A DNA stretch of 64,000 bases from a virus. The stretch lies in IMG/VR virus record IMGVR_UViG_3300026097_000008, positions 1 to 64,000 of that record; one strand, written 5' to 3'. Each line of letters begins with the position of its first letter. Within the stretch, counting starts at the first letter, position 1. A program made the translations under genes and the position numbers. The notes under the pieces are model-generated. The model did not search any database. It had not been told where the DNA came from and was given only the letters and a program-made list of their open reading frames with translations. Of this stretch, positions 1 to 64,000 are shown piece after piece.

Positions 1-183
1 TATATACTTCTAGTAAGCTATTGATATTGTTGGAGTTCAAGTTCACACACTAAGCTATTGTTGTTTATGGTGATTTGTTCGAACTGTGTCGCGGGGTCTA
101 ATAGAGCTTATAGAACAATGACTTATGATGTGTTGTTGAGGCTGTGCGTGAGGTATAGCTTCTAACTGTGTGTGAGGGGCCGT

Positions 184-242
184 TGTGGATAACGTTATAC
201 ACAGTGTAGGTTGTGGATAAACTGTGGATAAACTGTGGATAA
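184..242. other. Cluster of five DnaA-box-like 9-mers, candidate replication origin
   Basis: Four copies of TGTGGATAA lie at 184-192, 212-220, 223-231 and 234-242, with one TTATACACA in the opposite orientation at 195-203. All match the DnaA-box consensus TTATNCACA. The last three are spaced 11 bp apart, close to one helical turn, as in ordered DnaA arrays. That host DnaA binds here, or that replication starts here, is inference. T4 itself does not depend on DnaA. Confidence 0.6.
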
Positions 243-502
243 CTTTTGCGAGCGAGAAGAACGGACAAACGAACGGGTGCGCATAAGACATATTATGTTA
301 AATGTGTGTGCGAGGATTTTCCTCAACGTTTTCAAACACTTAGCGGATTGCATTTAACATAATCCCGTGTGTGTGCGCATATAAGTTATTATGTTAAATT
401 GGGGCGAGGGGGCCGCTAAGTTGTTGATTTTGTTGAGGGAAATCGATTTATAACCTCTTGTTTTTGCTAGTGTTCTTTCTGTGCCGTTTGTGCATTTTTT
501 AG

Positions 503-531
503 TTGACAGCAGCACAAACTTGTAGTATAGT
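503..531 (+). promoter_or_regulatory. Early promoter 1
   Basis: TTGACA at 503-508, 17-nt spacer, TATAGT at 526-531. It is the first of a repeated series and drives the gene at 568. The leader ends in GAGGGCA. Confidence 0.85.
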
Positions 532-567
532 GTATATACAAGCTTAAACAATATAGAGGGCACTACT

Positions 568-828
568 ATGCAAACACAAACATACACAAACGCTGTTGCA
601 ACTGTTATTGCGTTTTACGCAAAGCAAATTGCAAACGCAAGCTACGACAGCGTAGCGGAAGCTAACGACTACAGCATAACAGACAACTGCGAAAAAATAC
701 AGTACTTGCTTGCGGAAAGTGCGCAACACACTACTGTGCAAAGTTTAGCAGTTGCCGCGCTTAACAGTGCAGCGGATACAGTAGTACGCGAGTGCATGTA
801 TACACAATTGCAAGCGCAAATTAATTAA
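568..828 (+). CDS. Small early protein, unknown function (86 aa)
   Basis: I do not recognise this protein. It is 86 residues, alanine-rich, and looks helical throughout, with no signal peptide or membrane segment. The start is set by the cassette layout: promoter at 503-531, leader, then GAGGGCA 9 nt before the ATG. Codons are strongly AT-biased with many CAA/ACA triplets, like the other genes up to 2.3 kb and unlike those after 3 kb. As a promoter-proximal early phage gene it may help take over the host, but that is inference from position only. Confidence 0.75.
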   Translation: MQTQTYTNAVATVIAFYAKQIANASYDSVAEANDYSITDNCEKIQYLLAESAQHTTVQSLAVAALNSAADTVVRECMYTQLQAQIN

Positions 829-835
829 AAAACAC

Positions 836-864
836 TTGACAACTGCGTGTACATATGCTATAGT
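836..864 (+). promoter_or_regulatory. Early promoter 2
   Basis: TTGACA at 836-841, 17-nt spacer, TATAGT at 859-864. It begins 7 nt after the stop of the preceding gene and drives the gene at 902. Confidence 0.85.
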
Positions 865-901
865 GTATGTACACGTTAACAATAGCAAAGAGGGCAAACT
901 T

Positions 902-1078
902 ATGCTAAACAAACTTAGTACGCTTAAAGTTAAAAACGGACGCTATGCGCGAATGCAAGTAATTCGCATTTTGGATAATGCTGTACAGTATAGTGCGCTG
1001 TTTATTAAAAACGACGGCTATACAGAAAAGCGCATTTGCACTGTGCGTAATAACACTGTAGTAGCTTGGCAAAGTTAA
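902..1078 (+). CDS. Small early protein, unknown function (58 aa)
   Basis: An unrecognised 58-residue basic protein with alternating hydrophobic residues that suggest a small beta-rich fold. The reading frame is open from 836, but the start at 902 is preferred because GAGGGCAAACTT directly precedes it and the promoter lies at 836-864, which would put an upstream start before the transcript begins. It is a single-gene cassette between two promoters. Confidence 0.75.
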   Translation: MLNKLSTLKVKNGRYARMQVIRILDNAVQYSALFIKNDGYTEKRICTVRNNTVVAWQS

Positions 1079-1100
1079 CAAATTAATAGTAAAATACAAT

Positions 1101-1129
1101 TGTACATTGTAGCATGTGTGTGCTATAGT
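1101..1129 (+). promoter_or_regulatory. Early promoter 3 (weaker -35)
   Basis: TGTACA at 1101-1106, 17-nt spacer, TATAGT at 1124-1129. The -35 departs from the TTGACA of its neighbours. It drives the gene at 1167. Confidence 0.7.
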
Positions 1130-1166
1130 ATACACGTACACTAACAAATAGCAAAGAGGGCTATAT

Positions 1167-1367
1167 ATGCAAAACACACAAACACTGCTACAACAGTATA
1201 ACAGCACCCGCCGTTTTTTACTTACGCTAAACGAAGCGCAACTGCATTTATTAATAGCTGCATTAGATGACAACAACTGCTTGCAAATAACACAAGCACA
1301 AGTGGACAGCGCATACGACGCAATAGACGAACGCACACGCATGCAATATGCACAACACACAAAATAA
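1167..1367 (+). CDS. Small early protein, unknown function (66 aa)
   Basis: Unrecognised, 66 residues, glutamine- and alanine-rich, predicted helical from its pattern. The ATG is preceded by GAGGGCTATAT, the GAGGGCT version of the early leader, shared almost letter for letter with the genes at 1664 and 2099. No domain or transmembrane segment is visible. Confidence 0.75.
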   Translation: MQNTQTLLQQYNSTRRFLLTLNEAQLHLLIAALDDNNCLQITQAQVDSAYDAIDERTRMQYAQHTK

Positions 1368-1379
1368 TTTAAAAAACGG

Positions 1380-1408
1380 TTGACAGCACAGCAAACTTGT
1401 GCTATAGT
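1380..1408 (+). promoter_or_regulatory. Early promoter 4
   Basis: TTGACA at 1380-1385, 17-nt spacer, TATAGT at 1403-1408. The spacer holds an inverted repeat, AGCACA with TGTGCT, that runs into both promoter hexamers. Confidence 0.85.
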
Positions 1409-1450
1409 ATACACATACACTAAACAAACAATTGCAATAGAGGGCAAACT

Positions 1451-1588
1451 ATGCAAAAGCTTTTAAACAAAATTACTTTTTACTTTTTGCAACGTGCGTA
1501 TGCGCAAATGGAAGCAACGGGCGACTTGCAAAACGCAGACGACGTTGCGGAGCACGTAGAAGATTATTTTACATATTTTGTAAAATAA
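1451..1588 (+). CDS. Small early protein, unknown function (45 aa)
   Basis: A 45-residue gene identified by its cassette: promoter at 1380-1408, GAGGGCAAACT leader, then ATG. The product starts MQKLLNKITFYFLQ and ends in an acidic stretch with a YF-rich tail. The first half is amphipathic and basic, the second acidic. Function is unknown. The next promoter begins 4 nt after the stop, so the gene exactly fills the space available. Confidence 0.7.
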   Translation: MQKLLNKITFYFLQRAYAQMEATGDLQNADDVAEHVEDYFTYFVK

Positions 1589-1591
1589 CAC

Positions 1592-1620
1592 TTGACATGT
1601 GTGTGTACTTGTGCTATAGT
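1592..1620 (+). promoter_or_regulatory. Early promoter 5
   Basis: TTGACA at 1592-1597, 17-nt spacer, TATAGT at 1615-1620. It drives the gene at 1664. Confidence 0.85.
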
Positions 1621-1663
1621 ATACACACACTAAACAAACAATTGCAAAAATAGAGGGCTATAT

Positions 1664-2005
1664 ATGCAAACAATTAATGATACTACATACGTGCAAGCAC
1701 ATGATGCTGCAAACTTAATTACGTTTTTAGCTACAGAATTAGCTATGTATACAGCACGTGTAAAATACACACACGAAACTATTAATAGTATGTGTGTTAA
1801 ACAATTGTGTGATAATATTGATTTTTTAAACTGTGTATATAACGATTGTGTTAATAACACACAGCAACACGAAATGTTTAGTGTAATTGCTGTGTTATTT
1901 GCAGATGGTTATGCAGATGATATTTTAAACAATAATATATTTGACACGTTTAAAGAATTTTGTGCTATTAATAATTTTGAATATGACGAATACAAATATT
2001 TTTAA
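1664..2005 (+). CDS. Small early protein, unknown function (113 aa)
   Basis: Unrecognised, 113 residues, acidic, rich in Asp, Asn and Phe, with several cysteines spread through the middle. The ATG follows GAGGGCTATAT. Codon use is extremely AT-rich, even compared with its neighbours. No membrane segment or known motif is visible. It is transcribed alone from the promoter at 1592-1620, with the next cassette starting 19 nt after the stop. Confidence 0.75.
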   Translation: MQTINDTTYVQAHDAANLITFLATELAMYTARVKYTHETINSMCVKQLCDNIDFLNCVYNDCVNNTQQHEMFSVIAVLFADGYADDILNNNIFDTFKEFCAINNFEYDEYKYF

Positions 2006-2024
2006 ACACTGTATAAATTAACAG

Positions 2025-2053
2025 TTGACAAGTGTGTGTATGTGTGCTACAAT
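2025..2053 (+). promoter_or_regulatory. Early promoter 6
   Basis: TTGACA at 2025-2030, 17-nt spacer, TACAAT at 2048-2053. The -10 differs from the TATAGT of its neighbours. Confidence 0.8.
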
Positions 2054-2098
2054 GTACACATACACTAAACAAACAATTGCAAAAATAGAGGGCTATAT

Positions 2099-2293
2099 AT
2101 GCAAAACAAGTACGCTACGCTTAAAGCACAACTGCTTGCAGTAATTGAAGCAGCAGATGATGCATACGATTTGACTGACGTAGATGAATATGCAGATGCA
2201 AGCAACGAATATGCGCTTGTGCTTGAAGAGATTGTGCAACTGTACGAAGCTGCTGATTTTGATACACAAAGCATTGTGCAAAACGCACTGTAA
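2099..2293 (+). CDS. Small acidic early protein, unknown function (64 aa)
   Basis: An unrecognised 64-residue, strongly acidic, helical-looking protein (many Asp, Glu, Ala). Small acidic early phage proteins sometimes mimic DNA or bind host regulators, but nothing here shows that directly. The start follows GAGGGCTATAT. The leader from the -10 to the ATG is nearly identical to that of the gene at 1664, so these cassettes look duplicated or kept alike. Confidence 0.75.
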   Translation: MQNKYATLKAQLLAVIEAADDAYDLTDVDEYADASNEYALVLEEIVQLYEAADFDTQSIVQNAL

Positions 2294-2303
2294 AAAATAA
2301 CAC

Positions 2304-2332
2304 TTGACATGTGTGTGCGTGTGTGCTATAGT
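2304..2332 (+). promoter_or_regulatory. Early promoter 7
   Basis: TTGACA at 2304-2309, 17-nt spacer, TATAGT at 2327-2332. It drives the gene at 2372. Confidence 0.85.
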
Positions 2333-2371
2333 ATACACGTACACTACGCAAACAGCAATAGAGGGCAAACT

Positions 2372-2839
2372 ATGTACACATTTGCAAACACACTGCTTAC
2401 TAAACTTGCGGCATGCGAGCATGTTAACGTTGAACAGCGCGACAGCGAAGAATACGTTGTGACAGTAGACTTAGGCGGCGGCTATGCTGACAAGGACTGG
2501 GAAGGCGGCTACTGGGCTGACACAGTGCGCATTACGGACGAAACGCTAGAATTGCAGTTTAGCGTATTTGGTGGAGACAGCAACTGGAACGCTGACGATG
2601 ACTGCGATTACTGCATAGGCGAAGGCTACGTACACATGCACTACGCAGACTATGGCGAAGGCAACTTAGCATACACAAGTGCATTAGAAGATGCGATTAA
2701 CGATGCTATACAAACACGCACAAATGGCATACTGTATGCAGACGGAAGCGAGCAGGGCATGCAAGGCTACGACAGCGCAGACGAGTGCTATTTAAGTTTA
2801 GACATTGAAGAGTGGTACGAGGAGACTGTGCAAGCATAA
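2372..2839 (+). CDS. Acidic early protein, unknown function (155 aa)
   Basis: Unrecognised, 155 residues, very acidic, with Gly/Trp/Tyr-rich segments near residues 35-55 and 80-100. The frame is open from 2309, but the ATG at 2372 is chosen because GAGGGCAAACT directly precedes it and earlier starts would lie within the promoter. GC content is visibly higher than in the cassettes before it. No metal-binding or catalytic motif stands out. Confidence 0.75.
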   Translation: MYTFANTLLTKLAACEHVNVEQRDSEEYVVTVDLGGGYADKDWEGGYWADTVRITDETLELQFSVFGGDSNWNADDDCDYCIGEGYVHMHYADYGEGNLAYTSALEDAINDAIQTRTNGILYADGSEQGMQGYDSADECYLSLDIEEWYEETVQA

Positions 2840-2846
2840 AAATAAA

Positions 2847-2884
2847 TTGCACTGCTGTTAAAAAAACACTTGACAGCAGTGCAA
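2847..2884. repeat. 12-bp perfect inverted repeat around a -35 box
   Basis: TTGCACTGCTGT at 2847-2858 and its exact complement ACAGCAGTGCAA at 2873-2884, separated by 14 nt. The right arm overlaps the -35 hexamer of early promoter 8. It has no following T-run, so it is not a standard terminator. It could be an operator or a 3'-end hairpin for the preceding transcript. Confidence 0.6.
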
Positions 2885-2898
2885 ACTTGTGCTATAGT
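2870..2898 (+). promoter_or_regulatory. Early promoter 8
   Basis: TTGACA at 2870-2875, 17-nt spacer, TATAGT at 2893-2898. The -35 overlaps the right arm of the 12-bp inverted repeat at 2847-2884. Confidence 0.85.
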
Positions 2899-2934
2899 GT
2901 AAACATAAACTTAAACAAGCGAGAGGGCTACGCC

Positions 2935-3252
2935 ATGTTTTACGTATACGAGAAAGCAACCACTTATATTATCGGCAAGCAGGGCACACCGGATCATCGT
3001 GCTAGCTACAAGACAATGGCTGCGGCTAAGGCAGCACTCACACGCATTGCAAAGGCGAGTGGCTTAATGCCCGTGGATGAGAACTATCCCCTCTACACAC
3101 TAGGCATTGCAGAAGCTGCCTACTTCCACAAGTCGATTGAAAAGCAAGTCAAGCGAAAGGTGCTTGAGGGCTTTGGCGGCAAGGAATATTACGAACCCAT
3201 CAACACTCCCAACTACTGCTCGCCCAGCTCAGAAAGTTATTGGTCGATGTAA
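2935..3252 (+). CDS. Conserved phage protein, unknown function (105 aa)
   Basis: 105 residues, basic in the middle. The N-terminal pattern (YVYEKATTY, then YKTMAAAKAALTR) and the C-terminal PNYCSPSSESYWSM resemble, as I recall, a small hypothetical family seen in marine T4-like phages. No function is known to me. The start at 2935 is set by GAGGGCTACGCC just upstream; an in-frame ATG at 2812 lies inside the previous gene and before the promoter. GC content and codon use match the later (3-10 kb) cassettes, so the composition shift falls at this gene. Confidence 0.8.
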   Translation: MFYVYEKATTYIIGKQGTPDHRASYKTMAAAKAALTRIAKASGLMPVDENYPLYTLGIAEAAYFHKSIEKQVKRKVLEGFGGKEYYEPINTPNYCSPSSESYWSM

Positions 3253-3259
3253 AAAGAGG

Positions 3260-3288
3260 TTGACAGCGTAGCCGTTTGAGGCTATACT
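3260..3288 (+). promoter_or_regulatory. Early promoter 9
   Basis: TTGACA at 3260-3265, 17-nt spacer, TATACT at 3283-3288. The spacer carries TAGCC-N6-GGCTA. The -10 runs into ACTGTATATAACAGT, a dyad seen at several later promoters. Confidence 0.85.
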
Positions 3289-3321
3289 GTATATAACAGT
3301 TAGGCAAACGGAGGGCAATCC

Positions 3322-3564
3322 ATGCAAAACACATTTATAACAGACTACGGTATGTTTACTAGCGCAGGCAACTGTGCTGTGGACGAAATCGTTCGCGAAG
3401 CACGTGAGCTGGCAGGTGTAGACGGGCCAGTTAACCCTGTACAACAGGCCATCAACTACATGCTCAACGAACTGGAGTACCTAGGCAAGGAACACTTCGA
3501 AGAAGCAGAGGACACCGCGGTACGTGAAGCCGCACTGGCAGAGTTCTTCGCAGAGGAGGATTAA
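3322..3564 (+). CDS. Small acidic early protein, unknown function (80 aa)
   Basis: Unrecognised, 80 residues, acidic and probably helical, ending in a Glu-rich tail (FFAEED). The ATG follows GGAGGGCAATCC, which combines a good Shine-Dalgarno with the GAGGGCA signature. It is a single-gene cassette; the next promoter starts 7 nt after the stop. Confidence 0.75.
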   Translation: MQNTFITDYGMFTSAGNCAVDEIVREARELAGVDGPVNPVQQAINYMLNELEYLGKEHFEEAEDTAVREAALAEFFAEED

Positions 3565-3571
3565 AAAGAGG

Positions 3572-3600
3572 TTGACAGGGTAGCACTTCGGTGCTACACT
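3572..3600 (+). promoter_or_regulatory. Early promoter 10 with hairpin spacer
   Basis: TTGACA at 3572-3577, 17-nt spacer, TACACT at 3595-3600. The spacer contains a perfect 7-bp inverted repeat, GTAGCAC-TTCG-GTGCTAC (3580-3597). Downstream is the palindrome ACTGTATATACAGT. Confidence 0.85.
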
Positions 3601-3638
3601 GTATATACAGTTAAGCAATAGCAAAGAGGGTAAACGCT

Positions 3639-3914
3639 ATGAACACAGTCCAAACAGCAATCAACGCAATCCGCAACATGAACAACGATGAGCTGAACCA
3701 GATTATCGAAGCGGTCAAACTCCAACGCACATACCTAGCACGTTCGACAGCAAAGGCTTTGGCTGTTGGTGACACTGTGCAATTTACAGGACGCGGTGGC
3801 AATACAGTGACTGGTACGGTCACAAAGATCAATCGCAAGACAGTGGTAGTAGACGAAGGCTTCACACGCTGGAAGGTGCCAGCTAGCCTGCTGTCTTTAA
3901 CGGAGACTGCATAA
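3639..3914 (+). CDS. Small early protein with a KOW-like beta segment (91 aa)
   Basis: 91 residues: an N-terminal helical half (about 1-38) and a C-terminal beta-rich half (about 42-85) with the pattern VGDTVQFTGRGGNTVTGTV, which resembles KOW or SH3-like barrels that often bind nucleic acids or ribosomes. This is a pattern resemblance only. The leader is GAGGGTA, one of three exceptions to GAGGGC. The stop TAA overlaps the ATG of the next gene by one base, so the two are translationally coupled. Confidence 0.75.
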   Translation: MNTVQTAINAIRNMNNDELNQIIEAVKLQRTYLARSTAKALAVGDTVQFTGRGGNTVTGTVTKINRKTVVVDEGFTRWKVPASLLSLTETA

Positions 3915-4033
3915 TGTATGAAGTCCTACTAAATGGCAAGAGGGTTGCGCTATGCAACTCTCTCCAACTTGCAGAAAGCTATGTTCGATCAACCCCGGGT
4001 GCTACAGTCGTAGGCCCCGCTGCTAGGAGATAA
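3914..4033 (+). CDS. Small protein, unknown function (39 aa)
   Basis: A 39-residue gene whose ATG shares its A with the TAA stop of the preceding gene. The product starts MYEVLLNGKRVALCNS and ends with Ala-Arg-Arg. It looks like a short beta hairpin plus helix. Its 3' end carries the AGGAGA ribosome-binding site of the next gene (ATG at 4037). Coding is supported by the coupling and the exact fit between neighbours. Function is unknown. Confidence 0.65.
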   Translation: MYEVLLNGKRVALCNSLQLAESYVRSTPGATVVGPAARR

Positions 4034-4036
4034 GAT

Positions 4037-4612
4037 ATGCCCAACTGGTGCTACAACAATCTAGACATTACCGCAAAGACACCTGAGCAGATGGAGATGC
4101 TTGATCGTGTGAGCAAGGCAGAAGCCGCGGATGGTTTCATCAGTATGTTCCTTCCGCTGCCTGAGGCACTCAAGGAAACTACAAGCCCTGCACCACAGCC
4201 AGGGCAAGCCAACTACAAAGGCGAACAGCCAGTGGTGGACGGTTTCGACAACTGGTATGACTGGCAAGTGGCCAAGTGGGGAACCAAGTGGGATCCAGAA
4301 GTCATGGACTGTGATTACGATGGCGAAACTCTTACTGTATCGTTCGACTCAGCTTGGGCACCGCCCATTGCGTTCTACGAGTGGTTAGTAGAACAAGGCT
4401 ACGAAGTAAGTGCCAACTACTACGAGCCAGGTATGGACTACGCTGGGGAGTGGGTCAACGGCGATGACTTTATGCTAGAGAATGTGAGCGACCTTGCTCG
4501 CCAGACTGAGGAGTCACTGTCCACTCGCGAGTATGACATCCTCGAGATGTTTGGCATCTTTGAAGAGGTTGCTCAATACGACGAAGAAGAAATGTTAGAC
4601 GACGGTGCATAA
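4037..4612 (+). CDS. YubB/Api92-like ferredoxin-fold protein (191 aa)
   Basis: 191 residues opening with MPNWCYNNLDI, the hallmark of the YubB/Api92-like family (DUF1281) found on conjugative plasmids and in phages. Family members have a ferredoxin-like fold and no established function. The middle carries many aromatic residues (Trp at about 70-83 and 115-125) and the C-terminus is acidic. It is the third gene of the cassette driven by early promoter 10, with AGGAGA 7 nt upstream of the ATG. The family assignment is firm from the N-terminus; a role is not. Confidence 0.8.
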   Translation: MPNWCYNNLDITAKTPEQMEMLDRVSKAEAADGFISMFLPLPEALKETTSPAPQPGQANYKGEQPVVDGFDNWYDWQVAKWGTKWDPEVMDCDYDGETLTVSFDSAWAPPIAFYEWLVEQGYEVSANYYEPGMDYAGEWVNGDDFMLENVSDLARQTEESLSTREYDILEMFGIFEEVAQYDEEEMLDDGA

Positions 4613-4617
4613 AACGG

Positions 4618-4646
4618 TTGACAAACTGGGCTCTCCTTGCTATACT
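4618..4646 (+). promoter_or_regulatory. Early promoter 11
   Basis: TTGACA at 4618-4623, 17-nt spacer, TATACT at 4641-4646. It drives the small gene at 4672. Confidence 0.85.
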
Positions 4647-4671
4647 GTATTCATAGTGAGGAGGGCATCCA

Positions 4672-4809
4672 ATGAAGCAGTCAAAGATCAAAGTTCGCAA
4701 CAAGGCGTTTGGCCAAGCTCGTTCAGAAGGACGACTAGCCGCTCGCGTGGAGCGTGACCGCACCAAGTACCATCGCAAAGAAAAACACAAAAACCGGTTG
4801 ACAGCCTAG
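4672..4809 (+). CDS. Small highly basic protein, unknown function (45 aa)
   Basis: A 45-residue, strikingly Lys/Arg-rich protein with almost no acidic residues, so it probably binds nucleic acid, though no motif shows it. The ATG follows GGAGGGCATCCA. The last codons contain the TTGACA of the next early promoter (4798-4803), so the stop at 4807-4809 lies inside the next promoter spacer. Here DNA encodes protein and promoter at once. Confidence 0.7.
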   Translation: MKQSKIKVRNKAFGQARSEGRLAARVERDRTKYHRKEKHKNRLTA

Positions 4810-4826
4810 GCACTAGGTGCTATACT
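4798..4826 (+). promoter_or_regulatory. Early promoter 12, overlapping a coding end
   Basis: TTGACA at 4798-4803, 17-nt spacer, TATACT at 4821-4826. The -35 and the start of the spacer are the last codons and stop of the preceding gene. The spacer has GCAC-TAG-GTGC. Confidence 0.85.
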
Positions 4827-4857
4827 TTATATAACAGTTAGGGCATTGGAGGGCAAG

Positions 4858-5145
4858 ATGGCTTATTACACTTACACTAAAGATCCAATCGGGTGCTTCG
4901 TTGAGAAGGACACCGGCAACTATTTCGAATATAGTGACATCGGCGACGATCCTATGATGTACGAAGAAAACGGTGGCTTCACTCACAAGGTATGGGTAGG
5001 CGGCGGTGGCGTATGCGGCGACCAAGGATATCGCTATGCCGTGGTTATGAAGACAGTGGCCCTCATCTGTGTGGATGAAGATGACGAAGGACTTCCGGTA
5101 GTAGAGAAGTGGTACTTGAAAAAGAACACGGAGTATGCGGTATGA
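4858..5145 (+). CDS. Early protein, unknown function (95 aa)
   Basis: Unrecognised, 95 residues, rich in Asp, Glu, Gly and aromatic residues, with a glycine-rich turn (VGGGGVCG) near residue 55. An in-frame ATG at 4846 precedes the Shine-Dalgarno; the start at 4858 follows GGAGGGCAAG and is preferred. It overlaps the next gene by 4 nt (ATGA), so both are translated from the same message. Confidence 0.75.
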   Translation: MAYYTYTKDPIGCFVEKDTGNYFEYSDIGDDPMMYEENGGFTHKVWVGGGGVCGDQGYRYAVVMKTVALICVDEDDEGLPVVEKWYLKKNTEYAV

Positions 5146-5351
5146 GCTTGCAATGTCTTACAGAGACCACAGAGGATCTACTGCCTCACACCTATCTAGT
5201 AGACGAAAAGCGAGGCAAGATGTTGGCCTACCGCAAGAGCTCAGGTGAGATTGATGTCTTCTCCAAGCCACTCTCCTTTGGAAAGAAATACAGAAAGTTC
5301 AAAAAAGTGGTTGACAACGAACTGGTTCGAGCATATACTGTATACAGTTAA
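5142..5351 (+). CDS. Small early protein whose end encodes a promoter (69 aa)
   Basis: 69 residues, unrecognised, basic C-terminus. The start ATG overlaps the preceding TGA (ATGA). The C-terminal residues VDNELVRAYTVYS are encoded by the complete early promoter 13 (5311-5339) and the palindrome ACTGTATACAGT. The protein tail is therefore constrained, or dictated, by promoter sequence. Confidence 0.7.
   Translation: MSLQCLTETTEDLLPHTYLVDEKRGKMLAYRKSSGEIDVFSKPLSFGKKYRKFKKVVDNELVRAYTVYS
5311..5339 (+). promoter_or_regulatory. Early promoter 13, wholly inside a gene
   Basis: TTGACA at 5311-5316, 17-nt spacer, TATACT at 5334-5339, entirely within the 3' end of the gene at 5142-5351. The spacer has CGAAC-TG-GTTCG. 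The 12-bp palindrome ACTGTATACAGT begins at the -10. Confidence 0.85.
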
Positions 5352-5375
5352 ACAATAAAGCAGAGGGCTTACAAA

Positions 5376-5852
5376 ATGGGTACACGTTCAGCAATTGGTT
5401 ACAAGACTCCAGAAGGCAAGATCCGTGCAAAGTACTGCCACTATGATGGCTACGTTGCACACAACGGACGCATCCTGCAGGAGCACTACCAAGCCGCATA
5501 CAAGATCGCACAGTTGGTAGAACTAGGCGACATGAGCACACTTGACGCAGAGATTGGTGTACAAGTAGACTTTGACGATCGTGACGCACACGAAGGACAG
5601 TGTGTGTTCTATGCTCGCGACAGAGGCGAGACAGGTACAGATGCACAAGAGTTTGACACTGTGCAGGAGTTTGTTGACTACTATGCGTCAGCAGGATGCG
5701 AATACTTCTACTTGCACACAGCCGCAGGTTGGATTGTACATGACCGCTACAATGTAGGCAAAGACTCGTTTGGCTACCCTGTGTTTGACGACTTGGAGAC
5801 TTGTGTGGCGCTTGAAGTGTCACGCCTCAAAGCACAAGGCTACGATATCTAA
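5376..5852 (+). CDS. Conserved phage protein of the MGTRSAIG type (158 aa)
   Basis: 158 residues beginning MGTRSAIGYKTPEG, followed by KYCHYDGYVAHNGRIL. This start, with a CHxDGY motif and a conserved NGxIL helix, recalls a widespread small phage/plasmid hypothetical family of unknown function. The C-terminal half is acidic and Tyr-rich. The leader is GAGGGCTTACAAA before the ATG. It is a single-gene cassette just upstream of the tRNA operon. Confidence 0.75.
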   Translation: MGTRSAIGYKTPEGKIRAKYCHYDGYVAHNGRILQEHYQAAYKIAQLVELGDMSTLDAEIGVQVDFDDRDAHEGQCVFYARDRGETGTDAQEFDTVQEFVDYYASAGCEYFYLHTAAGWIVHDRYNVGKDSFGYPVFDDLETCVALEVSRLKAQGYDI

Positions 5853-5859
5853 AAAGAGG

Positions 5860-5888
5860 TTGACAGTCCTACGGGGCTGTCATATACT
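5860..5888 (+). promoter_or_regulatory. Early-type promoter 14, drives the tRNA cluster
   Basis: TTGACA at 5860-5865, 17-nt spacer, TATACT at 5883-5888. The -35 through the spacer can form a 9-bp stem with a TACG loop (5861-5882, one G-T pair). There is no GAGGGC leader, as expected for an RNA operon. Confidence 0.8.
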
Positions 5889-5916
5889 TAATGTAAGAGG
5901 AGTAAATAAGTTTCAA

Positions 5917-5993
5917 GCGCCTGTAGCTCAATTGGTTAGAGCGTCGGACTCATAATCCGGGGGTTGGGGGTTCAAGTCCCTCCGGGCGCACCA
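5917..5993 (+). tRNA. tRNA with CAT anticodon (Ile2 or Met)
   Basis: A complete 77-nt cloverleaf with encoded CCA. Acceptor GCGCCTG pairs with CGGGCGC, and the T loop is GGTTCAAGTCC. The anticodon CAT is at 5951-5953. The anticodon loop CTCATAA is more typical of tRNA-Ile2, whose C34 is modified to lysidine so that it reads AUA, than of elongator Met, which usually has ATCATAA. An AUA reader would suit the AT-rich genes here. The identity cannot be settled by eye. Confidence 0.9.
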
Positions 5994-5997
5994 TATA

Positions 5998-6074
<77 letters not shown>

Positions 6075-6122
6075 AACAACGACAGCGCACCTTAGCAATG
6101 GCGATGAGCTAGGAGATCAAAC

Positions 6123-6170
6123 TGCGACTGTCAGGCTCTGGGACTATTAATAGACTTGCCTGGGGTCGCG
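6123..6170 (+). ncRNA. Structured spacer RNA between tRNA-Arg and tRNA-Leu
   Basis: The 105-nt spacer contains a nested hairpin: GCGAC (6124-6128) with GTCGC (6165-6169), CAGGC (6132-6136) with GCCTG (6158-6162), and an inner CTAT/ATAG. It is not a tRNA. T4 also makes small stable RNAs of unknown role from its tRNA cluster, so this may be a comparable RNA or a processing signal. Inference from pairing only. Confidence 0.4.
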
Positions 6171-6179
6171 CAATCCATT

Positions 6180-6266
6180 GCTCGCGTGGTGGAATTGGTA
6201 GACACAAGGGACTTAAAATCCCTCGCCCCAAAAGGCATGCCGGTTCGAGTCCGGCCGCGAGTACCA
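6180..6266 (+). tRNA. tRNA-Leu (TAA)
   Basis: 87 nt with a long variable arm and encoded CCA. Acceptor GCTCGCG pairs with CGCGAGT. The anticodon loop CTTAAAA gives TAA, which reads UUA/UUG, a codon favoured in AT-rich genes. It is the last gene of the tRNA operon, followed directly by a terminator. Confidence 0.92.
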
Positions 6267-6269
6267 AGT

Positions 6270-6330
6270 TTGCGGAAGTTGATCTCAGAATGTGCCCTCG
6301 TTCTTAGTAGATCCTTCCGCAATATTTTTT
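6270..6330 (+). terminator. tRNA-operon terminator with a TGTGCCCTCG loop
   Basis: The stem is TTGCGGAAG (6270-6278) with CTTCCGCAA (6314-6322), then GATCT/AGATC and AGAA/TTCT, closing a 10-nt loop TGTGCCCTCG (6291-6300). A T-rich run ATTTTTT follows. The loop is identical to that of the terminator at 8669-8713 although the stems are unrelated. Confidence 0.85.
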
Positions 6331-6341
6331 GAAAAAAATGG

Positions 6342-6370
6342 TTGACAAACCTGGGCATTGGTGGTATACT
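6342..6370 (+). promoter_or_regulatory. Early promoter 15
   Basis: TTGACA at 6342-6347, 17-nt spacer, TATACT at 6365-6370, then ACTGTATATAACAGT. It lies just after the tRNA terminator and drives the operon from 6410. Confidence 0.85.
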
Positions 6371-6409
6371 GTATATAACAGTTAGGAAATAGACATTAGA
6401 GGGCACACT

Positions 6410-6808
6410 ATGTCAATCACACTTCTTCAACACATTGAGTCACTTAACGCACAAGCTGATCTGCTCATGGAGCAGGAGCCAGGCTTGTGGATGAGCAAGT
6501 ACACGGACGACATGAGCCATTGGGCAGACATGGGTGTGTACACTGTGGAGGACTTCAAGCGTAGTCAGTTGATCAATGGTATCTCAGATGCATCAAAGGA
6601 CCTCTACGGTTGCCGCATGCGCCTTGCGTGGGATGAGATGAGCATTGAGCAGATGGAGTCTACATACGAGAACATCTGTGCTCAGTTGAACGCACAGTAT
6701 GAAGAGGAGAAGGCTGCGGCTGAGTGGGAAGCAGAGTGTAAGCGTGGATTGCCAGATGACTGTAAGCCACTGCCCTACGAAGACTACGCATACCTGGAGG
6801 AGGTGTAA
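6410..6808 (+). CDS. Early protein, unknown function (132 aa)
   Basis: Unrecognised, 132 residues, mainly helical and acidic, with many Met and Trp residues in the first half and a Glu/Ala-rich helix near residues 95-110. The ATG follows GAGGGCACACT. The stop is 1 nt before the next ATG, and its end encodes the GGAGGAGG ribosome-binding site of that small gene. Confidence 0.75.
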   Translation: MSITLLQHIESLNAQADLLMEQEPGLWMSKYTDDMSHWADMGVYTVEDFKRSQLINGISDASKDLYGCRMRLAWDEMSIEQMESTYENICAQLNAQYEEEKAAAEWEAECKRGLPDDCKPLPYEDYAYLEEV

Positions 6809-6809
6809 G

Positions 6810-6887
6810 ATGGAACTGCTGATCGCATTCACACCCGCACTGGTCATCTTCGTTCCTATGGCGATTGCAATCATGCTTCGCCCGTAA
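6810..6887 (+). CDS. Single-pass membrane micropeptide (25 aa)
   Basis: A 25-residue peptide, MELLIAFTPALVIFV continuing as a hydrophobic helix and ending in Arg-Pro. It is almost wholly one membrane span. A strong GGAGGAGG lies 7-14 nt upstream. Such peptides can act on host membrane proteins; the role here is unknown. The strong Shine-Dalgarno and tight packing support it as a real gene. Confidence 0.55.
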   Translation: MELLIAFTPALVIFVPMAIAIMLRP

Positions 6888-6894
6888 TTAGGGG

Positions 6895-6923
6895 TTGACA
6901 AACGATCATTTAGATCATATACT
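6895..6923 (+). promoter_or_regulatory. Early promoter 16
   Basis: TTGACA at 6895-6900, 17-nt spacer containing GATC-N5-GATC, TATACT at 6918-6923. The sequence after the -10 (GTATAGACAATGAAGCAAAC) is shared with promoter 22. Confidence 0.85.
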
Positions 6924-6959
6924 GTATAGACAATGAAGCAAACGATGAGGGCAAACATC

Positions 6960-7118
6960 ATGACAGACTACAGAGATTTCGCAATTGAGTTGGTTGAGGA
7001 TATGGGCTACTCCGCAGAGGATATGCTCACAGCCGCGCTGAAGTATATGAGCCAATCCGACGTTGAAGATATGCTTCGCGTCAACGAGTATCCACAACCT
7101 TGTGAGGAGGAAGTGTAA
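6960..7118 (+). CDS. Small acidic early protein, unknown function (52 aa)
   Basis: 52 residues, acidic, two predicted helices, ending in a Glu-rich tail. An in-frame ATG at 6933 lies before the Shine-Dalgarno, so the start at 6960 after GAGGGCAAACATC is chosen. The C-terminal codons provide the GAGGAGG of the next gene, whose ATG overlaps the stop by one base. Confidence 0.7.
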   Translation: MTDYRDFAIELVEDMGYSAEDMLTAALKYMSQSDVEDMLRVNEYPQPCEEEV

Positions 7119-7333
7119 TGGAATACTTCACCACAGTCCGCGCAGAGGTGTATATCACCCTGCGAAGCGAGCGTCCATTGGACCGAGAAGAAGTTCACAC
7201 AGTGCTGAGCGAGATGCACTACGAATTCGGAGACGATGAAGGCTACGGCCTCGACGACGGCGAGAGCACTCACATCTGTGCTACACGCTGGGAAGATAAT
7301 GAAATTACTCATATGAATCGGGAGGACGCATAA
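7118..7333 (+). CDS. Small early protein, unknown function (71 aa)
   Basis: 71 residues with alternating hydrophobic residues early on (FTTVRAEVYITL), which suggests a beta-alpha fold such as a ferredoxin-like half. The C-terminus is acidic. It is the second gene of its operon and uses an ordinary GAGGAGG Shine-Dalgarno rather than GAGGGC. The stop overlaps the next ATG by one base. Confidence 0.7.
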   Translation: MEYFTTVRAEVYITLRSERPLDREEVHTVLSEMHYEFGDDEGYGLDDGESTHICATRWEDNEITHMNREDA

Positions 7334-7494
7334 TGTTCCAGCAATACTTTGTATACTACGATGGCCGGTTCGCTGGCACTGTGATGGCACTGTCAGAGTC
7401 TAGTGCAAAGGACAAAGGCTGTCAACTCGCAGGTGTAAGCGCAAGTGCATACACTGGTAAGGCTCGAAGATTAGTTGAAGTTGTTCGCAGATAA
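7333..7494 (+). CDS. Small early protein, unknown function (53 aa)
   Basis: 53 residues starting MFQQYFVYYDGRFAGTV and ending in a basic helix. The pattern (short beta hairpin, then SxSxAKxxG helix) resembles the 39-residue protein at 3914 in layout. It is the third gene of the cassette, coupled by a TAATG overlap to the preceding stop and preceded by GGGAGGA. Confidence 0.65.
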   Translation: MFQQYFVYYDGRFAGTVMALSESSAKDKGCQLAGVSASAYTGKARRLVEVVRR

Positions 7495-7497
7495 TGG

Positions 7498-7525
7498 TTG
7501 ACAAACTTGGATAAGACTGTATACT
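7498..7525 (+). promoter_or_regulatory. Early promoter 17 (16-nt spacer)
   Basis: TTGACA at 7498-7503, 16-nt spacer, TATACT at 7520-7525. It drives the AAA+ ATPase gene and, by read-through, the structured RNA that follows. Confidence 0.85.
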
Positions 7526-7556
7526 ATTATTAATAGTTAGGACAAACGAGGGCGAT

Positions 7557-8558
7557 ATGCAAAACATTAAAATCACAGAAGGGTACTACAAGATTCGAGG
7601 CAAAGACACATCAGTGGCTGGACTTGTGTTTCCCCTAGTAGAAGAATTTAAAGTAGGCAACAAAGGCGGCTATGTCACAGTAGACGGCCGAGCAATTGCA
7701 GGCTTCCCAGACCGTAATATCAAAATCAGTTGCGGTGGCCCGGAGGACTACGAGCTTGTTGGTGCAGACGTATCAGTCAGCCAGCGAGAAGAGACAGACG
7801 AAGAGATCATTGAGCGCCTGCGAGAGCGTTTCGACATGCTAAAGGAAATGACCAAAGCTGTCAAGAAAGGCGATGTGCGAGCGATGATTGTTTCGGGTCC
7901 TCCGGGCGTAGGTAAGAGTCACGGCGTAGAAGAAGTGCTAGACCGCTACAAGATGATGGAGACACTTGGCGGCACCAAGAAGTACGAAGTCGTCAAAGGT
8001 GCTATGAGCCCGATCGGATTGTACGTAAAGCTTTTCAAATATGCAGACAAAGACAATGTATTGGTGTTCGACGACTGTGATTCAATCTTCGACGAGCCGC
8101 TTGCTCTTAATATTTTAAAAGCTGCGCTTGATAGCAAGAAGACACGTACCATTCACTGGAACACAGATTCATTCAAGTTGCGCAACGAAGGAGTGCCAGA
8201 CAGTTTCAAGTTCGAAGGTAGCTGTATCTTTATTACCAACCTGAAGTTTGATAACGTTAAGAGCAAGAAACTACGTGATCACCTTTCAGCACTAGAGAGC
8301 CGTTGTCACTATATGGATCTTACCATTGACACAGAGCACGAGAAGATGCTCAGAATCAAACAGGTGATCCGCGACGGTATGCTAGATACATATGAGTTCG
8401 ATGAAGAACTCAACGAAGAGATTATCGACTTTGTCGATATAAACAAGAAGCGACTGCGTGAGCTGTCATTAAGAACAGTACTTAAGGTCGCCGACTTGGC
8501 CAAAGCTTTTCCCAGCAATTGGGAGGCGATGGCTGAAAACACTGTGATGTCGCGTTAA
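7557..8558 (+). CDS. AAA+ family ATPase (333 aa)
   Basis: A cytoplasmic P-loop ATPase. Walker A is GPPGVGKS at about residues 114-121 and Walker B is VLVFDDCD at about 168-175. A sensor-1-type asparagine follows in IFITNLKF near 223-230. The first 90 residues form a beta-rich N-terminal region unlike classical AAA+ proteins. AAA+ ATPases of this size occur in many large phages; their substrates are mostly unknown. The leader is GAGGGCG, a rare variant. It is the largest protein of the early region, and its last codons form part of the first hairpin of the downstream RNA. Confidence 0.88.
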   Translation: MQNIKITEGYYKIRGKDTSVAGLVFPLVEEFKVGNKGGYVTVDGRAIAGFPDRNIKISCGGPEDYELVGADVSVSQREETDEEIIERLRERFDMLKEMTKAVKKGDVRAMIVSGPPGVGKSHGVEEVLDRYKMMETLGGTKKYEVVKGAMSPIGLYVKLFKYADKDNVLVFDDCDSIFDEPLALNILKAALDSKKTRTIHWNTDSFKLRNEGVPDSFKFEGSCIFITNLKFDNVKSKKLRDHLSALESRCHYMDLTIDTEHEKMLRIKQVIRDGMLDTYEFDEELNEEIIDFVDINKKRLRELSLRTVLKVADLAKAFPSNWEAMAENTVMSR

Positions 8559-8713
8559 TGCCCTCGACGCTATCACAGTTAATAGATATGATTATTGAGC
8601 AACAGCCCTCACTGCTCTGATCATATCACAAGGTGTCAGATGCAAGCCCTCACGCTCTGCACCGCTCTAGCCCTAGCAGGATGTGCCCTCGTCCAATGCT
8701 AGGGCTTTTTTTT
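8541..8713 (+). ncRNA. Four-hairpin RNA displaying GCCCTC loops (putative regulatory RNA)
   Basis: Four successive stem-loops follow, and slightly overlap, the AAA+ gene. H1: ACTGTGAT 8541-8548 with 8572-8579. H2: GATATGAT 8585-8592 with 8620-8627, inner GAGCA/TGCTC, loop ACAGCCCTCAC. H3: GGTG-t-CAGA 8632-8640 with TCTGCACC 8656-8663, loop TGCAAGCCCTCACGC. H4: the terminator at 8669-8706, loop TGTGCCCTCG. Each loop region holds one GCCCTC (8560, 8605, 8646, 8685). This hexamer complements the GAGGGC leader motif of the early genes. H1 and H4 have TGCCCTC and H2 and H3 have AGCCCTC, matching the GAGGGCA and GAGGGCT leaders. I see no separate promoter, so it may be released from the AAA+ mRNA 3' end. 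Function is inferred. Confidence 0.6.
8669..8713 (+). terminator. Strong intrinsic terminator
   Basis: AGCCCTAGCA (8669-8678) pairs with TGCTAGGGCT (8697-8706), with a small inner GGA/TCC, loop TGTGCCCTCG, then eight T residues (8706-8713). It ends the AAA+ ATPase transcript and the structured RNA. Confidence 0.93.
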
Positions 8714-8724
8714 GATCTTTTCGG

Positions 8725-8753
8725 TTGACAGCACTGCTGAGTGGTGCTATAGT
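8725..8753 (+). promoter_or_regulatory. Early promoter 18
   Basis: TTGACA at 8725-8730, 17-nt spacer with AGCAC-N9-GTGCT, TATAGT at 8748-8753. It starts 12 nt after the terminator. Confidence 0.85.
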
Positions 8754-8788
8754 ATATGTATAGTTAGAACAAACGGAGGGCAATCCAA

Positions 8789-9010
8789 ATGTCAACAGAA
8801 CTTAGAAATGTACCAGGATGTGTAGCACAGAATGAATTGCGTCAGACTCGCTTCTGGGGTGGCAAGAATCGTCAGACCTGTGTACAAGTCACAAACCGCA
8901 ATGGTGAGTTCCTGCAACTGGACAAGTTCCAAGCTCGTGCATTGGCTGTAGAGTTGATGCTGTTCGCAGAAGGTCGTGAAGTTGAAGAATTCGAAATGGA
9001 GGAAGTGTAA
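8789..9010 (+). CDS. Early protein, unknown function (73 aa)
   Basis: 73 residues: a polar N-terminal part with RQTRFWGGKNRQTC, then a helix and an acidic tail (VEEFEMEEV). The GGxNRxCVQVT pattern looks like a small beta sheet that could bind a nucleotide or nucleic acid, but I cannot assign a family. The ATG follows GGAGGGCAATCCAA. The tail encodes GGAGGAAG for the coupled next gene. Confidence 0.7.
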   Translation: MSTELRNVPGCVAQNELRQTRFWGGKNRQTCVQVTNRNGEFLQLDKFQARALAVELMLFAEGREVEEFEMEEV

Positions 9011-9156
9011 TGGACCTTTGGGATCGAGTGATTGAGCAACTGCGCAAAGACATTGAAGAGGGCGAAGTGATGCCCATGTACGAAATGCTTCAGCAGGTGC
9101 CCAAGGATGTGTTGATCGCATACTTGCCGGAAGAGGAAGCAGCAGATGTTGGATGA
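9010..9156 (+). CDS. Small acidic protein, unknown function (48 aa)
   Basis: 48 residues, helical and acidic, starting MDLWDRVIEQLRKD. The ATG shares its A with the preceding TAA stop and uses an ordinary GGAGGAAG Shine-Dalgarno. The sequence MxQxVPxDxLIAYLP recalls small phage proteins with a two-helix fold. Function is unknown. Confidence 0.65.
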   Translation: MDLWDRVIEQLRKDIEEGEVMPMYEMLQQVPKDVLIAYLPEEEAADVG

Positions 9157-9185
9157 TCCATGTGATGATTGGTCGCAATTAGGGG

Positions 9186-9214
9186 TTGACAAAGCACACA
9201 AGTGATGGTATACT
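9186..9214 (+). promoter_or_regulatory. Early promoter 19
   Basis: TTGACA at 9186-9191, 17-nt spacer, TATACT at 9209-9214, then ACTGTATATAACAGTTAGGGCAAAG shared almost exactly with promoter 20. Confidence 0.85.
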
Positions 9215-9247
9215 GTATATAACAGTTAGGGCAAAGAGGGAATACAA

Positions 9248-9427
9248 ATGCATATCAACGACATCTACGCATTGCGCACAGAGTTAGCCAAAGTATTATG
9301 CAACGAATCTGTGGACCGCACAGCCATCCGTGCATTGTTAAGTGCCGCACAAGAAGAGATCACAGAGTTCGAGAAGTACATGGAACAACGAGCACTTGAA
9401 GAAGAAGCACGGGAGTACGCAGAATGA
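9248..9427 (+). CDS. Small helical protein, unknown function (59 aa)
   Basis: 59 residues, one long amphipathic helical pattern with an acidic C-terminus, possibly a coiled coil. The leader is GAGGGAA, one of three exceptions to GAGGGC. The gene overlaps the next by 4 nt (ATGA). It is the first of three coupled genes. Confidence 0.65.
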   Translation: MHINDIYALRTELAKVLCNESVDRTAIRALLSAAQEEITEFEKYMEQRALEEEAREYAE

Positions 9428-9534
9428 CACAGTACAACGAGAAGGCAGTAGACGAGGCAATCAAACGTGATCCTCGTATCAAAGGCAAAGAAGCCAAGCT
9501 GATCAAAGCACTATTGAAAGGTCGCAAACAATGA
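9424..9534 (+). CDS. Small basic protein, unknown function (36 aa)
   Basis: 36 residues, Lys-rich, starting MTQYNEKAVDEAIKRD and ending GRKQ. Its ATG overlaps the previous stop and its own TGA overlaps the next ATG, in both cases as ATGA, so it is tightly coupled on both sides. It is basic between two acidic neighbours, which could mean complex formation, but that is a guess. Confidence 0.6.
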   Translation: MTQYNEKAVDEAIKRDPRIKGKEAKLIKALLKGRKQ

Positions 9535-9806
9535 ACCAAACATATTTTGAAGCAACCCCGCAACAGAAGAAGCTGGCAGACATCGGACGAGCCATGATGG
9601 ACTTCTCCGAAGAGTACGGTAAGATCCACGGATTGAAAGCTGTCACAGACGACGGCCTGCGCACTCTCAACAACCTCAGCCAAGTAGGCTATATGCTGAC
9701 CACAGTTGGGGCTACCTTTGGTAAAAACTCTAAGAGCTTCTCAGAGGACGAGAAGAAATTAATTGCAGATTTCATTAACAAAAAGGTTGACATCGAGCGC
9801 AAGTGA
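9531..9806 (+). CDS. Early protein, unknown function (91 aa)
   Basis: 91 residues, helical, basic C-terminus ending KKVDIERK. Those last residues and the stop are encoded across the -35 and spacer of early promoter 20, so the gene end and the next promoter are superimposed. It is the third coupled gene of the cassette. No motif is recognised. Confidence 0.7.
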   Translation: MNQTYFEATPQQKKLADIGRAMMDFSEEYGKIHGLKAVTDDGLRTLNNLSQVGYMLTTVGATFGKNSKSFSEDEKKLIADFINKKVDIERK

Positions 9807-9815
9807 TGGTATACT
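9787..9815 (+). promoter_or_regulatory. Early promoter 20, overlapping a coding end
   Basis: TTGACA at 9787-9792, 17-nt spacer, TATACT at 9810-9815. The stop codon of the preceding gene (9804-9806) lies within the spacer. Confidence 0.85.
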
Positions 9816-9847
9816 GTATATAACAGTTAGGGCAAAGGGCAAATACT

Positions 9848-10090
9848 ATGAAGCGCGATACACTGATCAAAAACCTAAACTCCAAGTTTAACCTTAACGC
9901 TGTTCCTTCAGAAGAGTGGGACGGTGCTGAAGGCGGCATTTGGATCCGCGACAACATCTGCAAGCCGGAAACAGACTACTACCCATATGCGGATGGCACT
10001 ATGCAGGACAACAAGTTGAATCGCTACTTGCGCAAGGCGGGTTGGTTTGCTGAGCCGTACGACAGCGAAACAATAATGATTTGGAAATAA
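9848..10090 (+). CDS. Small early protein, unknown function (80 aa)
   Basis: 80 residues. It starts with a short basic helix, then carries many Trp, Tyr and Asp residues (EEWDGAEGGIWIRD) and ends with Trp-Lys. The aromatic-acidic pattern suggests a small alpha-beta fold. The leader is AAGGGCA, an exception to GAGGGC. It is a single-gene cassette. Confidence 0.7.
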   Translation: MKRDTLIKNLNSKFNLNAVPSEEWDGAEGGIWIRDNICKPETDYYPYADGTMQDNKLNRYLRKAGWFAEPYDSETIMIWK

Positions 10091-10094
10091 GAGG

Positions 10095-10123
10095 TTGACA
10101 AGTGCCAAGGATGGCACTATACT
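10095..10123 (+). promoter_or_regulatory. Early promoter 21 with inverted-repeat spacer
   Basis: TTGACA at 10095-10100, 17-nt spacer, TATACT at 10118-10123. AGTGCC-N6-GGCACT fills the spacer (10101-10118). Confidence 0.85.
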
Positions 10124-10156
10124 TTATTAAACAGTTAAGCAAAAGAGGGCAAACTA

Positions 10157-10429
10157 ATGCGCACACTTAAAAACTTCATACAAGACAACAACCGCTGGAT
10201 GGCACTGTTCGGCAAGGCGGACATGACTTTCCCACTTACACAATCAGATGTAGATGACTTAGCACGTACACTAGACGCCAAGCTATCACCTGAGAACCTA
10301 CACTGCGATGGAGAGATCACTGTAGCAGAAGCCAATCGCAAGTACAACCGTTTGGCAACAACCTATCGCGAGCTGTGTGAGTACTGCGACTCAAAAGGCT
10401 TGCGTGAACCAACTGTATACGAACTCTAA
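10157..10429 (+). CDS. Early protein, unknown function (90 aa)
   Basis: 90 residues, predicted mostly helical, with a polar middle and a C-terminal segment ending in PTVYEL. The ATG follows GAGGGCAAACTA. No domain is recognised. The next promoter begins 5 nt after the stop. Confidence 0.72.
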   Translation: MRTLKNFIQDNNRWMALFGKADMTFPLTQSDVDDLARTLDAKLSPENLHCDGEITVAEANRKYNRLATTYRELCEYCDSKGLREPTVYEL

Positions 10430-10433
10430 GAGG

Positions 10434-10462
10434 TTGACAAACAGTCAGCTTGAGCATATACT
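10434..10462 (+). promoter_or_regulatory. Early promoter 22
   Basis: TTGACA at 10434-10439, 17-nt spacer, TATACT at 10457-10462. It is the last promoter of the array, and its downstream sequence is like promoter 16. Confidence 0.85.
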
Positions 10463-10498
10463 GTATAGACAATGAAGCAAACACAGAGGGCAAACTGT

Positions 10499-10840
10499 AT
10501 GAACATTCAAGAACTTAAGAACATCCTAGTTGAAGCACAGAACGCGGCAACAGCCAAGAGCATGGAAATGTATACTCAACACGGCGACGGTTGGGCATGT
10601 GGCTTTGCTTGGGTAAACATCTACAAGCATGAAGGCAAAGCAATCAAAGGCAACACCAAGCTGGGCAAGCTGCTCAAGCAAGCGGGTGTGCGTCAAGACT
10701 ACACACGAGCATTCCAGGTGTGGGGTGGTGAGTGGTACAACGGACAGAGCATTGACATCAAGGAAGCTGGTGCTAGGGCTTATGCAGATGTGCTCAAGCG
10801 TTATGGCTTCGAAGCTTACGCAGGCAGCAGACTAGACTAA
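10499..10840 (+). CDS. Conserved-looking early protein, unknown function (113 aa)
   Basis: 113 residues with the Gly/Trp-rich segment GDGWACGFAWVNIY near residues 24-37, a pattern I have seen in small phage hypotheticals that start with a helix and then have a WACGFAW strand. An in-frame ATG at 10472 lies before the Shine-Dalgarno, so 10499 after GAGGGCAAACTGT is the start. It is the last gene of the early array, followed by a strong terminator. Confidence 0.78.
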   Translation: MNIQELKNILVEAQNAATAKSMEMYTQHGDGWACGFAWVNIYKHEGKAIKGNTKLGKLLKQAGVRQDYTRAFQVWGGEWYNGQSIDIKEAGARAYADVLKRYGFEAYAGSRLD

Positions 10841-10866
10841 CTGTTAAGCAACACTTAATAGTTGAG

Positions 10867-10896
10867 AGGTAGTCAAATGATTTGGCTACCTTTTTT
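10867..10896 (+). terminator. Terminator ending the early array
   Basis: An 11-bp stem, AGGTAGTCAAA with TTTGGCTACCT (one G-T pair), loop TGA, then T residues. It ends plus-strand early transcription and faces the minus-strand terminator at 10914-10943. Confidence 0.9.
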
Positions 10897-10913
10897 ATGC
10901 ACAACACACAGTC

Positions 10914-10943
10914 AAAAAAAAGCACAGCCCAAATGCTGTGCTT
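10914..10943 (-). terminator. Terminator of the minus-strand small gene
   Basis: On the minus strand, AAGCACAGC pairs with GCTGTGCTT around ATTTGG and runs into T residues (plus-strand A-run at 10914-10920). It lies 18 nt after the stop of the gene at 10962-11135. Confidence 0.9.
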
Positions 10944-10961
10944 GTATGTTAGTAGCGTATG

Positions 10962-11135
10962 CTACACGTCAAAGTTTAACAGTACTGCTTCCTCATCATA
11001 TGTGTAGTGTTCCGCATTGTACAGTTCAAGTTCTTTTGCGTTATAGTGCGAGAACGCAATAACGGGCAAGTGCTGTGGTAGTGCTTGTAGTTGTGCTACT
11101 AGTTGCGCTACTGTTAGTTGCTGTTGCTGTTGCAT
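10962..11135 (-). CDS. Small protein with poly-Gln start, unknown function (57 aa)
   Basis: 57 residues starting MQQQQQLTVAQLVAQL, then a helix and an acidic C-terminus. The pattern LTVAQLVAQLQALPQHLPV is typical of small phage proteins that begin with an amphipathic helix followed by LPxDxPV. A GGAG lies upstream of the ATG, a sigma-70-type promoter is at 11168-11195 and a terminator follows. It is thus a complete one-gene unit opposite to the early array. Function is unknown. Confidence 0.75.
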   Translation of the reverse strand: MQQQQQLTVAQLVAQLQALPQHLPVIAFSHYNAKELELYNAEHYTYDEEAVLLNFDV

Positions 11136-11167
11136 ATGTGCTACTCCGTTTTGTTTACTGTTTATAT

Positions 11168-11195
11168 ATAATAGCACAACACACTAAAAAGTCAA
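11168..11195 (-). promoter_or_regulatory. Promoter of the minus-strand small gene
   Basis: On the minus strand, TTGACT (11190-11195), 16-nt spacer, TATTAT (11168-11173). It faces away from the 11.2-12.2 kb region. Confidence 0.65.
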
Positions 11196-11469
11196 TCAAA
11201 ATTATTTTGAAAAAATTCTCAATGAAATCAATGGGGTCGGAGGTATAATTAGAAAATTTCTGAGGGGGTCGGCGTATACTATTGTTTTTGCTACAGTTTT
11301 TAGTTGCGCTTAATGATCTCCTTCTCTTCTCCCTTTTCTACCTTTCTACACACTACACAAAAATGGGGTGAGTGCAAATCACCACCTCACTTCTGTAAGT
11401 ACTTCACCTAAAAAAACTGCGCAGCAAATTTTTTACCCTGCAGGACCCATTTCGGGCTATAAGTACTGT
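11196..11469. other. Non-coding stretch
   Basis: I see no convincing gene here. It has short pyrimidine-rich runs near 11318-11350 and an imperfect hairpin, GTGAG-N13-CTCAC, near 11370-11391. No early-type promoter or GAGGGC leader is present. Confidence 0.5.
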
Positions 11470-11544
11470 ATGGAACCTTTATCTGCAATTGGTATAGTAT
11501 TCTTCACGGCTATAGTACTTGTACTACTAGGAGTGTTTGATTAA
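11470..11544 (+). CDS. Possible membrane micropeptide (24 aa)
   Basis: A 24-residue open frame, MEPLSAIGIVFFTAIV continuing as a hydrophobic helix and ending GVFD. One membrane span with a negative inside/outside tail would fit small phage membrane peptides. There is no clear Shine-Dalgarno or promoter, so coding is uncertain. It is listed because so regular a hydrophobic helix is unlikely in random frame in this AT-rich stretch. Confidence 0.35.
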   Translation: MEPLSAIGIVFFTAIVLVLLGVFD

Positions 11545-11589
11545 CCTCACTCACAGCGAACGCGAACTCTACACGAATACGAGCTAGCG

Positions 11590-11772
11590 AGTAAGAGTGT
11601 GTGAGTAGCGTGAGATGTCAGACGTAGCCATACGGCTGCTAAATACTCTTAGTACACACAGTGCTATGCACGGCAGTTTGAACATATGTCATACTTGCTA
11701 GTTGTTTATAGCTAGATAAGCTCAGCAGACTAGCCGCTGGCACTGTGTGTATGTTCAACTAGAGTATTCTTA
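11590..11772. ncRNA. Structured non-coding region
   Basis: A long imperfect inverted repeat pairs AATACTCTTAG-ACACACAGTGC (about 11641-11664) with GCACTGTGTGT-ACTAGAGTATT (about 11740-11770). Inside it, GCTAGT (11698) pairs with ACTAGC (11729). A separate hairpin, AGCC-ATAC-GGCT, lies near 11627. This looks like a multibranched RNA or a DNA structure element. It has no ORF. Strand and function are unknown. Confidence 0.4.
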
Positions 11773-11773
11773 T

Positions 11774-11989
11774 ATGTACACAGTCAAACTCATATACGAT
11801 CCAGAACCATACACTACTACGCTTAAAGAGTCAATCACATACTGTGCTACCATAGAACTATTTCTCAAAGGTATACACACAGTACAAGCAAGTGCTACAC
11901 GCATAGTGTTTGAGAGTGATCGTGACCGTATGCTAGGCTTGATATACTTGTCAGAGTCAACCAGCTTTACAGCAGTATGCATAGACTAG
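11774..11989 (+). CDS. Small hypothetical protein (71 aa)
   Basis: 71 residues with protein-like alternation (YTVKLIYDPEPYTTTLKE, then a helix and two strands), which suggests a small beta-alpha-beta fold. The start at 11774 is the ATG closest to the folded-looking region; frames from 11747 add little. The Shine-Dalgarno is poor and I see no promoter, so expression may come from structures upstream. Coding is likely but not certain. Confidence 0.5.
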   Translation: MYTVKLIYDPEPYTTTLKESITYCATIELFLKGIHTVQASATRIVFESDRDRMLGLIYLSESTSFTAVCID

Positions 11990-12258
11990 TACACGGTGAG
12001 ACTGTGTGTCAAAAGACTCATCTTTTAGTCGATCAGCATTTGCGGGGTGTTTTAGGGCTATAAAAACAGTCTGTCGTTATGGTTGAGACATTTTAGATTT
12101 TAAGTGTGCGCACAGTATCGTTGTACTGGAGAGCTGTTAAGTGCGTAGTTTAAGAGGGTAAAATTTTTGCTAAAATCTAGCTTCGCTAGCTGCTTCGCAG
12201 CTCTAGGCTTTTGCGCTGACCGCTGTGCGGCTTTTCTGGCGCGGACGCTTCGCGCTTG
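11990..12258. other. Non-coding, hairpin-rich gap
   Basis: No gene is seen. The right half contains a series of very short hairpins (12177-12254) listed separately. A lone GAGGGTA occurs near 12153, but no start codon follows it. Confidence 0.55.
12177..12254 (-). repeat. Three GCGAAGC mini-hairpins after the replication operon
   Basis: On the minus strand, CTAGC-GAA-GCTAG (12177-12189), GCTGC-GAA-GCAGC (12189-12201) and CGC-GAA-GCG (12246-12254) all share the core GCGAAGC. This heptamer is known to form an unusually stable DNA hairpin. They follow the stop of the last gene of the minus-strand operon and may block nucleases or mark transcript ends. No T-run follows directly. Confidence 0.55.
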
Positions 12259-12771
12259 TTAAGCCTTAAGCGGATTGGGCTGCATTCCCCACACAGTAAG
12301 AGCCCAGCGTTCTCCTTGTTTAGGTGCTGTTGCTCTGTGCTCTAGTGTAGCCGGGAACAGTACGGCTTCACCTTTGCCTAGATCGTAGTAGTTGTCTCGT
12401 GTTTGGAACTGTGCGTGTGGTGCTGGTTCTAGTGTGCATGTAAGTGTGAGGCTGCGTATGCTTGAGCGATACTTACTGGGGATTAGGTCTTCGTGCCAGT
12501 CGTAGAACTCTCCTTGCTTGTAGCAGCTCACCTGATAAGGATGCTGTAGCCAAGTCACTGTGTAGTCATCACGACCTGTCATAGCGTCATAGAAGCGTCC
12601 TTGGTCTTCGAACTCTAACCAAGCTACTGTGTTTGATCTTACATCTCGATCATAGCCTGCTGTGGTTCTAGCTAGAGCAAGTTGATCCTGTGCTCTAGCT
12701 ATAATGTCATCACACTCTTGGGCTGTGAACAGTTGAAAAGGTTCTAGTATTTGTGGGTGGTGTTGTACCAT
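12259..12771 (-). CDS. 2-oxoglutarate/Fe(II)-dependent oxygenase (170 aa)
   Basis: A cytoplasmic non-haem iron dioxygenase of the prolyl-4-hydroxylase-like type. It shows the facial triad HxD (His93, Asp95 in WHEDL), distal His145 (EHRAT) and the 2-oxoglutarate-binding Arg155 (ERWALTVW). The start at 12771 is chosen because GGAG lies 9 nt upstream; an earlier in-frame ATG at 12786 has no such site. It overlaps the end of the polymerase gene and is the last gene of the replication operon. Substrates in phages are mostly unknown; protein or nucleic-acid hydroxylation are both possible. Confidence 0.85.
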   Translation of the reverse strand: MVQHHPQILEPFQLFTAQECDDIIARAQDQLALARTTAGYDRDVRSNTVAWLEFEDQGRFYDAMTGRDDYTVTWLQHPYQVSCYKQGEFYDWHEDLIPSKYRSSIRSLTLTCTLEPAPHAQFQTRDNYYDLGKGEAVLFPATLEHRATAPKQGERWALTVWGMQPNPLKA

Positions 12772-14390
12772 TGACTTATACTCCATAGTTTAGCATCGCT
12801 TGTTTGTATATAGTCCGAATTGTTGTTGTGGCGAACCACACCTTGGCCGCTTACAATGTCTCCGTCCCTGTAGGCGAATGCTCGGGGAATATGTACATCT
12901 ATGTATTCGCCGTAGTTGGTGCCCAGTGTGAGGAACGTCACCCAACGACCGTTCTTGCCGCGAAACACTCTGCCGTTGGCAATTACACCTGCAAACTCTA
13001 CACGCTCTAACCATTTGGATTGCACACCACAGCGAGGTACGAACTCTTGTTGCCACCATCCTGGTTTAGTTTCGATTCCTCTGCGATGTGCTTCGCACTG
13101 ATACACCCACGGCCTATAGCTGCCTTGACAGTGTTTTAGATTTGCGGCCCAGAACGCTTCCGGGTTGTGTGCTTTCTGATATGCCAGTGCCCATATGAGA
13201 CGTCCAAGGTTGACTGCATGGGCGCGGCATAAGCCGAATCCACTGAGCTCCTGTAGTGCAGCCATTGCTTCGGCCTTGCGAGGGTTGTTGCCCAGCCTTT
13301 CAACAAATTCAAGAATCTTTTCATCGTTCTTTTTGGCAAATGCTCTCCTGTACATGTCTGCTTCATACATATCTACGCCGATGATATTTGAGATAATGTC
13401 AATAGCATCATCTTCAAACACAACAGCATCCTGTACAGCTTCTTGCGACCAGTCCTGGAACATGGCTGCTTTTTGTCTTCCGCTCATAGCCACAGGACGA
13501 ACCATAGCTGTTGCAAACACACAGTCGTATACTGACGTGGGCTGTATTGCTCTGAATAGTCTACGCATAGCAGGGCTCTCTCCTTGTGTGACACCTAGTA
13601 CATCGCCACGACGCAATAGCGCCGCTGTACGGTCGTCATATGCAGGATAATCAGCCAATGCTGTGTGCGGGTCAATCTCTAGTAGTTGGCTTAGTCCCCT
13701 GTTGGCGAGAATGTCAACCTTGAGATGTTCTAGATCTTCTATTTCATATTTGTCTAGTAGTATTTGATTGTCTTGTGTTATAAGTGATTTTGGTAATTGC
13801 CTTGTAAACATTACGATGCCTCCACAGTGTTTTGATATTGCTCTTTTCTTGCCTATCAGCTTGCGCTCTATGCGCTTGGCTTCTTTAGGATCAACCCCTA
13901 TGCCTTCATAGGTAAAGTTGCGTGGGAGCGTACCTGTGGCACCGAGTCGCTTGGCAGCTTCTCGTCGTGCGCTTTTTTCTTTGTAGGTGACATAGTTGCT
14001 CAGTCGAGCTGTCTTACCCGGCCATTTGCGGAATATCCTTTCCATGACTTCCGTCTGTCGATGATGTTCAAAGTCTATGTCCACGTCAGGCAAGTCGTCC
14101 CTCAAAGGGTTCATGAACCGTGCCACAGGTATGTTCCACTCTATTGGATCAACGTCTGTTATACCCAATAGATAGCACACAAGTGAACTGCCTGCTGACC
14201 CACGTGTCATGTGTTGTAGGTCTTCAGTGAGGTCGATGATATCACAAATTTGAAGGAAGTAATCAGTGAATCGCTGAGAGAGAATGAGCTCGAATTCTTC
14301 AGCTAAACGATTTTGATAGTTGTCTCCGGGTGGGATAGGCCTTTTGAATCGATTGAGTAGCCTCTGTATGTTTTCTAAATCTGTTGCCAT
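12744..14390 (-). CDS. DnaE-type DNA polymerase III alpha homologue lacking the PHP domain (548 aa)
   Basis: Related to bacterial replicative polymerase alpha (DnaE) but about half its length. It has the palm motif RGSAGSS at about 63-69, the catalytic pair in PDVDIDF (Asp104 and Asp106) and a third Asp in LKVDILANRGL (about 226). All three metal-binding aspartates are therefore present. Finger-type motifs (SGFGLCRAHAVNLG) and a C-terminal OB-fold-like region (GVIANGRVFRGKNGRWVTF) follow. The N-terminal PHP domain is absent. It lies downstream of the helicase gene with its own late octamer. It may be an active accessory polymerase or a structural replisome part. Confidence 0.82.
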   Translation of the reverse strand: MATDLENIQRLLNRFKRPIPPGDNYQNRLAEEFELILSQRFTDYFLQICDIIDLTEDLQHMTRGSAGSSLVCYLLGITDVDPIEWNIPVARFMNPLRDDLPDVDIDFEHHRQTEVMERIFRKWPGKTARLSNYVTYKEKSARREAAKRLGATGTLPRNFTYEGIGVDPKEAKRIERKLIGKKRAISKHCGGIVMFTRQLPKSLITQDNQILLDKYEIEDLEHLKVDILANRGLSQLLEIDPHTALADYPAYDDRTAALLRRGDVLGVTQGESPAMRRLFRAIQPTSVYDCVFATAMVRPVAMSGRQKAAMFQDWSQEAVQDAVVFEDDAIDIISNIIGVDMYEADMYRRAFAKKNDEKILEFVERLGNNPRKAEAMAALQELSGFGLCRAHAVNLGRLIWALAYQKAHNPEAFWAANLKHCQGSYRPWVYQCEAHRRGIETKPGWWQQEFVPRCGVQSKWLERVEFAGVIANGRVFRGKNGRWVTFLTLGTNYGEYIDVHIPRAFAYRDGDIVSGQGVVRHNNNSDYIQTSDAKLWSISQWYNTTHKY

Positions 14391-14442
14391 TTTTAGCCTC
14401 TTGCTTTTACTTGTATGCCTAGTGCGCTACATTGCGCAAGAG

Positions 14443-14450
14443 TATTTATA
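14443..14450 (-). promoter_or_regulatory. Late promoter octamer TATAAATA for the DnaE-like gene
   Basis: A perfect T4-type late octamer on the minus strand, 52 nt before the ATG at 14390. A ribosome-binding AAGAGG lies between them. Confidence 0.7.
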
Positions 14451-14488
14451 ATTGGAGACAACAGCGGTGTGCAAAAAGAGACGATTAT

Positions 14489-15925
14489 TTAATCGCCTCC
14501 TAGATTGTTTAGAAACTGTCTTAGCTTGGTACTGTCTGTTTCAGCACGAATCTTACCTACTGTATCACCTTCAGTAGGATCTTCTTTTGGCTCACTAGAA
14601 CTGTTGTCAACCCCTTGGCCACCAGTGCGTTTGATTTGATCAAACACTGTTGACTTGCGTTTGTTGAACTCTTGATATTCTTCGTCCTCACCTAGGTCAC
14701 GTATGCGCAGGCTGTCCACGTCAAACTCCAAATCAATCTTTTGTCCTACGCCACTACTTGAACGTGTCTTCATCAACTGGATCTGATAGCGTCCACGTTC
14801 ACGCATAGCTCTACTTGTAAAGATACCGATCAAGTTGTCCGCTGTATTAATCTTAGATATGCCACCCGAGATGTGCGAGTGATCAAACTCAATCTCTTCT
14901 ACTGAGCTACGGTTCAACTGCGATGCTGTGACAAAGATACAGTTAAGTTCCATAGCCAAGTTGCGTAGCTCTTCCGACACATATTTGTCCTTGACAAACA
15001 AGTTTTCAGCACTGATTTTCTGTCCAATTGGATGCATCAAATCTAGATAGTCAATCAGCAGTACGTCTACTTTGCGGCCTGTTTTGATCTCATACTCTTT
15101 CAAGTAGGCCCTAATATCATTTGCGTTCTTGCCTGTGGGCATGTACTTGACTTGGAATGCACCACTCTTCTTGCCAATCATCTTGACCTTCATTTCAACA
15201 TCATCAATGCTCTTGAAAATGTCGCGTGTTGGAATGTCTGTGGTCATTGAATCAAGACGCATACTAACCAAGTTCTCTGAAAGCTCAAACGTCAAGTATA
15301 ATACATTCAAACCTGCTTCGCACCAGTTCACACCCATGTTCGCTAAGAACAAACTCTTACCAGATCCTGAACCACCTGCAAAGATATTCAGCTCGCCTCT
15401 GTTGAACCCACCGAATAGTTTCTTGTCCAACCCAGGCCACCCTGTGCTCACCTGTCCGTTTTTGTCTTTGATAGCTTCTAGTCTTGCTCGAGGATCCGCA
15501 AAGTAATCAGTACCAAGATCTTTCTGCAAGCCAATCTGTACAGCTTGCTTGACCAGTTCTTCACAGCGTCCATACTCACCGTTCTCTAGCAAGTCTGCGC
15601 TTTTGAGAATAGCTGCCTCTAGTGCTTTGTGTTTAGAGAACGTTTCAAAGTCCTGCAACAACCAGTCATAGTGATTCTCTTGTAGTTGTCCTGGGTCTTT
15701 CAAGTTAGTGTCTGTAGCAGCATTCACCATATCAAATGTAGGCAATGCGTTGTGCTCTTCTACATATGTTTTAATAAACTTAGCCGGCTCTATCAAACGT
15801 CTGTCAAATGTCATAGGATCAAACACACCCTGACAGCGTACAAAGCTCTCAGCGTCTGTCATAAACATTTCTAGATATACCTTCTGTATATCATAACCAT
15901 AATCTGTGTTCTGTCTAGTTGTCAT
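14489..15925 (-). CDS. 41: Replicative DNA helicase, T4 gp41/DnaB type (478 aa)
   Basis: A hexameric 5'-3' helicase that unwinds the fork and works with the primase. The length matches T4 gp41 (about 475). Walker A is GGSGSGKS (about 184-191), Walker B is VDVLLIDYLDL, and the DnaB-like motif with SQLNRSS follows near 330. An N-terminal helical domain of about 100 residues fits the DnaB/gp41 collar. The ATG overlaps the end of the carbamoyltransferase gene by 11 nt, so translation is probably coupled. Confidence 0.92.
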   Translation of the reverse strand: MTTRQNTDYGYDIQKVYLEMFMTDAESFVRCQGVFDPMTFDRRLIEPAKFIKTYVEEHNALPTFDMVNAATDTNLKDPGQLQENHYDWLLQDFETFSKHKALEAAILKSADLLENGEYGRCEELVKQAVQIGLQKDLGTDYFADPRARLEAIKDKNGQVSTGWPGLDKKLFGGFNRGELNIFAGGSGSGKSLFLANMGVNWCEAGLNVLYLTFELSENLVSMRLDSMTTDIPTRDIFKSIDDVEMKVKMIGKKSGAFQVKYMPTGKNANDIRAYLKEYEIKTGRKVDVLLIDYLDLMHPIGQKISAENLFVKDKYVSEELRNLAMELNCIFVTASQLNRSSVEEIEFDHSHISGGISKINTADNLIGIFTSRAMRERGRYQIQLMKTRSSSGVGQKIDLEFDVDSLRIRDLGEDEEYQEFNKRKSTVFDQIKRTGGQGVDNSSSEPKEDPTEGDTVGKIRAETDSTKLRQFLNNLGGD

Positions 15926-17399
15926 TCTTTGTTCCGGTGAATACTTTTACGTTATACATTGTAGCAAACTCTTGTGCATCTGTCAAGTCATTTACCATAG
16001 GCTTGCCTTTGATGTTTAGGCTAGTGTTGAGTAGCATAGGACAGCCTGTTAGCGCATACCATCGTTCGAGCAAAGCTCGTATTCCGCTACCATCCTTCGG
16101 TACTGTTTGGACTCGGGCAGTATTGTCGGCATGGGTGATGGCAGGATACAAGTGTGGATCTCTGACTCGGGCTGTAAACTGCATATAATTGTTGTAGTGT
16201 CCTTCAAAATAGTCATCTGCATGTTCGGCGAGCACAACTGGAGCAAATGGTCTGAACTTCTGTCTGCGTTTGATAGCATTGACTCTATCTTTAATATCGC
16301 TGCCGCGGGGATCAGCAAGCAGGCTGCGATTACCAAAAGCTCTTGGACCATATTCCGCTCTGCCATTAGCGATCCCACATATTCCCACAGTTTGGAGTTC
16401 CTTGACTGCTTCTTCAACTGGATACTCTCCTTCTATATTGTAGCCCAAGTATGCATGTGGCATAGGCAGTGTTTGCTTCTTAGACGCAAGCACTGCGCCT
16501 ACAGCACTACCTGCGTCACCTGGGTTGGGCATTATCCATACGCTGTCGTAAAAGCGATAAGCGATGCTGTTTGCACTACAGTTTAAAGCACACCCTCCCA
16601 TGAGCACAAGGTTCTTACTGTCAAAGTTTCTACTGGCCCACAGTAGGGTATTGCATAGTATGTATTCATATACCTTCTGGGTAGCAGCAGCAATGTCAAA
16701 CATATCTTGTTCAGTAGTTAGTTCTGGACGCCACCAACGACACCCTCTATGTAGATTGTGCTTGAGTTTTATTTTAGGGTTATACCCTATGCCTTCTTTG
16801 TCAATAAACTCATTGAGTATGTCCATAAACAGTCGATGGGGGTCACCGTATGCTGCCATACCCATAAGGATGTATTCGTCTTCGTTTGGCTTTAAGCCTA
16901 CACGCTGTGTCATAGCACTATACCACAAGCCTATGCTGTGTGGATACCCTTGGCTATAAACTTTGTTTAGTTTGTCGCCTTTGCCTTCCCATAAGGTTAG
17001 CGTTTCGAATTCGCCAATGCTGTCGATACATACGACAGTAGCATCTCGAAAGCCACTAGTATAATAACCAGCGGCAGCATGACTATGATGGTGATTGCTA
17101 TAGCGAATAGGAGCATGTATACTATACCCTGCAAGATAATTCTTGACATTGTTTTCTCTATAGTTCCACCCTTGTCCTGCTCTAAGCTGTCTAAAAGTTT
17201 TCCTAAGGGGTCGTTCGTACCAAACAACTTCATCAGGCTCTCCCCATTGTAGTGCGTAGTCTATTAGTTCTTTATTTAAGTGTGCATCGTTCTTAGTGCC
17301 GCTGAAGCGTTCACTATGACTAGCGAACTCAAGTCCTTCATCTGTAAACACTGCTAATGCAGCATCGTGACTGTTTGCTGATATGCCCCAAGTAATCAT
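15915..17399 (-). CDS. Carbamoyltransferase, NodU/CmcH/TobZ family (494 aa)
   Basis: Transfers a carbamoyl group from carbamoyl phosphate, via carbamoyl-adenylate, to a hydroxyl on its substrate. It has the two family domains: an N-terminal Kae1-like domain with GISANSHDAALAV and metal-binding His residues in SNHHHSHAAAGYY (about 100-112), and a C-terminal YrdC-like-family domain with RAEYGPRAFGNRSLLADPR (about 345-363). The length is close to NodU-type enzymes. It sits between the primase and helicase genes with overlaps on both sides. Phage enzymes of this family have, to my knowledge, been linked to carbamoylated hydroxymethylcytosine in viral DNA, so DNA modification is a fair hypothesis; a sugar is the alternative. 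Confidence 0.9.
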   Translation of the reverse strand: MITWGISANSHDAALAVFTDEGLEFASHSERFSGTKNDAHLNKELIDYALQWGEPDEVVWYERPLRKTFRQLRAGQGWNYRENNVKNYLAGYSIHAPIRYSNHHHSHAAAGYYTSGFRDATVVCIDSIGEFETLTLWEGKGDKLNKVYSQGYPHSIGLWYSAMTQRVGLKPNEDEYILMGMAAYGDPHRLFMDILNEFIDKEGIGYNPKIKLKHNLHRGCRWWRPELTTEQDMFDIAAATQKVYEYILCNTLLWASRNFDSKNLVLMGGCALNCSANSIAYRFYDSVWIMPNPGDAGSAVGAVLASKKQTLPMPHAYLGYNIEGEYPVEEAVKELQTVGICGIANGRAEYGPRAFGNRSLLADPRGSDIKDRVNAIKRRQKFRPFAPVVLAEHADDYFEGHYNNYMQFTARVRDPHLYPAITHADNTARVQTVPKDGSGIRALLERWYALTGCPMLLNTSLNIKGKPMVNDLTDAQEFATMYNVKVFTGTKNDN

Positions 17400-17518
17400 T
17401 TGTAGATAAAAGGATCTTTTTCTTGAAGTTCTTTTAAACGCTTCTTAAGATATCTGTGTTCTCTCCATGCTGTATAAGGCCAACATACCCATGACCAAAT
17501 CTTCTTTAAGTAAACCAT
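17396..17518 (-). CDS. Small basic aromatic protein between primase and carbamoyltransferase (40 aa)
   Basis: A 40-residue open frame that overlaps the primase end by 13 nt and the carbamoyltransferase start as ATGA. The product begins MVYLKKIWSWVCWPYTAWRE and continues as a Lys/Arg/Glu-rich helix. The first half is hydrophobic and Trp-rich and could be a short membrane anchor. The exact fit between two coupled genes argues that it is translated. Confidence 0.6.
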   Translation of the reverse strand: MVYLKKIWSWVCWPYTAWREHRYLKKRLKELQEKDPFIYK

Positions 17519-18489
17519 TTTTTTGCTCTCAGTCTAATTTTAAGTGCGCTTTCGTTTGCACTTGTTGCAATACTATGTAATGTATATAGTCTACCGTACT
17601 TATCTACAGCATCTCCGATATCATTTATTTCTTCACCCCATTCAGGCATGCTCACACTGAAGCCTAGTTCAATTGCACGTTCCACTAGCTTGCTACCAGC
17701 CTTGTCTCTATCGGGTACAACAATAATGTCTTTTTGTAAACGCTTGAGTAGCATAGCCTGTTGGTCCGATATCTCTGATCCGCCTAAGGCACAACCTTCT
17801 ACGTGTATGGCATCTATCTGACCTTCGCACACGATAGCAAACACCTTAGTATGACGCTGATCGTCTAGCCCATAAACAAAGCCAGGCTGTACTTCTGTAA
17901 GGTACTTGGGCTTCTTGTCAGGCACCACACTACGCCCAGTCCAACCTACTACCCTACCTTCATAGTAGAAGGGTATGATCAATCTATCACGGTACCCTAG
18001 GCTTGGGCTCCAATAGTAGTCAGTGTCATCTACGTTTAGATTACGTGCTGCCATGTATTCTAGCACAGCCATGCTAAACTTGTTAAAGTCTGTGATGTCT
18101 GTGATCTTAACAGCATCGTCTGGCAACGGAACAGTATTGAAGGTAGGCAGGCTCGCTATACGTTCCTTGACCTCAACGCCTTCGTTTTCTCTCATCACTT
18201 CAAGTGCCACCTTGTTGATTATATCGTCAGGTGCTCCCATCCACTGGAGTAGTTTACGCAACTTGTGTGAGAACTGTCTGCCCGGTTGCCAGCTAGCCTT
18301 GAAACCGCAGTTGAAGCAGTGATAGCTGATGCCGCCATCTGGGTTAGCAATCATGCCGCCGCGGCCACGAGTGTCCGCACTGTGTCCATTGTGGTGGCAA
18401 CACTGTGCATTGAAGCTTAACCAGCCACTAGGAGTTTGTTTCCTTTTGGCAGGCAAGTATGTCAGAACTGTTTCGCTTACTACACTCAT
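17506..18489 (-). CDS. 61: DNA primase, T4 gp61 type (327 aa)
   Basis: Makes RNA primers for the lagging strand together with the gp41 helicase. An N-terminal zinc-binding region is seen in CCHHNGHS and HCFNCGF (about residues 30-63). A Toprim catalytic core follows, with VCEGQIDAI (about 223-231) and VVPDRDKAG (about 257-265). The length is close to T4 gp61 (342). It heads the replication operon: a perfect sigma-70 promoter ends 6 nt before the ATG, so the transcript would start at or near the start codon itself. Confidence 0.92.
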   Translation of the reverse strand: MSVVSETVLTYLPAKRKQTPSGWLSFNAQCCHHNGHSADTRGRGGMIANPDGGISYHCFNCGFKASWQPGRQFSHKLRKLLQWMGAPDDIINKVALEVMRENEGVEVKERIASLPTFNTVPLPDDAVKITDITDFNKFSMAVLEYMAARNLNVDDTDYYWSPSLGYRDRLIIPFYYEGRVVGWTGRSVVPDKKPKYLTEVQPGFVYGLDDQRHTKVFAIVCEGQIDAIHVEGCALGGSEISDQQAMLLKRLQKDIIVVPDRDKAGSKLVERAIELGFSVSMPEWGEEINDIGDAVDKYGRLYTLHSIATSANESALKIRLRAKKWFT

Positions 18490-18495
18490 ACTCTA

Positions 18496-18524
18496 ATTAT
18501 AGCGCAGAGTGTGCTAGATGTCAA
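18496..18524 (-). promoter_or_regulatory. Perfect sigma-70 promoter of the primase operon
   Basis: On the minus strand, TTGACA (18519-18524), 17-nt spacer, TATAAT (18496-18501), then 6 nt and the primase ATG at 18489. The predicted +1 coincides with the A of ATG. Confidence 0.85.
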
Positions 18525-19304
18525 TCAGTTTCGGACGAGAATTTTTGTGATTGTGCTTGCTGGACTGGCAGTTGCCTTAAATCTAATATGATTGAATACA
18601 CCATTAAAGTTCGCCGGTGTTGGTTCTGTTTCACTTCCAGTAAACGATATTGTATCAATGTCGGCCCAGGAGGTTGAATCTGTAATTTCGTTATCCAACG
18701 TAGCTTGTATAACAATGTCTCCTATAAAACTATCTGTATATATAACCGCAGTATGGAGTGCTTCGTTTCCATTTATTCCTGGCTGTGCATCTATAGTAGA
18801 CGAATACCAGCTGTCATTGTCAGGCAAAAATGTTGTGACAGATGTGGATTGTTTTGGAGCTGGATACTGTTTGGTGTCGACATAGATAGTTCCGTTGCCA
18901 TTAAAATGTGTATCTGCATAGGTCAGTACATTATCACCGTTAGAATCTACTAGATGAATAGCGTATGTGAGATATTGAGATTTAACATTTAATAAATCGT
19001 TTTCCGTGATCGTGACTTTAAATAATCCTCTTACCGCAGCACTATCATCGCCTGTAATAGCCACACCGTCATGTTCAATTATTAGATTTTGATTTTCGTC
19101 AAACGCTTGGAATTTAGGAGTGTAGCTCCCTATGTTCAAAGGTTTTTGATCAGCATTCAAAACTCTAAATTGTAATATATTATCAATATTTGTGAATACT
19201 TTAATTTGTCTACTATACACTGGTCTATACTCCGTGACGAATCCTGCTTCATTAGCAATAATGGTTATTCTGTTATTGACTAAATATCTAGGTACTATTT
19301 GCAT
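18525..19304 (-). CDS. Putative virion structural protein (259 aa)
   Basis: 259 residues, beta-rich, with VPRYLVNNRITI at the start followed by GFVTEYRPVYSRQIKVF, a signature I recall from structural proteins of marine T4-like phages. There are no catalytic motifs; repeated strands and Asn/Thr-rich loops suit a tail or fibre accessory role. The start at 19304 is used because a late octamer GATAAATA ends 5 nt before it; the frame is open to 19358. Its end abuts the primase promoter. A late promoter here, unlike the primase operon, agrees with a virion role. Confidence 0.7.
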   Translation of the reverse strand: MQIVPRYLVNNRITIIANEAGFVTEYRPVYSRQIKVFTNIDNILQFRVLNADQKPLNIGSYTPKFQAFDENQNLIIEHDGVAITGDDSAAVRGLFKVTITENDLLNVKSQYLTYAIHLVDSNGDNVLTYADTHFNGNGTIYVDTKQYPAPKQSTSVTTFLPDNDSWYSSTIDAQPGINGNEALHTAVIYTDSFIGDIVIQATLDNEITDSTSWADIDTISFTGSETEPTPANFNGVFNHIRFKATASPASTITKILVRN

Positions 19305-19309
19305 AAGTA

Positions 19310-19317
19310 TATTTATC
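19310..19317 (-). promoter_or_regulatory. Late octamer GATAAATA, 5 nt before ATG
   Basis: A T4-type late octamer on the minus strand, with exactly 5 nt (19305-19309) before the ATG at 19304. This predicts a leaderless transcript. Confidence 0.7.
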
Positions 19318-19324
19318 GAGAAAT

Positions 19325-19696
19325 ATGTTATTAAAAGATATTGAACAAAACTTTCCATACATAAGCGTTGTCACATATGGTGGCAACGAATATGTCGGCA
19401 TCATTGCTAATCAAGATCAGTATATTACAAGCATGTATGTATACACTAATTTAAAAACAGAACAAGAGAAAAAAGCATTTTTAGAACTAGGAGATACTTG
19501 GTGGTGGGAATCAAATAGAATGATTCCTATTAATATCTTTCTTAGAAATGAAATTCAACCATTTTCCTATGCAGTTCTTACAATGAATTCAAAAGATGTG
19601 AGAGTAAGCATAGGACCTTGTGTAAATTTAAATAATCTTGCAGTTAAAAGAGTAAAAAGAAAATCTGTACAATTGGTTAGAAAACCTAAGAGTTAA
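19325..19696 (+). CDS. Conserved T4-like phage protein, unknown function (123 aa)
   Basis: 123 residues with the opening DIEQNFPYISVVTYGGNEYVGIIANQD, which resembles a small conserved family in marine T4-like phages as far as I recall. The first half looks like an Sm/SH3-type beta barrel (YGGNEYVGII, YITSMYVY) and the second contains WWWESNRMIPINIF. It might be an RNA-binding or regulatory protein, but that is inference. It is transcribed divergently from the virion gene before it and overlaps the 3' end of the next minus-strand gene by 11 nt. Confidence 0.75.
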   Translation: MLLKDIEQNFPYISVVTYGGNEYVGIIANQDQYITSMYVYTNLKTEQEKKAFLELGDTWWWESNRMIPINIFLRNEIQPFSYAVLTMNSKDVRVSIGPCVNLNNLAVKRVKRKSVQLVRKPKS

Positions 19697-20183
19697 CAAA
19701 CCATACATTGTTAGGGCCTACTTCGTAATTTGATATTAATTCATTTACAGCTTTATTAACACCTGGATAGTCTATGTCGTGTCCGCTTAAAATTCCGCCT
19801 GAGTGTACTTTGTCCTTATAGGCTATTATGTCTTTGCTACATCCATTATAACTATGATCTGCATCTATAAAAACTAAGTCAACTTTAGGTATTTTGTCTA
19901 CTACAAATGAACTATTGCCTTCAATAGCAATTAGTCTTTCATTATATTTCTTTTTTATATCATTAGTGTAAAATTGTTTGATATTATTATCTACTGCATA
20001 AATTTTTAAATTAGGGTTTTGATCTAACAAATGAAAAGTAGTGCGTCCGTCTCTAACACCTACTTCGGCCATTGTTGTAAAATTATTTTGCTTTATTAAA
20101 TAGTTAAGAAAATGTCTTCTATTACTTTTACCCGACCACTCAACGGTCATAGGAACATGTAATAAGTCATTACGTCTAGCCAT
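19686..20183 (-). CDS. SAM-dependent methyltransferase, Methyltransf_24 type (165 aa)
   Basis: A class I methyltransferase: glycine-rich AEVGVRDGRTT (about 39-49), acidic end of strand 2 in YAVDNN, and VDLVFIDADHSY (about 101-112) followed by GGILSGHD. The D-A-D-H-S-Y signature is typical of Methyltransf_24 enzymes that often act on sugars or small molecules. It overlaps the next upstream gene by 8 nt. The substrate is not shown; the neighbourhood suggests a glycan. Confidence 0.82.
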   Translation of the reverse strand: MARRNDLLHVPMTVEWSGKSNRRHFLNYLIKQNNFTTMAEVGVRDGRTTFHLLDQNPNLKIYAVDNNIKQFYTNDIKKKYNERLIAIEGNSSFVVDKIPKVDLVFIDADHSYNGCSKDIIAYKDKVHSGGILSGHDIDYPGVNKAVNELISNYEVGPNNVWFVNS

Positions 20184-20736
20184 TTAATTGCTCCACTAAT
20201 AAATTCATGTGTACTACTACTGCCATTGCGTAAGATACAGCATGCGCTTTCTTAAAGTAGTAATCACCATTAGTCGGCTTTGTCCACACTTCTTTCATTA
20301 TCTCGTTCCAAGTCTTCCCAATCAGATGTCTCTTCGCGGGCCGTATCATAGCAAGGACGGCAGCTAACTGTTCCACGGAAGTTGGGCAAGTCTGCTTCAG
20401 AATTGATGTATGGCCATTTAAATGAAATAGTTGATCCACAAACTCTTCGTGTTGTAAAAGTTCCCACATTGGCTCTTTAGTCATAAGTTCTTCTAAGTGT
20501 GCTTCGTTGCGCACATCTTTGTATATGCTTACATTAAGAAAGTCGAGTTTAAAATAGCCGCGATCTTCTGCAGCCTTGTGTTCGATTGTGGAAATATTGT
20601 CTACAGGGCTATGTGGGATTGCAGTGACATACACGCCAGTGTTGTGTTTCTTGCCACTGTCTAAACGTGCAACATGATGTTGTATCTTAGATAATATAAT
20701 ATCTCTATTTGCAAAATCTATATCAATATCCGGCAT
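20176..20736 (-). CDS. Mini DnaE-like protein (186 aa)
   Basis: A second, very short relative of polymerase III alpha. It begins MPDIDIDFANRD, the catalytic aspartate motif, has a third Asp in YFKLDFLNVS (Asp65) and ends with KKAHAVSYAMAVVVHM, like the conserved SHAxxYA finger motif. It is far shorter than any polymerase. I recall similar short proteins in marine T4-like phages, so it is probably a conserved family and not a fragment. Polymerase activity is doubtful; a nucleotide- or clamp-related role is possible. Its ATG overlaps the previous stop. Confidence 0.7.
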   Translation of the reverse strand: MPDIDIDFANRDIILSKIQHHVARLDSGKKHNTGVYVTAIPHSPVDNISTIEHKAAEDRGYFKLDFLNVSIYKDVRNEAHLEELMTKEPMWELLQHEEFVDQLFHLNGHTSILKQTCPTSVEQLAAVLAMIRPAKRHLIGKTWNEIMKEVWTKPTNGDYYFKKAHAVSYAMAVVVHMNLLVEQLNG

Positions 20737-21437
20737 TACAAATTGCTTTCCTTAGCAACATCTTTAACTAATTGTACATCATTAGATAATCGTTTAAACC
20801 TCATAGCCCAGTGTTTAGGATTTATAACATGATATACCATACTTAATTGTTCATCATTAAATTTACTTAGCATTTCTTTCCCACTAGCACAATTAAGAAT
20901 CAGCCAAGGAGACATCTTGCCATCTTTAATATGCCATACTGCTCTGTTTAAGCTTACATGTTGAAAATAATGATTCCAAGGCGCAGGATCATTATCACTT
21001 GCCCATTCTAACATTGTTTGTATACTACGTTCTAACGCTGTAGTGACATCTTCTTTTAAAATAAATTCTAGTACATATTTCTCATACATTTCGTCTCGAC
21101 ACCAGTGATCTAGCTTAACTCCACTAGTGACAACATAGTCTATGTATCTGTCAGGATATAAAGGACGAACATTGCTAATAAAGGAACCAAATTTAACAAA
21201 AGCATTATAATAGGGTGACCCGACAAAATCCGCATACGTTTTTTCTTTTTTGTTGCCTGCACTGAGCGTATAGAATCTTTGGAATGCATAGAAGCCATGT
21301 CTTACTCTCTTTTCATCTTTTTGTAGCCATCGTCTTTTCTTTTCACACATGTGTGCTGCAAGAGTCTTCTCTCTTACATAAGAGCTTCCACAATATTCAC
21401 AGTTATACGGTTTGTCAGAGCTTGGCGTCAATGCCAT
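20736..21437 (-). CDS. Zinc-finger phage protein, unknown function (233 aa)
   Basis: 233 residues with a C2H2-like finger at the start (YNCEYCGSSYVREKTLAAHMC, about residues 11-31) followed by a basic helix and a mostly helical body. The start at 21437 is preferred, as homologues I recall begin just before the finger, although the frame is open to 21485. It lies between the probable clamp-loader subunit gp62 and the mini-DnaE gene, which suggests a replication or recombination role. I do not know a function. Confidence 0.72.
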   Translation of the reverse strand: MALTPSSDKPYNCEYCGSSYVREKTLAAHMCEKKRRWLQKDEKRVRHGFYAFQRFYTLSAGNKKEKTYADFVGSPYYNAFVKFGSFISNVRPLYPDRYIDYVVTSGVKLDHWCRDEMYEKYVLEFILKEDVTTALERSIQTMLEWASDNDPAPWNHYFQHVSLNRAVWHIKDGKMSPWLILNCASGKEMLSKFNDEQLSMVYHVINPKHWAMRFKRLSNDVQLVKDVAKESNL

Positions 21438-21882
21438 ATTCTTCAGCCAATTGTTTGAGTTCTTTTTTTGTAGATAGTCCAGCAAGTAATTCTACCTCGT
21501 CTGTTTTCATGTTAGGATAAATTTGTTCTAGCAGTTTAACAGCTTTGTCGTTGCCGCCTGCTTTTTTCTTAAAACCAATCCAAGGATGAAACTCGTTCTT
21601 ACCAGTTGCGCCGCTCATACACAACAACTGCCACATCAATTTTTGATGTCCGTTTTCTTTGCCGACACCGATTGTGTTGAAGTGTATGTTGTAATACTCA
21701 TTGGTCTTAAAGATTGCAAGCTCTTGTTTTTCACGACTGCCATTAACACTAGCAACATATCTGTTCAACAACCAGAAACTGATTTGTTTCTTATGCTCGT
21801 CTTCTAGATGATTCCAAATGTCTTTTTCGTCATTGTCAATCCAGCTGAGTATTTCTTTTATTGCAAGTTTTTCTGATGCCAT
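21415..21882 (-). CDS. 62: Probable clamp-loader small subunit, gp62-like (155 aa)
   Basis: 155 helical residues. WLLNRYVASV early, HQKLMWQLLCMSG in the middle and a C-terminal helix TKKELKQLAEEYGI fit the gp62 subunit of the T4-type clamp loader, which with gp44 loads the sliding clamp gp45. T4 gp62 is 187 residues. The match is by pattern only, and neither gp44 nor gp45 is in this window, so this is a moderate call. It overlaps the zinc-finger gene by 23 nt and the KdsB gene by 25 nt. Confidence 0.55.
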   Translation of the reverse strand: MASEKLAIKEILSWIDNDEKDIWNHLEDEHKKQISFWLLNRYVASVNGSREKQELAIFKTNEYYNIHFNTIGVGKENGHQKLMWQLLCMSGATGKNEFHPWIGFKKKAGGNDKAVKLLEQIYPNMKTDEVELLAGLSTKKELKQLAEEYGIDAKL

Positions 21883-22541
21883 GCTTCTACGTCCTCTGGA
21901 GAATTAATTTCTATACCGTTATAGTATACAGGATTTATTCCGATTTGCCAACTATTTTTTAACCATCTTAGTTGTTCTAATTGCTCAATTCTTTCTTCTT
22001 CGGGTACAGGCAGTGAAGGATACATTTCTAATGCATTACGCTTGTATCCGTAAACGCCCAAATGCCAACTACCATATCCTGTTATACCTCTGCCAAACCA
22101 TAATGCATGTTCGCTTGCGTGTACACACTTTACTGTGTTAGGATCGTCTTGCATCTTTTTTGGCATTGTAGCATACACTGTTGACACAGCATAGTACTGT
22201 AATAGGTTATGACATTTGTTGATTACTTCTGCTGTAATGTCCGGCATGTCGCCTTGTACATTGATAAATGTATTGTACTTGTTAAAAAAACTATTCTTGA
22301 TAGCACCTGCACATCGTTCAGTGCCATTTGCATAATCTACTTCTTCAATCCAACAACAACTAGCACCAAACAGATTAAAGATGCGCATATCGTCAGTAAG
22401 CACATACGTATCTAACCCTGTCTTGCGACAGCGTTCATACACCCTGCGTATCATAGGAATGTTATCTAGTGCAATCAAAGGTTTGCCCGGAAGGCGTGTG
22501 CTACCGTATCTAGCAGGTATAAGAATTGCAGTTTTACTCAT
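21858..22541 (-). CDS. kdsB: CMP-Kdo synthetase, KdsB (227 aa)
   Basis: Activates Kdo (3-deoxy-D-manno-octulosonate) with CTP to give CMP-Kdo, the donor used in lipopolysaccharide and capsule synthesis. The start LIPARYGSTRLPGKPL (about 7-22) is the diagnostic nucleotide-binding motif; NVQGDMPDI (about 93-101) provides the metal-binding Asp. The length is slightly below cellular KdsB (about 248). Together with KdsA in the same operon it would supply CMP-Kdo during infection. Confidence 0.9.
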   Translation of the reverse strand: MSKTAILIPARYGSTRLPGKPLIALDNIPMIRRVYERCRKTGLDTYVLTDDMRIFNLFGASCCWIEEVDYANGTERCAGAIKNSFFNKYNTFINVQGDMPDITAEVINKCHNLLQYYAVSTVYATMPKKMQDDPNTVKCVHASEHALWFGRGITGYGSWHLGVYGYKRNALEMYPSLPVPEEERIEQLEQLRWLKNSWQIGINPVYYNGIEINSPEDVEAWHQKNLQ

Positions 22542-23098
22542 TTAGTTCCTTCATAAAATGCTATTGTATCGCTTTTCCATTTACGCACTGTATAACCTAA
22601 GTCTAACAACAATAGGATAGCGTTATCTGCTTCGTTTCTTTTGTTTTCAAAAAAGATAGTTGGACGATTTTTCTTAATTGTTTTTAAAGCACCTTGGATA
22701 ACATAATATTCGTACTGTTCGGTATCAATTTTAATAAAATCAATGTTTTCAAAAAATTTAAAACTATCCAAAGTCTTTACTTCTACGTTGTACGATTCTC
22801 CTGACCAAGATGCAACCCTATCTTTGTGCAAAGATCCGTGCTCGGGATTATTTGTATTACTATTCATAGCTAAAATAGCTGTTGTATTTTTATCACCTAG
22901 TGCAATATCGTAGCATTCTAATTGTTTATAATTTGAAAGTTCTTTGTAGCTTTCTGGATTAGGTTCAAAACAAATAACTCTATTAAAAGTATCTAAAAAC
23001 GGAACACTAGTATCGCCATTGTGTGCACCAATATCTATATAGGTATGAAATCCTTTAACATATGGCAAAGCCCATTCTTTGATCTTTCTTTCGCTCAT
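22538..23098 (-). CDS. FkbM-family methyltransferase (186 aa)
   Basis: A SAM-dependent O-methyltransferase of the FkbM type. It has YIDIGAHNGDTSV (about 20-32), ICFEPNPESY with the SAM-binding Glu, and the family hallmark DFIKIDTEQYEYYVIQGA (about 119-136). FkbM enzymes methylate sugars, lipids or small metabolites. The gene lies between KdsB and KdsA with 4-nt overlaps, so a methylated sugar of the same pathway is likely. Confidence 0.87.
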   Translation of the reverse strand: MSERKIKEWALPYVKGFHTYIDIGAHNGDTSVPFLDTFNRVICFEPNPESYKELSNYKQLECYDIALGDKNTTAILAMNSNTNNPEHGSLHKDRVASWSGESYNVEVKTLDSFKFFENIDFIKIDTEQYEYYVIQGALKTIKKNRPTIFFENKRNEADNAILLLLDLGYTVRKWKSDTIAFYEGTK

Positions 23099-23913
23099 TT
23101 GCCAAATCCTGTGTAATTTCTATCAACTGGAATCGTTTCTGTTTTGCGGTATGTGTACTTTACAATGTCTGACACTACGCTTTCGAACTCATCTAGTCGC
23201 AACATGTTAGGACCATCGCTAGGTGCGTTGTCTGGGTCAGCGTGTACTTCTAAAAAGAAATTTGTAATCCCCAAAGCACTAGCTGCACGAGATAGGCTAG
23301 GAACATAATCCCTATTCCCGCCGCTACTACTTCCGTTGCCGCCTGGCTTTTGTACGCTGTGTGTGGCGTCCAATACAATAGGACAATTAAAGTTATCAAG
23401 CATATAGTTAAGGCCGGTGAAATCAACAACCAAAGTATTATATCCAAAGCTAGTACCCCTTTCTGTGATCCACACTTCTTGAGCACCTTCAGTTTTTGAA
23501 AGGATGCCTTTTACATCCCAAGGTGCTAGGAACTGACCTTTTTTGATATTTACAATCTTATCAGTAGCACATGCTGCCGTAATGAGATCAGTCTGACGAC
23601 ATAAGAATGCAGGAATCTGCAGGACATCTACAGTGTCATTGAATTCCCTTGTAATACGATTTACTTGCACATAATCATGTACATCAGTAAGAGTTTTTAC
23701 GCCTAGTGCTTCTTTTATAGCACGAAAGTCTTGTAGTGTTGATTCCATGCCCATGCCGCGCTTACCGTTAGCACTTGTACGATTTGCTTTGTCGTAGCTT
23801 GCTTTGAAATAATAATCTATTCCGTATTTGTCGCAAACACGTTTACACTCTTCAGCGACCTCCGAGCTTTGTCCTAGACTTTCGTGTTGACATGGCCCTG
23901 CTATAATTCTCAT
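23095..23913 (-). CDS. kdsA: Kdo-8-phosphate synthase, KdsA (272 aa)
   Basis: Condenses arabinose-5-phosphate with phosphoenolpyruvate to Kdo-8-phosphate. Motifs seen: IAGPCQHES at the start, FKASYDKANRTS (about 37-48), VLQIPAFLCRQTDL (about 116-129) and LDATHSVQ (about 185-192). The length fits KdsA (about 280). The start at 23913 overlaps the MetK stop by one base (TAATG); the frame is open upstream into MetK. KdsC and KdsD are not in the window, so host enzymes or distant genes would have to complete the route. Confidence 0.9.
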   Translation of the reverse strand: MRIIAGPCQHESLGQSSEVAEECKRVCDKYGIDYYFKASYDKANRTSANGKRGMGMESTLQDFRAIKEALGVKTLTDVHDYVQVNRITREFNDTVDVLQIPAFLCRQTDLITAACATDKIVNIKKGQFLAPWDVKGILSKTEGAQEVWITERGTSFGYNTLVVDFTGLNYMLDNFNCPIVLDATHSVQKPGGNGSSSGGNRDYVPSLSRAASALGITNFFLEVHADPDNAPSDGPNMLRLDEFESVVSDIVKYTYRKTETIPVDRNYTGFGK

Positions 23914-25001
23914 TACCATCCAATCCTTTCCCATGGTACGTTTTTGTTTCCAAAGTGTCCATATGTACAATTATCGCTATAATTAGTATATTTGAATAAA
24001 TCAAATCTGTCAATAATTCCTTTTGGAGTCATATCAATATTGTCTTCAATAAACTTTTGAATACTTCGATTGTGTCCATTTGAATCTACATAGATACTTG
24101 TTGGCTCTTTAACACCAATAGCATAACTCAACTGAATTTGACACCAATCTGCCATATTATCTGCTACTACATTTTTAGCAAGCCAACGTGCCATATATGC
24201 TGCACTGCGATCTACTTTAGTAGGATCTTTGCCACTAAAGGCTCCGCCACCGTGTGGTGCAAATCCCCCATAAGTATCTACAATAATCTTACGTCCTGTG
24301 ACACCTGCATCTCCGTCTGGTCCACCAATAACAAAGTTGCCAGTAGGATTAATGTGCCACACAGTATCGTCATCGATTAAACCACCGCATACTCGATTTA
24401 CAGCATCTTTTATCGGCACTTTTATGCTGTGTCCAAATCCTTCGCGATGCTGATGACTTACTACAACTTGGTCAATGCGTTTTACACGACCACCTTCATA
24501 CTCTACGCTAACTTGTGATTTAGCATCTGGCAGCATATAATCATACCCATCCAGTCGCATAGACTTTAATTCTTTAAGTATTTCGTGGCTGTAGTAAATA
24601 GGTGCTGGCAAGTATGCGTCATTGTCATTGCAAGCATACCCAAACATAATGCCTTGATCGCCTGCACCAAAGTTGTCTGTTCCCAATGCAATATCGCCAC
24701 TCTGTGCATGAATTTCGTTGTAGATGTTTAGTTTATCCCAATGAAACCCATCCTGTTCATATCCGATCTCACGAACTTTGTTGCGGATGATTTCTTTGAC
24801 TTCGTCATTGCTTACGTTGAAGTTTTTTACTTCGCCGGCTAATGTGACGTGATTAGTAGTGACAAGCGTTTCAACAGCAACACGAGTAGTTTCGTCTCCT
24901 CCTGCTAAACCAGCATCAACCAGTCCATCTGATATTTGATCTGCAATTTTATCTGGGTGTCCGTCGCTAACACTTTCGCTAGTAAAAATATAGTTATTCA
25001 T
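23913..25001 (-). CDS. metK: S-adenosylmethionine synthetase, MetK (362 aa)
   Basis: Makes S-adenosylmethionine from methionine and ATP. The N-terminal signature TSESVSDGHPDKIADQISD (about 7-25), GAGDQGIMFGYA (about 111-122) and the loop GGGAFSGKDPTKVDRSAAY (about 251-269) are all intact. It is a little shorter than bacterial MetK (about 384). Six or so methyltransferases lie within 15 kb, so a dedicated SAM supply makes sense. It has its own promoter-like sequence at 25016-25044. Confidence 0.95.
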   Translation of the reverse strand: MNNYIFTSESVSDGHPDKIADQISDGLVDAGLAGGDETTRVAVETLVTTNHVTLAGEVKNFNVSNDEVKEIIRNKVREIGYEQDGFHWDKLNIYNEIHAQSGDIALGTDNFGAGDQGIMFGYACNDNDAYLPAPIYYSHEILKELKSMRLDGYDYMLPDAKSQVSVEYEGGRVKRIDQVVVSHQHREGFGHSIKVPIKDAVNRVCGGLIDDDTVWHINPTGNFVIGGPDGDAGVTGRKIIVDTYGGFAPHGGGAFSGKDPTKVDRSAAYMARWLAKNVVADNMADWCQIQLSYAIGVKEPTSIYVDSNGHNRSIQKFIEDNIDMTPKGIIDRFDLFKYTNYSDNCTYGHFGNKNVPWERIGW

Positions 25002-25261
25002 TTAGTGTCCTTAATTATATAGTAAGTTGTGACTAATTTGTCAAGTTGTTTTTTTAGGGTTTCGTTTGTTTGAGATAATTCGCACAAGTTTTTCCATTCA
25101 CTGTATTCTAATAGACTACCTTGTGCTCTAGCTACTCCTGCAGGATCGCCGCCTATGATCCAACGCGGTATTGTATTATGCGGAGGATCTCGATATCGAG
25201 CGTACACAACACCATCATCACGTTCGTATATCAAAGCTTCTCCAGGTATCATTTTAGTCAT
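24998..25261 (-). CDS. Conserved T4-like phage protein, unknown function (87 aa)
   Basis: 87 residues with GEALIYERDDGVVYARYRDPP near the N-terminus and a C-terminal helical half. I recall close relatives in marine T4-like phages, where it is a hypothetical protein. The ATG overlaps the previous gene by 4 nt, and the 3' end carries the promoter-like sequence in front of metK. Confidence 0.75.
   Translation of the reverse strand: MTKMIPGEALIYERDDGVVYARYRDPPHNTIPRWIIGGDPAGVARAQGSLLEYSEWKNLCELSQTNETLKKQLDKLVTTYYIIKDTK
25016..25044 (-). promoter_or_regulatory. Promoter-like sequence before metK
   Basis: On the minus strand, TTGACA (25039-25044), 17-nt spacer, TATATA (25016-25021), inside the end of the 87-residue gene, with AAGGACAC as a ribosome site before the metK ATG. 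Confidence 0.6.
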
Positions 25262-25791
25262 TTTTCGATAGCAATATCTAGCTTACCTTTTTTTGTTAAT
25301 ACAGAATAAACAATTTGGCCTTGAATAAAATTTGTAATTTTATTCTCCCACCATTCTTTCGATTCTAAAATCAAATGGGCATTTCTTCCGTCGGGCAATT
25401 TTTTTCTTGCAGGCAGTGTATCTATTCTTAACCAAATATTTTTTTCCGCTAATCTAGAAATATCAGCAAGCACAGTGTTTAACCATTCAGGTTCAATATG
25501 TTCTAGCACATCATTACAAAATACACAATCAAATTTGGCATGTTGTAGTTGTATTGCAAACATAGGCACTGCAGGATCGTATCCAGTCCATAGTGTATTA
25601 GGATAATTATTTTTTAAATGTGATAGTATAGCACCCTTGCCGCATCCATAATCTAGTGCATTCTTAGGATTCCACTTATCAAAAAACTTATAAAAATTAC
25701 CTAAATCCTTAAGCTTGCCGCCGAAACCTCTAGGTCTATCCTTAGCAGCATGTAAGTATTTTAATTGAGTCAGATAATCTTTACTATACAC
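25258..25791 (-). CDS. Class I SAM methyltransferase (177 aa)
   Basis: The core is ALDYGCGKGAIL (about 45-56), WTGYDPAVP, and DCVFCNDVLEHIEPEW (about 87-102), a typical Methyltransf_11-type arrangement with the DVLEH motif. The C-terminus is short. It overlaps the cupin gene by 8 nt and the following gene by 4 nt. The substrate is unknown; the cluster suggests a sugar or lipid. Confidence 0.82.
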   Translation of the reverse strand: MYSKDYLTQLKYLHAAKDRPRGFGGKLKDLGNFYKFFDKWNPKNALDYGCGKGAILSHLKNNYPNTLWTGYDPAVPMFAIQLQHAKFDCVFCNDVLEHIEPEWLNTVLADISRLAEKNIWLRIDTLPARKKLPDGRNAHLILESKEWWENKITNFIQGQIVYSVLTKKGKLDIAIEK

Positions 25792-26140
25792 TTGTGCCTA
25801 CTGAGCGTCTTACAATGTCATTATGATTAAATTCTGCCCAGTATAGTTCAAATGCTACACCGTCTTCCAGTCCTTCAAACTGATGAATCTTACCTGGTTT
25901 GACTTGTGTGAAGTCTCCAGCTTCAAGAATAGTTTCATCAACTAATCCATCTTGATCACCGTCTTGCCAAACACGCACAATCATTTTTCCTGACTCTACA
26001 AAGAATCCATTCCATTTAAATTGGTGTTCGTGTTCACTACACTTGTATCCTGCTTTGTATTCAATACGATGAAACTCTAGTACACCGTTTGCGTGGATCA
26101 GTTCTGTCTGTCCCCAAATCTTCCCTGCTTTCATTGTCAT
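25784..26140 (-). CDS. Cupin-fold protein (118 aa)
   Basis: A single-domain cupin: EFHRIEYKAGYKCSEHEHQFKWNG gives the first metal-binding motif (His in EHEH, about 37-40), and DFTQVKPGKIHQFEGLED the second (His near 87). Cupins here can be sugar epimerases or isomerases, or metal sensors. A second in-frame ATG two codons on (MKAGKIWG) is an alternative start. AGGAAAG precedes the first. Confidence 0.8.
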   Translation of the reverse strand: MTMKAGKIWGQTELIHANGVLEFHRIEYKAGYKCSEHEHQFKWNGFFVESGKMIVRVWQDGDQDGLVDETILEAGDFTQVKPGKIHQFEGLEDGVAFELYWAEFNHNDIVRRSVGTSV

Positions 26141-26151
26141 CTTTCCTTCCT

Positions 26152-26658
26152 TTACATTAATTTTGAATAATCTATAGTTTCGCTTTGTCTGCTTATATCT
26201 TTAATAAAAAAAGCACATAAAGGCTTTGGTCCGTCTGTAATGGGTATGCTAAGTAATTGCCCATTTTTAGTTTTAGGAAAATACCATTTTACATCATTAT
26301 AAAAATTAGTTATTTTGATATCACCAAATTCAAGTTTGAAACTGGACAACGGATTAAAAAGAAAAGCTTCAAATCCTCTATCATTAATACTTGTTAATGG
26401 TAATACTTCTAAATCATTCCCACTATAGCTATCACCTACTGCCATGCTCCAATCTACTGGCATCATAATTTCTTTTCCCATTATTTCCATAACTATTGCA
26501 GGACTACTAAATGATTCTAAGAAGATTAACGGAATAAAAAAGAAATCAGGATCTTTAGGATCCGAATTATCTAGTACAGCAAATCTTACGTCGTCCTCTA
26601 ATTCGTCAGGTAAATTTGTTAAATTAAAACATTTATTTTCCAATGTAAGTATTCTCAT
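26152..26658 (-). CDS. Conserved T4-like phage protein next to uvsW (168 aa)
   Basis: 168 residues, starting MRILTLENKCFNLTNLPD. The pattern PVDWSMAVGD and the later FNPLSSFKLEF recall a conserved protein found near UvsW or the tail genes in marine T4-like phages, of unknown function. The start at 26658 lies 3 nt from the uvsW stop; the frame is open to 26670 inside uvsW. No enzyme motif is visible. Confidence 0.75.
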   Translation of the reverse strand: MRILTLENKCFNLTNLPDELEDDVRFAVLDNSDPKDPDFFFIPLIFLESFSSPAIVMEIMGKEIMMPVDWSMAVGDSYSGNDLEVLPLTSINDRGFEAFLFNPLSSFKLEFGDIKITNFYNDVKWYFPKTKNGQLLSIPITDGPKPLCAFFIKDISRQSETIDYSKLM

Positions 26659-26660
26659 AG

Positions 26661-28124
26661 TTAGTTCCAATCTACCTTTTCTATTGTGAAGGGGTACTGG
26701 GCTTCCTTATAAAACTTTTTACGTTGCGTAAGGTGCCGCTTCGCAAACTTACATGTTGATGTAAGGTCCCATATTTGCACGAAGTCTTTGTCCTTTGCCT
26801 TTCTTACACCTCTACCAATTGACTGGATTACTCTTACAAAACTCTTGCCCGGTTCAAGCAACACAAGATTAAAGATACGTGGAATGTTCAGTCCAACAGC
26901 CGCAACACCATATGTAGCAATGATTACTTCATTGGTGCCTTCGCGGATTGTGTCATATGTTTCTTTTCTGTCTTTGTTCTTTACAGCACCGCTTACAAAT
27001 GTGCTGCCTGGAATAAGTTCTGCTAGTGCTTCACCTGCACTAATTCTATCTACTAGTATAAGTGTGTTGCCTGATTCTTTAACTGTGTTTAATAATTTGC
27101 CTATATATTCTAATCTTGCTTGATTAGTGACCAAATACTTTAATTCTTCTTGGTACCCTGCATGCGCTACGGTATCCATTAGCTGTACAATGTTAACGTG
27201 ACACTGTGCAAGTACACCCTTGTCTTGCAATTCCTTAGCACTGATCTGTCCAATTACAGGACCTAAGCTAGCATGAATACTTTCAAATTCAAACTTCTCT
27301 TTGGGCACTGTGCCAGTTAGTCCCCAGCGGATCGGAGCATTACGTAGGTTGCGTGTAAGCAAGTTTTTGAGAACCTCTGCTTTGGCTTGATGTACTTCGT
27401 CGACAATAATAGTGCTTACACCTTCTAGGAACTCTGCCAGTCCTAATACTGCACTGCCGTCTTTGAACTTCTTGTCTAGAATGTTCAAGCTCTGCCAAGT
27501 GCAAATTGTATGAGTCTTACCTAGTTGCTTTCTGTCGCCGAAGTATACCCCTACGTCGAGACCGCAGTTAATATAGTCCTCTTCTGTTTGTTCTACTAAC
27601 GACTTGTTAGGAACAATTACTAGAGACCTACCATACGGCTCACTTATGTGTGACAGCGTTGCTGTGGTAATTGTTTTGCCTGCGCCAGTAGCAATCTGTT
27701 GTAAGCTTTGTGGATTCTTAATAAAGTTGTTGATTGCTTCTACTTGATAGTCACGCAGAATAATATCTTCGCCTTCTGCGGGATGTCCCGCCGGCCACTT
27801 AACGCCTTGATCCTTCCAGTAGTTCTCTGTGACTTCTGGAAAGTTAAACTGCACAGGATGTCGATGATCTTCAATGTCTACAATTTGAACATTATTTTTT
27901 TCCAATACACTAACAATAGTATCAAGATGGTTAACATAGCCAGTGCCACCAATACCAAAGAAAGCAACCTTACCGTCCCATCGTCCAAGTTTGTATTGTG
28001 GCATATACTTTGCATATGGCACTTCGAACTTGAGAGCGTTTGCAAGCTTACGGCGTACATCTACTTCAAGTCCTTCTAGCTTGATGTTTACTTCATCTTC
28101 GATTATTAGTTTACATGATGCCAT
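26661..28124 (-). CDS. uvsW: DNA helicase/recombination protein UvsW (487 aa)
   Basis: An SF2 helicase that unwinds branched DNA and R-loops and switches T4 from origin- to recombination-dependent replication. Walker A is ATGAGKT (about 145-151), the DExH box is VDEVHQAK (about 240), motif III is GLTGT and motif VI is QSIGRGVRK. The length fits UvsW (about 500). The start overlaps the stop of the upstream gene by one base. It is co-transcribed with the gene at 28124-29374 from a perfect sigma-70 promoter. Confidence 0.93.
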   Translation of the reverse strand: MASCKLIIEDEVNIKLEGLEVDVRRKLANALKFEVPYAKYMPQYKLGRWDGKVAFFGIGGTGYVNHLDTIVSVLEKNNVQIVDIEDHRHPVQFNFPEVTENYWKDQGVKWPAGHPAEGEDIILRDYQVEAINNFIKNPQSLQQIATGAGKTITTATLSHISEPYGRSLVIVPNKSLVEQTEEDYINCGLDVGVYFGDRKQLGKTHTICTWQSLNILDKKFKDGSAVLGLAEFLEGVSTIIVDEVHQAKAEVLKNLLTRNLRNAPIRWGLTGTVPKEKFEFESIHASLGPVIGQISAKELQDKGVLAQCHVNIVQLMDTVAHAGYQEELKYLVTNQARLEYIGKLLNTVKESGNTLILVDRISAGEALAELIPGSTFVSGAVKNKDRKETYDTIREGTNEVIIATYGVAAVGLNIPRIFNLVLLEPGKSFVRVIQSIGRGVRKAKDKDFVQIWDLTSTCKFAKRHLTQRKKFYKEAQYPFTIEKVDWN

Positions 28125-29374
28125 TAAATTTTTTCTACCTGACCTTTTAAAAACGGAGAACTATCATTATCATAATGAATGACTAAATCAAGTTCATTTA
28201 AATAATATTGTATTTTCGGGCTTGTCATGTATCTGTCGCTTCCGAACATAATTGCTGCTTTAGGTTTCCATTCAGTTTTTAATATTGTTTTTGGAAACTT
28301 ATTCTTAGTAGTATACACTACTTTGGGGAAGTTGTCAAGTTTGCTGTTTAATTTATTGTTTTTAATATATTCATTAAATTGTTTATCATTATAATCTGCA
28401 TTATCTTTTCTATAAAGTACACAAAAATCGTCATCTGCCAATATATTTTTAAACGATCCATAAGTTTTAACTAATTCATCAAAATCAGTATTTTCATTTA
28501 AAACAATCAGTAAAGGAAATCTATATAACTCAATTAGTGCTTCCGCTAGTCTATCAAAATTAAAAGTTTCAGGATTAATCAAAATTTGACGTTGATTTCT
28601 TTTTACTATTTTTTGGCCAAGAGTAGTAAGTTGGCTAATACTGCTATCTAAATCTATCTGATCAAAATGATGTAGGCCATATAACTTCTGTCTGTCCTTC
28701 AATAATGCTAAGTTGTCATTATCAGGATCTCCTATATCGGATATAATATATTCTATTGCTTTTTTATTTAAATTTTCAAGGTTAAAACTATAAACGCCTG
28801 GCACGTATTTTCGTTTGTTCTCATTCATAAATTTAATCTTTTCGTATTTCTCTTGTAGTTCAGTATCAATCTCGAAGTTTTTATCTTTGAGTGCATCGAT
28901 TACATTGAATATATTTTTTTCCGACAGTGTAAAATAATGTATTTTATTTTCTTTATCGTATACTGCATCCTCATCTGTTCTACGAATTGTCTCTATCAAA
29001 GATATTAATTTTTTATTAAAGATGAATCTAACAGCAATCCAATGATTTGTTTTGTATGATTCATATACAGTGTTTCCGGGATGTTCTACAATTTTCATCC
29101 AACGACTACGATCTAGTTGTCTCAAAGGCAATCTTAAAGATTCTAAAGCAACATCAACATTGTAATCTAACGATGTAAACTGATCAGCATATTTAGATAA
29201 TTTTTCTTTTGATAATTCGTATTGACGGTCTGTCAAACCTGTGCCTTTAAACACCTGTCTTGCCAAACTATATAATAAATTATGATCGCTAGATTCAATC
29301 TGTATTTTAGATTGTCCTTGCAGTCCTGCAAGAATCTCAAGAAGATCTTCGATGGTGTTTGCTACATTTTTCAT
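28124..29374 (-). CDS. Hypothetical protein co-transcribed with uvsW (416 aa)
   Basis: I do not recognise this 416-residue protein. It is lysine- and asparagine-rich, with no P-loop, zinc finger or membrane span. Its last third, with alternating hydrophobic residues (PLLIVLNENTDF, KVVYTTKNKFPK, AAIMFGSDRYM), looks like an alpha/beta domain, and the middle is helical. It ends on the uvsW ATG, so a recombination or replication role is likely by context. The promoter TATAAT lies 6 nt before the ATG, giving a predicted leaderless mRNA. Confidence 0.75.
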   Translation of the reverse strand: MKNVANTIEDLLEILAGLQGQSKIQIESSDHNLLYSLARQVFKGTGLTDRQYELSKEKLSKYADQFTSLDYNVDVALESLRLPLRQLDRSRWMKIVEHPGNTVYESYKTNHWIAVRFIFNKKLISLIETIRRTDEDAVYDKENKIHYFTLSEKNIFNVIDALKDKNFEIDTELQEKYEKIKFMNENKRKYVPGVYSFNLENLNKKAIEYIISDIGDPDNDNLALLKDRQKLYGLHHFDQIDLDSSISQLTTLGQKIVKRNQRQILINPETFNFDRLAEALIELYRFPLLIVLNENTDFDELVKTYGSFKNILADDDFCVLYRKDNADYNDKQFNEYIKNNKLNSKLDNFPKVVYTTKNKFPKTILKTEWKPKAAIMFGSDRYMTSPKIQYYLNELDLVIHYDNDSSPFLKGQVEKI

Positions 29375-29380
29375 AAGTTA

Positions 29381-29409
29381 ATTATAACTTAAAATAGCTT
29401 ACTTGTCAA
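29381..29409 (-). promoter_or_regulatory. Perfect sigma-70 promoter of the uvsW operon
   Basis: On the minus strand, TTGACA (29404-29409), 17-nt spacer, TATAAT (29381-29386), then 6 nt and the ATG at 29374. It overlaps the 3' end of the glycosyltransferase-like gene upstream. Confidence 0.85.
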
Positions 29410-30237
29410 GCGTTTATGTGGGATACCTTGACTAATTTCATCAACAGTATATTCTGTCCATGCGTAGTCGTTTAGCCACTGTGTTCTATCGGGCAAGGGC
29501 GGATTGTTGATGTTTGTAAGACTTTTAATACTGACGTCCCATGCAAGACTACTGTGACTAGTATAGGCAGGTATACCTTCTATAACACTGTGTATACCAG
29601 GATTGCTAGTCCAACTTACAGTACAATAGATATTACCAAATCTCATATCAAAGTCGTCGTATGTACCTGGTATTTGTCGAGGCTCTTGCCTATAAACATT
29701 TTTATATTGTGTTTCTATTGCTTCTAGTCTACATCTAGGATGAGGACGAAACAGTATAGGGCGATCAGTGTGTGCTTGTATGTTTTCAATAGTATCCATA
29801 ACCCATTGACTCATGCGAGGTTGATTACGCCACTGTTCGCTCTTTTCGTGCTGTCCTGCTATAAGAACAAACTCGCCGTCAGTACGCCAAGGCTTTAGTC
29901 TAAGACCAAGTAGATCGCTACGCCTACTATCGTTCCCAGCATCACCGAAAAAAGCATCTCTATTAATCCCATTTAATCCTACCTTCCATGTTGTACCTCG
30001 CTGTATACCACCTACTTCTAAGACCACCACCGGTTTGGATTGCGAACGTGCCCTGTCCCATATAGCTTTATTCTGAGCCATTCGACCATTCCACAGAACA
30101 CTCCAAATGACATCCACATCAGCAGTAGGGTCGTTGTCAACACAATGCCAGCCAAGGCTAGTGGCGCCAGCAGCAAAAGCATCAAAAATTGGTCCACTGT
30201 TAAGTGCGCCATATTGTCTCCATAAACTAAATTTCAT
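29389..30237 (-). CDS. GT-B glycosyltransferase-like protein (282 aa)
   Basis: 282 residues. The C-terminal half carries HTDRPILFRPHPRC (about 157-170) and a WTSNPGIHSVIEGIPAY-type motif (about 208-224), also found in the proteins at 31110 and at the end of 31984-33684. These motifs are typical of capsular-polysaccharide glycosyltransferases of the KpsC/KpsS or CDP-glycerol-transferase kind, where they contact the nucleotide-sugar phosphates. It probably adds sugars to a surface glycan. A palindromic TTGTAAATA element lies just upstream. Confidence 0.72.
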   Translation of the reverse strand: MKFSLWRQYGALNSGPIFDAFAAGATSLGWHCVDNDPTADVDVIWSVLWNGRMAQNKAIWDRARSQSKPVVVLEVGGIQRGTTWKVGLNGINRDAFFGDAGNDSRRSDLLGLRLKPWRTDGEFVLIAGQHEKSEQWRNQPRMSQWVMDTIENIQAHTDRPILFRPHPRCRLEAIETQYKNVYRQEPRQIPGTYDDFDMRFGNIYCTVSWTSNPGIHSVIEGIPAYTSHSSLAWDVSIKSLTNINNPPLPDRTQWLNDYAWTEYTVDEISQGIPHKRLTSKLF

Positions 30238-30263
30238 TTGTAAATACCTTACTATATTTACAA
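30238..30263. promoter_or_regulatory. Palindromic divergent late-type element
   Basis: TTGTAAATA (30238-30246) and its exact complement TATTTACAA (30255-30263) lie between two divergent glycosyltransferase genes. Each arm contains a TAAATA core pointing to one gene, so this may be a paired late promoter. Confidence 0.5.
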
Positions 30264-30273
30264 AGGATTAACA

Positions 30274-31113
30274 ATGTCAGACATAACTGTGATTACAACT
30301 TTCCATAAACCGGGGCTCGAGAAATATGCGCAAAGATTTTTAAATTCGTTTTCTGATCAGGTAGATAAACGCATTAAACTTGTTGTGTATGCAGAAGACT
30401 GTAATCCAATAAATCCCGATACTGATCAAATAACAGTATTAGATGCAAAGGAAGCATTGCCCAAATTAAGCGCATTTAAAGAAAAATGGAAAAATGATCC
30501 TAAAGCAAACGGTATACCGCCAGATGACATTAAGCGTAGACGTCCACGTGATTGGAACAAGGCCTTCAAATGGGATGCTGTTCGCTTTGCTAATAAAACA
30601 TATGCAGTATTCGATGCATGTGAGCATTCAAAGGGATGGGTAGTTTGGATGGACGCAGACAGCTATATTCATAGTCCGTGGAGTTATAAAGACTTTATTG
30701 CATTACTTCCTAACAATGCTTATGTCACATATGTTGGAAGGGGCCGAGGATCACAGACATGGCCAGAGTGCGGCTTTTACGGTATGAATCTAAATCATCC
30801 TACCTGTCACGAATTTCTCAAAGACTTTGAACAAATGTACGAAGATGCAGACAACGGGATCTTTACACTAGAAGAATGGCACGACAGTTATGTGTTTGGT
30901 GAAATACTTAAGAAATATAAGGACTTTCCTTCACATGATTATAGTGCAGACATGTACATGCGAGAAGCAAAAACCGGCGGTGGCGGACACCCGCTTATTA
31001 ATGGCCCTTTAGGTAAATTTATGGATCACATGAAAGGCGGGCGTAAAGATCAAGGAAAAAGCAAACCTTCAGATATAATGGTAAAACGGCAAGAAGCATA
31101 CTGGCAACGTTAG
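30274..31113 (+). CDS. GT-A glycosyltransferase (279 aa)
   Basis: An N-terminal Rossmann-like nucleotide-sugar binding fold starting ITVITTFHKPGLE, and a DxD-type metal site in VVWMDADSYIHSPW (about 127-140). The C-terminus has GGGGHPLINGPLGKF. Such enzymes transfer sugars from NDP donors. It is the only plus-strand gene in this cluster; AAAGGA lies before the ATG, and its stop meets the end of the opposite gene at 31110. Confidence 0.8.
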   Translation: MSDITVITTFHKPGLEKYAQRFLNSFSDQVDKRIKLVVYAEDCNPINPDTDQITVLDAKEALPKLSAFKEKWKNDPKANGIPPDDIKRRRPRDWNKAFKWDAVRFANKTYAVFDACEHSKGWVVWMDADSYIHSPWSYKDFIALLPNNAYVTYVGRGRGSQTWPECGFYGMNLNHPTCHEFLKDFEQMYEDADNGIFTLEEWHDSYVFGEILKKYKDFPSHDYSADMYMREAKTGGGGHPLINGPLGKFMDHMKGGRKDQGKSKPSDIMVKRQEAYWQR

Positions 31114-32030
31114 ACGTATTGGCGCATAAATTCCCATGCTTCGCCGCTCATAGTTTGGTCAAAACTCCAATGACACATAGCAATTCTTTCTAGCCATTCT
31201 TGCCTATCATACAACTTTGGATCTTCTAATCTTTTTAATGTACTATTAGCAACTTCCCCGTACATACTATATTCCTTAGCAGGATCCATTTGAAACACTG
31301 GCACGCCTTCGATTAGACTAGCAACTCCAGGACTACTGTTGAATAATACAGTTGCCCAAGCGTTTTTAAGGTCTTCTTGTATAGGCGTATCTTTATTACT
31401 TATTGTAACTCCAGGAATGTTAATCCTTAAATATTGACTAGTTTTTCCATCTCCTGGGTGACCTCTAACTACAATAGGCCTATCAGTATGTTTTTTGATC
31501 TGCATAATAACTGAATTACAAAATTGCATTACATCCATACCTTTCATGCTCCAACCGCCATTACGTTGTAAGCATACTAGAATATAATTGCCTTGCGTTC
31601 TATAATCTTTGACGTCAATACTTAAATCTTTTTTTATAGTTTGCCATCTACTAGGATCCACATCTTTATCAAAATAAAATCCTGTACCTCTAAATATTCC
31701 ATCAAAGGAATATCTCAAATAATGATGAGGTTGATTTGATTTATTAAGATAAAGAAATAAATTACTATCAACAATAAGTGACCTTTTTTTCATAAGACGT
31801 TGATGATCAATTACTCGTTGTCTTAATTGAAGATGCGGTGATTTTTTACTATTTTGATGAACAAATCCTTGCAATACAGCTACATCGCAATCAACTATAT
31901 CTGTTTTAAAATGATCGATTCCTACGTTGCCTTTAGAATTTACACCTTTTACAAAATTTGAAAGAATAGCCGGTTTTTCTGGTTTACTGTTCTTTGGTGG
32001 GATCCCACAGTGATAGCTCACTACTTTCAT
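31110..32030 (-). CDS. GT-B glycosyltransferase-like protein (306 aa)
   Basis: A paralogue of the protein at 29389, with KHTDRPIVVRGHPGDGK (about 188-204) and NSSPGVASLIEGVPVF (about 236-251). The C-terminus ends in a helix with CHWSFDQTMSGEAW, a pattern also seen in the other two family members. It probably acts on the same glycan. The gene overlaps the end of the larger fusion protein by 47 nt. Confidence 0.72.
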   Translation of the reverse strand: MKVVSYHCGIPPKNSKPEKPAILSNFVKGVNSKGNVGIDHFKTDIVDCDVAVLQGFVHQNSKKSPHLQLRQRVIDHQRLMKKRSLIVDSNLFLYLNKSNQPHHYLRYSFDGIFRGTGFYFDKDVDPSRWQTIKKDLSIDVKDYRTQGNYILVCLQRNGGWSMKGMDVMQFCNSVIMQIKKHTDRPIVVRGHPGDGKTSQYLRINIPGVTISNKDTPIQEDLKNAWATVLFNSSPGVASLIEGVPVFQMDPAKEYSMYGEVANSTLKRLEDPKLYDRQEWLERIAMCHWSFDQTMSGEAWEFMRQYV

Positions 32031-33684
32031 TTACAGTCCTCCAAGCATAACCTGATTCCATTTCAGGTATAGTAAATTGACAGTATGCAATATGATTCAT
32101 AAATGCATTCATTTCTTCTTTTGTTGGTATTTTTGGTTTGTCAATATTTTCTATCTGTGTTTCGCAAATAGCTTCTGCGGCATTAGGACCGAGTACAAGA
32201 GCAGGCTTACCCTCCATTAGTGCTTCAATGCTTGCAATACTATTATAAGTTACCAAACAATGGACATCGTCTGCTAGAGCTTGTTGTATAGTTTTATTGG
32301 TAACTCTTTCTGTCCTGTTGGGTTTGAGACGTATTTCGATCGGACGGTCAGTATATTGTTTTAACTGTCTTACAGTTTGTTTAACCCATTCTTCTGGAGT
32401 TGGCTGACCAAACATATCCATAACTTTTAAACTAGGCGGACAAACTAAAATTTTACTTCCTGAGGTAAATTTTTTAAATTTATAACCGAACATCTTAGCT
32501 CTATCATTTGGCCTATCTATAATTGGACCAATTTGTTGTACATTATTTTTTGTAATACGATGTACCCATTTAGTTTTAGTATTGCCAAAATATCCAGTAT
32601 CAACTGCATAAAATGTTCTTCCGGTTTTTTTACAACTGTCGATAGCTTTTCTACTTCCGCCACCTAATCCTCTTATTAGCATCGGAGTGTTAGTATCTTT
32701 TTCTTTATCCCAATTTGACAATTGCGCTTGCGAGCCTATTGCTAAACTTCTTAAGATAGGATCATACTGATGTCCGTTAGATTTATAATTAATTCCTCCT
32801 TCACTATCAATTGCAATTACTTTATTTCCCATAGTGCTTTTTACCTTTTCTGTAATACTCTCCCAAGTATCGTTATAATAGTAATTATTAGGATCTATTT
32901 GATAATTTAAAATTGCTCTAAATAAATCCTTCTTATCATCATCTAAACTTGTAAACTCGCCGGGCTTAGGTACTTTTAACCGATTTACACTCTTAATATA
33001 CTTTTTTTCTACAAGCAACCAATCTGCGGCATACTCACATGTTTCGTATTCTTTAAACCACGGTCCGCCTTCGGTATAATGTAAAGCACATGGATGCCCG
33101 TCTTCTGGTTCTTTATACCATCCTACTAACCAGTTCCATTGATGATGAATTTTTCCAATTAGGTTATCGTTTAACCAACTAAATCTATGTAAAAATTTAC
33201 CTGAAGTTGCTGGATTATTTACTAGTTCTTTTGTTAGTTCTCTATTAGCAGGATGACTACAATTCCATAATACCATTGAACTCCAATTTTTTCTTGGATA
33301 TTGCGTTTGCTGTTTTCCATCCATCTTAGATCCTTCATCAGGAGTGTAATCGTGATGCACACACATAATAGCTTTTTCGTTATCTATTTTTTCAAACAGT
33401 TTTTCGATGCTTACTTTAAATAAGAAATCACAGTCTATGAATAAAGCCCAACCTTCAAATTTACATAGCTCTGGAATTAAAAACCTGCTAAATGTAAATT
33501 CTGTAGATCCTAGTTTATCTTCTTGTCTCCAATACATTCCTTGTTTTCTTAATTCTTCCAACTTTAAAGGAATAATTTCTATATTTTGTGGATGATTAGC
33601 TGTATCAAGAATACTTTGTTTTGCAACCTGATATGCAATGTCTTCTCTGCTATCGTACCCTATAAATATTTTTAGTGTTTCCAT
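31984..33684 (-). CDS. Two-domain glycosyltransferase, GT-A plus GT-B (566 aa)
   Basis: The N-terminal part (1 to about 240) is a GT-A enzyme, like family 8 or related: LKIFIGYDSREDIAYQVA at the start, WALFIDCDFLF (DxD, about 78-88), then HHQWNWLVGW. The C-terminal part (about 290-566) is a GT-B-like domain of the same family as the proteins at 29389 and 31110 (QYTDRPIEIRLKPNR, YNSIASIEALMEGKPAL). One protein could thus add two sugars in turn. No frameshift is needed to read through. Confidence 0.78.
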   Translation of the reverse strand: METLKIFIGYDSREDIAYQVAKQSILDTANHPQNIEIIPLKLEELRKQGMYWRQEDKLGSTEFTFSRFLIPELCKFEGWALFIDCDFLFKVSIEKLFEKIDNEKAIMCVHHDYTPDEGSKMDGKQQTQYPRKNWSSMVLWNCSHPANRELTKELVNNPATSGKFLHRFSWLNDNLIGKIHHQWNWLVGWYKEPEDGHPCALHYTEGGPWFKEYETCEYAADWLLVEKKYIKSVNRLKVPKPGEFTSLDDDKKDLFRAILNYQIDPNNYYYNDTWESITEKVKSTMGNKVIAIDSEGGINYKSNGHQYDPILRSLAIGSQAQLSNWDKEKDTNTPMLIRGLGGGSRKAIDSCKKTGRTFYAVDTGYFGNTKTKWVHRITKNNVQQIGPIIDRPNDRAKMFGYKFKKFTSGSKILVCPPSLKVMDMFGQPTPEEWVKQTVRQLKQYTDRPIEIRLKPNRTERVTNKTIQQALADDVHCLVTYNSIASIEALMEGKPALVLGPNAAEAICETQIENIDKPKIPTKEEMNAFMNHIAYCQFTIPEMESGYAWRTVNESSELSLWDPTKEQ

Positions 33685-34458
33685 TCAATCTCTTCTTTCA
33701 ATGTCTTCTTCATAGCATTTGCCCCACTGTATTTCGAGTACATGTGCATTAACACCATTGGGATTGCTTGCTTTATGCCATACTTCTTTGCCTATTTCAT
33801 AAGGCATTGCGTGGGGCTGGATGTGAACGACACTTTGTCTTCCTTCCCATTCTGTTTCCATTTTGACAATACCTTCAAGAACAAGCCATTGTTCTGAACG
33901 CTCGAAGTGCTTTTGATTGCTTAAACTCTTGCCGGGGTAAATTACAAGTTCTTTTACTTTATATCCCTTCTCTGGCTTGTCGTCTAGTACACGCCAATAG
34001 CCCCAATCGCGTTCGGTCTTTTGTGTTTTCCACTCGTCAAGTATCCAACTGCTTGAATTAGCTTTGTTACTGCCGCCTACTTTAAATTTAAATTCAACAT
34101 CGGTGTGCTCGCTGTATACTTTGTATTCAGGAGTGTTGGTGTTTATTCTATCGCCGCCGTTTGCAAATACAAGATTCCAGCTACTGCCTTTTGTTGACAA
34201 TACTTGCATAATAGCATTACACGCACTATCGTCATCATCGTTGAATGCAATTACTTCGTCGACACATGCAAGTTCTTTGATAATTGCAGCACGTTCTTCT
34301 AAGGGCATAAATGGTCTGCCTTTTTTACGTGCAAGCCATTCATCTGAATTGACACCTACTACAAGATGATCACCTAATTCCCGTGCTTCTTTAAAATATG
34401 CTATGTGCCCCGAATGCAAGGGATCAAATCCGCCAGTCACTAATACCACTGTGTTCAT
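33685..34458 (-). CDS. Nucleotidyltransferase-cupin fusion (257 aa)
   Basis: Residues 1-130 are a cytidylyltransferase-like domain (TGGFDPLHSGHI with the HxGH nucleotidyl-transfer motif) similar to HldE/TagD enzymes that activate sugar or alcohol phosphates. Residues about 150-257 are a cupin of the mannose-6-phosphate isomerase type II kind (WGYWRVLD, YKVKELVIYPG, SLSNQKHFERSEQW). Such fusions would both shape and activate a sugar. A late octamer 5 nt before the ATG predicts a leaderless late mRNA. Confidence 0.85.
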   Translation of the reverse strand: MNTVVLVTGGFDPLHSGHIAYFKEARELGDHLVVGVNSDEWLARKKGRPFMPLEERAAIIKELACVDEVIAFNDDDDSACNAIMQVLSTKGSSWNLVFANGGDRINTNTPEYKVYSEHTDVEFKFKVGGSNKANSSSWILDEWKTQKTERDWGYWRVLDDKPEKGYKVKELVIYPGKSLSNQKHFERSEQWLVLEGIVKMETEWEGRQSVVHIQPHAMPYEIGKEVWHKASNPNGVNAHVLEIQWGKCYEEDIERRD

Positions 34459-34463
34459 GTAGA

Positions 34464-34471
34464 TATTTATA
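34464..34471 (-). promoter_or_regulatory. Late octamer TATAAATA, 5 nt before ATG
   Basis: A perfect late octamer on the minus strand with 5 nt to the ATG at 34458, which predicts transcription starting at the A of ATG. Confidence 0.75.
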
Positions 34472-34493
34472 TTAGTAGTTTATTTTGTGAATT

Positions 34494-35180
34494 TTATTTG
34501 ACTTGTACATACTGTGATCTGTCAACTGTACCTTTAGGTATTTTTTTAATTGTGCGTTCTGGCCAACGAAATCTATGTTTACTCTTATAATGTATAAGTT
34601 TAGCATGCATTTGCGGTTTCTTAAAATAAAAGTTATTATATATATCGCACGGAAAAACATGAATGTTTGTATTATGTCTTGTGACTGTTGTGCCTGTATC
34701 ACTAGAACTAACATGACATAGCTTATTAAGTTCAACTTGATCACTTACTGCTGTTTCACATTGATTGATCCATTGTTTTACAAAATTTTCTGCACGAATG
34801 CTATTCCTAACAAAAACTACACCTGCATTAATAGGCAATCCGTTTTCTTTGTCTTTAGGATTTCTGCCTGTCACACCTATATCAAAATTTTGCATTGTAA
34901 TTTCGTCAAATCTGTCCCAAACAATTACATCAGCGTCGATCCACACGACATAATCATTTTTTGGAATGTTTTTCATAGCATCATATATAATACTGGGCTT
35001 GCAAGGAATCTTTGCTCCTATGTTATCGCTTACCCTTCCTGTAAAAGGTTTTCCAGTATCTAACCCGCCCAAATCGTATATTGTTGTTTTGTACCCTAGT
35101 GTCTTTGAAGAGTCAGCGCATTTATAAACATATTCTTTAAAATTAGCATCAGCTGCTGTAATAACGTGTATATCGCTCAT
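34494..35180 (-). CDS. GT-A-type glycosyltransferase (228 aa)
   Basis: 228 residues with IHVITAADANFKEYVYKC at the start and a DxD motif in YVVWIDADVIVWDRF (about 77-91), then NAGVVFVRNS, as in small GT-A glycosyltransferases. It is probably cytoplasmic. The ATG overlaps the stop of the asparagine synthase gene by one base, which suggests the two act on one product, for example an amidated sugar. Confidence 0.78.
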   Translation of the reverse strand: MSDIHVITAADANFKEYVYKCADSSKTLGYKTTIYDLGGLDTGKPFTGRVSDNIGAKIPCKPSIIYDAMKNIPKNDYVVWIDADVIVWDRFDEITMQNFDIGVTGRNPKDKENGLPINAGVVFVRNSIRAENFVKQWINQCETAVSDQVELNKLCHVSSSDTGTTVTRHNTNIHVFPCDIYNNFYFKKPQMHAKLIHYKSKHRFRWPERTIKKIPKGTVDRSQYVQVK

Positions 35181-36493
35181 TAATTTTTTCCTTTTTCTGT
35201 GACATGAAATCCACGTTTTTCTCTTTCTTGGAATGGAAAATTATTGATTTCTAAATATTCAGCAAGAGCATTCTTATATTTCTTATTTTTGCAATCTGCA
35301 GACAACCATAAAAATTCTTGAACTAAATCTCTATCTAAAAATGGATACCTAGTTTCTATGCCATAATTTCCTGCTACATATTCTTCTTTATTTAGATATT
35401 GTATTTGTGTTCCATCCCAAAAACTATGCCACGGAAAAAACCCTTCTAACGAGTCTGGAAATAACCCGCCAAAAGAACTGTGTTTATAGATCTTTTTACC
35501 TGCAAATCCGTAGTCGCTTAATATTTCGTCAGCACCTTGACCACTAAAATAGATTCTTTGATTTCTGTGGTTAGCATATTTACATATAGTTGTTAACCCG
35601 ACACTTGCTTGATCTTTTTTAATATCGTAATCAAAAAATTTATCTTTGTAAAAAAAGTCTTCACATGTATCTCTTAGCTGTTTTCTATTTGCTTTAAATT
35701 CTTCAGGCTTCATGTCTATTTTTACAACATCTTTGATAATAGAAAATCTTTTATTTAGAACATCGTGGTTTTCATTGTTAATAATACTATATGCAGTAAA
35801 CTTTTTATTTTGTTTTGTTAATTCGCAAGCAATCGCACCACTATCATACCCACTACTCAATCCCAAAAACATTCCTTTTTCTGTGTTAATAGATCTTTTT
35901 TGTATGCTTGTTTGAAATGCACTAATCCAGTCATCATATGTATTCTTATGTTGACGTAGATCAAAATTAAAATTTTGAAATTCGTTTGTTTGCGTGTGGC
36001 TCTTTAGATCAAATATCTTAGTAGTGTTTGCATTTAGTTTTTGAGCGTTTGAAAACCCAAGTTGTGTAAGCTGGCTTTTATAACTAGCAACAGCAAATCC
36101 ATTAGAAAAATCAAACCAAAGAGGTTTGCATGCAAATGTATCTGTACTAATAATTATTTTATTTCTAGCAAAATCTATCAAACAAAGAGCAAACTCTCCG
36201 TCGAGTAATTTTGTAAATTGTTCACCATGTTCTAAATACAAGTCTATTAGACAGTCACCGTCTGACTGATAATCACCGAACGTTTGGAAATTATATATTT
36301 CTCCATTAAAAACACATGCAATGTCGTTCTTGTAAAAAGGTTGTGATGTGTATGTTCCTGTAATGTGCAATAGATTATGTAAAAATTGCACACCATGTAT
36401 TGTTTTAATATTCGTAAGATCAGGTCCACGTTTTTTACAAAACTGATTCGACATTCCTATAGAACCTACGTTTGTGACACCAAACCCACACAT
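35180..36493 (-). CDS. Asparagine synthetase-like glutamine amidotransferase (437 aa)
   Basis: An AsnB-type two-domain enzyme. Cys2 (MCGFG) is the glutaminase nucleophile, with RGPD and VFNGEIYNF motifs (about 28-31 and 80-88). The synthetase domain has the PP-loop LSSGYDSGAIA (about 212-222), a variant of SGGxDS. It is shorter than AsnB (about 550). In glycan clusters such enzymes amidate sugar carboxylates or other acids, so the substrate may not be aspartate. Confidence 0.85.
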   Translation of the reverse strand: MCGFGVTNVGSIGMSNQFCKKRGPDLTNIKTIHGVQFLHNLLHITGTYTSQPFYKNDIACVFNGEIYNFQTFGDYQSDGDCLIDLYLEHGEQFTKLLDGEFALCLIDFARNKIIISTDTFACKPLWFDFSNGFAVASYKSQLTQLGFSNAQKLNANTTKIFDLKSHTQTNEFQNFNFDLRQHKNTYDDWISAFQTSIQKRSINTEKGMFLGLSSGYDSGAIACELTKQNKKFTAYSIINNENHDVLNKRFSIIKDVVKIDMKPEEFKANRKQLRDTCEDFFYKDKFFDYDIKKDQASVGLTTICKYANHRNQRIYFSGQGADEILSDYGFAGKKIYKHSSFGGLFPDSLEGFFPWHSFWDGTQIQYLNKEEYVAGNYGIETRYPFLDRDLVQEFLWLSADCKNKKYKNALAEYLEINNFPFQEREKRGFHVTEKGKN

Positions 36494-37153
36494 TTATTTT
36501 TTTATCCTTTCTGGATTTCTTTTATCTCTACCATCAATATACATTCCGCCCACTGGACCTGGCAATACATGTATTTTAGAAAGGAGTTCATCTGGATTTA
36601 TAAATCTATCTCCTGTTTTCTTCACAGCATACAGTCTCCATTTAGAAATAGATTTTGATGTATGAGGTAATATTGCTGTATCTATAAATTCATAATCCGA
36701 AAGTTTAGTTATATTTTCCCAAAAAGATAAATCATAATAATATTGACAATGTCCTCGTTTAGTAAATTCAATATCAGGACCGATATGTATGGCAATTCCG
36801 CCAATTTTCAAACTATTATGAACATTTAGGAATGCTGTATGTTGCGATTCATATGGTTCGACATGTTCAATTGTTCCTGCATTTGTGATTACGTCAAAGT
36901 ATTCTTTGTATTCTAAAAAGTCCTCTAACTTTGACAAATCTTTAGCCAAAGCACCATGCAATCCATTTAAATCTACAGAAATGTGTTCATATCCTAGTCT
37001 AGTAAAATATTCCTTGCCTGTAGTTTCAGTTATTTGTTTGTCTGGACGAATTACTTGATTACCAAGTTCTAACATTTTTAGACCATTAGTTGAATCATAT
37101 ACTTTTCCAATCTGGTCATTTATCCAATTTAGATATGACGTCTTATACCCCAT
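36494..37153 (-). CDS. SAM-dependent methyltransferase (219 aa)
   Basis: Contains KMLELGNQVIRP (about 26-37) as a degenerate SAM-binding loop, YEHISVDLNGLHG with the ribose-binding Asp, and FDVITNAGTIEHVEPYESQ (about 85-103), then HIGPDIEF. This layout is common in phage and capsule-locus methyltransferases. It lacks the classical GxGxG, so activity is likely but not certain. It is packed head to tail with its neighbours. Confidence 0.75.
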   Translation of the reverse strand: MGYKTSYLNWINDQIGKVYDSTNGLKMLELGNQVIRPDKQITETTGKEYFTRLGYEHISVDLNGLHGALAKDLSKLEDFLEYKEYFDVITNAGTIEHVEPYESQHTAFLNVHNSLKIGGIAIHIGPDIEFTKRGHCQYYYDLSFWENITKLSDYEFIDTAILPHTSKSISKWRLYAVKKTGDRFINPDELLSKIHVLPGPVGGMYIDGRDKRNPERIKK

Positions 37154-37741
37154 TTACAACTTCCGTTTTATGAAAAATAATCCACTTTCGTTTATGTGTT
37201 TTCCATTTTCATTATTAAATTTAGTGCCGGTAGACAATTTTCTAATAGTTAATGAATCTTCTTCGCTCCATTCAAAACCTCTGCTATCCATGTGTTCTAT
37301 CCAATAGTCCTGCCACTGGCAGTTTACATGATGATGACCACGTTGCCCTGGAGTTCCGTGAGTCATAAAAATATATCTTCCGCAACATAAAGTATCTAAT
37401 AAATTACTAATAAACTTTTCTTCTACATGCTCAACTACTTCAACACAATTTACCATATCAACTGGTGCTATATAACTTTGCTCTGTCAAGTCGACCTTAA
37501 CTGTAGGAAATATAGCATTGTCTACATTCTTTTGCAAACCTTCTATCGCGATAGATTCTAAACCTTGTTCTGAAAACCATTTAGGTGCATGCCCGTATCC
37601 GCTGCCTACATCCATTACCGACTTAATTTTATACTTTTCTATAACATAATTCCAACTCTCTGGGCAAAAAGTGTGTCTATTTAACTCAACATTGTTTCCA
37701 CCTAAGTGTGGGTGTGCATCGTCTAATACAACTTTTGTCAT
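37154..37741 (-). CDS. SAM-dependent methyltransferase (195 aa)
   Basis: A class I methyltransferase: SVMDVGSGYGHAPKWF (about 40-55), AIEGLQKN, and DMVNCVEVVEHVEEKF (about 82-97). His-rich GQRGHHHVNCQWQDYW near 126-141 is unusual and could bind a metal or substrate. TAAGGAG lies before the ATG. It is followed by another methyltransferase gene with no gap. Confidence 0.82.
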   Translation of the reverse strand: MTKVVLDDAHPHLGGNNVELNRHTFCPESWNYVIEKYKIKSVMDVGSGYGHAPKWFSEQGLESIAIEGLQKNVDNAIFPTVKVDLTEQSYIAPVDMVNCVEVVEHVEEKFISNLLDTLCCGRYIFMTHGTPGQRGHHHVNCQWQDYWIEHMDSRGFEWSEEDSLTIRKLSTGTKFNNENGKHINESGLFFIKRKL

Positions 37742-37762
37742 AAACTCTCCTTAAACAATTAC

Positions 37763-38371
37763 TTATTCGTTAATGTAATACTCAAAATTATTTCTTTCTT
37801 TAAGAATTTTTTCAGTGAAAAATAGCTCTTCTTTACCCCAATCATGTCCTTTTTGACGTTCATCTTTTTTTCTCTTCCTTGTATAGTTGTAAAAGGTATG
37901 AGTTTTTTTCCAATCAAAACCATATATATTTACTTGCCTCGGTTTTGCAAAGGTTAAAAAGTACAAAAAAACAAGTCCTATAGAGGGACGCAAATCATTA
38001 GAAAAATTTCCATAATCTTGTATTTTTTGTAAAATAAAGCTAGGCATGATATATATTGGATTAGGTAGAGATTTAGAAAAATCTCTTGGATTTTGATATA
38101 CTTGCATCCAATTTGCATTTGTATCTAAACTAAATAGGTCGACCGACTTTGCCCAATTTTCATTATTATAAACTATCCAGTCAGTTTTAGATCCGTGTGT
38201 TTTATAACTATCATGATTTATTCCTAGATTAAATCTGCAAACAATATCATTATTATCTATATGCCTACCAAATTTTCTCTGATATAAAGATCGTGCATTA
38301 CCTACAACAGCTATCGATTTGTTTTCAAACAACTTGTATAGGTCTTGGTGTACAATATCTAATAGAGGCAT
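37763..38371 (-). CDS. Glycosyltransferase family 29-like (sialyltransferase-like) protein (202 aa)
   Basis: 202 residues with KSIAVVGNARSLYQRKFGRHID (about 18-39), which fits the large sialyl-motif of GT29 (VGNG-type), followed by DNNDIVCRFNLG and GSKTDWIVYNNENW; PSIGLVFLYFLT resembles the small motif. GT29 enzymes use CMP-sialic acid; with KdsB in the same genome, CMP-Kdo is a plausible alternative donor, but that is inference. Its ATG overlaps the uvsY stop by one base. Confidence 0.75.
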   Translation of the reverse strand: MPLLDIVHQDLYKLFENKSIAVVGNARSLYQRKFGRHIDNNDIVCRFNLGINHDSYKTHGSKTDWIVYNNENWAKSVDLFSLDTNANWMQVYQNPRDFSKSLPNPIYIMPSFILQKIQDYGNFSNDLRPSIGLVFLYFLTFAKPRQVNIYGFDWKKTHTFYNYTRKRKKDERQKGHDWGKEELFFTEKILKERNNFEYYINE

Positions 38372-38826
38372 TACAAACTAGCGTCTTCCATTCCCGCTAC
38401 ACGTAGCTTGACTACATTTGTTATCTGCCATTGCTTTTGATCAAGTGCTTTGAGTACACCCAACCACTTATTGCGCATAAGAGCAAATTCGTTAATAATT
38501 TTTTCGTAGTCAACAACGTCTGCCTCACCGTCTACGTATTTTTCAACGTCACGGCTTGACAGAGCTCGTTGATAGTTTTCAAGATATTTCTTAAAGTACG
38601 AGCTACGCAATCTACGTAGCTCGATGTTTAAGTAGTTTAAGATTGCTTCAATTTCTTGAAGCTGATTGAAACGATGTTCAACAATGCCTGGCATAGCAGC
38701 CGCAGCCTTTTCAACATTACCCACAAGTTTACACTCGTTTTTTGCTTCGCTAAGTTGTGTTTCAAAATATGCAACAGCATCAGGTATCTTACTAATGTCA
38801 CGACTAACTTCGCTATACCAGCCCAT
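38371..38826 (-). CDS. uvsY: Recombination mediator UvsY (151 aa)
   Basis: Loads the UvsX recombinase onto gp32-coated single-stranded DNA. The length (T4 UvsY is 137) and all-helical pattern fit, with EIEAILNYLNIELRRLRSSYFKKYLENYQRALSSRDVEKYVDGE as the conserved core (about 62-105). Its genomic place directly after the uvsX region supports the call. The stop is coupled to the GT29-like gene. Confidence 0.88.
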   Translation of the reverse strand: MGWYSEVSRDISKIPDAVAYFETQLSEAKNECKLVGNVEKAAAAMPGIVEHRFNQLQEIEAILNYLNIELRRLRSSYFKKYLENYQRALSSRDVEKYVDGEADVVDYEKIINEFALMRNKWLGVLKALDQKQWQITNVVKLRVAGMEDASL

Positions 38827-39059
38827 TATTCATCCCATTTGTCTTCTTCTTCAAATACTTCGTCTTCGTCTAGATCTAAATAGTAATTAATTGCATGATC
38901 CAATGTAGCATCTGTACCTAACAAATCAGTAAATGCTTCATCACTTACACCATAATCAGCCATTAAATCTACAAAACGTTCAGCAGCCATCTCGACATGT
39001 TTTTTGTCAAGATATTCTTTAAACATCATCCAAACATCAGCAATTTGTTCTTCATTCAT
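38826..39059 (-). CDS. Small acidic protein between uvsX and uvsY (77 aa)
   Basis: 77 residues, acidic, helical, ending in a run of Asp/Glu. It overlaps the end of uvsX by 8 nt and ends on the uvsY ATG. A small acidic protein at this position occurs in marine T4-like phages as far as I recall. It may tune recombination, but no function is known to me. Confidence 0.75.
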   Translation of the reverse strand: MNEEQIADVWMMFKEYLDKKHVEMAAERFVDLMADYGVSDEAFTDLLGTDATLDHAINYYLDLDEDEVFEEEDKWDE

Positions 39060-40143
39060 TAGTAGTAGTTTCCTCGATCAGTTCGTCAGTTGCTTCTTCG
39101 TCAACTTCTGAGGTATTTACCTCTTGAGTCTCTTTAATTAAGTAATCTGACATAACCTTATCGAGTAGCGGGCCTACCCATTTTTTACGATATTCAAGAA
39201 TTTCTTCACCTTCAAGTGTAGTATACTTCAAGCGATTACCACTCTTTTCAATAACGCCTTTTGCTTCAAATAGTTCAAGCAAGCCGCTATATGGATTCAT
39301 ACCTGTTTCGTATGGAATCTTAACCTGTACACCTTCAAACGGTTTAGCATAACGAGTCTTCATAACCTTACAGCCTGCACGAATACCGCGCACTTCTGAA
39401 ATCTTATTGCCGTCCTCGTCTTCTTTTAGTTTTAACTTCTTCATTGCAACAACAATACTACTTGCATATATAAAGCCTTGACCACCTGAGATCTTATCAT
39501 CTGGGTCAAACATGTCCTGACTTGCATATGTATGGTTAGTACACACCAGACCTACATTATAAGAACCAATCATGTTAACTGTATTACGCACAAGTGATGT
39601 TAGTGCTTTAGGCTTACGGCCCATGTCACCTTTCATATCACCTTTGTTAAACTGATCAACATCAGTAGGTGTTAGCAACATACCTAATGAGTCAATAACA
39701 AATAATACCTTAGGACGATCTTCTTCGTTCATTGCTTTGTAGTCTGCCATAAACGTACTAACAGTCTTAGCAACGTCGTCAATCATTGACATGTTTAGTT
39801 TAAGTAGTTTTTCTTCTGAAGTGTCTACGTCAAGTGCTTTTAGCCATGCTTCGTCAAGTGCGTTTTCTGAATCGATAAGCACAACAAAGATGCCTTGATC
39901 TTGTGCATATTTTACAATATTACCTGCACAGATATATGATTTACCTGCACCTGACTCGCCTGCAAACACTGTGACTTTACCTAGAGGAACACCTTTATTC
40001 CAGTCGCCTGAAATAAGATAGTTGAGTGCAAAATTGCCTGTTGAAATCCAATCTGTTGGATCGTTAAAACCACTACTCATACCTGTAATGGATTTTGTTA
40101 GTGAAGTCCGAAACTTTGTCGGATCAAATGCCTTATTCGCCAT
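39052..40143 (-). CDS. uvsX: RecA-like recombinase UvsX (363 aa)
   Basis: Catalyses strand exchange in recombination-dependent replication and repair. Walker A is GESGAGKS (about 62-69), Walker B is VLFVIDSLGML (about 143-153), and the L2-like region with SGGQGFIYASSIV follows near 218. The length fits T4 UvsX (391). The start at 40143 with GGAGACATT before it is chosen over an open frame reaching 40197. It is followed by the small acidic gene and uvsY. Confidence 0.95.
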   Translation of the reverse strand: MANKAFDPTKFRTSLTKSITGMSSGFNDPTDWISTGNFALNYLISGDWNKGVPLGKVTVFAGESGAGKSYICAGNIVKYAQDQGIFVVLIDSENALDEAWLKALDVDTSEEKLLKLNMSMIDDVAKTVSTFMADYKAMNEEDRPKVLFVIDSLGMLLTPTDVDQFNKGDMKGDMGRKPKALTSLVRNTVNMIGSYNVGLVCTNHTYASQDMFDPDDKISGGQGFIYASSIVVAMKKLKLKEDEDGNKISEVRGIRAGCKVMKTRYAKPFEGVQVKIPYETGMNPYSGLLELFEAKGVIEKSGNRLKYTTLEGEEILEYRKKWVGPLLDKVMSDYLIKETQEVNTSEVDEEATDELIEETTTNE

Positions 40144-40173
40144 AATGTCTCCTAATCTAAAAAGCGTAAAGAA

Positions 40174-40207
40174 CCCCCAAGCAGTTCTTTCCAGCAACTG
40201 ATGGGGG
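40174..40207 (-). terminator. Hairpin between gene 32 and uvsX, possible weak terminator
   Basis: On the minus strand, CCCCCA pairs with TGGGGG around an inner CAGTT/AACTG stem. Only a weak T-rich stretch (TTCTTTACGCTTTTT) follows. It may attenuate read-through from the abundant gene 32 message into uvsX or protect the gene 32 3' end. Confidence 0.5.
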
Positions 40208-40215
40208 CCGTGTTA

Positions 40216-41226
40216 TTACTGTCCTTGACGTGCGCGGATCATTGCAAGAATGTCCTGTGCGCCGCCGCCTTCTGCAGGAGCCGCTTCAGCCTCTGGTGCT
40301 GGAGTTGGCTCAGGTGCTGCCTCTGCTACTGGAGCAGGTGCTGCCTCTGGCATTGGTGCTGGAGTTGGTGTCGGAGCACTTTGGCTAGTAGCAGTTGCCT
40401 GTGGGCTTGCTGCCACTTGCGGGTCACCTGTACGCTGTGCCATACCTGCTGGGCGGAAGTATTGTCCCCAACGATCTGCATCATATGCTTCACCGTCTAC
40501 CGACGCTTCAAACATTTCTTGCATTACTTTAAGTTCAACATCAGTTGGCTTTTTAGGTAGGAAGTCGTTTAGATCAAACAACCCGTGTGTGTTAACTGCA
40601 TTCATTTCTGCATCACCTAGTGGACGCTCGCGACGTGCCCAGTTAGATGTTGAATAGTCTGCATAGCCGCCTTTAGATGTTTTGTTAAGACGGAAGTCCA
40701 CACCTGCTGTGTAATCTGTTGGCAATTCTTCCATGTCTGGATCCATAAGCGCCTGCTTAATGATCTGGAAGATTTGAGGTCCAATAATGAATCGACGAAT
40801 CGGATTCTCGGGAGCCTCATCATCTGCGATTGGATTGTCTGTGACAAAACCTTGGAAAATATAAGAGCGTTTTTTCCAGTATTTACGCCCCATATCTTCT
40901 AGTGAAGGATCTTTAAACCATCCACGTACTTCGTTGAGAATATTACAAGTCTCGCCATACATTTCCATACATGGAATTTGTACTTGTACTGGACGTGAAT
41001 CTGTTTCACCTTTTACGCCAGCAAACGGAAGTTTGATAACCAAACGCTCTTTCCAAAAGAAAGTGTTGTCTGCATTACCGTCAGGAAGGAAACGTAGAGT
41101 TGCACTCTCGCCTTCTTTCATATTCCAAAATGGATAAATTGGGTTTGGACCGCTTGGTCCTTTGTTGCCGCCAGCGTTTGCTTCTTGCGCTTTAAGTTTA
41201 GCTCGAATTTCTGCTAATGATGCCAT
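40216..41226 (-). CDS. 32: Single-stranded DNA-binding protein gp32 (336 aa)
   Basis: Coats single-stranded DNA and organises replication and recombination proteins. A basic start (MASLAEIRAKLKAQ), the OB-fold core with PIYPFWNMKEGESATLRFLP (about 28-47) and WKKRSYIFQGFV (about 113-124) match gp32 of T4-like phages. A zinc site is not obvious (Cys85 and Cys93 only). The tail is unusual: a long Ala/Pro/Glu stretch (about 275-325) before a final DILAMIRARQG segment. The start at 41226 has AGGAGAAAAGG upstream. Confidence 0.9.
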   Translation of the reverse strand: MASLAEIRAKLKAQEANAGGNKGPSGPNPIYPFWNMKEGESATLRFLPDGNADNTFFWKERLVIKLPFAGVKGETDSRPVQVQIPCMEMYGETCNILNEVRGWFKDPSLEDMGRKYWKKRSYIFQGFVTDNPIADDEAPENPIRRFIIGPQIFQIIKQALMDPDMEELPTDYTAGVDFRLNKTSKGGYADYSTSNWARRERPLGDAEMNAVNTHGLFDLNDFLPKKPTDVELKVMQEMFEASVDGEAYDADRWGQYFRPAGMAQRTGDPQVAASPQATATSQSAPTPTPAPMPEAAPAPVAEAAPEPTPAPEAEAAPAEGGGAQDILAMIRARQGQ

Positions 41227-41291
41227 AGTGCCTTTTCTCCTATAATGTTTGCCTATATGCGTTGTGCCTTTAATTGTATAGCACATGTTAT

Positions 41292-41320
41292 ATACTACAC
41301 AACTTTATTTATCTTGTCAA
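41292..41320 (-). promoter_or_regulatory. Overlapping sigma-70 and late promoters of gene 32
   Basis: On the minus strand, TTGACA (41315-41320), 17-nt spacer, TAGTAT (41292-41297). The spacer contains the late octamer GATAAATA (41306-41313). Gene 32 may thus be transcribed early and late from one site. Confidence 0.65.
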
Positions 41321-41357
41321 CCTATAATTGCCAAGATTTTCAAGAATTTAGCCGAAC

Positions 41358-43625
41358 TTATAATCCGGCTAATCTTCTTAAATCTTCTGATTCTTTTTTG
41401 TACTTGTCTTTAATGGCGCCTAGTTCTTCTTCGCTCGCACCGTCTCTTCCGGCTTGTGCAAGAGCAGCCATGCCATCTTTACCGTATTTCTTTTTGCCTG
41501 TGTAGTACTGTAGTCCTGATTCTTCAACTTCGTCATCTTGTGATTCACCCATACCTGAATCTTTTCTAGCTTGTGCAAGCATTGGCTTTAGTTTAGCCAA
41601 CTCTGCTTTTACTTGAGGTACTTTAGGATGATTAGGATTATTTCTAATCAGTTCTTCAAAGTCTTTAATTGACTTTGCAATAAATTCGTACGAACCTTTG
41701 ACTCCAGTTGTTATTAAGTTATCAAGGTCATTTTGCTCATACTTTTCGCCTTGCGCTTTAAGTTTAGCTTGAATTTCTGCTTGATCTTCATCTGTTAAGC
41801 CCATTTTGTCATATATAGCAGGACCATATTTTTGTTGTGCCATTCTCAACAGGTTTACCACTCCGTATTTTGCTGTTGCGACATCACCAAAAAACTGAGC
41901 TACTTTTGATCCCCATTCGGTATTTGCAATTGCCATTGAAATAGGGCCACCCGCACCTAACTCTGAGATGGGTTCTTCTTGTAGTTCAGGATCTCTATAT
42001 CCGTTGAATTCTTCAAACTTTGCATTTACAGCTTCAATAAATGACTTAGCAGGATTAATGTACTCTTCGCCGTAATCTTTTTCTACTGCTGTTAGTACTG
42101 CTGTTTCGCCTTTTGGAAACTGTCCTGTTTCACGATCATACATTGACAAAATAAACTCAGTAACTGGAATCTTTTTGCCATCTATTTCTATTTCGTCTTC
42201 GTCGTTGTCACGTGCTTTGTTTAATGCTTTTGAAAATTTATTTCCTTCATCTGTTTTATCACCACAGATGCATGGACTTTCGCCGCAATCTTCACACATG
42301 GATTCCGCAAATTGTCCCATAGTTTCTTCGAATGCACTCTCAAGTTCACTTTCATACTTTTGGAAGCCGCCTGGCGGCAGCCCTCTAGTAGATCCACTTG
42401 GTCCTGATCCCATGAAGTATGGCATTTTAATAATCATACCTGGCTGAATCATTGACGGATCTTCAATGTCTGGGTTTTCATCCATAATAGCTTGTATTGC
42501 CGTATCTCTATCATGATTTTGGAAGTTATCATATTTAAACTTCATATAGATGCTGTACAATGTATCACCTGGTTGTACTTTATATGTTTCTGCAGGTAAT
42601 CCAACTTCGAGATCATCAACAGGAGCTTCGCCTAGTAGATCGCTTGCACCAACAATTTTAGCCTTTGTTGTTTCGCTCACTAGTCTATAAACAAATGGGA
42701 ATACATCTTTAAGTTCTTCATTAAACTGTTTTATAGTAAGTTGATCAATCCAATTTTCGGCGACATCCTCTGGCACATCTTCAAACACCGGCTGTTCAAA
42801 ATTTTCAAATGCTGTGCGATATGTTGATTCTTTCTGTAGGGATGATATTGTTTTTTTGATGTTGTTTAGTCTTTCATTGACAGGAAGCATGTAGCCACTT
42901 AACCCTTCTGCCATTACACTTGAACGATTTACGTACGATTTAAACTTTTTAAGGCTGTTTAGCTCCTCTGAAAGTCCTGTAATATGATTACCAAAATCAT
43001 CAAATGGTTTACCGCCTTCTGCCACATGACGTGCCATTGCTCTTGCACCGTTGAGATGTTTAAAAGGATATTTAAATCTTTCTCCTTCAGGTGATTCGAT
43101 AAAGATAGAACTTATATTTTGAATTCTTCCTGTTGCTGATTCAGTGTTTACTGGTTTACTATGCTTGATTGCTATCCTTGCTTCTCCGACATTTTGATAG
43201 CTGGTCTTGCTAGTACCATACATCTTTGATTCGTTCATTGTATCATCTCCGGTGCGATTTGTGGCTAAAAATTTGTAATCTCTTTGATCTAGATTTGATT
43301 TATTAATATTTCTTGTGTCAAATTTCAGCATACGTTTTTTGCTAAATTGACGTAATTCTTTTAAAAAGTCATACCAGTTTTCTCTAGTAATTATATCTTC
43401 GTTAGCAACAAAATCATTAGAATACATTACTTCTACTGTTTCATTTGATAAACTTATACTAACTTTGCCAAGTTTACGATCGCCCTCTGTGTAATCAAAA
43501 TCGTAAAATCTTGATTCATTGGGTTTGTTTGTCACTTTACCTTCGCCGTCACCGATAGTGATACTAGGAAAGCGACCTCGTATTTTATTAAAAAGTTCTT
43601 CTGCTATTAAATCTAAATTCTTCAT
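41358..43625 (-). CDS. Large virion-associated protein with LysM domain (755 aa)
   Basis: 755 residues. A LysM domain is clear at about 355-415 (YKVQPGDTLYSIYMKF, then MIQPGMIIKMP). Earlier, ARIAIKHSKPVNTESATGR and GARAMARHVAEGGKPFDD (about 147-212) match a conserved structural protein of marine T4-like phages as I recall. A Cys-rich segment (CEDCGESPCICG, about 440) could bind a metal. LysM domains bind peptidoglycan, so it may help cell-wall contact or be part of the virion core. It is preceded by a late octamer 7 nt before the ATG. Confidence 0.75.
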   Translation of the reverse strand: MKNLDLIAEELFNKIRGRFPSITIGDGEGKVTNKPNESRFYDFDYTEGDRKLGKVSISLSNETVEVMYSNDFVANEDIITRENWYDFLKELRQFSKKRMLKFDTRNINKSNLDQRDYKFLATNRTGDDTMNESKMYGTSKTSYQNVGEARIAIKHSKPVNTESATGRIQNISSIFIESPEGERFKYPFKHLNGARAMARHVAEGGKPFDDFGNHITGLSEELNSLKKFKSYVNRSSVMAEGLSGYMLPVNERLNNIKKTISSLQKESTYRTAFENFEQPVFEDVPEDVAENWIDQLTIKQFNEELKDVFPFVYRLVSETTKAKIVGASDLLGEAPVDDLEVGLPAETYKVQPGDTLYSIYMKFKYDNFQNHDRDTAIQAIMDENPDIEDPSMIQPGMIIKMPYFMGSGPSGSTRGLPPGGFQKYESELESAFEETMGQFAESMCEDCGESPCICGDKTDEGNKFSKALNKARDNDEDEIEIDGKKIPVTEFILSMYDRETGQFPKGETAVLTAVEKDYGEEYINPAKSFIEAVNAKFEEFNGYRDPELQEEPISELGAGGPISMAIANTEWGSKVAQFFGDVATAKYGVVNLLRMAQQKYGPAIYDKMGLTDEDQAEIQAKLKAQGEKYEQNDLDNLITTGVKGSYEFIAKSIKDFEELIRNNPNHPKVPQVKAELAKLKPMLAQARKDSGMGESQDDEVEESGLQYYTGKKKYGKDGMAALAQAGRDGASEEELGAIKDKYKKESEDLRRLAGL

Positions 43626-43632
43626 TGCTTTG

Positions 43633-43640
43633 TATTTATC
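43633..43640 (-). promoter_or_regulatory. Late octamer GATAAATA, 7 nt before ATG
   Basis: On the minus strand, GATAAATA with 7 nt to the ATG at 43625. The predicted leader is one to two bases. It overlaps the end of the terminase gene. Confidence 0.7.
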
Positions 43641-45219
43641 AATAGTTGGTGCTTATGAAGATCGGCATAGGTGTTTCGTAATCTTCTAAGTCTTCTGCTT
43701 GTGTGAAGGTATTGTAAACTCTTGGATCCCAATCTTTGAGTACATCCATCATTCTTAAGGTTAGCAATGTGGCACTAACCAAATCATCAGTCATGCCAGG
43801 CTTTGCTTGATAACTTGATGCTGTAGCTATAAATCCTTTTAATTCTGAAAGCAATGGTTTAGATTTTACTATCATTTTATCATTTTCTACCATTGTTTTC
43901 AATCGACTACATGCTGTAATCTTGGTGCTATGTGTAGTATTAAAACCTTTACGGAACTTGCGCACATGTCCTTTGCGAATTGGTTCAGACACAAAAAGGC
44001 CTGGTATATTCTCTTCCCCGAAATCGTTTATAACGATTAGTGCTGCTTCTCCGATACCATTGTTTTCTACACTCCAATATATACCGTTAGGATTTTTTGT
44101 TTCTTCCACAAGATATTTACATATATCGGATAGTACCCTAATCTGTCCTGGTATAGCTGTTGTATTGTGTTGCCACTCTGCTACTTGTTCATAAGTAGGC
44201 AATTCAAATACCTGTATAGCCGCATAGTCGCCGCCTGTACCCATACTAGGGTCAAGTGCTACACAATATGTAAACTGGCTTGTAGGTTTTTTATACCAAC
44301 GAGTTTGACCCATATTGAGAATAGGCGATACTCCTTCCATGGATGAAAGTTTAATTGAGTTAATTAGTGTTTCGTCAAATACTAAAAACTCGCAACCGTA
44401 TTCACGACGAAATTTTTCTTCGCCGATACGTCCGATTTCTTCGTCTCTCCATTTTTCGTCTCTGTCAGGATGTTCATCCCAGCTTGCAACAAAACTATGA
44501 AACCCGTTAACGCCGAGCTCTTGTTCATTACCGTGCTCGTCGAACTTTTGCTCGGCCTGCTTCCATATTTGTGCAAATGTATCTTCATCACTGTTAGGTG
44601 TGCTCGTAATAATAGCACGGCCACCTGTTGCTAGTGTAGGTGATATCGAAGTCCAAAATTCTTCAGCAATGTTAGGTTGCACGAATGCAAACTCGTCACA
44701 GTATAGTAGCGAGATTGACATACCACGTCCCGTGTTGCCTGTTGTTGTTTGTGCTACAATACGTGAACCATTTTCAAATTCAATTGACTGTTTATTATAA
44801 CTTGTGACGCCTGCTCTAATATGATCTGGACAAGTTTCGTACACAAAGCGTATGCGTGACATAATCTCCTGCGCACCTGTGTATTTGTGTGCAGCAACCA
44901 GGATAGTTTGATCCGGATTATACATTGCATACCAAGCAAGATAGATACTAGCACAGGTTGTTTTGCCTGTTTGTCTAGGCATCATGTTGATATTAAAACG
45001 ATAGTTGTGATAGCTGTGCATCAAACGTAATTGATACTCATATGGATCGAACAGCAACTTGCCTTTTACAGGGTGTTGAATAAAAGCAAAGTGACGTGCA
45101 AAATGTAAGTAGCCTTCATCAGGATCCATGCATTTAACAATGTCGTCAATCTGCGCTTCAGTAAATGTTTCTTTTTTATTGGCCTTCTTAATTAAGACGC
45201 CGTCTAATGATGCTGCCAT
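43639..45219 (-). CDS. 17: Terminase large subunit, gp17 (526 aa)
   Basis: The packaging motor: an ATPase and nuclease that cuts concatemers and pumps DNA into the prohead. Walker A is PRQTGKTT (about 81-88), Walker B is SLLYCDEFAF (about 173-182), and the C-terminal nuclease starts with CVALDPSMGTGGDYAA (about 310-325). The length is slightly below T4 gp17 (610). Upstream, GTTAAATA lies 5 nt from the ATG. The terminator at 45234-45260 separates it from the preceding gene. Confidence 0.94.
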   Translation of the reverse strand: MAASLDGVLIKKANKKETFTEAQIDDIVKCMDPDEGYLHFARHFAFIQHPVKGKLLFDPYEYQLRLMHSYHNYRFNINMMPRQTGKTTCASIYLAWYAMYNPDQTILVAAHKYTGAQEIMSRIRFVYETCPDHIRAGVTSYNKQSIEFENGSRIVAQTTTGNTGRGMSISLLYCDEFAFVQPNIAEEFWTSISPTLATGGRAIITSTPNSDEDTFAQIWKQAEQKFDEHGNEQELGVNGFHSFVASWDEHPDRDEKWRDEEIGRIGEEKFRREYGCEFLVFDETLINSIKLSSMEGVSPILNMGQTRWYKKPTSQFTYCVALDPSMGTGGDYAAIQVFELPTYEQVAEWQHNTTAIPGQIRVLSDICKYLVEETKNPNGIYWSVENNGIGEAALIVINDFGEENIPGLFVSEPIRKGHVRKFRKGFNTTHSTKITACSRLKTMVENDKMIVKSKPLLSELKGFIATASSYQAKPGMTDDLVSATLLTLRMMDVLKDWDPRVYNTFTQAEDLEDYETPMPIFISTNY

Positions 45220-45224
45220 ACTAT

Positions 45225-45232
45225 TATTTAAC
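45225..45232 (-). promoter_or_regulatory. Late-type octamer GTTAAATA, 5 nt before the gene 17 ATG
   Basis: On the minus strand, a variant late octamer with the TAAATA core kept and 5 nt to the ATG at 45219. Confidence 0.6.
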
Positions 45233-45233
45233 C

Positions 45234-45260
45234 AAAAAAATAGGGCCCGCAGGCCCTATT
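45234..45260 (-). terminator. Intrinsic terminator
   Basis: On the minus strand, AATAGGGCC pairs with GGCCCTATT around TGCG and is followed by a T-run (plus A-run at 45234-45240). It ends the transcript of the 813-residue gene just before the terminase promoter. Confidence 0.92.
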
Positions 45261-45275
45261 GAATTATTTGAAAAA

Positions 45276-47717
45276 TTACTTGTTGTAGCCTTTTTCTTCT
45301 AATGCTTGTAATAGTTGAGATTTAATTGATTCTACAGCCATTGCATTATCACCATCTTGCGCCTTTGCATACGCCTTCTTCTCTCTATTAAGACCGCCAC
45401 TTAGATCTTTAGTCATATGCTTGTGATCTTTGTAGTCTTCTTCAGGAGCATTGTCCCACTCTTCTTCAACATTTTCTTCTGGTGTATCCATCATACGCAT
45501 CATGTTTACCATATCGTCGTGCTTGTCAACTGGACCCACATGCATATCTGCAACAGGAGATGCGTCTTTTGCTCCTGCTAGCTGCATCATACGAACTAGA
45601 TCTTTAACATTTTCTTCACCGCTTGCATTGAGTGTCACACTCATTGTGACTGGATTGCCTTCGTTTTGCGGCATTGGCATTTGGCCGCATTCGTCTAATT
45701 CGCTCATTATACTTTCCTTTAAAGGTTGTCTATCTGTTATGTTGTTGTCCCAACTAAAATCTGCTCTTATTCTACCTTGGCTGTCGGTACGCCCAGGAGT
45801 TTCTGTTCTTTGTTTTCCGTGCTCACTTTGTATCTGTTTCCAAAATCTATTACTATTTGCAATACTATAATTAGTGTCAGATCCACCCATGTATTTTTTG
45901 TTGAAATAACCATAAAAAGCATTATTCAAATCTGCTCTAGCAATTTGGTAATTAGTATTAGTACTTGTAGATTTTCTAGCTAGTTCTCTAATAGCATCCA
46001 TGTAATAATTATTTAACGTGCCGCTTCCGCCAGCTATAGGTGCACCATTTAATAGCATTTGTTCTGCTTTTTTCACAATAGGATGAGTACCTGCTCTCAT
46101 TTGTGCAGCAACTTTTTGAACATCTTGTGTTTTGTTGCCTGTAGAGCGTGTGGTAGTAGTTGTGCTAAACTTTGAATTATATTGCTGCAAAAGTTTTTTT
46201 GATCTAGGATCACTACTACCTTGTAATTTTTTAATTAAACGGTCTAGTTCGGCTCTTTCGTCTTGTGTTAAAGCTTCTGTAAGTGATTCCATTAATTTTA
46301 ACATGTCGAGCATGCTAAAATCTGTGCTTGCTGTTTGTATACCGCGTTCTCTGCCATCGCGCTCTGCATCTGGTTGCCCTGCTTCTTCATCAGCTTTTCT
46401 TAATAATTCTTCTATCCGCGAAATATCTTTATCTGTGACAGGATTTTCTGCTGCTGGTGGATTTGTTTGATCTCCTCTTGGATCAGTTGCATCTGGATCT
46501 GCTGCTGGTGGATTTGTTTGATCTCCTCTTGGATCAGTTGCATCTGGATCTGCTGCTGGTGGATTTGTTTGATCTCCTCTTGGATCAGTTGCATCTGGAT
46601 CTGCTGCTGGTGGATTTGTTTGATCTCCTCTTGGATCAGTTGCATCTGGATCTGCTGCTGGTGGATTTGTTTGATCTCCTCTTGGATCAGTTGCATCTGG
46701 ATCTACACTTCCGGTGCCACTATCTGTACTATCTGCATCATTTTCTGCGTCCGTCTGCGGTGCGTCTCCGCCTCTTGTGCCATCGCCTGCATCGCCTGAC
46801 TGCGTTGCACCTTCTTCGCCGCCTGTTTGCGGAGCAGATCTTGCATTTAATAGCTCTTGCAATTTAGCCATGGTAGTCGGACCAGCCTCGCCGTCTACTG
46901 TTAAGCCGTTTTGTCTTTGGAATTCTTGCACTGCCGCATAAGTTCCACGACCATACTTGCCGTCAACACCGTTTGGATCAAAACCTAGTCTGCTAAGTCC
47001 TGTTTGTAAATCACGCACACTATCCATTGCCTGACGTCCACCGTCATTGTAAGCATCTAATAAACTAGGCGTTTCTGTGTCTAGTCTACCTGCTAGTGAA
47101 TCACCTTGTGGTGCATTATCAGCACTATCAGCATCTAGTTCTGCATCTGTTTGTGGTGCAGGTGTTTCGCCCTTAGTATCAAGTCTTGAAGTTGGAGTAC
47201 CTGAGTCAGCACTATCAGCATCGTTTTCTGCATCAGTTTGTGGTGCTGCTGGTGGATTTGTTTGATCTCCTCTTGGATCAGTTGCATCTGGATCTGCTGC
47301 TGGTGGATTTGTTTGATCTCCTCTTGGATCAGTTGCATCTGGATCTGCTGCTGGTGGATTTGTATCAACTTGTGGCGCTTCGTCAGAAGCTGGTGTTTCT
47401 GGTTGTGCAGGAGCAGTTGTGTTTGGCTGTGCATCTTGCGTAGGTTCAGGCATGTTGGGCGAATCTTGTGAATCCAAAGGCTCATTTTCGTCTGGGTCAG
47501 ATACTGGTTGCGCAGGACTGTCTGTCATTATACCTGCAAGTTCCTCTGGATTGTTTCCAGTAGCATCTACACTTTTTTCAATTTCCTCAGCGTCTTCCTG
47601 ATCCCAACCTAAGTCTTTAGCAATTCTATCGGCTAATTCGCCTTCTTTTAATTCTGCTAATTTTTTTGTTTCTGTGCCAAAGGCATCGGCAATTTTAATA
47701 TAATCTCTAATATCCAT
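45276..47717 (-). CDS. Repeat-containing virion protein with peptidoglycan-binding domain (813 aa)
   Basis: 813 residues. A peptidoglycan-binding type 1 domain lies at about 226-292 (LQTGLSRLGFDPNGVDGKYG, then FQRQNGLTVDGEAGP). Around it are low-complexity acidic regions with the 17-residue unit NPPAADPDATDPRGDQT: five copies in one block and two in another, identical at DNA level. The C-terminal part is helical, ending with SQLLQALEEKGYNK. It may be a virion core or tail protein that meets the cell wall. RBS AGGAAG precedes the ATG. Confidence 0.78.
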   Translation of the reverse strand: MDIRDYIKIADAFGTETKKLAELKEGELADRIAKDLGWDQEDAEEIEKSVDATGNNPEELAGIMTDSPAQPVSDPDENEPLDSQDSPNMPEPTQDAQPNTTAPAQPETPASDEAPQVDTNPPAADPDATDPRGDQTNPPAADPDATDPRGDQTNPPAAPQTDAENDADSADSGTPTSRLDTKGETPAPQTDAELDADSADNAPQGDSLAGRLDTETPSLLDAYNDGGRQAMDSVRDLQTGLSRLGFDPNGVDGKYGRGTYAAVQEFQRQNGLTVDGEAGPTTMAKLQELLNARSAPQTGGEEGATQSGDAGDGTRGGDAPQTDAENDADSTDSGTGSVDPDATDPRGDQTNPPAADPDATDPRGDQTNPPAADPDATDPRGDQTNPPAADPDATDPRGDQTNPPAADPDATDPRGDQTNPPAAENPVTDKDISRIEELLRKADEEAGQPDAERDGRERGIQTASTDFSMLDMLKLMESLTEALTQDERAELDRLIKKLQGSSDPRSKKLLQQYNSKFSTTTTTRSTGNKTQDVQKVAAQMRAGTHPIVKKAEQMLLNGAPIAGGSGTLNNYYMDAIRELARKSTSTNTNYQIARADLNNAFYGYFNKKYMGGSDTNYSIANSNRFWKQIQSEHGKQRTETPGRTDSQGRIRADFSWDNNITDRQPLKESIMSELDECGQMPMPQNEGNPVTMSVTLNASGEENVKDLVRMMQLAGAKDASPVADMHVGPVDKHDDMVNMMRMMDTPEENVEEEWDNAPEEDYKDHKHMTKDLSGGLNREKKAYAKAQDGDNAMAVESIKSQLLQALEEKGYNK
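46459..46713. repeat. Five tandem 51-bp repeats
   Basis: About five head-to-tail copies of a 51-bp unit (starts near 46459, 46510, 46561, 46612, 46663; the last one diverges before its end). The copies look identical by eye. Each encodes 17 residues in frame within the 813-residue gene. Length is likely to vary between isolates. Confidence 0.9.
47251..47352. repeat. Two further copies of the same 51-bp unit
   Basis: Two copies, at about 47251 and 47302, identical to the block at 46459-46713. They lie about 540 bp away in the same gene. A partial copy follows at 47353. Confidence 0.88.
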
Positions 47718-47718
47718 C

Positions 47719-48276
47719 TCAGCTTCCTATTGGACTCGTTGTATTCTGCTTATCGCCAATATCTTTTGACTCACCTGCAGGTGCGCCTTCCATTGGGTCA
47801 ATTTCGCGCTCTTTGCGAGCTGTTTCTAATTCTTTTAGGAGATCCATAACTCTATTACCGCCGACACTTTCTTGCGCACTTGTTCCGCCCATGTCTTCTG
47901 TAGTAAGCATAGTTTGGTATTCGCCTGCTTCTTCTTGCGACTGTTGTTCTTCAATAGGATCAAACTCACCTCGTACAGTGACATGACTGTGTGGCACTTT
48001 ACAGTTTTGTACTACGTATTGTTCTAGGATATAGCTTGTAGTTGGATACTTAACTTCAATATCGTATGTAGTGACTTCTATATTTTGTAGCTGCGGAAAG
48101 TCTAACGGACGTTCTGTAATTGGTGCTCTTTTACCTGCACCCATATTTACTACTTCAAATTTTTGCATATGTGTTTTAAGATTGTTGTCAAAATCTTCGG
48201 GCAATTCGCCTGCAACACGAACTTTAAATTTGTAAGTCTTTTGACTTTCTTGTAATAATTCTTTAAATGATTTCAT
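47719..48276 (-). CDS. Putative virion or assembly protein (185 aa)
   Basis: 185 residues: a start MKSFKELLQESQ, a beta-rich first part (KFKVRVAGELPEDFDNNLK, TYDIEVKYPTTSYILEQYV), and an acidic, Gln/Glu-rich C-terminal third. The start at 48276 (ATG) is preferred over an upstream GTG; AGGAAG lies 6-11 nt before it and a late octamer at 48297-48304. It sits between terminase small subunit and the 813-residue gene. I do not know its function. Confidence 0.72.
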   Translation of the reverse strand: MKSFKELLQESQKTYKFKVRVAGELPEDFDNNLKTHMQKFEVVNMGAGKRAPITERPLDFPQLQNIEVTTYDIEVKYPTTSYILEQYVVQNCKVPHSHVTVRGEFDPIEEQQSQEEAGEYQTMLTTEDMGGTSAQESVGGNRVMDLLKELETARKEREIDPMEGAPAGESKDIGDKQNTTSPIGS

Positions 48277-48295
48277 GGCCACTTCCTATTATATA

Positions 48296-48787
48296 CTATT
48301 TATCCATGTTCTTAAGTTTTTCTAGCAAACTATTACGGTCGGAAATAACATATCCTTCACCGTTAACGATGTCGCTCCCGTCGGAGGATCCTTCTTTGTC
48401 TAATTTTTCTTTCTTAAGTTGTAGTTCGATTGTTTTTAGTTTTTTGTCCATTTTAGCAACTTTAGCATCGAGACTAGTTTTCAAAAGGCCGCCTGCAACT
48501 TCAAATATTCTACCACTATAACGACTTTCTACGTTCATACCTAGATCCATTAAATCGTCGTATGCTTGTGCAGCCTTATCAGCAATATCATCTAGCTCCG
48601 AGTCTGCTTTATCACCTAAGCCTTTTACACTTGGCAGAGCACTTGCAATTTTATCAAACTCTTGCATCGCGCTAAAAGTTTCTTCTTGCTCAACAATAGC
48701 AGCCTCTGCTTTTTCTTTGTTTTTTTCTTCCTGGATCATTTCTTTTGAATCAGGTAAATTTAATAAATCTTCAAGTTTTTTGGTCAT
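48296..48787 (-). CDS. 16: Terminase small subunit, gp16 (163 aa)
   Basis: Recognises DNA and stimulates the gp17 motor. 163 residues against 164 in T4 gp16, all helical, starting MTKKLEDLLNLPDS, with a long central helix (about 55-90) and a basic coiled C-terminal part (KMDKKLKTIELQLKKEK). The call rests on length, pattern and position among the head genes. It has a late octamer upstream (48814-48821) and a 26-nt leader. Confidence 0.82.
   Translation of the reverse strand: MTKKLEDLLNLPDSKEMIQEEKNKEKAEAAIVEQEETFSAMQEFDKIASALPSVKGLGDKADSELDDIADKAAQAYDDLMDLGMNVESRYSGRIFEVAGGLLKTSLDAKVAKMDKKLKTIELQLKKEKLDKEGSSDGSDIVNGEGYVISDRNSLLEKLKNMDK
48297..48304 (-). promoter_or_regulatory. Late octamer GATAAATA before the gene at 48276
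   Basis: On the minus strand, GATAAATA lying at the very end of gene 16, 20 nt before the ATG at 48276. Confidence 0.65.
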
Positions 48788-48813
48788 AGTAGTGGTCCAT
48801 TATATACTACTAT

Positions 48814-48821
48814 TATTTATC
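48814..48821 (-). promoter_or_regulatory. Late octamer GATAAATA before gene 16
   Basis: On the minus strand, 26 nt before the ATG at 48787, overlapping the stop region of the gp4-like gene. Confidence 0.65.
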
Positions 48822-49251
48822 GTTTACCTGTGTGGAATATATCAGTTTCAGTTATAACCCTAAAGAATATACCCTTTTGTTTACACCATGCTCTAGCAGC
48901 TTCCCATTTTGCTTGATTAACTACCCAGTGCGCTTGATTAGCTCTACTGCGGCCGGTTTTTTCTTTTATAGTTTGATTGGCAGGTTTTACTTCAATTAGT
49001 TCTACTCTTTGTTTACCGCCCTTGTCTGCATAAGCAATAAAAAAGTCAGGTACATAAATTGTATATTTTCCTGACAGAGGATTTCGATATGGTATTTTAA
49101 TACTTTCACTAGCCCATTGTGCTACGCTAGGATGTTCATCGCAAAATCTCATAAAAGCAAATTCCCAGCTACTTCTATAAGTAGGACTTTTTGTACCTAT
49201 GTATTTTTCTGGAAATTTACAATTAAACTTTCCTTGCGCAAAACGGCTCAT
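48817..49251 (-). CDS. 4: Head completion protein, gp4-like (144 aa)
   Basis: 144 residues; T4 gp4 (also called 50/65) is about 150. The motif SSWEFAFMRFCDEHPSVAQWASE (about 27-49), then YVPDFFIAY and ELIEVKP (about 67-92) fit a TnsA-like endonuclease fold, as known for gp4 relatives. It is needed to finish filled heads in T4. It overlaps the preceding gene by 4 nt (ATGA). Confidence 0.87.
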   Translation of the reverse strand: MSRFAQGKFNCKFPEKYIGTKSPTYRSSWEFAFMRFCDEHPSVAQWASESIKIPYRNPLSGKYTIYVPDFFIAYADKGGKQRVELIEVKPANQTIKEKTGRSRANQAHWVVNQAKWEAARAWCKQKGIFFRVITETDIFHTGKR

Positions 49252-49613
49252 ACCACAATATTACGTCTTTCGATTTTTTCAGTAGATCCTTGAATTTTAT
49301 ATCCTAGTACACTTGTTCTTAATCTACTATAGTTGAGTATTTCGGCAACTACTGCACTCAATTGAACTTCATTAAATCCTTTTAAGGTATCAAGAAGTGT
49401 AAAAACTTTTACGCCGTCGATTTTTGCTTGGTTTAATAAACTAGTACTTGTAGCAATAGCTGCTGACTTTTCAAAGCCCCTTTTCTCAAAAAAAGCCACT
49501 ACTGCATCTACTTCATTACTAGGGAAACTTAATTTTTTATTAAAGTAGTTGTCAAAAACTTCTGTGACCTTTCTATCACTAGTTCTTTCTTGGGCAGGCA
49601 AACTGTTTGTCAT
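49248..49613 (-). CDS. Conserved T4-like structural-region protein (121 aa)
   Basis: 121 residues, starting with RKVTEVFDNYFNKKLSFP and having EVDAVVAFFEKRGFEKSAA and FTLLDTLKGFNEVQLSAVVAEILN. Close relatives occur between tube-like and head-completion genes in marine T4-like phages as I recall. It is probably a baseplate or connector part. Its ATG overlaps the previous stop by one base. Confidence 0.75.
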   Translation of the reverse strand: MTNSLPAQERTSDRKVTEVFDNYFNKKLSFPSNEVDAVVAFFEKRGFEKSAAIATSTSLLNQAKIDGVKVFTLLDTLKGFNEVQLSAVVAEILNYSRLRTSVLGYKIQGSTEKIERRNIVV

Positions 49614-50914
49614 TAATTTACTCCTAAAGCTCTGTTTCTATAAATCTGTTGCGCACTAGAAGAAAGATTGCTCCATGCAGCATTTCTCTCATTTATACCG
49701 CCTGCATTGCCGTTATTCTGATAATCTTTTCCAAAAGCGTCTCTAGCTGCACTTTCTAAAGCAGCAGGATTATTACGCAACTCCTGTCTTTCTCTATAAT
49801 TATTTACAGCTTGCACGGCTACAGCGGCACCGGCTGTGGCTAATAATAATTTACCCTGACCGCCATCGCCGCTATTTTTTGGAAATAGCGTCTGCGCTAC
49901 ACCGCTTACATTGGCTCCTGCTACATTACCAATAGCTCTAGTTAAAATATTTAAACCACCTTGACGAAGTCCTTCAGAACTTAAATTCCTTACATTTCCA
50001 ATAAGATTAGCTGCGGCAAGTGCTGCTTCTAACGGATTGTCAAATGTATCTCCGCCTGCTATGAAGTCATATAAGTCTAGTGCACCTTCTATAATGCTTC
50101 CTATATTTTCTGTACCACCGCCAACTAAGCTTAATGGACTAGGAGTTTGATCGTAATGGTCTTGGCCAAATCCTTTAGGTTCACCTTGTGCTCCTGTTTC
50201 AATTTGTCCTGCATCATAAAACACTGCTTCGTAAGCAATAGTCATTTGATTCTCTGTTGTTCCTGCGCCGTCACTATTGTCTAGTCTATCGTGACCCCAG
50301 TTAGTGACAATAGGATTTACTAAGGTATAAGTGACATATGATCCTCTAGACAATTGACTTATTTGTATACTGTTAAAAAATGGTAAGCCAGGATTATTAT
50401 TATCTAAGCCAAACTTATATTTGTTTCTAGTAGAACCTTCATATGTACTATCAGGAGTACGAGAATATGCTCGTCCGTTATCTCTTATTTGATTGCCGTC
50501 AGCATAGTGATATCTATAATATGCTTGCATTAAGGCTGTAGTCAAACTTGAGTTGTCGTCATGGAATGATATAGTGATAGGGTCGTAGGTGATTGCAGTT
50601 TGTACATTTTTGACCCTATTATACATTTTTTTAGTTTCTATTTGGGCTTGATATTTGGGTAAATCTGCACTTTTAACAAGCATGCCCATTTCATTTATAA
50701 TTTTTGCACCGTCTACTGTCATTTTAGGAATTAGACTTGCAGCAGTGCCATTTATATCAAAGAATACATGATATAAAAATCTAGTTTTAGGTGCTAGTGC
50801 GTGATTATTATCAGTATATAATCTTGCGGCGTGAGCAAAGTCTCCTAAATTGCCTTTAGGATTTAGGGCGCCGCCCGCTACACTATCAAAGAAACCATTA
50901 TACTTATTTGCCAT
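49613..50914 (-). CDS. Tail-tube-like baseplate protein (gp54/gp48-like) (433 aa)
   Basis: The first 250 residues resemble tail-tube folds: FLYHVFFDING (about 45-55), then DLPKYQAQIETKKMYNRVK and TYDPITISFHDDNSS (about 84-122). This fits the T4 tail-tube initiator or cap proteins gp54 and gp48, which start the tube on the baseplate. The C-terminal 170 residues are Ala/Gly-rich. A late octamer 5 nt before the ATG predicts a leaderless mRNA. Which of the two T4 proteins it matches is open. Confidence 0.65.
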   Translation of the reverse strand: MANKYNGFFDSVAGGALNPKGNLGDFAHAARLYTDNNHALAPKTRFLYHVFFDINGTAASLIPKMTVDGAKIINEMGMLVKSADLPKYQAQIETKKMYNRVKNVQTAITYDPITISFHDDNSSLTTALMQAYYRYHYADGNQIRDNGRAYSRTPDSTYEGSTRNKYKFGLDNNNPGLPFFNSIQISQLSRGSYVTYTLVNPIVTNWGHDRLDNSDGAGTTENQMTIAYEAVFYDAGQIETGAQGEPKGFGQDHYDQTPSPLSLVGGGTENIGSIIEGALDLYDFIAGGDTFDNPLEAALAAANLIGNVRNLSSEGLRQGGLNILTRAIGNVAGANVSGVAQTLFPKNSGDGGQGKLLLATAGAAVAVQAVNNYRERQELRNNPAALESAARDAFGKDYQNNGNAGGINERNAAWSNLSSSAQQIYRNRALGVN

Positions 50915-50919
50915 ACAAA

Positions 50920-50927
50920 TATTTATC
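50920..50927 (-). promoter_or_regulatory. Late octamer GATAAATA, 5 nt before ATG
   Basis: On the minus strand, with exactly 5 nt (50915-50919) to the ATG at 50914. Confidence 0.75.
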
Positions 50928-50952
50928 TTATATAATTATATGCATACATAAT

Positions 50953-50976
50953 AAAAAAGGGAGCATAAGCTCCCTT
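50953..50976 (-). terminator. Terminator after the tail tube gene
   Basis: On the minus strand, AAGGGAGC pairs with GCTCCCTT around TTAT and runs into T residues. It ends gene 19 transcripts 28 nt after the stop. Confidence 0.92.
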
Positions 50977-51003
50977 AATTACGCAGACTAAATGTTCTAG
51001 TTA

Positions 51004-51633
51004 TTATGCGCCGCCGCCTGTCACTAGAGTATTTGTGGTACGTCCAATTGCTGTACCAATACCAGTGCCTTGCGGCGATTGGATAGCATTGTCATATCTA
51101 ATATTTAATGTGACGCTGACTGGATCAGTTGAGTTTGAATAACTTAACTGGTTGTAGTTTGCACTCTCACAATAGCAACCGTAAAGTTCAAAAGTTTCCA
51201 GCACAGTTGGCGTGTTTGCGCCGTTTCCGCCGTCTAAGATTTCAATGCGTGTTGTAAACTTATAGTCTAAACCAGATGCTGCACTCGATTGCTCGTAGAA
51301 GTCAAACTGCTTCTGCAATTGTTCGCCTACTAGTTTTTGAACATTGTTGTTTACATCTTCACGTAAGTTAAGTGAAATCGGTTCCCATGTATGCTTGCCT
51401 GCTAGATATACACGAGAGTTGTAAACATCAATTGTCATTTGTTCAAAACTTACGTTTGGACGAGTCACATCAATAACTTGTTTTGTAAGTTCTGTAGTTG
51501 GCGTGCTTACACCAAAGTTTTCCAGCGTCACTCTAAAGCGATACTGTAGCTTTGGCATTAGCAAGCCCTGATTGCTAGCGGAATCACCGCTAGCAAGTGG
51601 TACTGTAATTTTTGATAGTGTTGAAATAGCCAT
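51004..51633 (-). CDS. 19: Tail tube protein gp19 (209 aa)
   Basis: Forms the inner tail tube through which DNA passes. 209 residues against 163 in T4. LQYRFRVTLENFG (about 29-41), TRPNVSFEQMTIDVYNSRVY (about 57-76) and the C-terminal VTLNIRYDNA are typical of T4-like tube proteins. It has its own late promoter (TATAAATA) and AGGAG before the ATG, plus a terminator after it, which suits a highly made protein. Confidence 0.9.
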   Translation of the reverse strand: MAISTLSKITVPLASGDSASNQGLLMPKLQYRFRVTLENFGVSTPTTELTKQVIDVTRPNVSFEQMTIDVYNSRVYLAGKHTWEPISLNLREDVNNNVQKLVGEQLQKQFDFYEQSSAASGLDYKFTTRIEILDGGNGANTPTVLETFELYGCYCESANYNQLSYSNSTDPVSVTLNIRYDNAIQSPQGTGIGTAIGRTTNTLVTGGGA

Positions 51634-51656
51634 TTAATCTGCTCCTAATCTATATG

Positions 51657-51664
51657 TATTTATA
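51657..51664 (-). promoter_or_regulatory. Late promoter octamer TATAAATA of gene 19
   Basis: A perfect late octamer on the minus strand, 23 nt before the ATG at 51633, with a normal AGGAG leader. Confidence 0.78.
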
Positions 51665-51666
51665 AC

Positions 51667-54600
51667 TTATAACCCTGCAATTTCACCGGTATTTTTCAAG
51701 CGTAGTGGAATGTAAATAAATTCAACTGCCTTGACTGGTTCAATAGCAATGTCTAAGTATAGCTCATTACGGTCGATTCTGCTTGGAGTATTGTTTGACT
51801 CGTCACATACTACTAGGTAATCATATAGAGCTCTTTGACCAACTAGTTCAAGGAGTAAGCTTTCTGCTGCCTGCTTGATTTCGTCTCGTGTAATCTTATC
51901 GTTTGGTTCAAAGATATACGGCTTAGCAAGCTGATTCAATTGTGAACGTAAGTATATCACCAGTCGTGCTACGTTAATCCTATCTAGTGCGCTTGCACCT
52001 CTTGCACGAGTTTTCTGACCAAATGCAACTAAACCTGCACCACTTATAAACGTAATTGGGTTAATGTTGTTTTGATACAGTGTATCTCTTTGACCTTCAT
52101 TTAGTGCTACTGCTACAAATTCTCCTTCACTATTCAAATAGCCTGTTGAACTTGCATTTGTTATGCCGCCGCGTCTTGTGCCAGCTGGTGCAAACCATGG
52201 GAAGCTAACTTGATCGCTTAGTGCAATTGTTCGTAGCATCATGTGTGATGCTGGAACAACTACATTATTACCGAAGTTGTCACTTGTAAAGCCTGCTGGA
52301 TAAAATACACCTAAGTATTCATCTCTGCTTACAAGACCGTCGTCGTTATCTTCAACAGCAGCATTTACGTTTGTTGCCCATTCGTTTAATGAAGTAGCAT
52401 CTGGTGTTAGTCTTAGTGGACTATCACCAACAATAAATGCTGTCAAACCTCTATCAAAGTTTAAGCTAATCATTTCTCCAATCAGCTCTGGATAGCCCGG
52501 CGTTGCCATTAGATTAAACAATCTTGATTCGTCATCTCTAATATCATCATTGCTATTTACTGTAGCTTGTAGAGCTTGTACAACAACTTTACGTTGTGCC
52601 TTGCGTCCAAAGCTACCTGAACCATCTGCTTGATTGCCTGACTCAGTCACCCAACGGTGTGGGTAGTAAGACCCCATATCTTCGTCGCCGTTGCGAGCAT
52701 TATCTGCATTTAAGTTAATGTAGTTGCGCTCGAAACGTTTTACATTAAATCCGCTTCTACGTAAATTCCATAGCAACATACCTTTTGGATATAGTGCAGG
52801 ATCAGGTGCATCTGGATCTAGGTAGTCGCTAACTAACAGTTCAGCAATAGTTGCATCCGGTGCCGTTGTTGCTGAGCCGCCTGTATCACCATAACGTGCA
52901 TCTGCAAATAGTATACCGTTTTCTGTAGTTTGATCTGACTTGTCAATCGGTGTGCCCCACTTTTGTGCTGTTGTACCTGAAAGTGTTGCATTATAAACAT
53001 AAATTGTTGGATAGTTTTCAAGATCAGAAGTATCAATCCATATATCGCCTGTCACTAGTGGTGTGCCGTCGCTTTGTGCAGTTGGCATACTTGCTGCAAC
53101 AATAGGACCTTCTGGATCTGCATCAGCATATTCGTTTTGATAACCTTTCCAGCTAGTACCGTCATGTACCATAATATCAACTTCGTCAACTACACTGCTA
53201 TACCATAGCTGTCCATCTGCTGCTAAACTTGTGACTTCATTAGGACTCGCAGTGTAAGTTAGGTTGTTCCAATTACTTGCAATCAGCTGCTTAGGTGATG
53301 TTGCACTAGTTGTACCATCTTGATAATATAAATTTGCAGTCCACTGACTTTCGTCTACGGCTGCGTCTTTTGCTTGATAGCCTATTGCTGCTAACAATCC
53401 GTCTGTATCAGTAAGTTTGATTTCACCACCTAATGAGTGTGAAATAACAATTCTATTACTTGCATCTACACTTGCGCTAACGTTTGTAATATTAGCTGCG
53501 TTAATACCTGCTGCAATTGCTGTTGCATCTGCACTAGCACTACCTGTTGTGACCACAGTCACAGTATATGGTGTGCTGTATGCTGCGCTACCGTCGTCAG
53601 TTGCACTAATAGAAAACTGATTAGTGCCTGCTCCTGGAGCCGCTGATGTAATTGGATTACTTGCAATATTTGTGGCACCAATATTTGATCTTCTATACAA
53701 ACTAAATGTGACAAGTGGCTGCGTGTCATCTGCAACATTTGTTTTTGCATAGATATCGCCTACACTAAGATTAGCACCGCCGCCTGTAGGATCTAGTCCG
53801 TAAATAGCTGCTGCACTTGTACCATACAATGGAGCACTTTGTGAATCCCAAAGCAGTGTTTCTGCGTTCCAAAGTTTGACAGATAAATTTGCGCCTCTGT
53901 TTGGTGTTGTAGTTTTAAACCAAACACTTCCTGTAGGACGAGCACTAAATCCAGATGGTTGTCCTAGGCTTGTATCCGTAGTCTTCCATGCAGGAACACT
54001 TGTATGTGCGCTTATCTGTACAGCAGGTGGAAAATAAGTTCCTGCTGTAATGCCTACTAATGTCAAAGTTGCGGCTGTACCGCCAATCAAAATATCACCG
54101 CTTGCACTAGAATCTAGTGCTGCTGATCCTGTACCATCACTATAAATTTCTAAATAGCCGTCAACTGCTTCTGCTGTGACGCCTGTAATTAACGCATCGT
54201 TAATAGCAGTTGCTATAACTGAAACTGTGTCGCCTGTTGTGACACTAATTGAAGATCCGTTAATTTCAATGTTGCCTGCGTCAGCCCCAGTTGCTGTTGG
54301 ATTAGCAGCCGTTCCTTTGATAGTTGGCCAACTCTTTGTCCAATCATCGCCGCCAACTTCTACCCAAGTACCGCCTGTATTCTTGTACCAAAGTTTGTTT
54401 AGTGATGTTACTGCAACAACAGCATAACTTCCAACGGCACCTATTGAAGCTTTAGGAGTATAATCTGCACCTGCATAATCTACAACATCTGCTGTATCCG
54501 TTATAACCGTCGGCGTTTGAGTTGAAAATGTTTGACCACCAGTGGTGTTAATTCCTTCACCGTTCCATTCAAAAATACCATAAATCGAATCAGCTGTATC

Positions 54601-55011
54601 AAACCAATAAGTTCCTGCTGTTGGATTTGACGCTGGTTCTGTAGCACTTGGCTCTAGCTCGCCTAAATCGATGTCAGCCCTTACAACGTAGGCTCTGTTG
54701 CTTACGCCTAATAGTGAATAAGCAGCTTGTAAGCCATATTCATTTAATTCGCTACCATTAATTGGATTATTATTTGCGTCTACTTGGAATAATGGGTCTC
54801 CAAATGTGTCTGCTAAATCTCTTTGCGATGTAAGCAAATAAGGTGTGCCTGCATTAGCTGCTAGCGTCCCTTGTGCTGTTCCTGTGCCTGCTGCATTTGA
54901 TTTGTTTGAAGCAGTGGCAACAAAAATCATTGGTACGGTACCTGGTTCTGCTGGGGTATAGAACGACTCGTCTATTACGCTAACCTGTACTCCTGGTGAT
55001 GTCAATGCCAT
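51667..55011 (-). CDS. 18: Tail sheath protein gp18, extended form (1114 aa)
   Basis: The contractile sheath subunit. The N-terminus MALTSPGVQVSVIDESFY and the C-terminal region (about 740-1114) with LVAFGQKTRARGASALDRINVARLVIYLRSQ and FIYIPLRLKNTGEIAGL are conserved sheath parts. It is 1114 residues against 659 in T4; the additional 450 or so residues (about 130-650) are Thr/Ala/Gly-rich repeats of beta-type modules that probably form outer surface domains. The start at 55011 with AGGAGAACTATA is preferred over a frame open to 55059. Confidence 0.93.
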   Translation of the reverse strand: MALTSPGVQVSVIDESFYTPAEPGTVPMIFVATASNKSNAAGTGTAQGTLAANAGTPYLLTSQRDLADTFGDPLFQVDANNNPINGSELNEYGLQAAYSLLGVSNRAYVVRADIDLGELEPSATEPASNPTAGTYWFDTADSIYGIFEWNGEGINTTGGQTFSTQTPTVITDTADVVDYAGADYTPKASIGAVGSYAVVAVTSLNKLWYKNTGGTWVEVGGDDWTKSWPTIKGTAANPTATGADAGNIEINGSSISVTTGDTVSVIATAINDALITGVTAEAVDGYLEIYSDGTGSAALDSSASGDILIGGTAATLTLVGITAGTYFPPAVQISAHTSVPAWKTTDTSLGQPSGFSARPTGSVWFKTTTPNRGANLSVKLWNAETLLWDSQSAPLYGTSAAAIYGLDPTGGGANLSVGDIYAKTNVADDTQPLVTFSLYRRSNIGATNIASNPITSAAPGAGTNQFSISATDDGSAAYSTPYTVTVVTTGSASADATAIAAGINAANITNVSASVDASNRIVISHSLGGEIKLTDTDGLLAAIGYQAKDAAVDESQWTANLYYQDGTTSATSPKQLIASNWNNLTYTASPNEVTSLAADGQLWYSSVVDEVDIMVHDGTSWKGYQNEYADADPEGPIVAASMPTAQSDGTPLVTGDIWIDTSDLENYPTIYVYNATLSGTTAQKWGTPIDKSDQTTENGILFADARYGDTGGSATTAPDATIAELLVSDYLDPDAPDPALYPKGMLLWNLRRSGFNVKRFERNYINLNADNARNGDEDMGSYYPHRWVTESGNQADGSGSFGRKAQRKVVVQALQATVNSNDDIRDDESRLFNLMATPGYPELIGEMISLNFDRGLTAFIVGDSPLRLTPDATSLNEWATNVNAAVEDNDDGLVSRDEYLGVFYPAGFTSDNFGNNVVVPASHMMLRTIALSDQVSFPWFAPAGTRRGGITNASSTGYLNSEGEFVAVALNEGQRDTLYQNNINPITFISGAGLVAFGQKTRARGASALDRINVARLVIYLRSQLNQLAKPYIFEPNDKITRDEIKQAAESLLLELVGQRALYDYLVVCDESNNTPSRIDRNELYLDIAIEPVKAVEFIYIPLRLKNTGEIAGL

Positions 55012-55049
55012 TATAGTTCTCCTGTTGGAAATGATATTTTTATTACTTG

Positions 55050-55057
55050 TATTTAGC
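55050..55057 (-). promoter_or_regulatory. Late-type octamer GCTAAATA before gene 18
   Basis: On the minus strand, a variant late octamer 38 nt before the ATG at 55011. The TAAATA core is kept. Confidence 0.5.
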
Positions 55058-55123
55058 ATGTAGTGAACAAAAATGTGTTATAAACCACCACAAAAAGGGA
55101 TCGAAAAGGTGACTAAATACGAT

Positions 55124-55459
55124 ATGAGACCATTATGCAAATGCGGACAGCGTCCGGCAGCTATAAATTATAAAAAAGGAAACAGAATTTATTATCGTAA
55201 ACTGTGCGAAAAATGTTTACGTAATGGTCTAGGATCGGGAGTACCTAAATGGAAACAGTCCGGATACGAAAAAAAGAATATTTGTGAAAAATGTGGATTC
55301 AAATCTAAACACAGCGAACAATTCAATGTATTTCATATAGACGGAGACTTGAACAATTGTCGCCCGTCTAATCTAAAGACAGTTTGTGCAAATTGTCAGC
55401 GTATTATGCAGAAAGAAGGTGTTCTTTGGAAACAGGGAGATCTAGTTCCTGATTTTTAA
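55124..55459 (+). CDS. HNH-like zinc protein (111 aa)
   Basis: 111 residues with two zinc-knuckle parts: CKCGQRP, CEKCL, then CEKCGFKS (about 4-70) and a degenerate HNH motif, FHIDGDLNNCRPSNLKTVCANCQ (about 78-100). HNH proteins are nucleases or DNA-binding; here the second His of the core is replaced, so activity is unsure. The start at 55124 is preferred by resemblance; an in-frame ATG at 55073 adds 17 residues. It converges on, and overlaps, the dNMP kinase gene end by 56 nt. Confidence 0.72.
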   Translation: MRPLCKCGQRPAAINYKKGNRIYYRKLCEKCLRNGLGSGVPKWKQSGYEKKNICEKCGFKSKHSEQFNVFHIDGDLNNCRPSNLKTVCANCQRIMQKEGVLWKQGDLVPDF

Positions 55460-55949
55460 AGATAGTACTCATTAAGACGTACACATTAAATTTAAGTCTA
55501 TCTAGGTCACCATTGTTGTCAATCGTATAATCACACATCCATTGCTCGATGCTCATTGAATTAGGATCTTCAGCAGGCAAGTAATCACAACGATCTACCC
55601 AAATAGCATAATCAAAAATTTCTTCATTTTGCATTGCAAAGAATTCACGCTTATTGCGTAGTCCGCAGTAAATATCGTGTTCTGCAAACAAGTTTCTCCC
55701 AAGGCGTGCTAGATCATCGCTACAATAATCGTGAATCATATTATACCATTCAGTACGATGATTGTGCCTGTCTGCATAACATTCTTCTTCGTCTGCATAA
55801 CCGTACTTGTCCTTTAGTTCATCAAAGATAAACAGCTCTGAACAAAATTTAGACGATGATTGAAATGTATAACCATATGCTTCTAACATCTCGCATACAG
55901 TATCTTTGCCGTGACGGCCGTGGCCTACTATTAGTAGCTTTGGTAACAT
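55404..55949 (-). CDS. Deoxynucleoside monophosphate kinase, T4 gp1-like (181 aa)
   Basis: A P-loop kinase with VGHGRHGKDT (about 8-17), the type seen in phage dNMP kinases that make dNDPs for DNA synthesis. Later motifs ARLGRNLFAEHD and FDYAIWVDRCDYLP (about 81-126) fit the LID and core of such kinases. It is shorter than T4 gp1 (241). It has its own sigma-70-like promoter and TAGGAG before the ATG, and is the only nucleotide-metabolism gene among the tail genes. Confidence 0.75.
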   Translation of the reverse strand: MLPKLLIVGHGRHGKDTVCEMLEAYGYTFQSSSKFCSELFIFDELKDKYGYADEEECYADRHNHRTEWYNMIHDYCSDDLARLGRNLFAEHDIYCGLRNKREFFAMQNEEIFDYAIWVDRCDYLPAEDPNSMSIEQWMCDYTIDNNGDLDRLKFNVYVLMSTIFKNQELDLPVSKEHLLSA

Positions 55950-55971
55950 ACAAACTCCTATATAATTTACT

Positions 55972-55999
55972 ATTATAACATATTAGCGTTGGCTGTCAA
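55972..55999 (-). promoter_or_regulatory. Sigma-70-like promoter of the kinase gene
   Basis: On the minus strand, TTGACA (55994-55999), 16-nt spacer, TATAAT (55972-55977). The -35 overlaps the end of the 71-residue gene upstream. Confidence 0.72.
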
Positions 56000-56198
56000 G
56001 TATTTTTTTAGCTTCTCGTTCTTTCCAGGCTGCTTCAAAGCCTATTGCATGTATATGTGCTTCATGATTGCCCCATAAGCGAGCAAAATAACTATCGTAA
56101 GTTTTTTTAATGTCTTCTTCTTTCCATGATTCCGGAATAAGCTGGCCTTTTACCATCCAGTATAAACGGTTTGCTTCTTTGAGTTGAAATTGTGTCAT
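55983..56198 (-). CDS. Small hypothetical protein (71 aa)
   Basis: 71 residues, helical, with many Trp and charged residues (ANRLYWMVKGQLIPESW, then FEAAWKEREAKK). A late-type octamer AGTAAATA lies 5 nt before its ATG, again predicting a leaderless message. No family is recognised. It sits between gp13 and the kinase. Confidence 0.65.
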   Translation of the reverse strand: MTQFQLKEANRLYWMVKGQLIPESWKEEDIKKTYDSYFARLWGNHEAHIHAIGFEAAWKEREAKKILDSQR

Positions 56199-56203
56199 GC
56201 TAA

Positions 56204-56211
56204 TATTTACT
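56204..56211 (-). promoter_or_regulatory. Late-type octamer AGTAAATA, 5 nt before ATG
   Basis: On the minus strand, a variant late octamer with the TAAATA core and 5 nt to the ATG at 56198. Confidence 0.55.
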
Positions 56212-56236
56212 GTATAGTAAAATTATAGCGTTAACA

Positions 56237-57223
56237 TTAGCCTATAGTAAAGCCATATCCTGTGCCGCCAGCAACTGCTAGGCTTACTTCGTTTTCTAGC
56301 TTTTCCATTTCGCCCTGAGCTTCGGCTTTTAGACTGGAACCATTTAAACTTGTACCGCCTTGTGGCCCTGCAATAGTAGCAAATTTTTCTCTTGCTTCTC
56401 CTAGCATATATTTACAGCTTGCAAGTGTGTAATCTTTAATCCATTGTTTTGCCATATAGTCATCTAAAAGACTTAGATCAGGTCTATAGTTATAACAATA
56501 AAGCATAATAGTTTCTTCTGCTCTAGGACGCTGCAACAGAGTAAGTTTTTTACTAGTGGTATTCCATTTAAATTCTATAAAACTTCCGAACATACGTCCT
56601 ACTAATTCTTGATACTGGCTAAAGAAGTCATAGGTTGCAAGTCCGCCCATGCTTGAACTTGAAAGTAGATATGCATTTGTATACGCTAGGTTAAAAGGAT
56701 CAAATAAACTGCCGCCGCCACTTTCGCCCGAAGCATATAATTTTACAGATATAACATCTCCAGGAGTTTGTGGACTAGTAAATGTTATTGTTCTTTGTGT
56801 AGTATCAGTTGCGTATTGTGTAGTAGCATTACCATTTACTTCTACTACAATTGTGTCTACAGCTAAAAGATTATAATTTACTGTAAAAGTTTGATTTTGA
56901 CTTTGTGTGACTGTATATGTTTGGGAGTATAGTGGTCCTCCGCTAGCACTTGTACTAGGTCTTGATCCTATACTTCGACGAAAGATTTTTCTAACTTCTA
57001 CAACTTCATTAGGTAATGTGTATTCATTTTGATCTATAACAGTTTCCATAAACAAATATGATTCTTCTACGGAATTATCACTACGTTGTCTATACCGTGT
57101 TAGAGCTTTTGTAAGTGCAGTTTCATAATGAACTGGATCTAATTCAACGTCGACCATGCCGCCGCCTAGTAGTGCATAAACATAATCATATACTTCTTGC
57201 TTTTTTGTCTGTAAATCTGCCAT
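56237..57223 (-). CDS. 13: Neck protein gp13 (328 aa)
   Basis: Part of the neck that joins head and tail. The start KKQEVYDYVYALLGGGMVDVELDP with ALTRYRQRSDNSVEESY (about 5-50) closely fits gp13 of marine T4-like phages. A beta-rich insert (about 100-165) is followed by LLQRPRAEETIMLYCYNYRPD. T4 gp13 is 309 residues. The start at 57223 is chosen for the GGAGA site; the frame is open to 57304. It is divergent from gp14. Confidence 0.9.
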   Translation of the reverse strand: MADLQTKKQEVYDYVYALLGGGMVDVELDPVHYETALTKALTRYRQRSDNSVEESYLFMETVIDQNEYTLPNEVVEVRKIFRRSIGSRPSTSASGGPLYSQTYTVTQSQNQTFTVNYNLLAVDTIVVEVNGNATTQYATDTTQRTITFTSPQTPGDVISVKLYASGESGGGSLFDPFNLAYTNAYLLSSSSMGGLATYDFFSQYQELVGRMFGSFIEFKWNTTSKKLTLLQRPRAEETIMLYCYNYRPDLSLLDDYMAKQWIKDYTLASCKYMLGEAREKFATIAGPQGGTSLNGSSLKAEAQGEMEKLENEVSLAVAGGTGYGFTIG

Positions 57224-57240
57224 AGAGTTTCTCCGTACAG

Positions 57241-57248
57241 TATTTATG
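57241..57248 (-). promoter_or_regulatory. Late octamer CATAAATA of gene 13
   Basis: On the minus strand, 17 nt before the ATG at 57223, with CGGAGA in the leader. It lies 5 nt from the divergent gp14 octamer. Confidence 0.7.
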
Positions 57249-57253
57249 TTAAC

Positions 57254-57261
57254 GATAAATA
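57254..57261 (+). promoter_or_regulatory. Late octamer GATAAATA of gene 14, 5 nt before ATG
   Basis: On the plus strand, with 5 nt (57262-57266) to the ATG at 57267. There is no Shine-Dalgarno. It is divergent from the gene 13 octamer. Confidence 0.75.
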
Positions 57262-57266
57262 TGTAT

Positions 57267-58403
57267 ATGCCAAGACTATCATTATATAAACCAGAACGCG
57301 GCAACGACTACGCATTTATAGACAAGCAAGTTCTTGAGATGTTTACTGTTGGCGGAACTGACATACACGTACACAAGTACCTAGGAACAGAAAATCCTAG
57401 CGATGCTGATGCAACAGCCGATCAACCACAATACGATGCTGTTGCAACAACTAATATACAAGACCTGTTATTTTTAGAAAATAGGGATAGAAAATACGAT
57501 CCTGACGTATACACAATGCGTGGTATCTATAATGTATCAGACATAGATTTTGATCTTAGTGCGTTTGGTATGTTTCTTAGTAATGATACACTATTTTTAA
57601 CAATACACATCAATAGTTCAGTTAAAACTCTTGGCAGAAAAATTATTTCAGGCGATGTAGTTGAGCTACCGCATTTAAAAGACGAATATGCACTTAATGA
57701 TTACAGTGTGGCACTCAAAAGATTTTATGTTGTAGAAGATGTTAATCGTGCAGCAGAAGGATTTAGTCAAACTTGGTATCCGCACTTGTACAGATTAAAA
57801 CTAAAACAAATTGTTGACAGTCAAGAATTCAAAGAAATACTGGATCTACCTGCAGAAGAAGATGTGCCAGGTGGTAATACATTACGCGATTTGCTTTCTA
57901 CCTACGACAAAGAAATGCAGATCAATAACGCTGTAATTGCACAAGCAGAAGCAGACAGTGCAAAGGCAGGCTACGATACTAGTCATTACTTTAGTTTACA
58001 GCTAGATGAAAATGGCAATACACAGGTACAAGACACCGATTCAGATGGATTGCCAGATGAAATGACTAGTGTAGATAGGGAAGGTTATAACGGATACTTG
58101 TTAGGAGACGGTATTCCAACAAATGGTGCACCATTTGGGCACGGCATTCAATTTCCTAGTGTAGTTGAAACAGGAGATTACTTCCTAAGAACAGACTTTG
58201 CTCCTACAAGACTGTTTAGATATGACGGGAATCGTTGGGTGAAACAAGAAGACAATGTGCGTATGACGCTAAGTAATACAAACACAAGAAGTACACAAAA
58301 AGGTACGTTTGTTAACAATACAAATACAAGTGAAATTGGCGGCGAGTCAACGGAAGAGCGTCAAAGTTTAAGTCAAGCACTAAGACCTAAGGCAGATAAC
58401 TGA
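57267..58403 (+). CDS. 14: Neck protein gp14 (378 aa)
   Basis: The second neck protein. MPRLSLYKPERGNDYAFIDKQ, VGGTDIHVHKYLG and LFLENRDRKYDPDVYTMRGIYN (about 1-85) match gp14 of T4-like marine phages. T4 gp14 is 256 residues; the extra C-terminal part carries an Asp-rich DTDSDGLPDEM segment (about 258-268), like calcium-binding thrombospondin-type repeats. The start at 57267 is used because of the late octamer 5 nt before it; a frame is open from 57246. The stop is coupled to the next gene (TGATG). Confidence 0.88.
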   Translation: MPRLSLYKPERGNDYAFIDKQVLEMFTVGGTDIHVHKYLGTENPSDADATADQPQYDAVATTNIQDLLFLENRDRKYDPDVYTMRGIYNVSDIDFDLSAFGMFLSNDTLFLTIHINSSVKTLGRKIISGDVVELPHLKDEYALNDYSVALKRFYVVEDVNRAAEGFSQTWYPHLYRLKLKQIVDSQEFKEILDLPAEEDVPGGNTLRDLLSTYDKEMQINNAVIAQAEADSAKAGYDTSHYFSLQLDENGNTQVQDTDSDGLPDEMTSVDREGYNGYLLGDGIPTNGAPFGHGIQFPSVVETGDYFLRTDFAPTRLFRYDGNRWVKQEDNVRMTLSNTNTRSTQKGTFVNNTNTSEIGGESTEERQSLSQALRPKADN

Positions 58404-59590
58404 TGAGATATAAAGATTTAAAAATCGTAGAGCAAATACTTATTGAACAGCCAACACAAATGTGTAGGATGCTTAAACGGGCTGCAAAAGAAAAAGATCG
58501 TGTTAATATGAATCTTGCAATTAGCACTAGAGACAATTATTTAAAATCTTATCCTCAACATACAGATTATTTAATGAGTTGTTCTGCAGGTATGGGTACA
58601 GGTGTAGGCAACGGCACTGGTACAGGAGATGTCGGTGACGGCACAGGTACAGGTAAGGACGGATTTGGTCCAGGCAAGGGAGATTCAGGTTTAGGTACAG
58701 GCGACAGTCAAGGACCAGGCAGCGGCACAGTGCCAGGATCTCCGGGTGACGGTGCAGGCCAAGGAGACCGTGCAGGTTCGGGCGAAGGTCCTAGCGAAGG
58801 TCCAGGTAAACCGGAAGGATCAGAGGACGGCGCAGGTGCAGCAGAAACTCAAAGAAAAGTGGATGAAGTAGAGCAAGCAATTCAAGATGGCGACTATCAA
58901 GGTGCCAAAGATATTATTGAAAATAATCCAGATGTTGCAGAAGCAATGCCTGATAGCCTCGAACAAGCAATTGATGATTTAATCATAGCTCAAGAACAAA
59001 AACAAGAAGCTGAACGTCGACGAGAAGAGGCTGAAACTAAACGCAAAGAACAAGAAGAAAAAGCTAGAGAAGCTGAAGAAGAACGGGAAGCAGCAGAACA
59101 AAGAGCTACAGAAGCACGTGAGCAAGAAGCTAGAGAGCGCGAGGCTAAAGAGCGCAGAGCTAAACAAGAAGAACGCGAAGCTGCAGAACGTGAAGCAGAA
59201 GCAAGGCGCGAACAAGAAGAAGAAGCTCGTAAAGCTGAAAAAGCGGCTGCTGAAGCTGAGCGTAAGAGACGTGAAGAAGCTGAGCGAAGAGCAGAAGAGG
59301 AGGCAGAACGCAAAGCTGCTGAAGAAGCTCGCAAGAAACGTGAAGAAGCTGAGGAAAAACGTAAAGCGGAAGAAGCTCGCAAGAAACGTGAAGAAGCTGA
59401 ACGTGCAAGAAAAGAAGCTGAACGTGCAGAGCGTGAAAGAGAAGCGGCTGAGCAAGCACGTAAAGAAGCAGAAGAAGCAGCTCGCAGAGAAGAAGAACGC
59501 AGACAAAAAGAAACTCCACCAGCAGAACAACCAGGACAGGGTGGTAGCGATCAAGATGTTATTATTATTGACGAGCCATGGGAAGACTAA
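58403..59590 (+). CDS. Gly-rich and coiled-coil virion protein (395 aa)
   Basis: 395 residues in three parts: a short folded start (1-60), a glycine-rich stretch (about 63-145) with GTGTG-type repeats, and a very long Glu/Lys/Arg/Ala helix (about 195-375) that looks like a single alpha-helix or coiled coil, similar in style to TolA. It ends with DVIIIDEPWED. It lies between gp14 and gp15, coupled on both sides. A spacer or tether in the neck is likely. The antisense ORFs here are shadows of its biased codons. Confidence 0.75.
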   Translation: MRYKDLKIVEQILIEQPTQMCRMLKRAAKEKDRVNMNLAISTRDNYLKSYPQHTDYLMSCSAGMGTGVGNGTGTGDVGDGTGTGKDGFGPGKGDSGLGTGDSQGPGSGTVPGSPGDGAGQGDRAGSGEGPSEGPGKPEGSEDGAGAAETQRKVDEVEQAIQDGDYQGAKDIIENNPDVAEAMPDSLEQAIDDLIIAQEQKQEAERRREEAETKRKEQEEKAREAEEEREAAEQRATEAREQEAREREAKERRAKQEEREAAEREAEARREQEEEARKAEKAAAEAERKRREEAERRAEEEAERKAAEEARKKREEAEEKRKAEEARKKREEAERARKEAERAEREREAAEQARKEAEEAARREEERRQKETPPAEQPGQGGSDQDVIIIDEPWED

Positions 59591-60738
59591 TGAAACTAAG
59601 AGATTTATTAAGAGAACAAGAAGAGCCGCAAGCTTATAGAGTAGCTATAGAATTAGATAGTGGTACTATAGTTCTTACTGTGCCTATTCCTATGACGGCT
59701 TTACAACGAGAAGACATAGAAGAAAGACTGAAAGCGTACATAGAGAAACATAAAGCTACATATAATATCGATGACACTTCTTTTAGTGTATGGTATCCAG
59801 TAGACGATGAAAATAACAAAGTAGAATTACCAGATGTAGATCTGCCTGACGTAGAAATTACAGAGCCATCTGATGTCGGCACCAAGGAGCCGAAACGTAA
59901 TGTTGCTACTCCGGGAGAGTCAGATCCTGTAGAAGAGCCAGAAGCTCAGAAGCCTGAAGCAGAGCCTGAAGTGCGTTCGTCGGGCGGTGTAAGATATGTC
60001 TCGCAAATGCAATCTTGGGCTGAACGATATAATAGAAATAATGACAATCAATGGCCACGTATGAATGGATACGGTGATCTTGTTGACGAAGAAGGTAATG
60101 TAGTAGGATCTATTGATGATGTGGTAGAGGATAATCCAGAATTACTAGGTCGTGCGCCACAGGATGAGCGCACTCAACAAATTTTACAAGGTGACGATGA
60201 CGGCGACGGTATAATAGACGATACAGGAGAGCCTGTTAAAATCCAAACAGATATGTATGATATACCTGATGCCAGCGACATACAACGGGCAAGAGAGTTT
60301 CAAGCAGAAGTAGACGCAAAATTTGGTGGCGGTGCCGATGGAGACACAGGTGACGAAGGTGTTAGCGGAGAAGAAGGTGCTGTCACAGGCGAGCAACGAG
60401 CAGAAATACCTAGTATTATTGAAGAATTAAGAGATGCAATGCAGGGACCGGGCACAAGTGAAGGTCAAATGATAGATGCATTAAAAAGAATTGGATCTCC
60501 TGCTCATCTAGAAGCTGTTGTACAAATGTACAGACAAGAGTACGGCGATAGCTTGCCGCAAGATATGATAGACGAGTTTAAATACGATCTAGGAGGTAAT
60601 AATGCAGCACAGGTTGAAGAAATTAACCGTGTGATGCGTCCGTTAGGCTGGGAAATAGTGGGTATGAGATATTCTACAATGAGATGGCAAAAAATTCCCG
60701 GAGTTGAAGTTGAAATCACGCCAGCAGGTGAAGAATAA
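59590..60738 (+). CDS. Virion protein with annexin-like repeat (382 aa)
   Basis: 382 residues, very acidic. The first 80 form a small folded domain; then Glu/Pro-rich linkers. A DDDGDGIIDDTGE segment (about 202-214) looks like an EF-hand-type calcium loop. At about 282-335, AMQGPGTSEGQMIDALKRI followed by YRQEYGDSLPQDMIDEFKYDLGG fits the annexin repeat pattern. The start at 59590 shares its A with the previous stop; an ATG at 59578 lies inside that gene. Position suggests a neck or tail-top role. Confidence 0.7.
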   Translation: MKLRDLLREQEEPQAYRVAIELDSGTIVLTVPIPMTALQREDIEERLKAYIEKHKATYNIDDTSFSVWYPVDDENNKVELPDVDLPDVEITEPSDVGTKEPKRNVATPGESDPVEEPEAQKPEAEPEVRSSGGVRYVSQMQSWAERYNRNNDNQWPRMNGYGDLVDEEGNVVGSIDDVVEDNPELLGRAPQDERTQQILQGDDDGDGIIDDTGEPVKIQTDMYDIPDASDIQRAREFQAEVDAKFGGGADGDTGDEGVSGEEGAVTGEQRAEIPSIIEELRDAMQGPGTSEGQMIDALKRIGSPAHLEAVVQMYRQEYGDSLPQDMIDEFKYDLGGNNAAQVEEINRVMRPLGWEIVGMRYSTMRWQKIPGVEVEITPAGEE

Positions 60739-62279
60739 TGCAGCACTTTTATGACGGACAAATAAGACGCTACATAACTCAGATTGTTCGTCTAATGAGC
60801 AACTTCAGTTATAAAGACGGCAAGGGTAATTTAACAGAAATACCTGTGATGTATGGTGATCTTACACGTCAGGTTGCAAATATTATACGTGAAAACTCTG
60901 AAAATAAGATTCCTAGTGCTCCTAGAATGGCTGTGTATGTCACAGGCATTGAGCAAGATCTCGCTCGCATGGCCGATTCAAGTTATGTTAATAAATTAAA
61001 CATTAGAGAACGTGCATATGATGCATCAGGTCAAGAATATCTTAACACAGAAGGTAAAAATTACACAGTAGAAAGATTAATGCCTACTCCTTATCAATTA
61101 AGTTTAAATGTAGACATATGGAGCAGCAACACAGATCAAAAATTACAGATACTTGAACAAATTTTAATGTTGTTTAACCCAAGTTTAGAAATTCAAACCA
61201 CTGACAACTACGTTGATTGGACAAGTTTAAGTGTGGTTAACCTTACCGGAACTACATTTAGTAGTAGGACTATACCTGCAGGTGTTGATAGTGAAATTGA
61301 TATTGCTACACTTAACTTTCAAACACCTATTTGGATAAGTCCTCCGGTCAAAGTTAAGAAACTGGGCGTAATTACAACAATTATACAAAGTATCTTTAAC
61401 GAAAGTGCAGGAACAATAGAAGTAGACCTGTCAAGGCCCACACTGCAAGCATATCAAGATAAAAATTATCCCGAAGCTGATGTGAGAACGGCACTTAGTA
61501 ATGATAAAACTGTCACTACTCCAGGTACTGATGTCAATAGCGTAGTATACACAACTCCAACAGATGGCATACAACAAATCGTAGACGATCCACAATCTGC
61601 AAAAACTGATGCAGATGTAGTTATTAGTACTAGTCATGATAATTATAACTTGCTTGTTCTAGAAGGAACAGCAAAACTTGTTAGGAAAGGTGTAGTAGGA
61701 GCAGAAACCTGGTTAGGGTATTTAAAATCTATGCCATTTGATTTCGAAGGTACAGGAACAATGAATGGTACTGAGCTAAGATTACTACGTACTGACTGGG
61801 ATACTGAAATTGTAGGATATGTTCAAGTTAATCCGACAGATCCGACTGAGCTAGTTGTCAATTGGGACGACGATACATTGCCTGCCGACACTGTTTTCCA
61901 TGGTCCTAACGGTGATCGTAATAAAATCGACTATATTATAGACCCTCAGCGTACCAACCCTGAAGGATTAAAGAGCCAAAACCCAAGAATATTGCTACTA
62001 GGTGATATAAACAACAGTGCAAGTGTAGGGGATAGCTTCTACGACGGACCAGATGCATGGAAAAACGCCGATGGTACAGACTTTGTAGCAAATGCTAATG
62101 ACATTGTTGAGTGGGACGGTAATAATTGGTCAATTGTATTCGATGCTAGCGAAGACGATAGTACTATTGTATACACTACTAACCTAAATACTGGTGTTCA
62201 ATACAAATATGACCAAGATGAATGGATACTTTCGTACGATGGTGAATATCCAGTTGGGACCTGGCGCTTAGAATTCTAA
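60738..62279 (+). CDS. 15: Tail sheath stabiliser gp15, extended (513 aa)
   Basis: Caps the tail tube and sheath and joins the tail to the neck. MQHFYDGQIRRYITQIVRLMSNFSYKDGKG (about 1-30) and the following GDLTRQVANIIRENSENK are diagnostic of gp15 in T4-like phages. T4 gp15 is 272 residues; the additional C-terminal half (about 260-513) has WKNADGTDF and VEWDGNNWSIVFD modules similar to those inserted in gp18. The ATG overlaps the preceding stop (TAATG). Confidence 0.9.
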   Translation: MQHFYDGQIRRYITQIVRLMSNFSYKDGKGNLTEIPVMYGDLTRQVANIIRENSENKIPSAPRMAVYVTGIEQDLARMADSSYVNKLNIRERAYDASGQEYLNTEGKNYTVERLMPTPYQLSLNVDIWSSNTDQKLQILEQILMLFNPSLEIQTTDNYVDWTSLSVVNLTGTTFSSRTIPAGVDSEIDIATLNFQTPIWISPPVKVKKLGVITTIIQSIFNESAGTIEVDLSRPTLQAYQDKNYPEADVRTALSNDKTVTTPGTDVNSVVYTTPTDGIQQIVDDPQSAKTDADVVISTSHDNYNLLVLEGTAKLVRKGVVGAETWLGYLKSMPFDFEGTGTMNGTELRLLRTDWDTEIVGYVQVNPTDPTELVVNWDDDTLPADTVFHGPNGDRNKIDYIIDPQRTNPEGLKSQNPRILLLGDINNSASVGDSFYDGPDAWKNADGTDFVANANDIVEWDGNNWSIVFDASEDDSTIVYTTNLNTGVQYKYDQDEWILSYDGEYPVGTWRLEF

Positions 62280-62292
62280 TATAATTAATAGT

Positions 62293-62730
62293 ATGAGTGA
62301 AGAAACTATTGTATGTAGTGGTGCACTGGTCTATGCCCTTGATACTAGACGCTTTTTGTTCTTACATAGAGCACAAGGCAAGAGATCTAACCTATGGGGA
62401 CTAGTAGGAGGTACTAATGAAGGTGCTGAAACTCCGTGGGAAGGCTTACAACGTGAAATTTTTGAAGAAATTGGTGAAATTTCTATAAAAAAGACCATAC
62501 CATTAGAGACATTCGTGTCTAATGATAGTAAATTTCTATTTCATACCTACCTTTGTGTAGTTGATACAGAGTTTTTGCCTAAACTTAACATTGAACACAA
62601 CGGATATGCATGGACTGAGTTTAATAAGTGGCCAAAACCTTTACATCATGGATTAAAAAATACGCTATCTAATAAAATTAACCTTACAAAATTAGAAACA
62701 GTATTTAAAGTAATAGACCTGTTGGAGTAA
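62293..62730 (+). CDS. Nudix hydrolase (145 aa)
   Basis: Hydrolyses a nucleoside diphosphate linked to another moiety. The Nudix box is clear: GGTNEGAETPWEGLQREIFEEIGEI (about 39-63), with REIFEEIG intact. Substrates in phages range from mutagenic dNTPs to RNA caps and nucleotide sugars; the glycan genes here make NDP-sugars one option. It has no clear Shine-Dalgarno and starts 14 nt after the gp15 stop. Confidence 0.88.
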   Translation: MSEETIVCSGALVYALDTRRFLFLHRAQGKRSNLWGLVGGTNEGAETPWEGLQREIFEEIGEISIKKTIPLETFVSNDSKFLFHTYLCVVDTEFLPKLNIEHNGYAWTEFNKWPKPLHHGLKNTLSNKINLTKLETVFKVIDLLE

Positions 62731-62732
62731 TA

Positions 62733-63092
62733 ATGAAAGATAACACAGTTATTGAAAATGATTGGGGCAAAGAAATTATTTGGGCAAATTACAGTACTCA
62801 TGGTTGTAAAATTATGCTCTTTGAAAAACAAGGAGGCAAAACTCCGTTCTATTTTAATAAAACAATGGAAAAAACATGGTTTATTAATCACGGTGTATTT
62901 GTTATAAGATGGGTAGATACAGATGACGGTAAAATGTATCAACAAGAACTAAAAGAAGGTTCGGTCTTTCACGTAGAAACATTAAAACCCTGTTCTATTG
63001 AATGTACAAGCATAAACGGAAGTATTACTGAATCTAATAGTGGCATTGTAGAGAATGATGTGTATATAACTTTAGATAGGACACACTTTTGA
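62733..63092 (+). CDS. Cupin-like sugar-pathway protein (119 aa)
   Basis: 119 residues with WGKEIIWANYSTHGCKIMLFEKQGGKTPF (about 12-40), a pattern like mannose-6-phosphate isomerase type II cupins, though the usual His residues are partly lost (NKTMEKTWFINHGVF). It might bind a sugar nucleotide or be catalytically dead. It lies directly after the Nudix gene with GGAG before the ATG. The stop overlaps the next ATG (TGATG). Confidence 0.7.
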   Translation: MKDNTVIENDWGKEIIWANYSTHGCKIMLFEKQGGKTPFYFNKTMEKTWFINHGVFVIRWVDTDDGKMYQQELKEGSVFHVETLKPCSIECTSINGSITESNSGIVENDVYITLDRTHF

Positions 63093-63343
63093 TGTTAAAA
63101 ATTAGCCAAAGTCGACAATTTAAAAAAGATATAAAGAAATTTAAGCAAGGTGCAAAGAAAATAACAAATCCATTCTTGCAAAAAGAGTATGATGAGCTAC
63201 TAATAAGGTTTATTGATCAATGTAATATTATAGATAACGCCCATAGCTCGGAATATAATGGAAATATAGATCCAAGAACCATAAGAGATAATGTTATGGA
63301 AATGTCTTTTTTACGAGAAAAATTAAATAGCTTATTAAATTAA
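63092..63343 (+). CDS. Small conserved-looking protein (83 aa)
   Basis: 83 residues, basic at the start (LKISQSRQFKKDIKKFKQGAKKI) then acidic and helical. I recall small T4-like phage proteins of this kind in the structural region, function unknown. An ATG at 63092 overlapping the previous TGA is chosen; a TTG at 63089 is the alternative. It converges on and overlaps the next gene by 9 nt. Confidence 0.7.
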   Translation: MLKISQSRQFKKDIKKFKQGAKKITNPFLQKEYDELLIRFIDQCNIIDNAHSSEYNGNIDPRTIRDNVMEMSFLREKLNSLLN

Positions 63344-64000
63344 GCTTAATCTTTTAACCACGATAGCTCCTACCATAGGAGCATGTGCTGTACACACATA
63401 TCTGTAAGTGCCGCTAAAGGATTCTGGAATTCTCCAATACAGATGTCCTCTGTCAGGATCATGGCTTGCACCGTCTACAACTTGTTCTGTCACATTTCCA
63501 TTATCGCTTACATGAAAAACTCCAGTTGGCAACGGATTGCCTACTGAATCTTGAATTTCTGTAGGATGGCCTGCTGCTTGAGATAAATCAAAACAAATAG
63601 TTGTACCAGATATTGCATATATTGTTGGATTTTGGCCTGAATAATGACTATTGAACTCGTATGCTGTAAATCCTACTGCTGTTGTTCTCAAAGTGACAAT
63701 TGCATGTTCAAATTGACTGTCTATTGTTAATCCTGCTGAATTTGCATCTGTCAAATCTCTAAATCTTTCTGCGCCAGCAACTATATTACTAGAAATAGTG
63801 ATAGTATCTGTCGAAGCGTCTGTTAACATACTAATACCATTACCTGGAACAAAAGTTAATGTATCTGTTGTTGTATCAGCTGATATAGTTGTTTGTGAAG
63901 GAACAGTGTTTACAGCAATATTACTAAATGCATTTTGATTAGCATCTCCGCCACCGCCTCCTGTGGCAGGATCTGCTGGAACCCAATTTGATCCATTCCA
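63335..64000 (-). CDS. Partial tail-fibre-type protein with cupredoxin-like C-terminus
   Basis: An open frame of 222 codons that runs off the right edge, so the N-terminus is missing. It begins in the window with WNGSNWVPADPATGGGGG, a common entry in tail-fibre or appendage repeats, then Thr/Ser-rich beta segments. The last 100 residues resemble plastocyanin-type cupredoxins: GHPTEIQDSVGNP then TYRYVCTAHAPMVGAIVVK, giving a possible copper site of His, Cys, His and Met. An internal ATG at 63829 is not a likely start. Confidence 0.75.
   Translation of the reverse strand, partial: WNGSNWVPADPATGGGGGDANQNAFSNIAVNTVPSQTTISADTTTDTLTFVPGNGISMLTDASTDTITISSNIVAGAERFRDLTDANSAGLTIDSQFEHAIVTLRTTAVGFTAYEFNSHYSGQNPTIYAISGTTICFDLSQAAGHPTEIQDSVGNPLPTGVFHVSDNGNVTEQVVDGASHDPDRGHLYWRIPESFSGTYRYVCTAHAPMVGAIVVKRLSLI

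Follow-up and report, generated by a model that had tools for sequence, protein, structure and literature searches.

Antisense RNAs that expose the same anti-Shine-Dalgarno (anti-SD) motif in several hairpins are known from bacteria. The alpha-r14/NfeR1 RNAs of Sinorhizobium have three hairpins in which an identical, ultraconserved anti-SD motif is left unpaired on stems that differ strongly, and the redundant loops of NfeR1 silence by pairing at the translation initiation region, with feedback on a regulator (PMC10746234). In LhrC of Listeria, pairing with G-rich SD regions is through three CU-rich (UCCC) sites, which are redundant and of which one is in the loop of the terminator (PMC4132741). 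Most phage sRNAs described so far have one target or a few, or act on host genes; c4 RNA of phages P1 and P7 is an antisense RNA that pairs around a ribosome-binding site (RBS) through complementary sequences likely to lie in loops (PMC12197685). In phage T4, early genes are shut off post-transcriptionally at the SD/start region by RegB and RegA, own message included (PMC3014915).

The RNA described here lies at the 3' end of an early message in the first part (64,000 nt, hereafter the window) of a 155 kb virus record. The record has a T4-like core that includes a gp17-like terminase, for which the nearest isolate is of PA5oct type at 54%, as well as a tail sheath and a DnaB-like helicase; the phage is large, uncultured and T4-like. 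Behind an AAA+ ATPase gene are four hairpins whose loops are complementary to a tag found before nearly every early gene. We consider it probable, with good confidence, that the 3' end of this message acts as a multi-target, multi-loop antisense sRNA that would block the RBSs of the early regulon, that of its own message among them.

By anatomy, the nearest known RNAs are the alpha-r14 family and LhrC, and the nearest phage RNA is c4. The likeness to alpha-r14/NfeR1 is in the several hairpins, the same exposed anti-SD motif and the variable stems; those RNAs, however, are bacterial, have their own promoter and direct the motif CCUCCUCCC against general SD sites (PMC10746234), whereas the phage RNA is the end of an early message, with a co-evolving motif for an extended leader tag carried by nearly all early genes. 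Membership of the alpha-r14 family was rejected, the motif being GCCCUC and not CCUCCUCCC, with no Rfam match to the family. LhrC differs in being a multi-copy bacterial stress sRNA with its own promoters, mixed loop and single-stranded sites, and bacterial targets (PMC4132741); c4 differs in having a single target (ant) and an immunity function that is not regulon-wide (PMC12197685). RegB and RegA do the job that we propose for the phage RNA, but are proteins. The new part is thus the regulon-wide, co-evolving tag/anti-tag in a phage, and a literature search confined to non-subscription papers found no phage RNA of this form, in agreement with the original prediction. The features of the locus are as follows.

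7498..7525, + strand: TTGACA-16-TATACT, early promoter for both the AAA+ gene and the RNA
7557..8558, + strand: AAA+ ATPase gene (PHROG 1250, function unknown; synteny in relatives), the hairpins being the 3' UTR of its message
8541..8579, + strand: hairpin 1, loop AATGCCCTC, from the fold; loop open
8585..8627, + strand: hairpin 2, loop ACAGCCCTCAC, from the fold; loop open
8632..8663, + strand: hairpin 3, loop AAGCCCTCAC, from the fold; loop open
8669..8714 (stem-loop to 8706), + strand: hairpin 4, the intrinsic terminator, loop TGCCCT(C) and then T8, from fold and sequence
6270..6330 (stem-loop 6270-6322), + strand: fifth, solitary anti-leader hairpin, loop TGTGCCCTCG, a terminator directly behind a tRNA-Leu gene

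The + strand from 8541 to 8706 folds into exactly four stem-loops, followed by U8 (T8 in the DNA), with a minimum free energy (MFE) of -67.5 kcal/mol, whereas dinucleotide shuffles give -42.9 +/- 4.0 (z = -6.2; none of 200 as good). All four GCCCTC copies, at 8560, 8605, 8646 and 8685, are in loops, two as TGCCCTC and two as AGCCCTC, and their unpaired probability is 0.84-1.0; the exception is the final C in the loop of the terminator, where it closes the stem. Folding of the minus strand is poorer (z = -3.6), and an RNA from that strand displaying GAGGGC was ruled out because its fold is weaker and it has no terminator. The 5' arm and loop edge of hairpin 1 contain the last codons of the AAA+ gene, with the stop codon at 8556-8558 inside the hairpin, so that the array is the 3' UTR of that gene. 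The promoter at 7498 shares its type with the promoters of the other early genes, and between it and the hairpins no consensus promoter was found that would keep all four hairpins. The sole candidate for a promoter of the RNA's own is a 9/12 match within hairpins 1-2; it was rejected, since transcripts from it would lack hairpin 1. A further early promoter follows the hairpin-4 terminator at 8725.

The array of GCCCTC loops is not there by chance. In the whole 155 kb record there are five strong intergenic hairpin loops with this motif, the four of the array and one at 6294, which answers the objection that GCCCTC might be just as common in unrelated hairpins. This fifth hairpin is the terminator of a tRNA-Met/Arg/Leu cluster; among the hairpins found in the tRNA cluster of one relative (L001), none was a solitary GCCCTC hairpin. 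An Rfam search of the window returned three tRNAs only, and no known RNA family exceeded its gathering score at the array, where the best match was NsiR1 (E = 4.1), far below that score. The original prediction had seen four hairpins with GCCCTC in or at the edge of the loop, the last of them a terminator; refolding bears out both points, but the set was incomplete, the hairpin behind tRNA-Leu having been missed.

GAGGGC, the reverse complement of the loop motif, occurs 28 times in the window, compared with 11.1 +/- 3.3 expected, and none of 100 shuffles reaches this number. Of its 20 copies on the + strand, 18 fall between 500 and 10,500, each 3-9 nt upstream of a start codon that an early TTGACA-TATANT promoter precedes; the remaining two (3166 and 9058) are coding. 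The putative targets, all on the + strand, are these.

556..561, + strand: GAGGGC target, early leader
890..895, + strand: GAGGGC target, early leader
1156..1161, + strand: GAGGGC target, early leader
1440..1445, + strand: GAGGGC target, early leader
1653..1658, + strand: GAGGGC target, early leader
2088..2093, + strand: GAGGGC target, early leader
2361..2366, + strand: GAGGGC target, early leader
2923..2928, + strand: GAGGGC target, early leader
3311..3316, + strand: GAGGGC target, early leader
4661..4666, + strand: GAGGGC target, early leader
4849..4854, + strand: GAGGGC target, early leader
5363..5368, + strand: GAGGGC target, early leader
6399..6404, + strand: GAGGGC target, early leader
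6947..6952, + strand: GAGGGC target, early leader (start codon 6961)
7548..7553, + strand: GAGGGC in the AAA+ gene's own leader (putative autoregulation target)
8776..8781, + strand: GAGGGC target, leader of the next early gene after the array
10145..10150, + strand: GAGGGC target, early leader
10486..10491, + strand: GAGGGC target, early leader

The tag is thus present in 18 of the 21 promoter-proximal early leaders, and the other three (GAGGGT, GAGGGA and AAGGGC) are one base off. It is followed by A in 12 leaders, by T in five and by G in one; these counts, like those of the two loop types, agree with the ones originally given. For early leaders, the median calculated energy of the loop-leader duplex is about -13 kcal/mol, compared with -3.4 to -5.0 for 117 other genes; it reaches -10 kcal/mol for 11 of 15 early leaders but for only 1-4 of the 117. 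The RNA therefore shows what is found in multi-loop anti-SD sRNAs, namely several hairpins with an identical exposed motif that complements the SD regions of many targets more than those of other genes. Nested cofolding of the RNA with the leaders, a method that cannot model loop-only pairing, gave modest energies, and at a few leaders the SD pairing was weak or absent. Between 1380 and 2100 of the window, neighbouring early leaders have a long stretch in common (ACACTAAACAAACAATTGCAA...TAGAGGGC), which suggests that whole promoter-leader cassettes have been copied.

Relatives were gathered by their AAA+ protein, in overlapping sets of 65 viral contigs and then 28 and 80 more distant ones, and the hairpin RNA is present in more than 100 of these environmental phages; unrelated GC-rich coding sequences also returned by a pattern scan were set aside as evidence. 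The original prediction had looked to such relatives for constant loops and covarying stems, and both are found. In 64 loci, termed class A, 2-5 GCCCTC motifs follow the AAA+ gene directly, nearly all in hairpin loops, and bases 1-5 of the 168 sites are unpaired in 92-96% of folds. In a set of 102 well-formed GCCCTC hairpins, five or six of the six standard pairs occur at stem positions 1-8, and there are 57 different inner stems around a fixed loop core, a strong covariation of the stems about a conserved loop. Within class A, covariation between loop and leader at the sixth base is not significant (rho 0.08, p 0.62). At L022 and L034 the leaders are mostly GAGGGA and the loops mostly GCCCTC, leaving five pairs. 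In L022, the loop of the terminator that follows the AAA+ stop (4588) reads TTCCCTC and the leaders read GAGGGAA, possibly a local match of loop and leader. At L029 (2186-3060), about 0.7 kb of other sequence separates the AAA+ stop from the hairpins, which persist beyond it.

Elsewhere the loop and the leader have both changed. Class B comprises 37 loci with hairpins next to the AAA+ gene, with the loop (GAT)TCGCTCCC and leaders AGGAGCGA(A); in L055-L057 there are two hairpins, both with GATTCGCTCCC as the loop, and the early leaders read AGGAGCGAA. In a further class B set (19 after dereplication), one such motif lies 0.6-0.95 kb downstream of the AAA+ stop, and it is a hairpin in the three loci inspected (L196, L198 and L216). 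In these and similar freshwater relatives, the motif is a single GATTCGCTCCC behind other small genes, so that the RNA need not adjoin the AAA+ stop codon. Class C is one locus (L155); it has three loops with TTGCTCCC, and 34 of its 41 leaders read GGAGCA(A). A motif-free scoring, in which all MFE loops of a locus were compared with its own and with foreign leaders for the best six-base complement, matched 0.67 (A), 0.56 (B) and 0.83 (C) of own leaders, against 0.004-0.16 (0.4-16%) of foreign-class leaders and 0.035 (3.5%) of shuffled ones. On the AAA+ tree, on which the labels L201_A and L205_A are false (a single coding GCCCTC each), class A is one clade and class C lies inside class B, which implies two or more joint switches of loop and leader. 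Such compensatory change in two separate RNAs strongly supports direct base pairing, with the reservation that class switches are few and the tests of co-evolution rest on about two events. The three natural loop/leader versions are ready-made compensatory pairs.

The uniformity of the leaders alone is not evidence, since it is also seen in clades without the RNA. In L201 (whole record G001), ACGGAG occurs in 13 of 22 promoter-proximal leaders, mostly followed by AA, with the leader form ACGGAGAA; none of the 25 TTCTCCG sites examined in the record is in a convincing hairpin loop. In L154 the uniform leaders read AGGAGCA, and none of the 30 YGCTCCT sites examined, of 66 in the record, is in such a loop. 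Uniform leaders can arise otherwise, for example from copied promoter-leader cassettes.

Could these be ordinary terminators or mRNA-stabilising hairpins, their matches to the leaders owed to chance or to an inverted cassette of shared descent? Hairpin 4 is indeed a terminator and hairpins are common behind phage genes, but four of the five strong GCCCTC loops in 155 kb sit in one array, the loop stays constant while the stems vary, and loop and leader switch jointly; we regard this explanation as extremely unlikely. There may be a relation to the PeSL cassettes of T4-type phages, mobile units of an early promoter and a terminator stem-loop between genes, in that an early promoter follows the terminator here (8725); a four-loop array with a leader complement is not known to belong to such cassettes. 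That the hairpins pair with the AAA+ leader (7548) and control that gene alone, all other matches being cassette copies, is improbable too, although less so than the reading as ordinary hairpins. That leader does contain GAGGGC, and the uniform leaders of clades without the RNA would suit such copying; but a single leader needs fewer than 2-5 identical loops, many class B phages have the motif behind other genes, 0.6-0.95 kb further on, and there is a solitary copy behind the tRNA cluster.

An array of many identical loops with a terminator at its end also recalls the sponges CsrB and RsmZ, hairpin arrays in which the repeated loop motif (GGA) is the target motif of a protein, and the loops could by analogy be decoys that titrate a translational regulator, as CsrB does CsrA. 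A decoy, however, should copy the target motif, whereas the GCCCUC loops complement the leader motif, which argues against a CsrB-type sponge. Moreover, loop and leader have been switched together, still complementary, in three classes, so that a protein would have had to change its specificity at two complementary sites at once. The joint change between phage clades favours antisense pairing, as originally preferred, and makes a sponge highly unlikely. Pairing by itself is compatible with either sign of regulation, and multivalent loops could join messages, so that the RNA might protect or activate the early leaders, or gather several messages, with no silencing. We think this improbable as well, because the bases paired are the SD site, 3-9 nt before the start codon, a position at which other RNAs are known to block initiation by pairing (NfeR1, PMC10746234; LhrC, PMC4132741; c4 RNA, PMC12197685).

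We therefore return to an antisense RNA that silences the early regulon. The pairing of loops with leaders is strongly supported by the sequence comparisons; repression we infer from the position of the tag, and release as a 3' UTR sRNA and the timing of the shut-off are further parts of the proposal. The early promoters would fire together, the one at 7498 driving the AAA+ gene, whose message would supply the RNA; as read from the sequence, the transcript should run through the four hairpins and end at the fourth. The four GCCCUC loops may be presented by the full message or after processing of the 3' UTR, and each could pair with GAGGGC over the SD site of nearly every early gene, which would keep 30S ribosomes off. 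Since the RNA comes from the same promoter type as its targets and its own leader is among them, early expression would limit itself, closing down by delayed negative feedback as the RNA accumulates. Late genes, which have no tag, would be spared. The bases past the core SD (GC of GAGGGC, CGAA of GGAGCGAA) would be the regulon address read by the loops, and the tRNA trailer hairpin may be a second source of loops once tRNA processing frees it.

One RNA seems to address the early genes of the phage as a whole temporal class. This would explain how early translation could be closed in the absence of a RegA-like protein, and it offers regulon-wide control by RNA as a portable design. A search for RegA found none in this record (G000), which is possibly incomplete, and the same search was positive in two Straboviridae; the search for RegB was positive in no record and is uninformative on its presence. 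On balance, we lean towards the wider view that large T4-like phages of a widespread aquatic lineage make the early-to-late translation switch by RNA alone, through a tag/anti-tag code that co-evolves and differs by clade, in place of RegB/RegA-type proteins.

Cultured carriers did not come to light: blastn of 50,697 phage records gave no match to the hairpin RNA, and no such array follows the AAA+ homologues of five isolates (PA5oct, S13, VAP7, VS1 and phiA8-29). Neither among the four ncRNAs known from RNA-seq of PA5oct, the nearest isolate, nor among its leaders is there a counterpart. Two contigs with the AAA+ gene and the hairpin RNA (L251 and L252) were binned with a Porticoccaceae MAG and a Flavobacteriaceae MAG, a weak and conflicting hint of the host. 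Homologues of the AAA+ protein (PHROG 1250) occur in 1,235 phage records, among them those of T4-like phages, and its link to the hairpin RNA may go beyond mere position.
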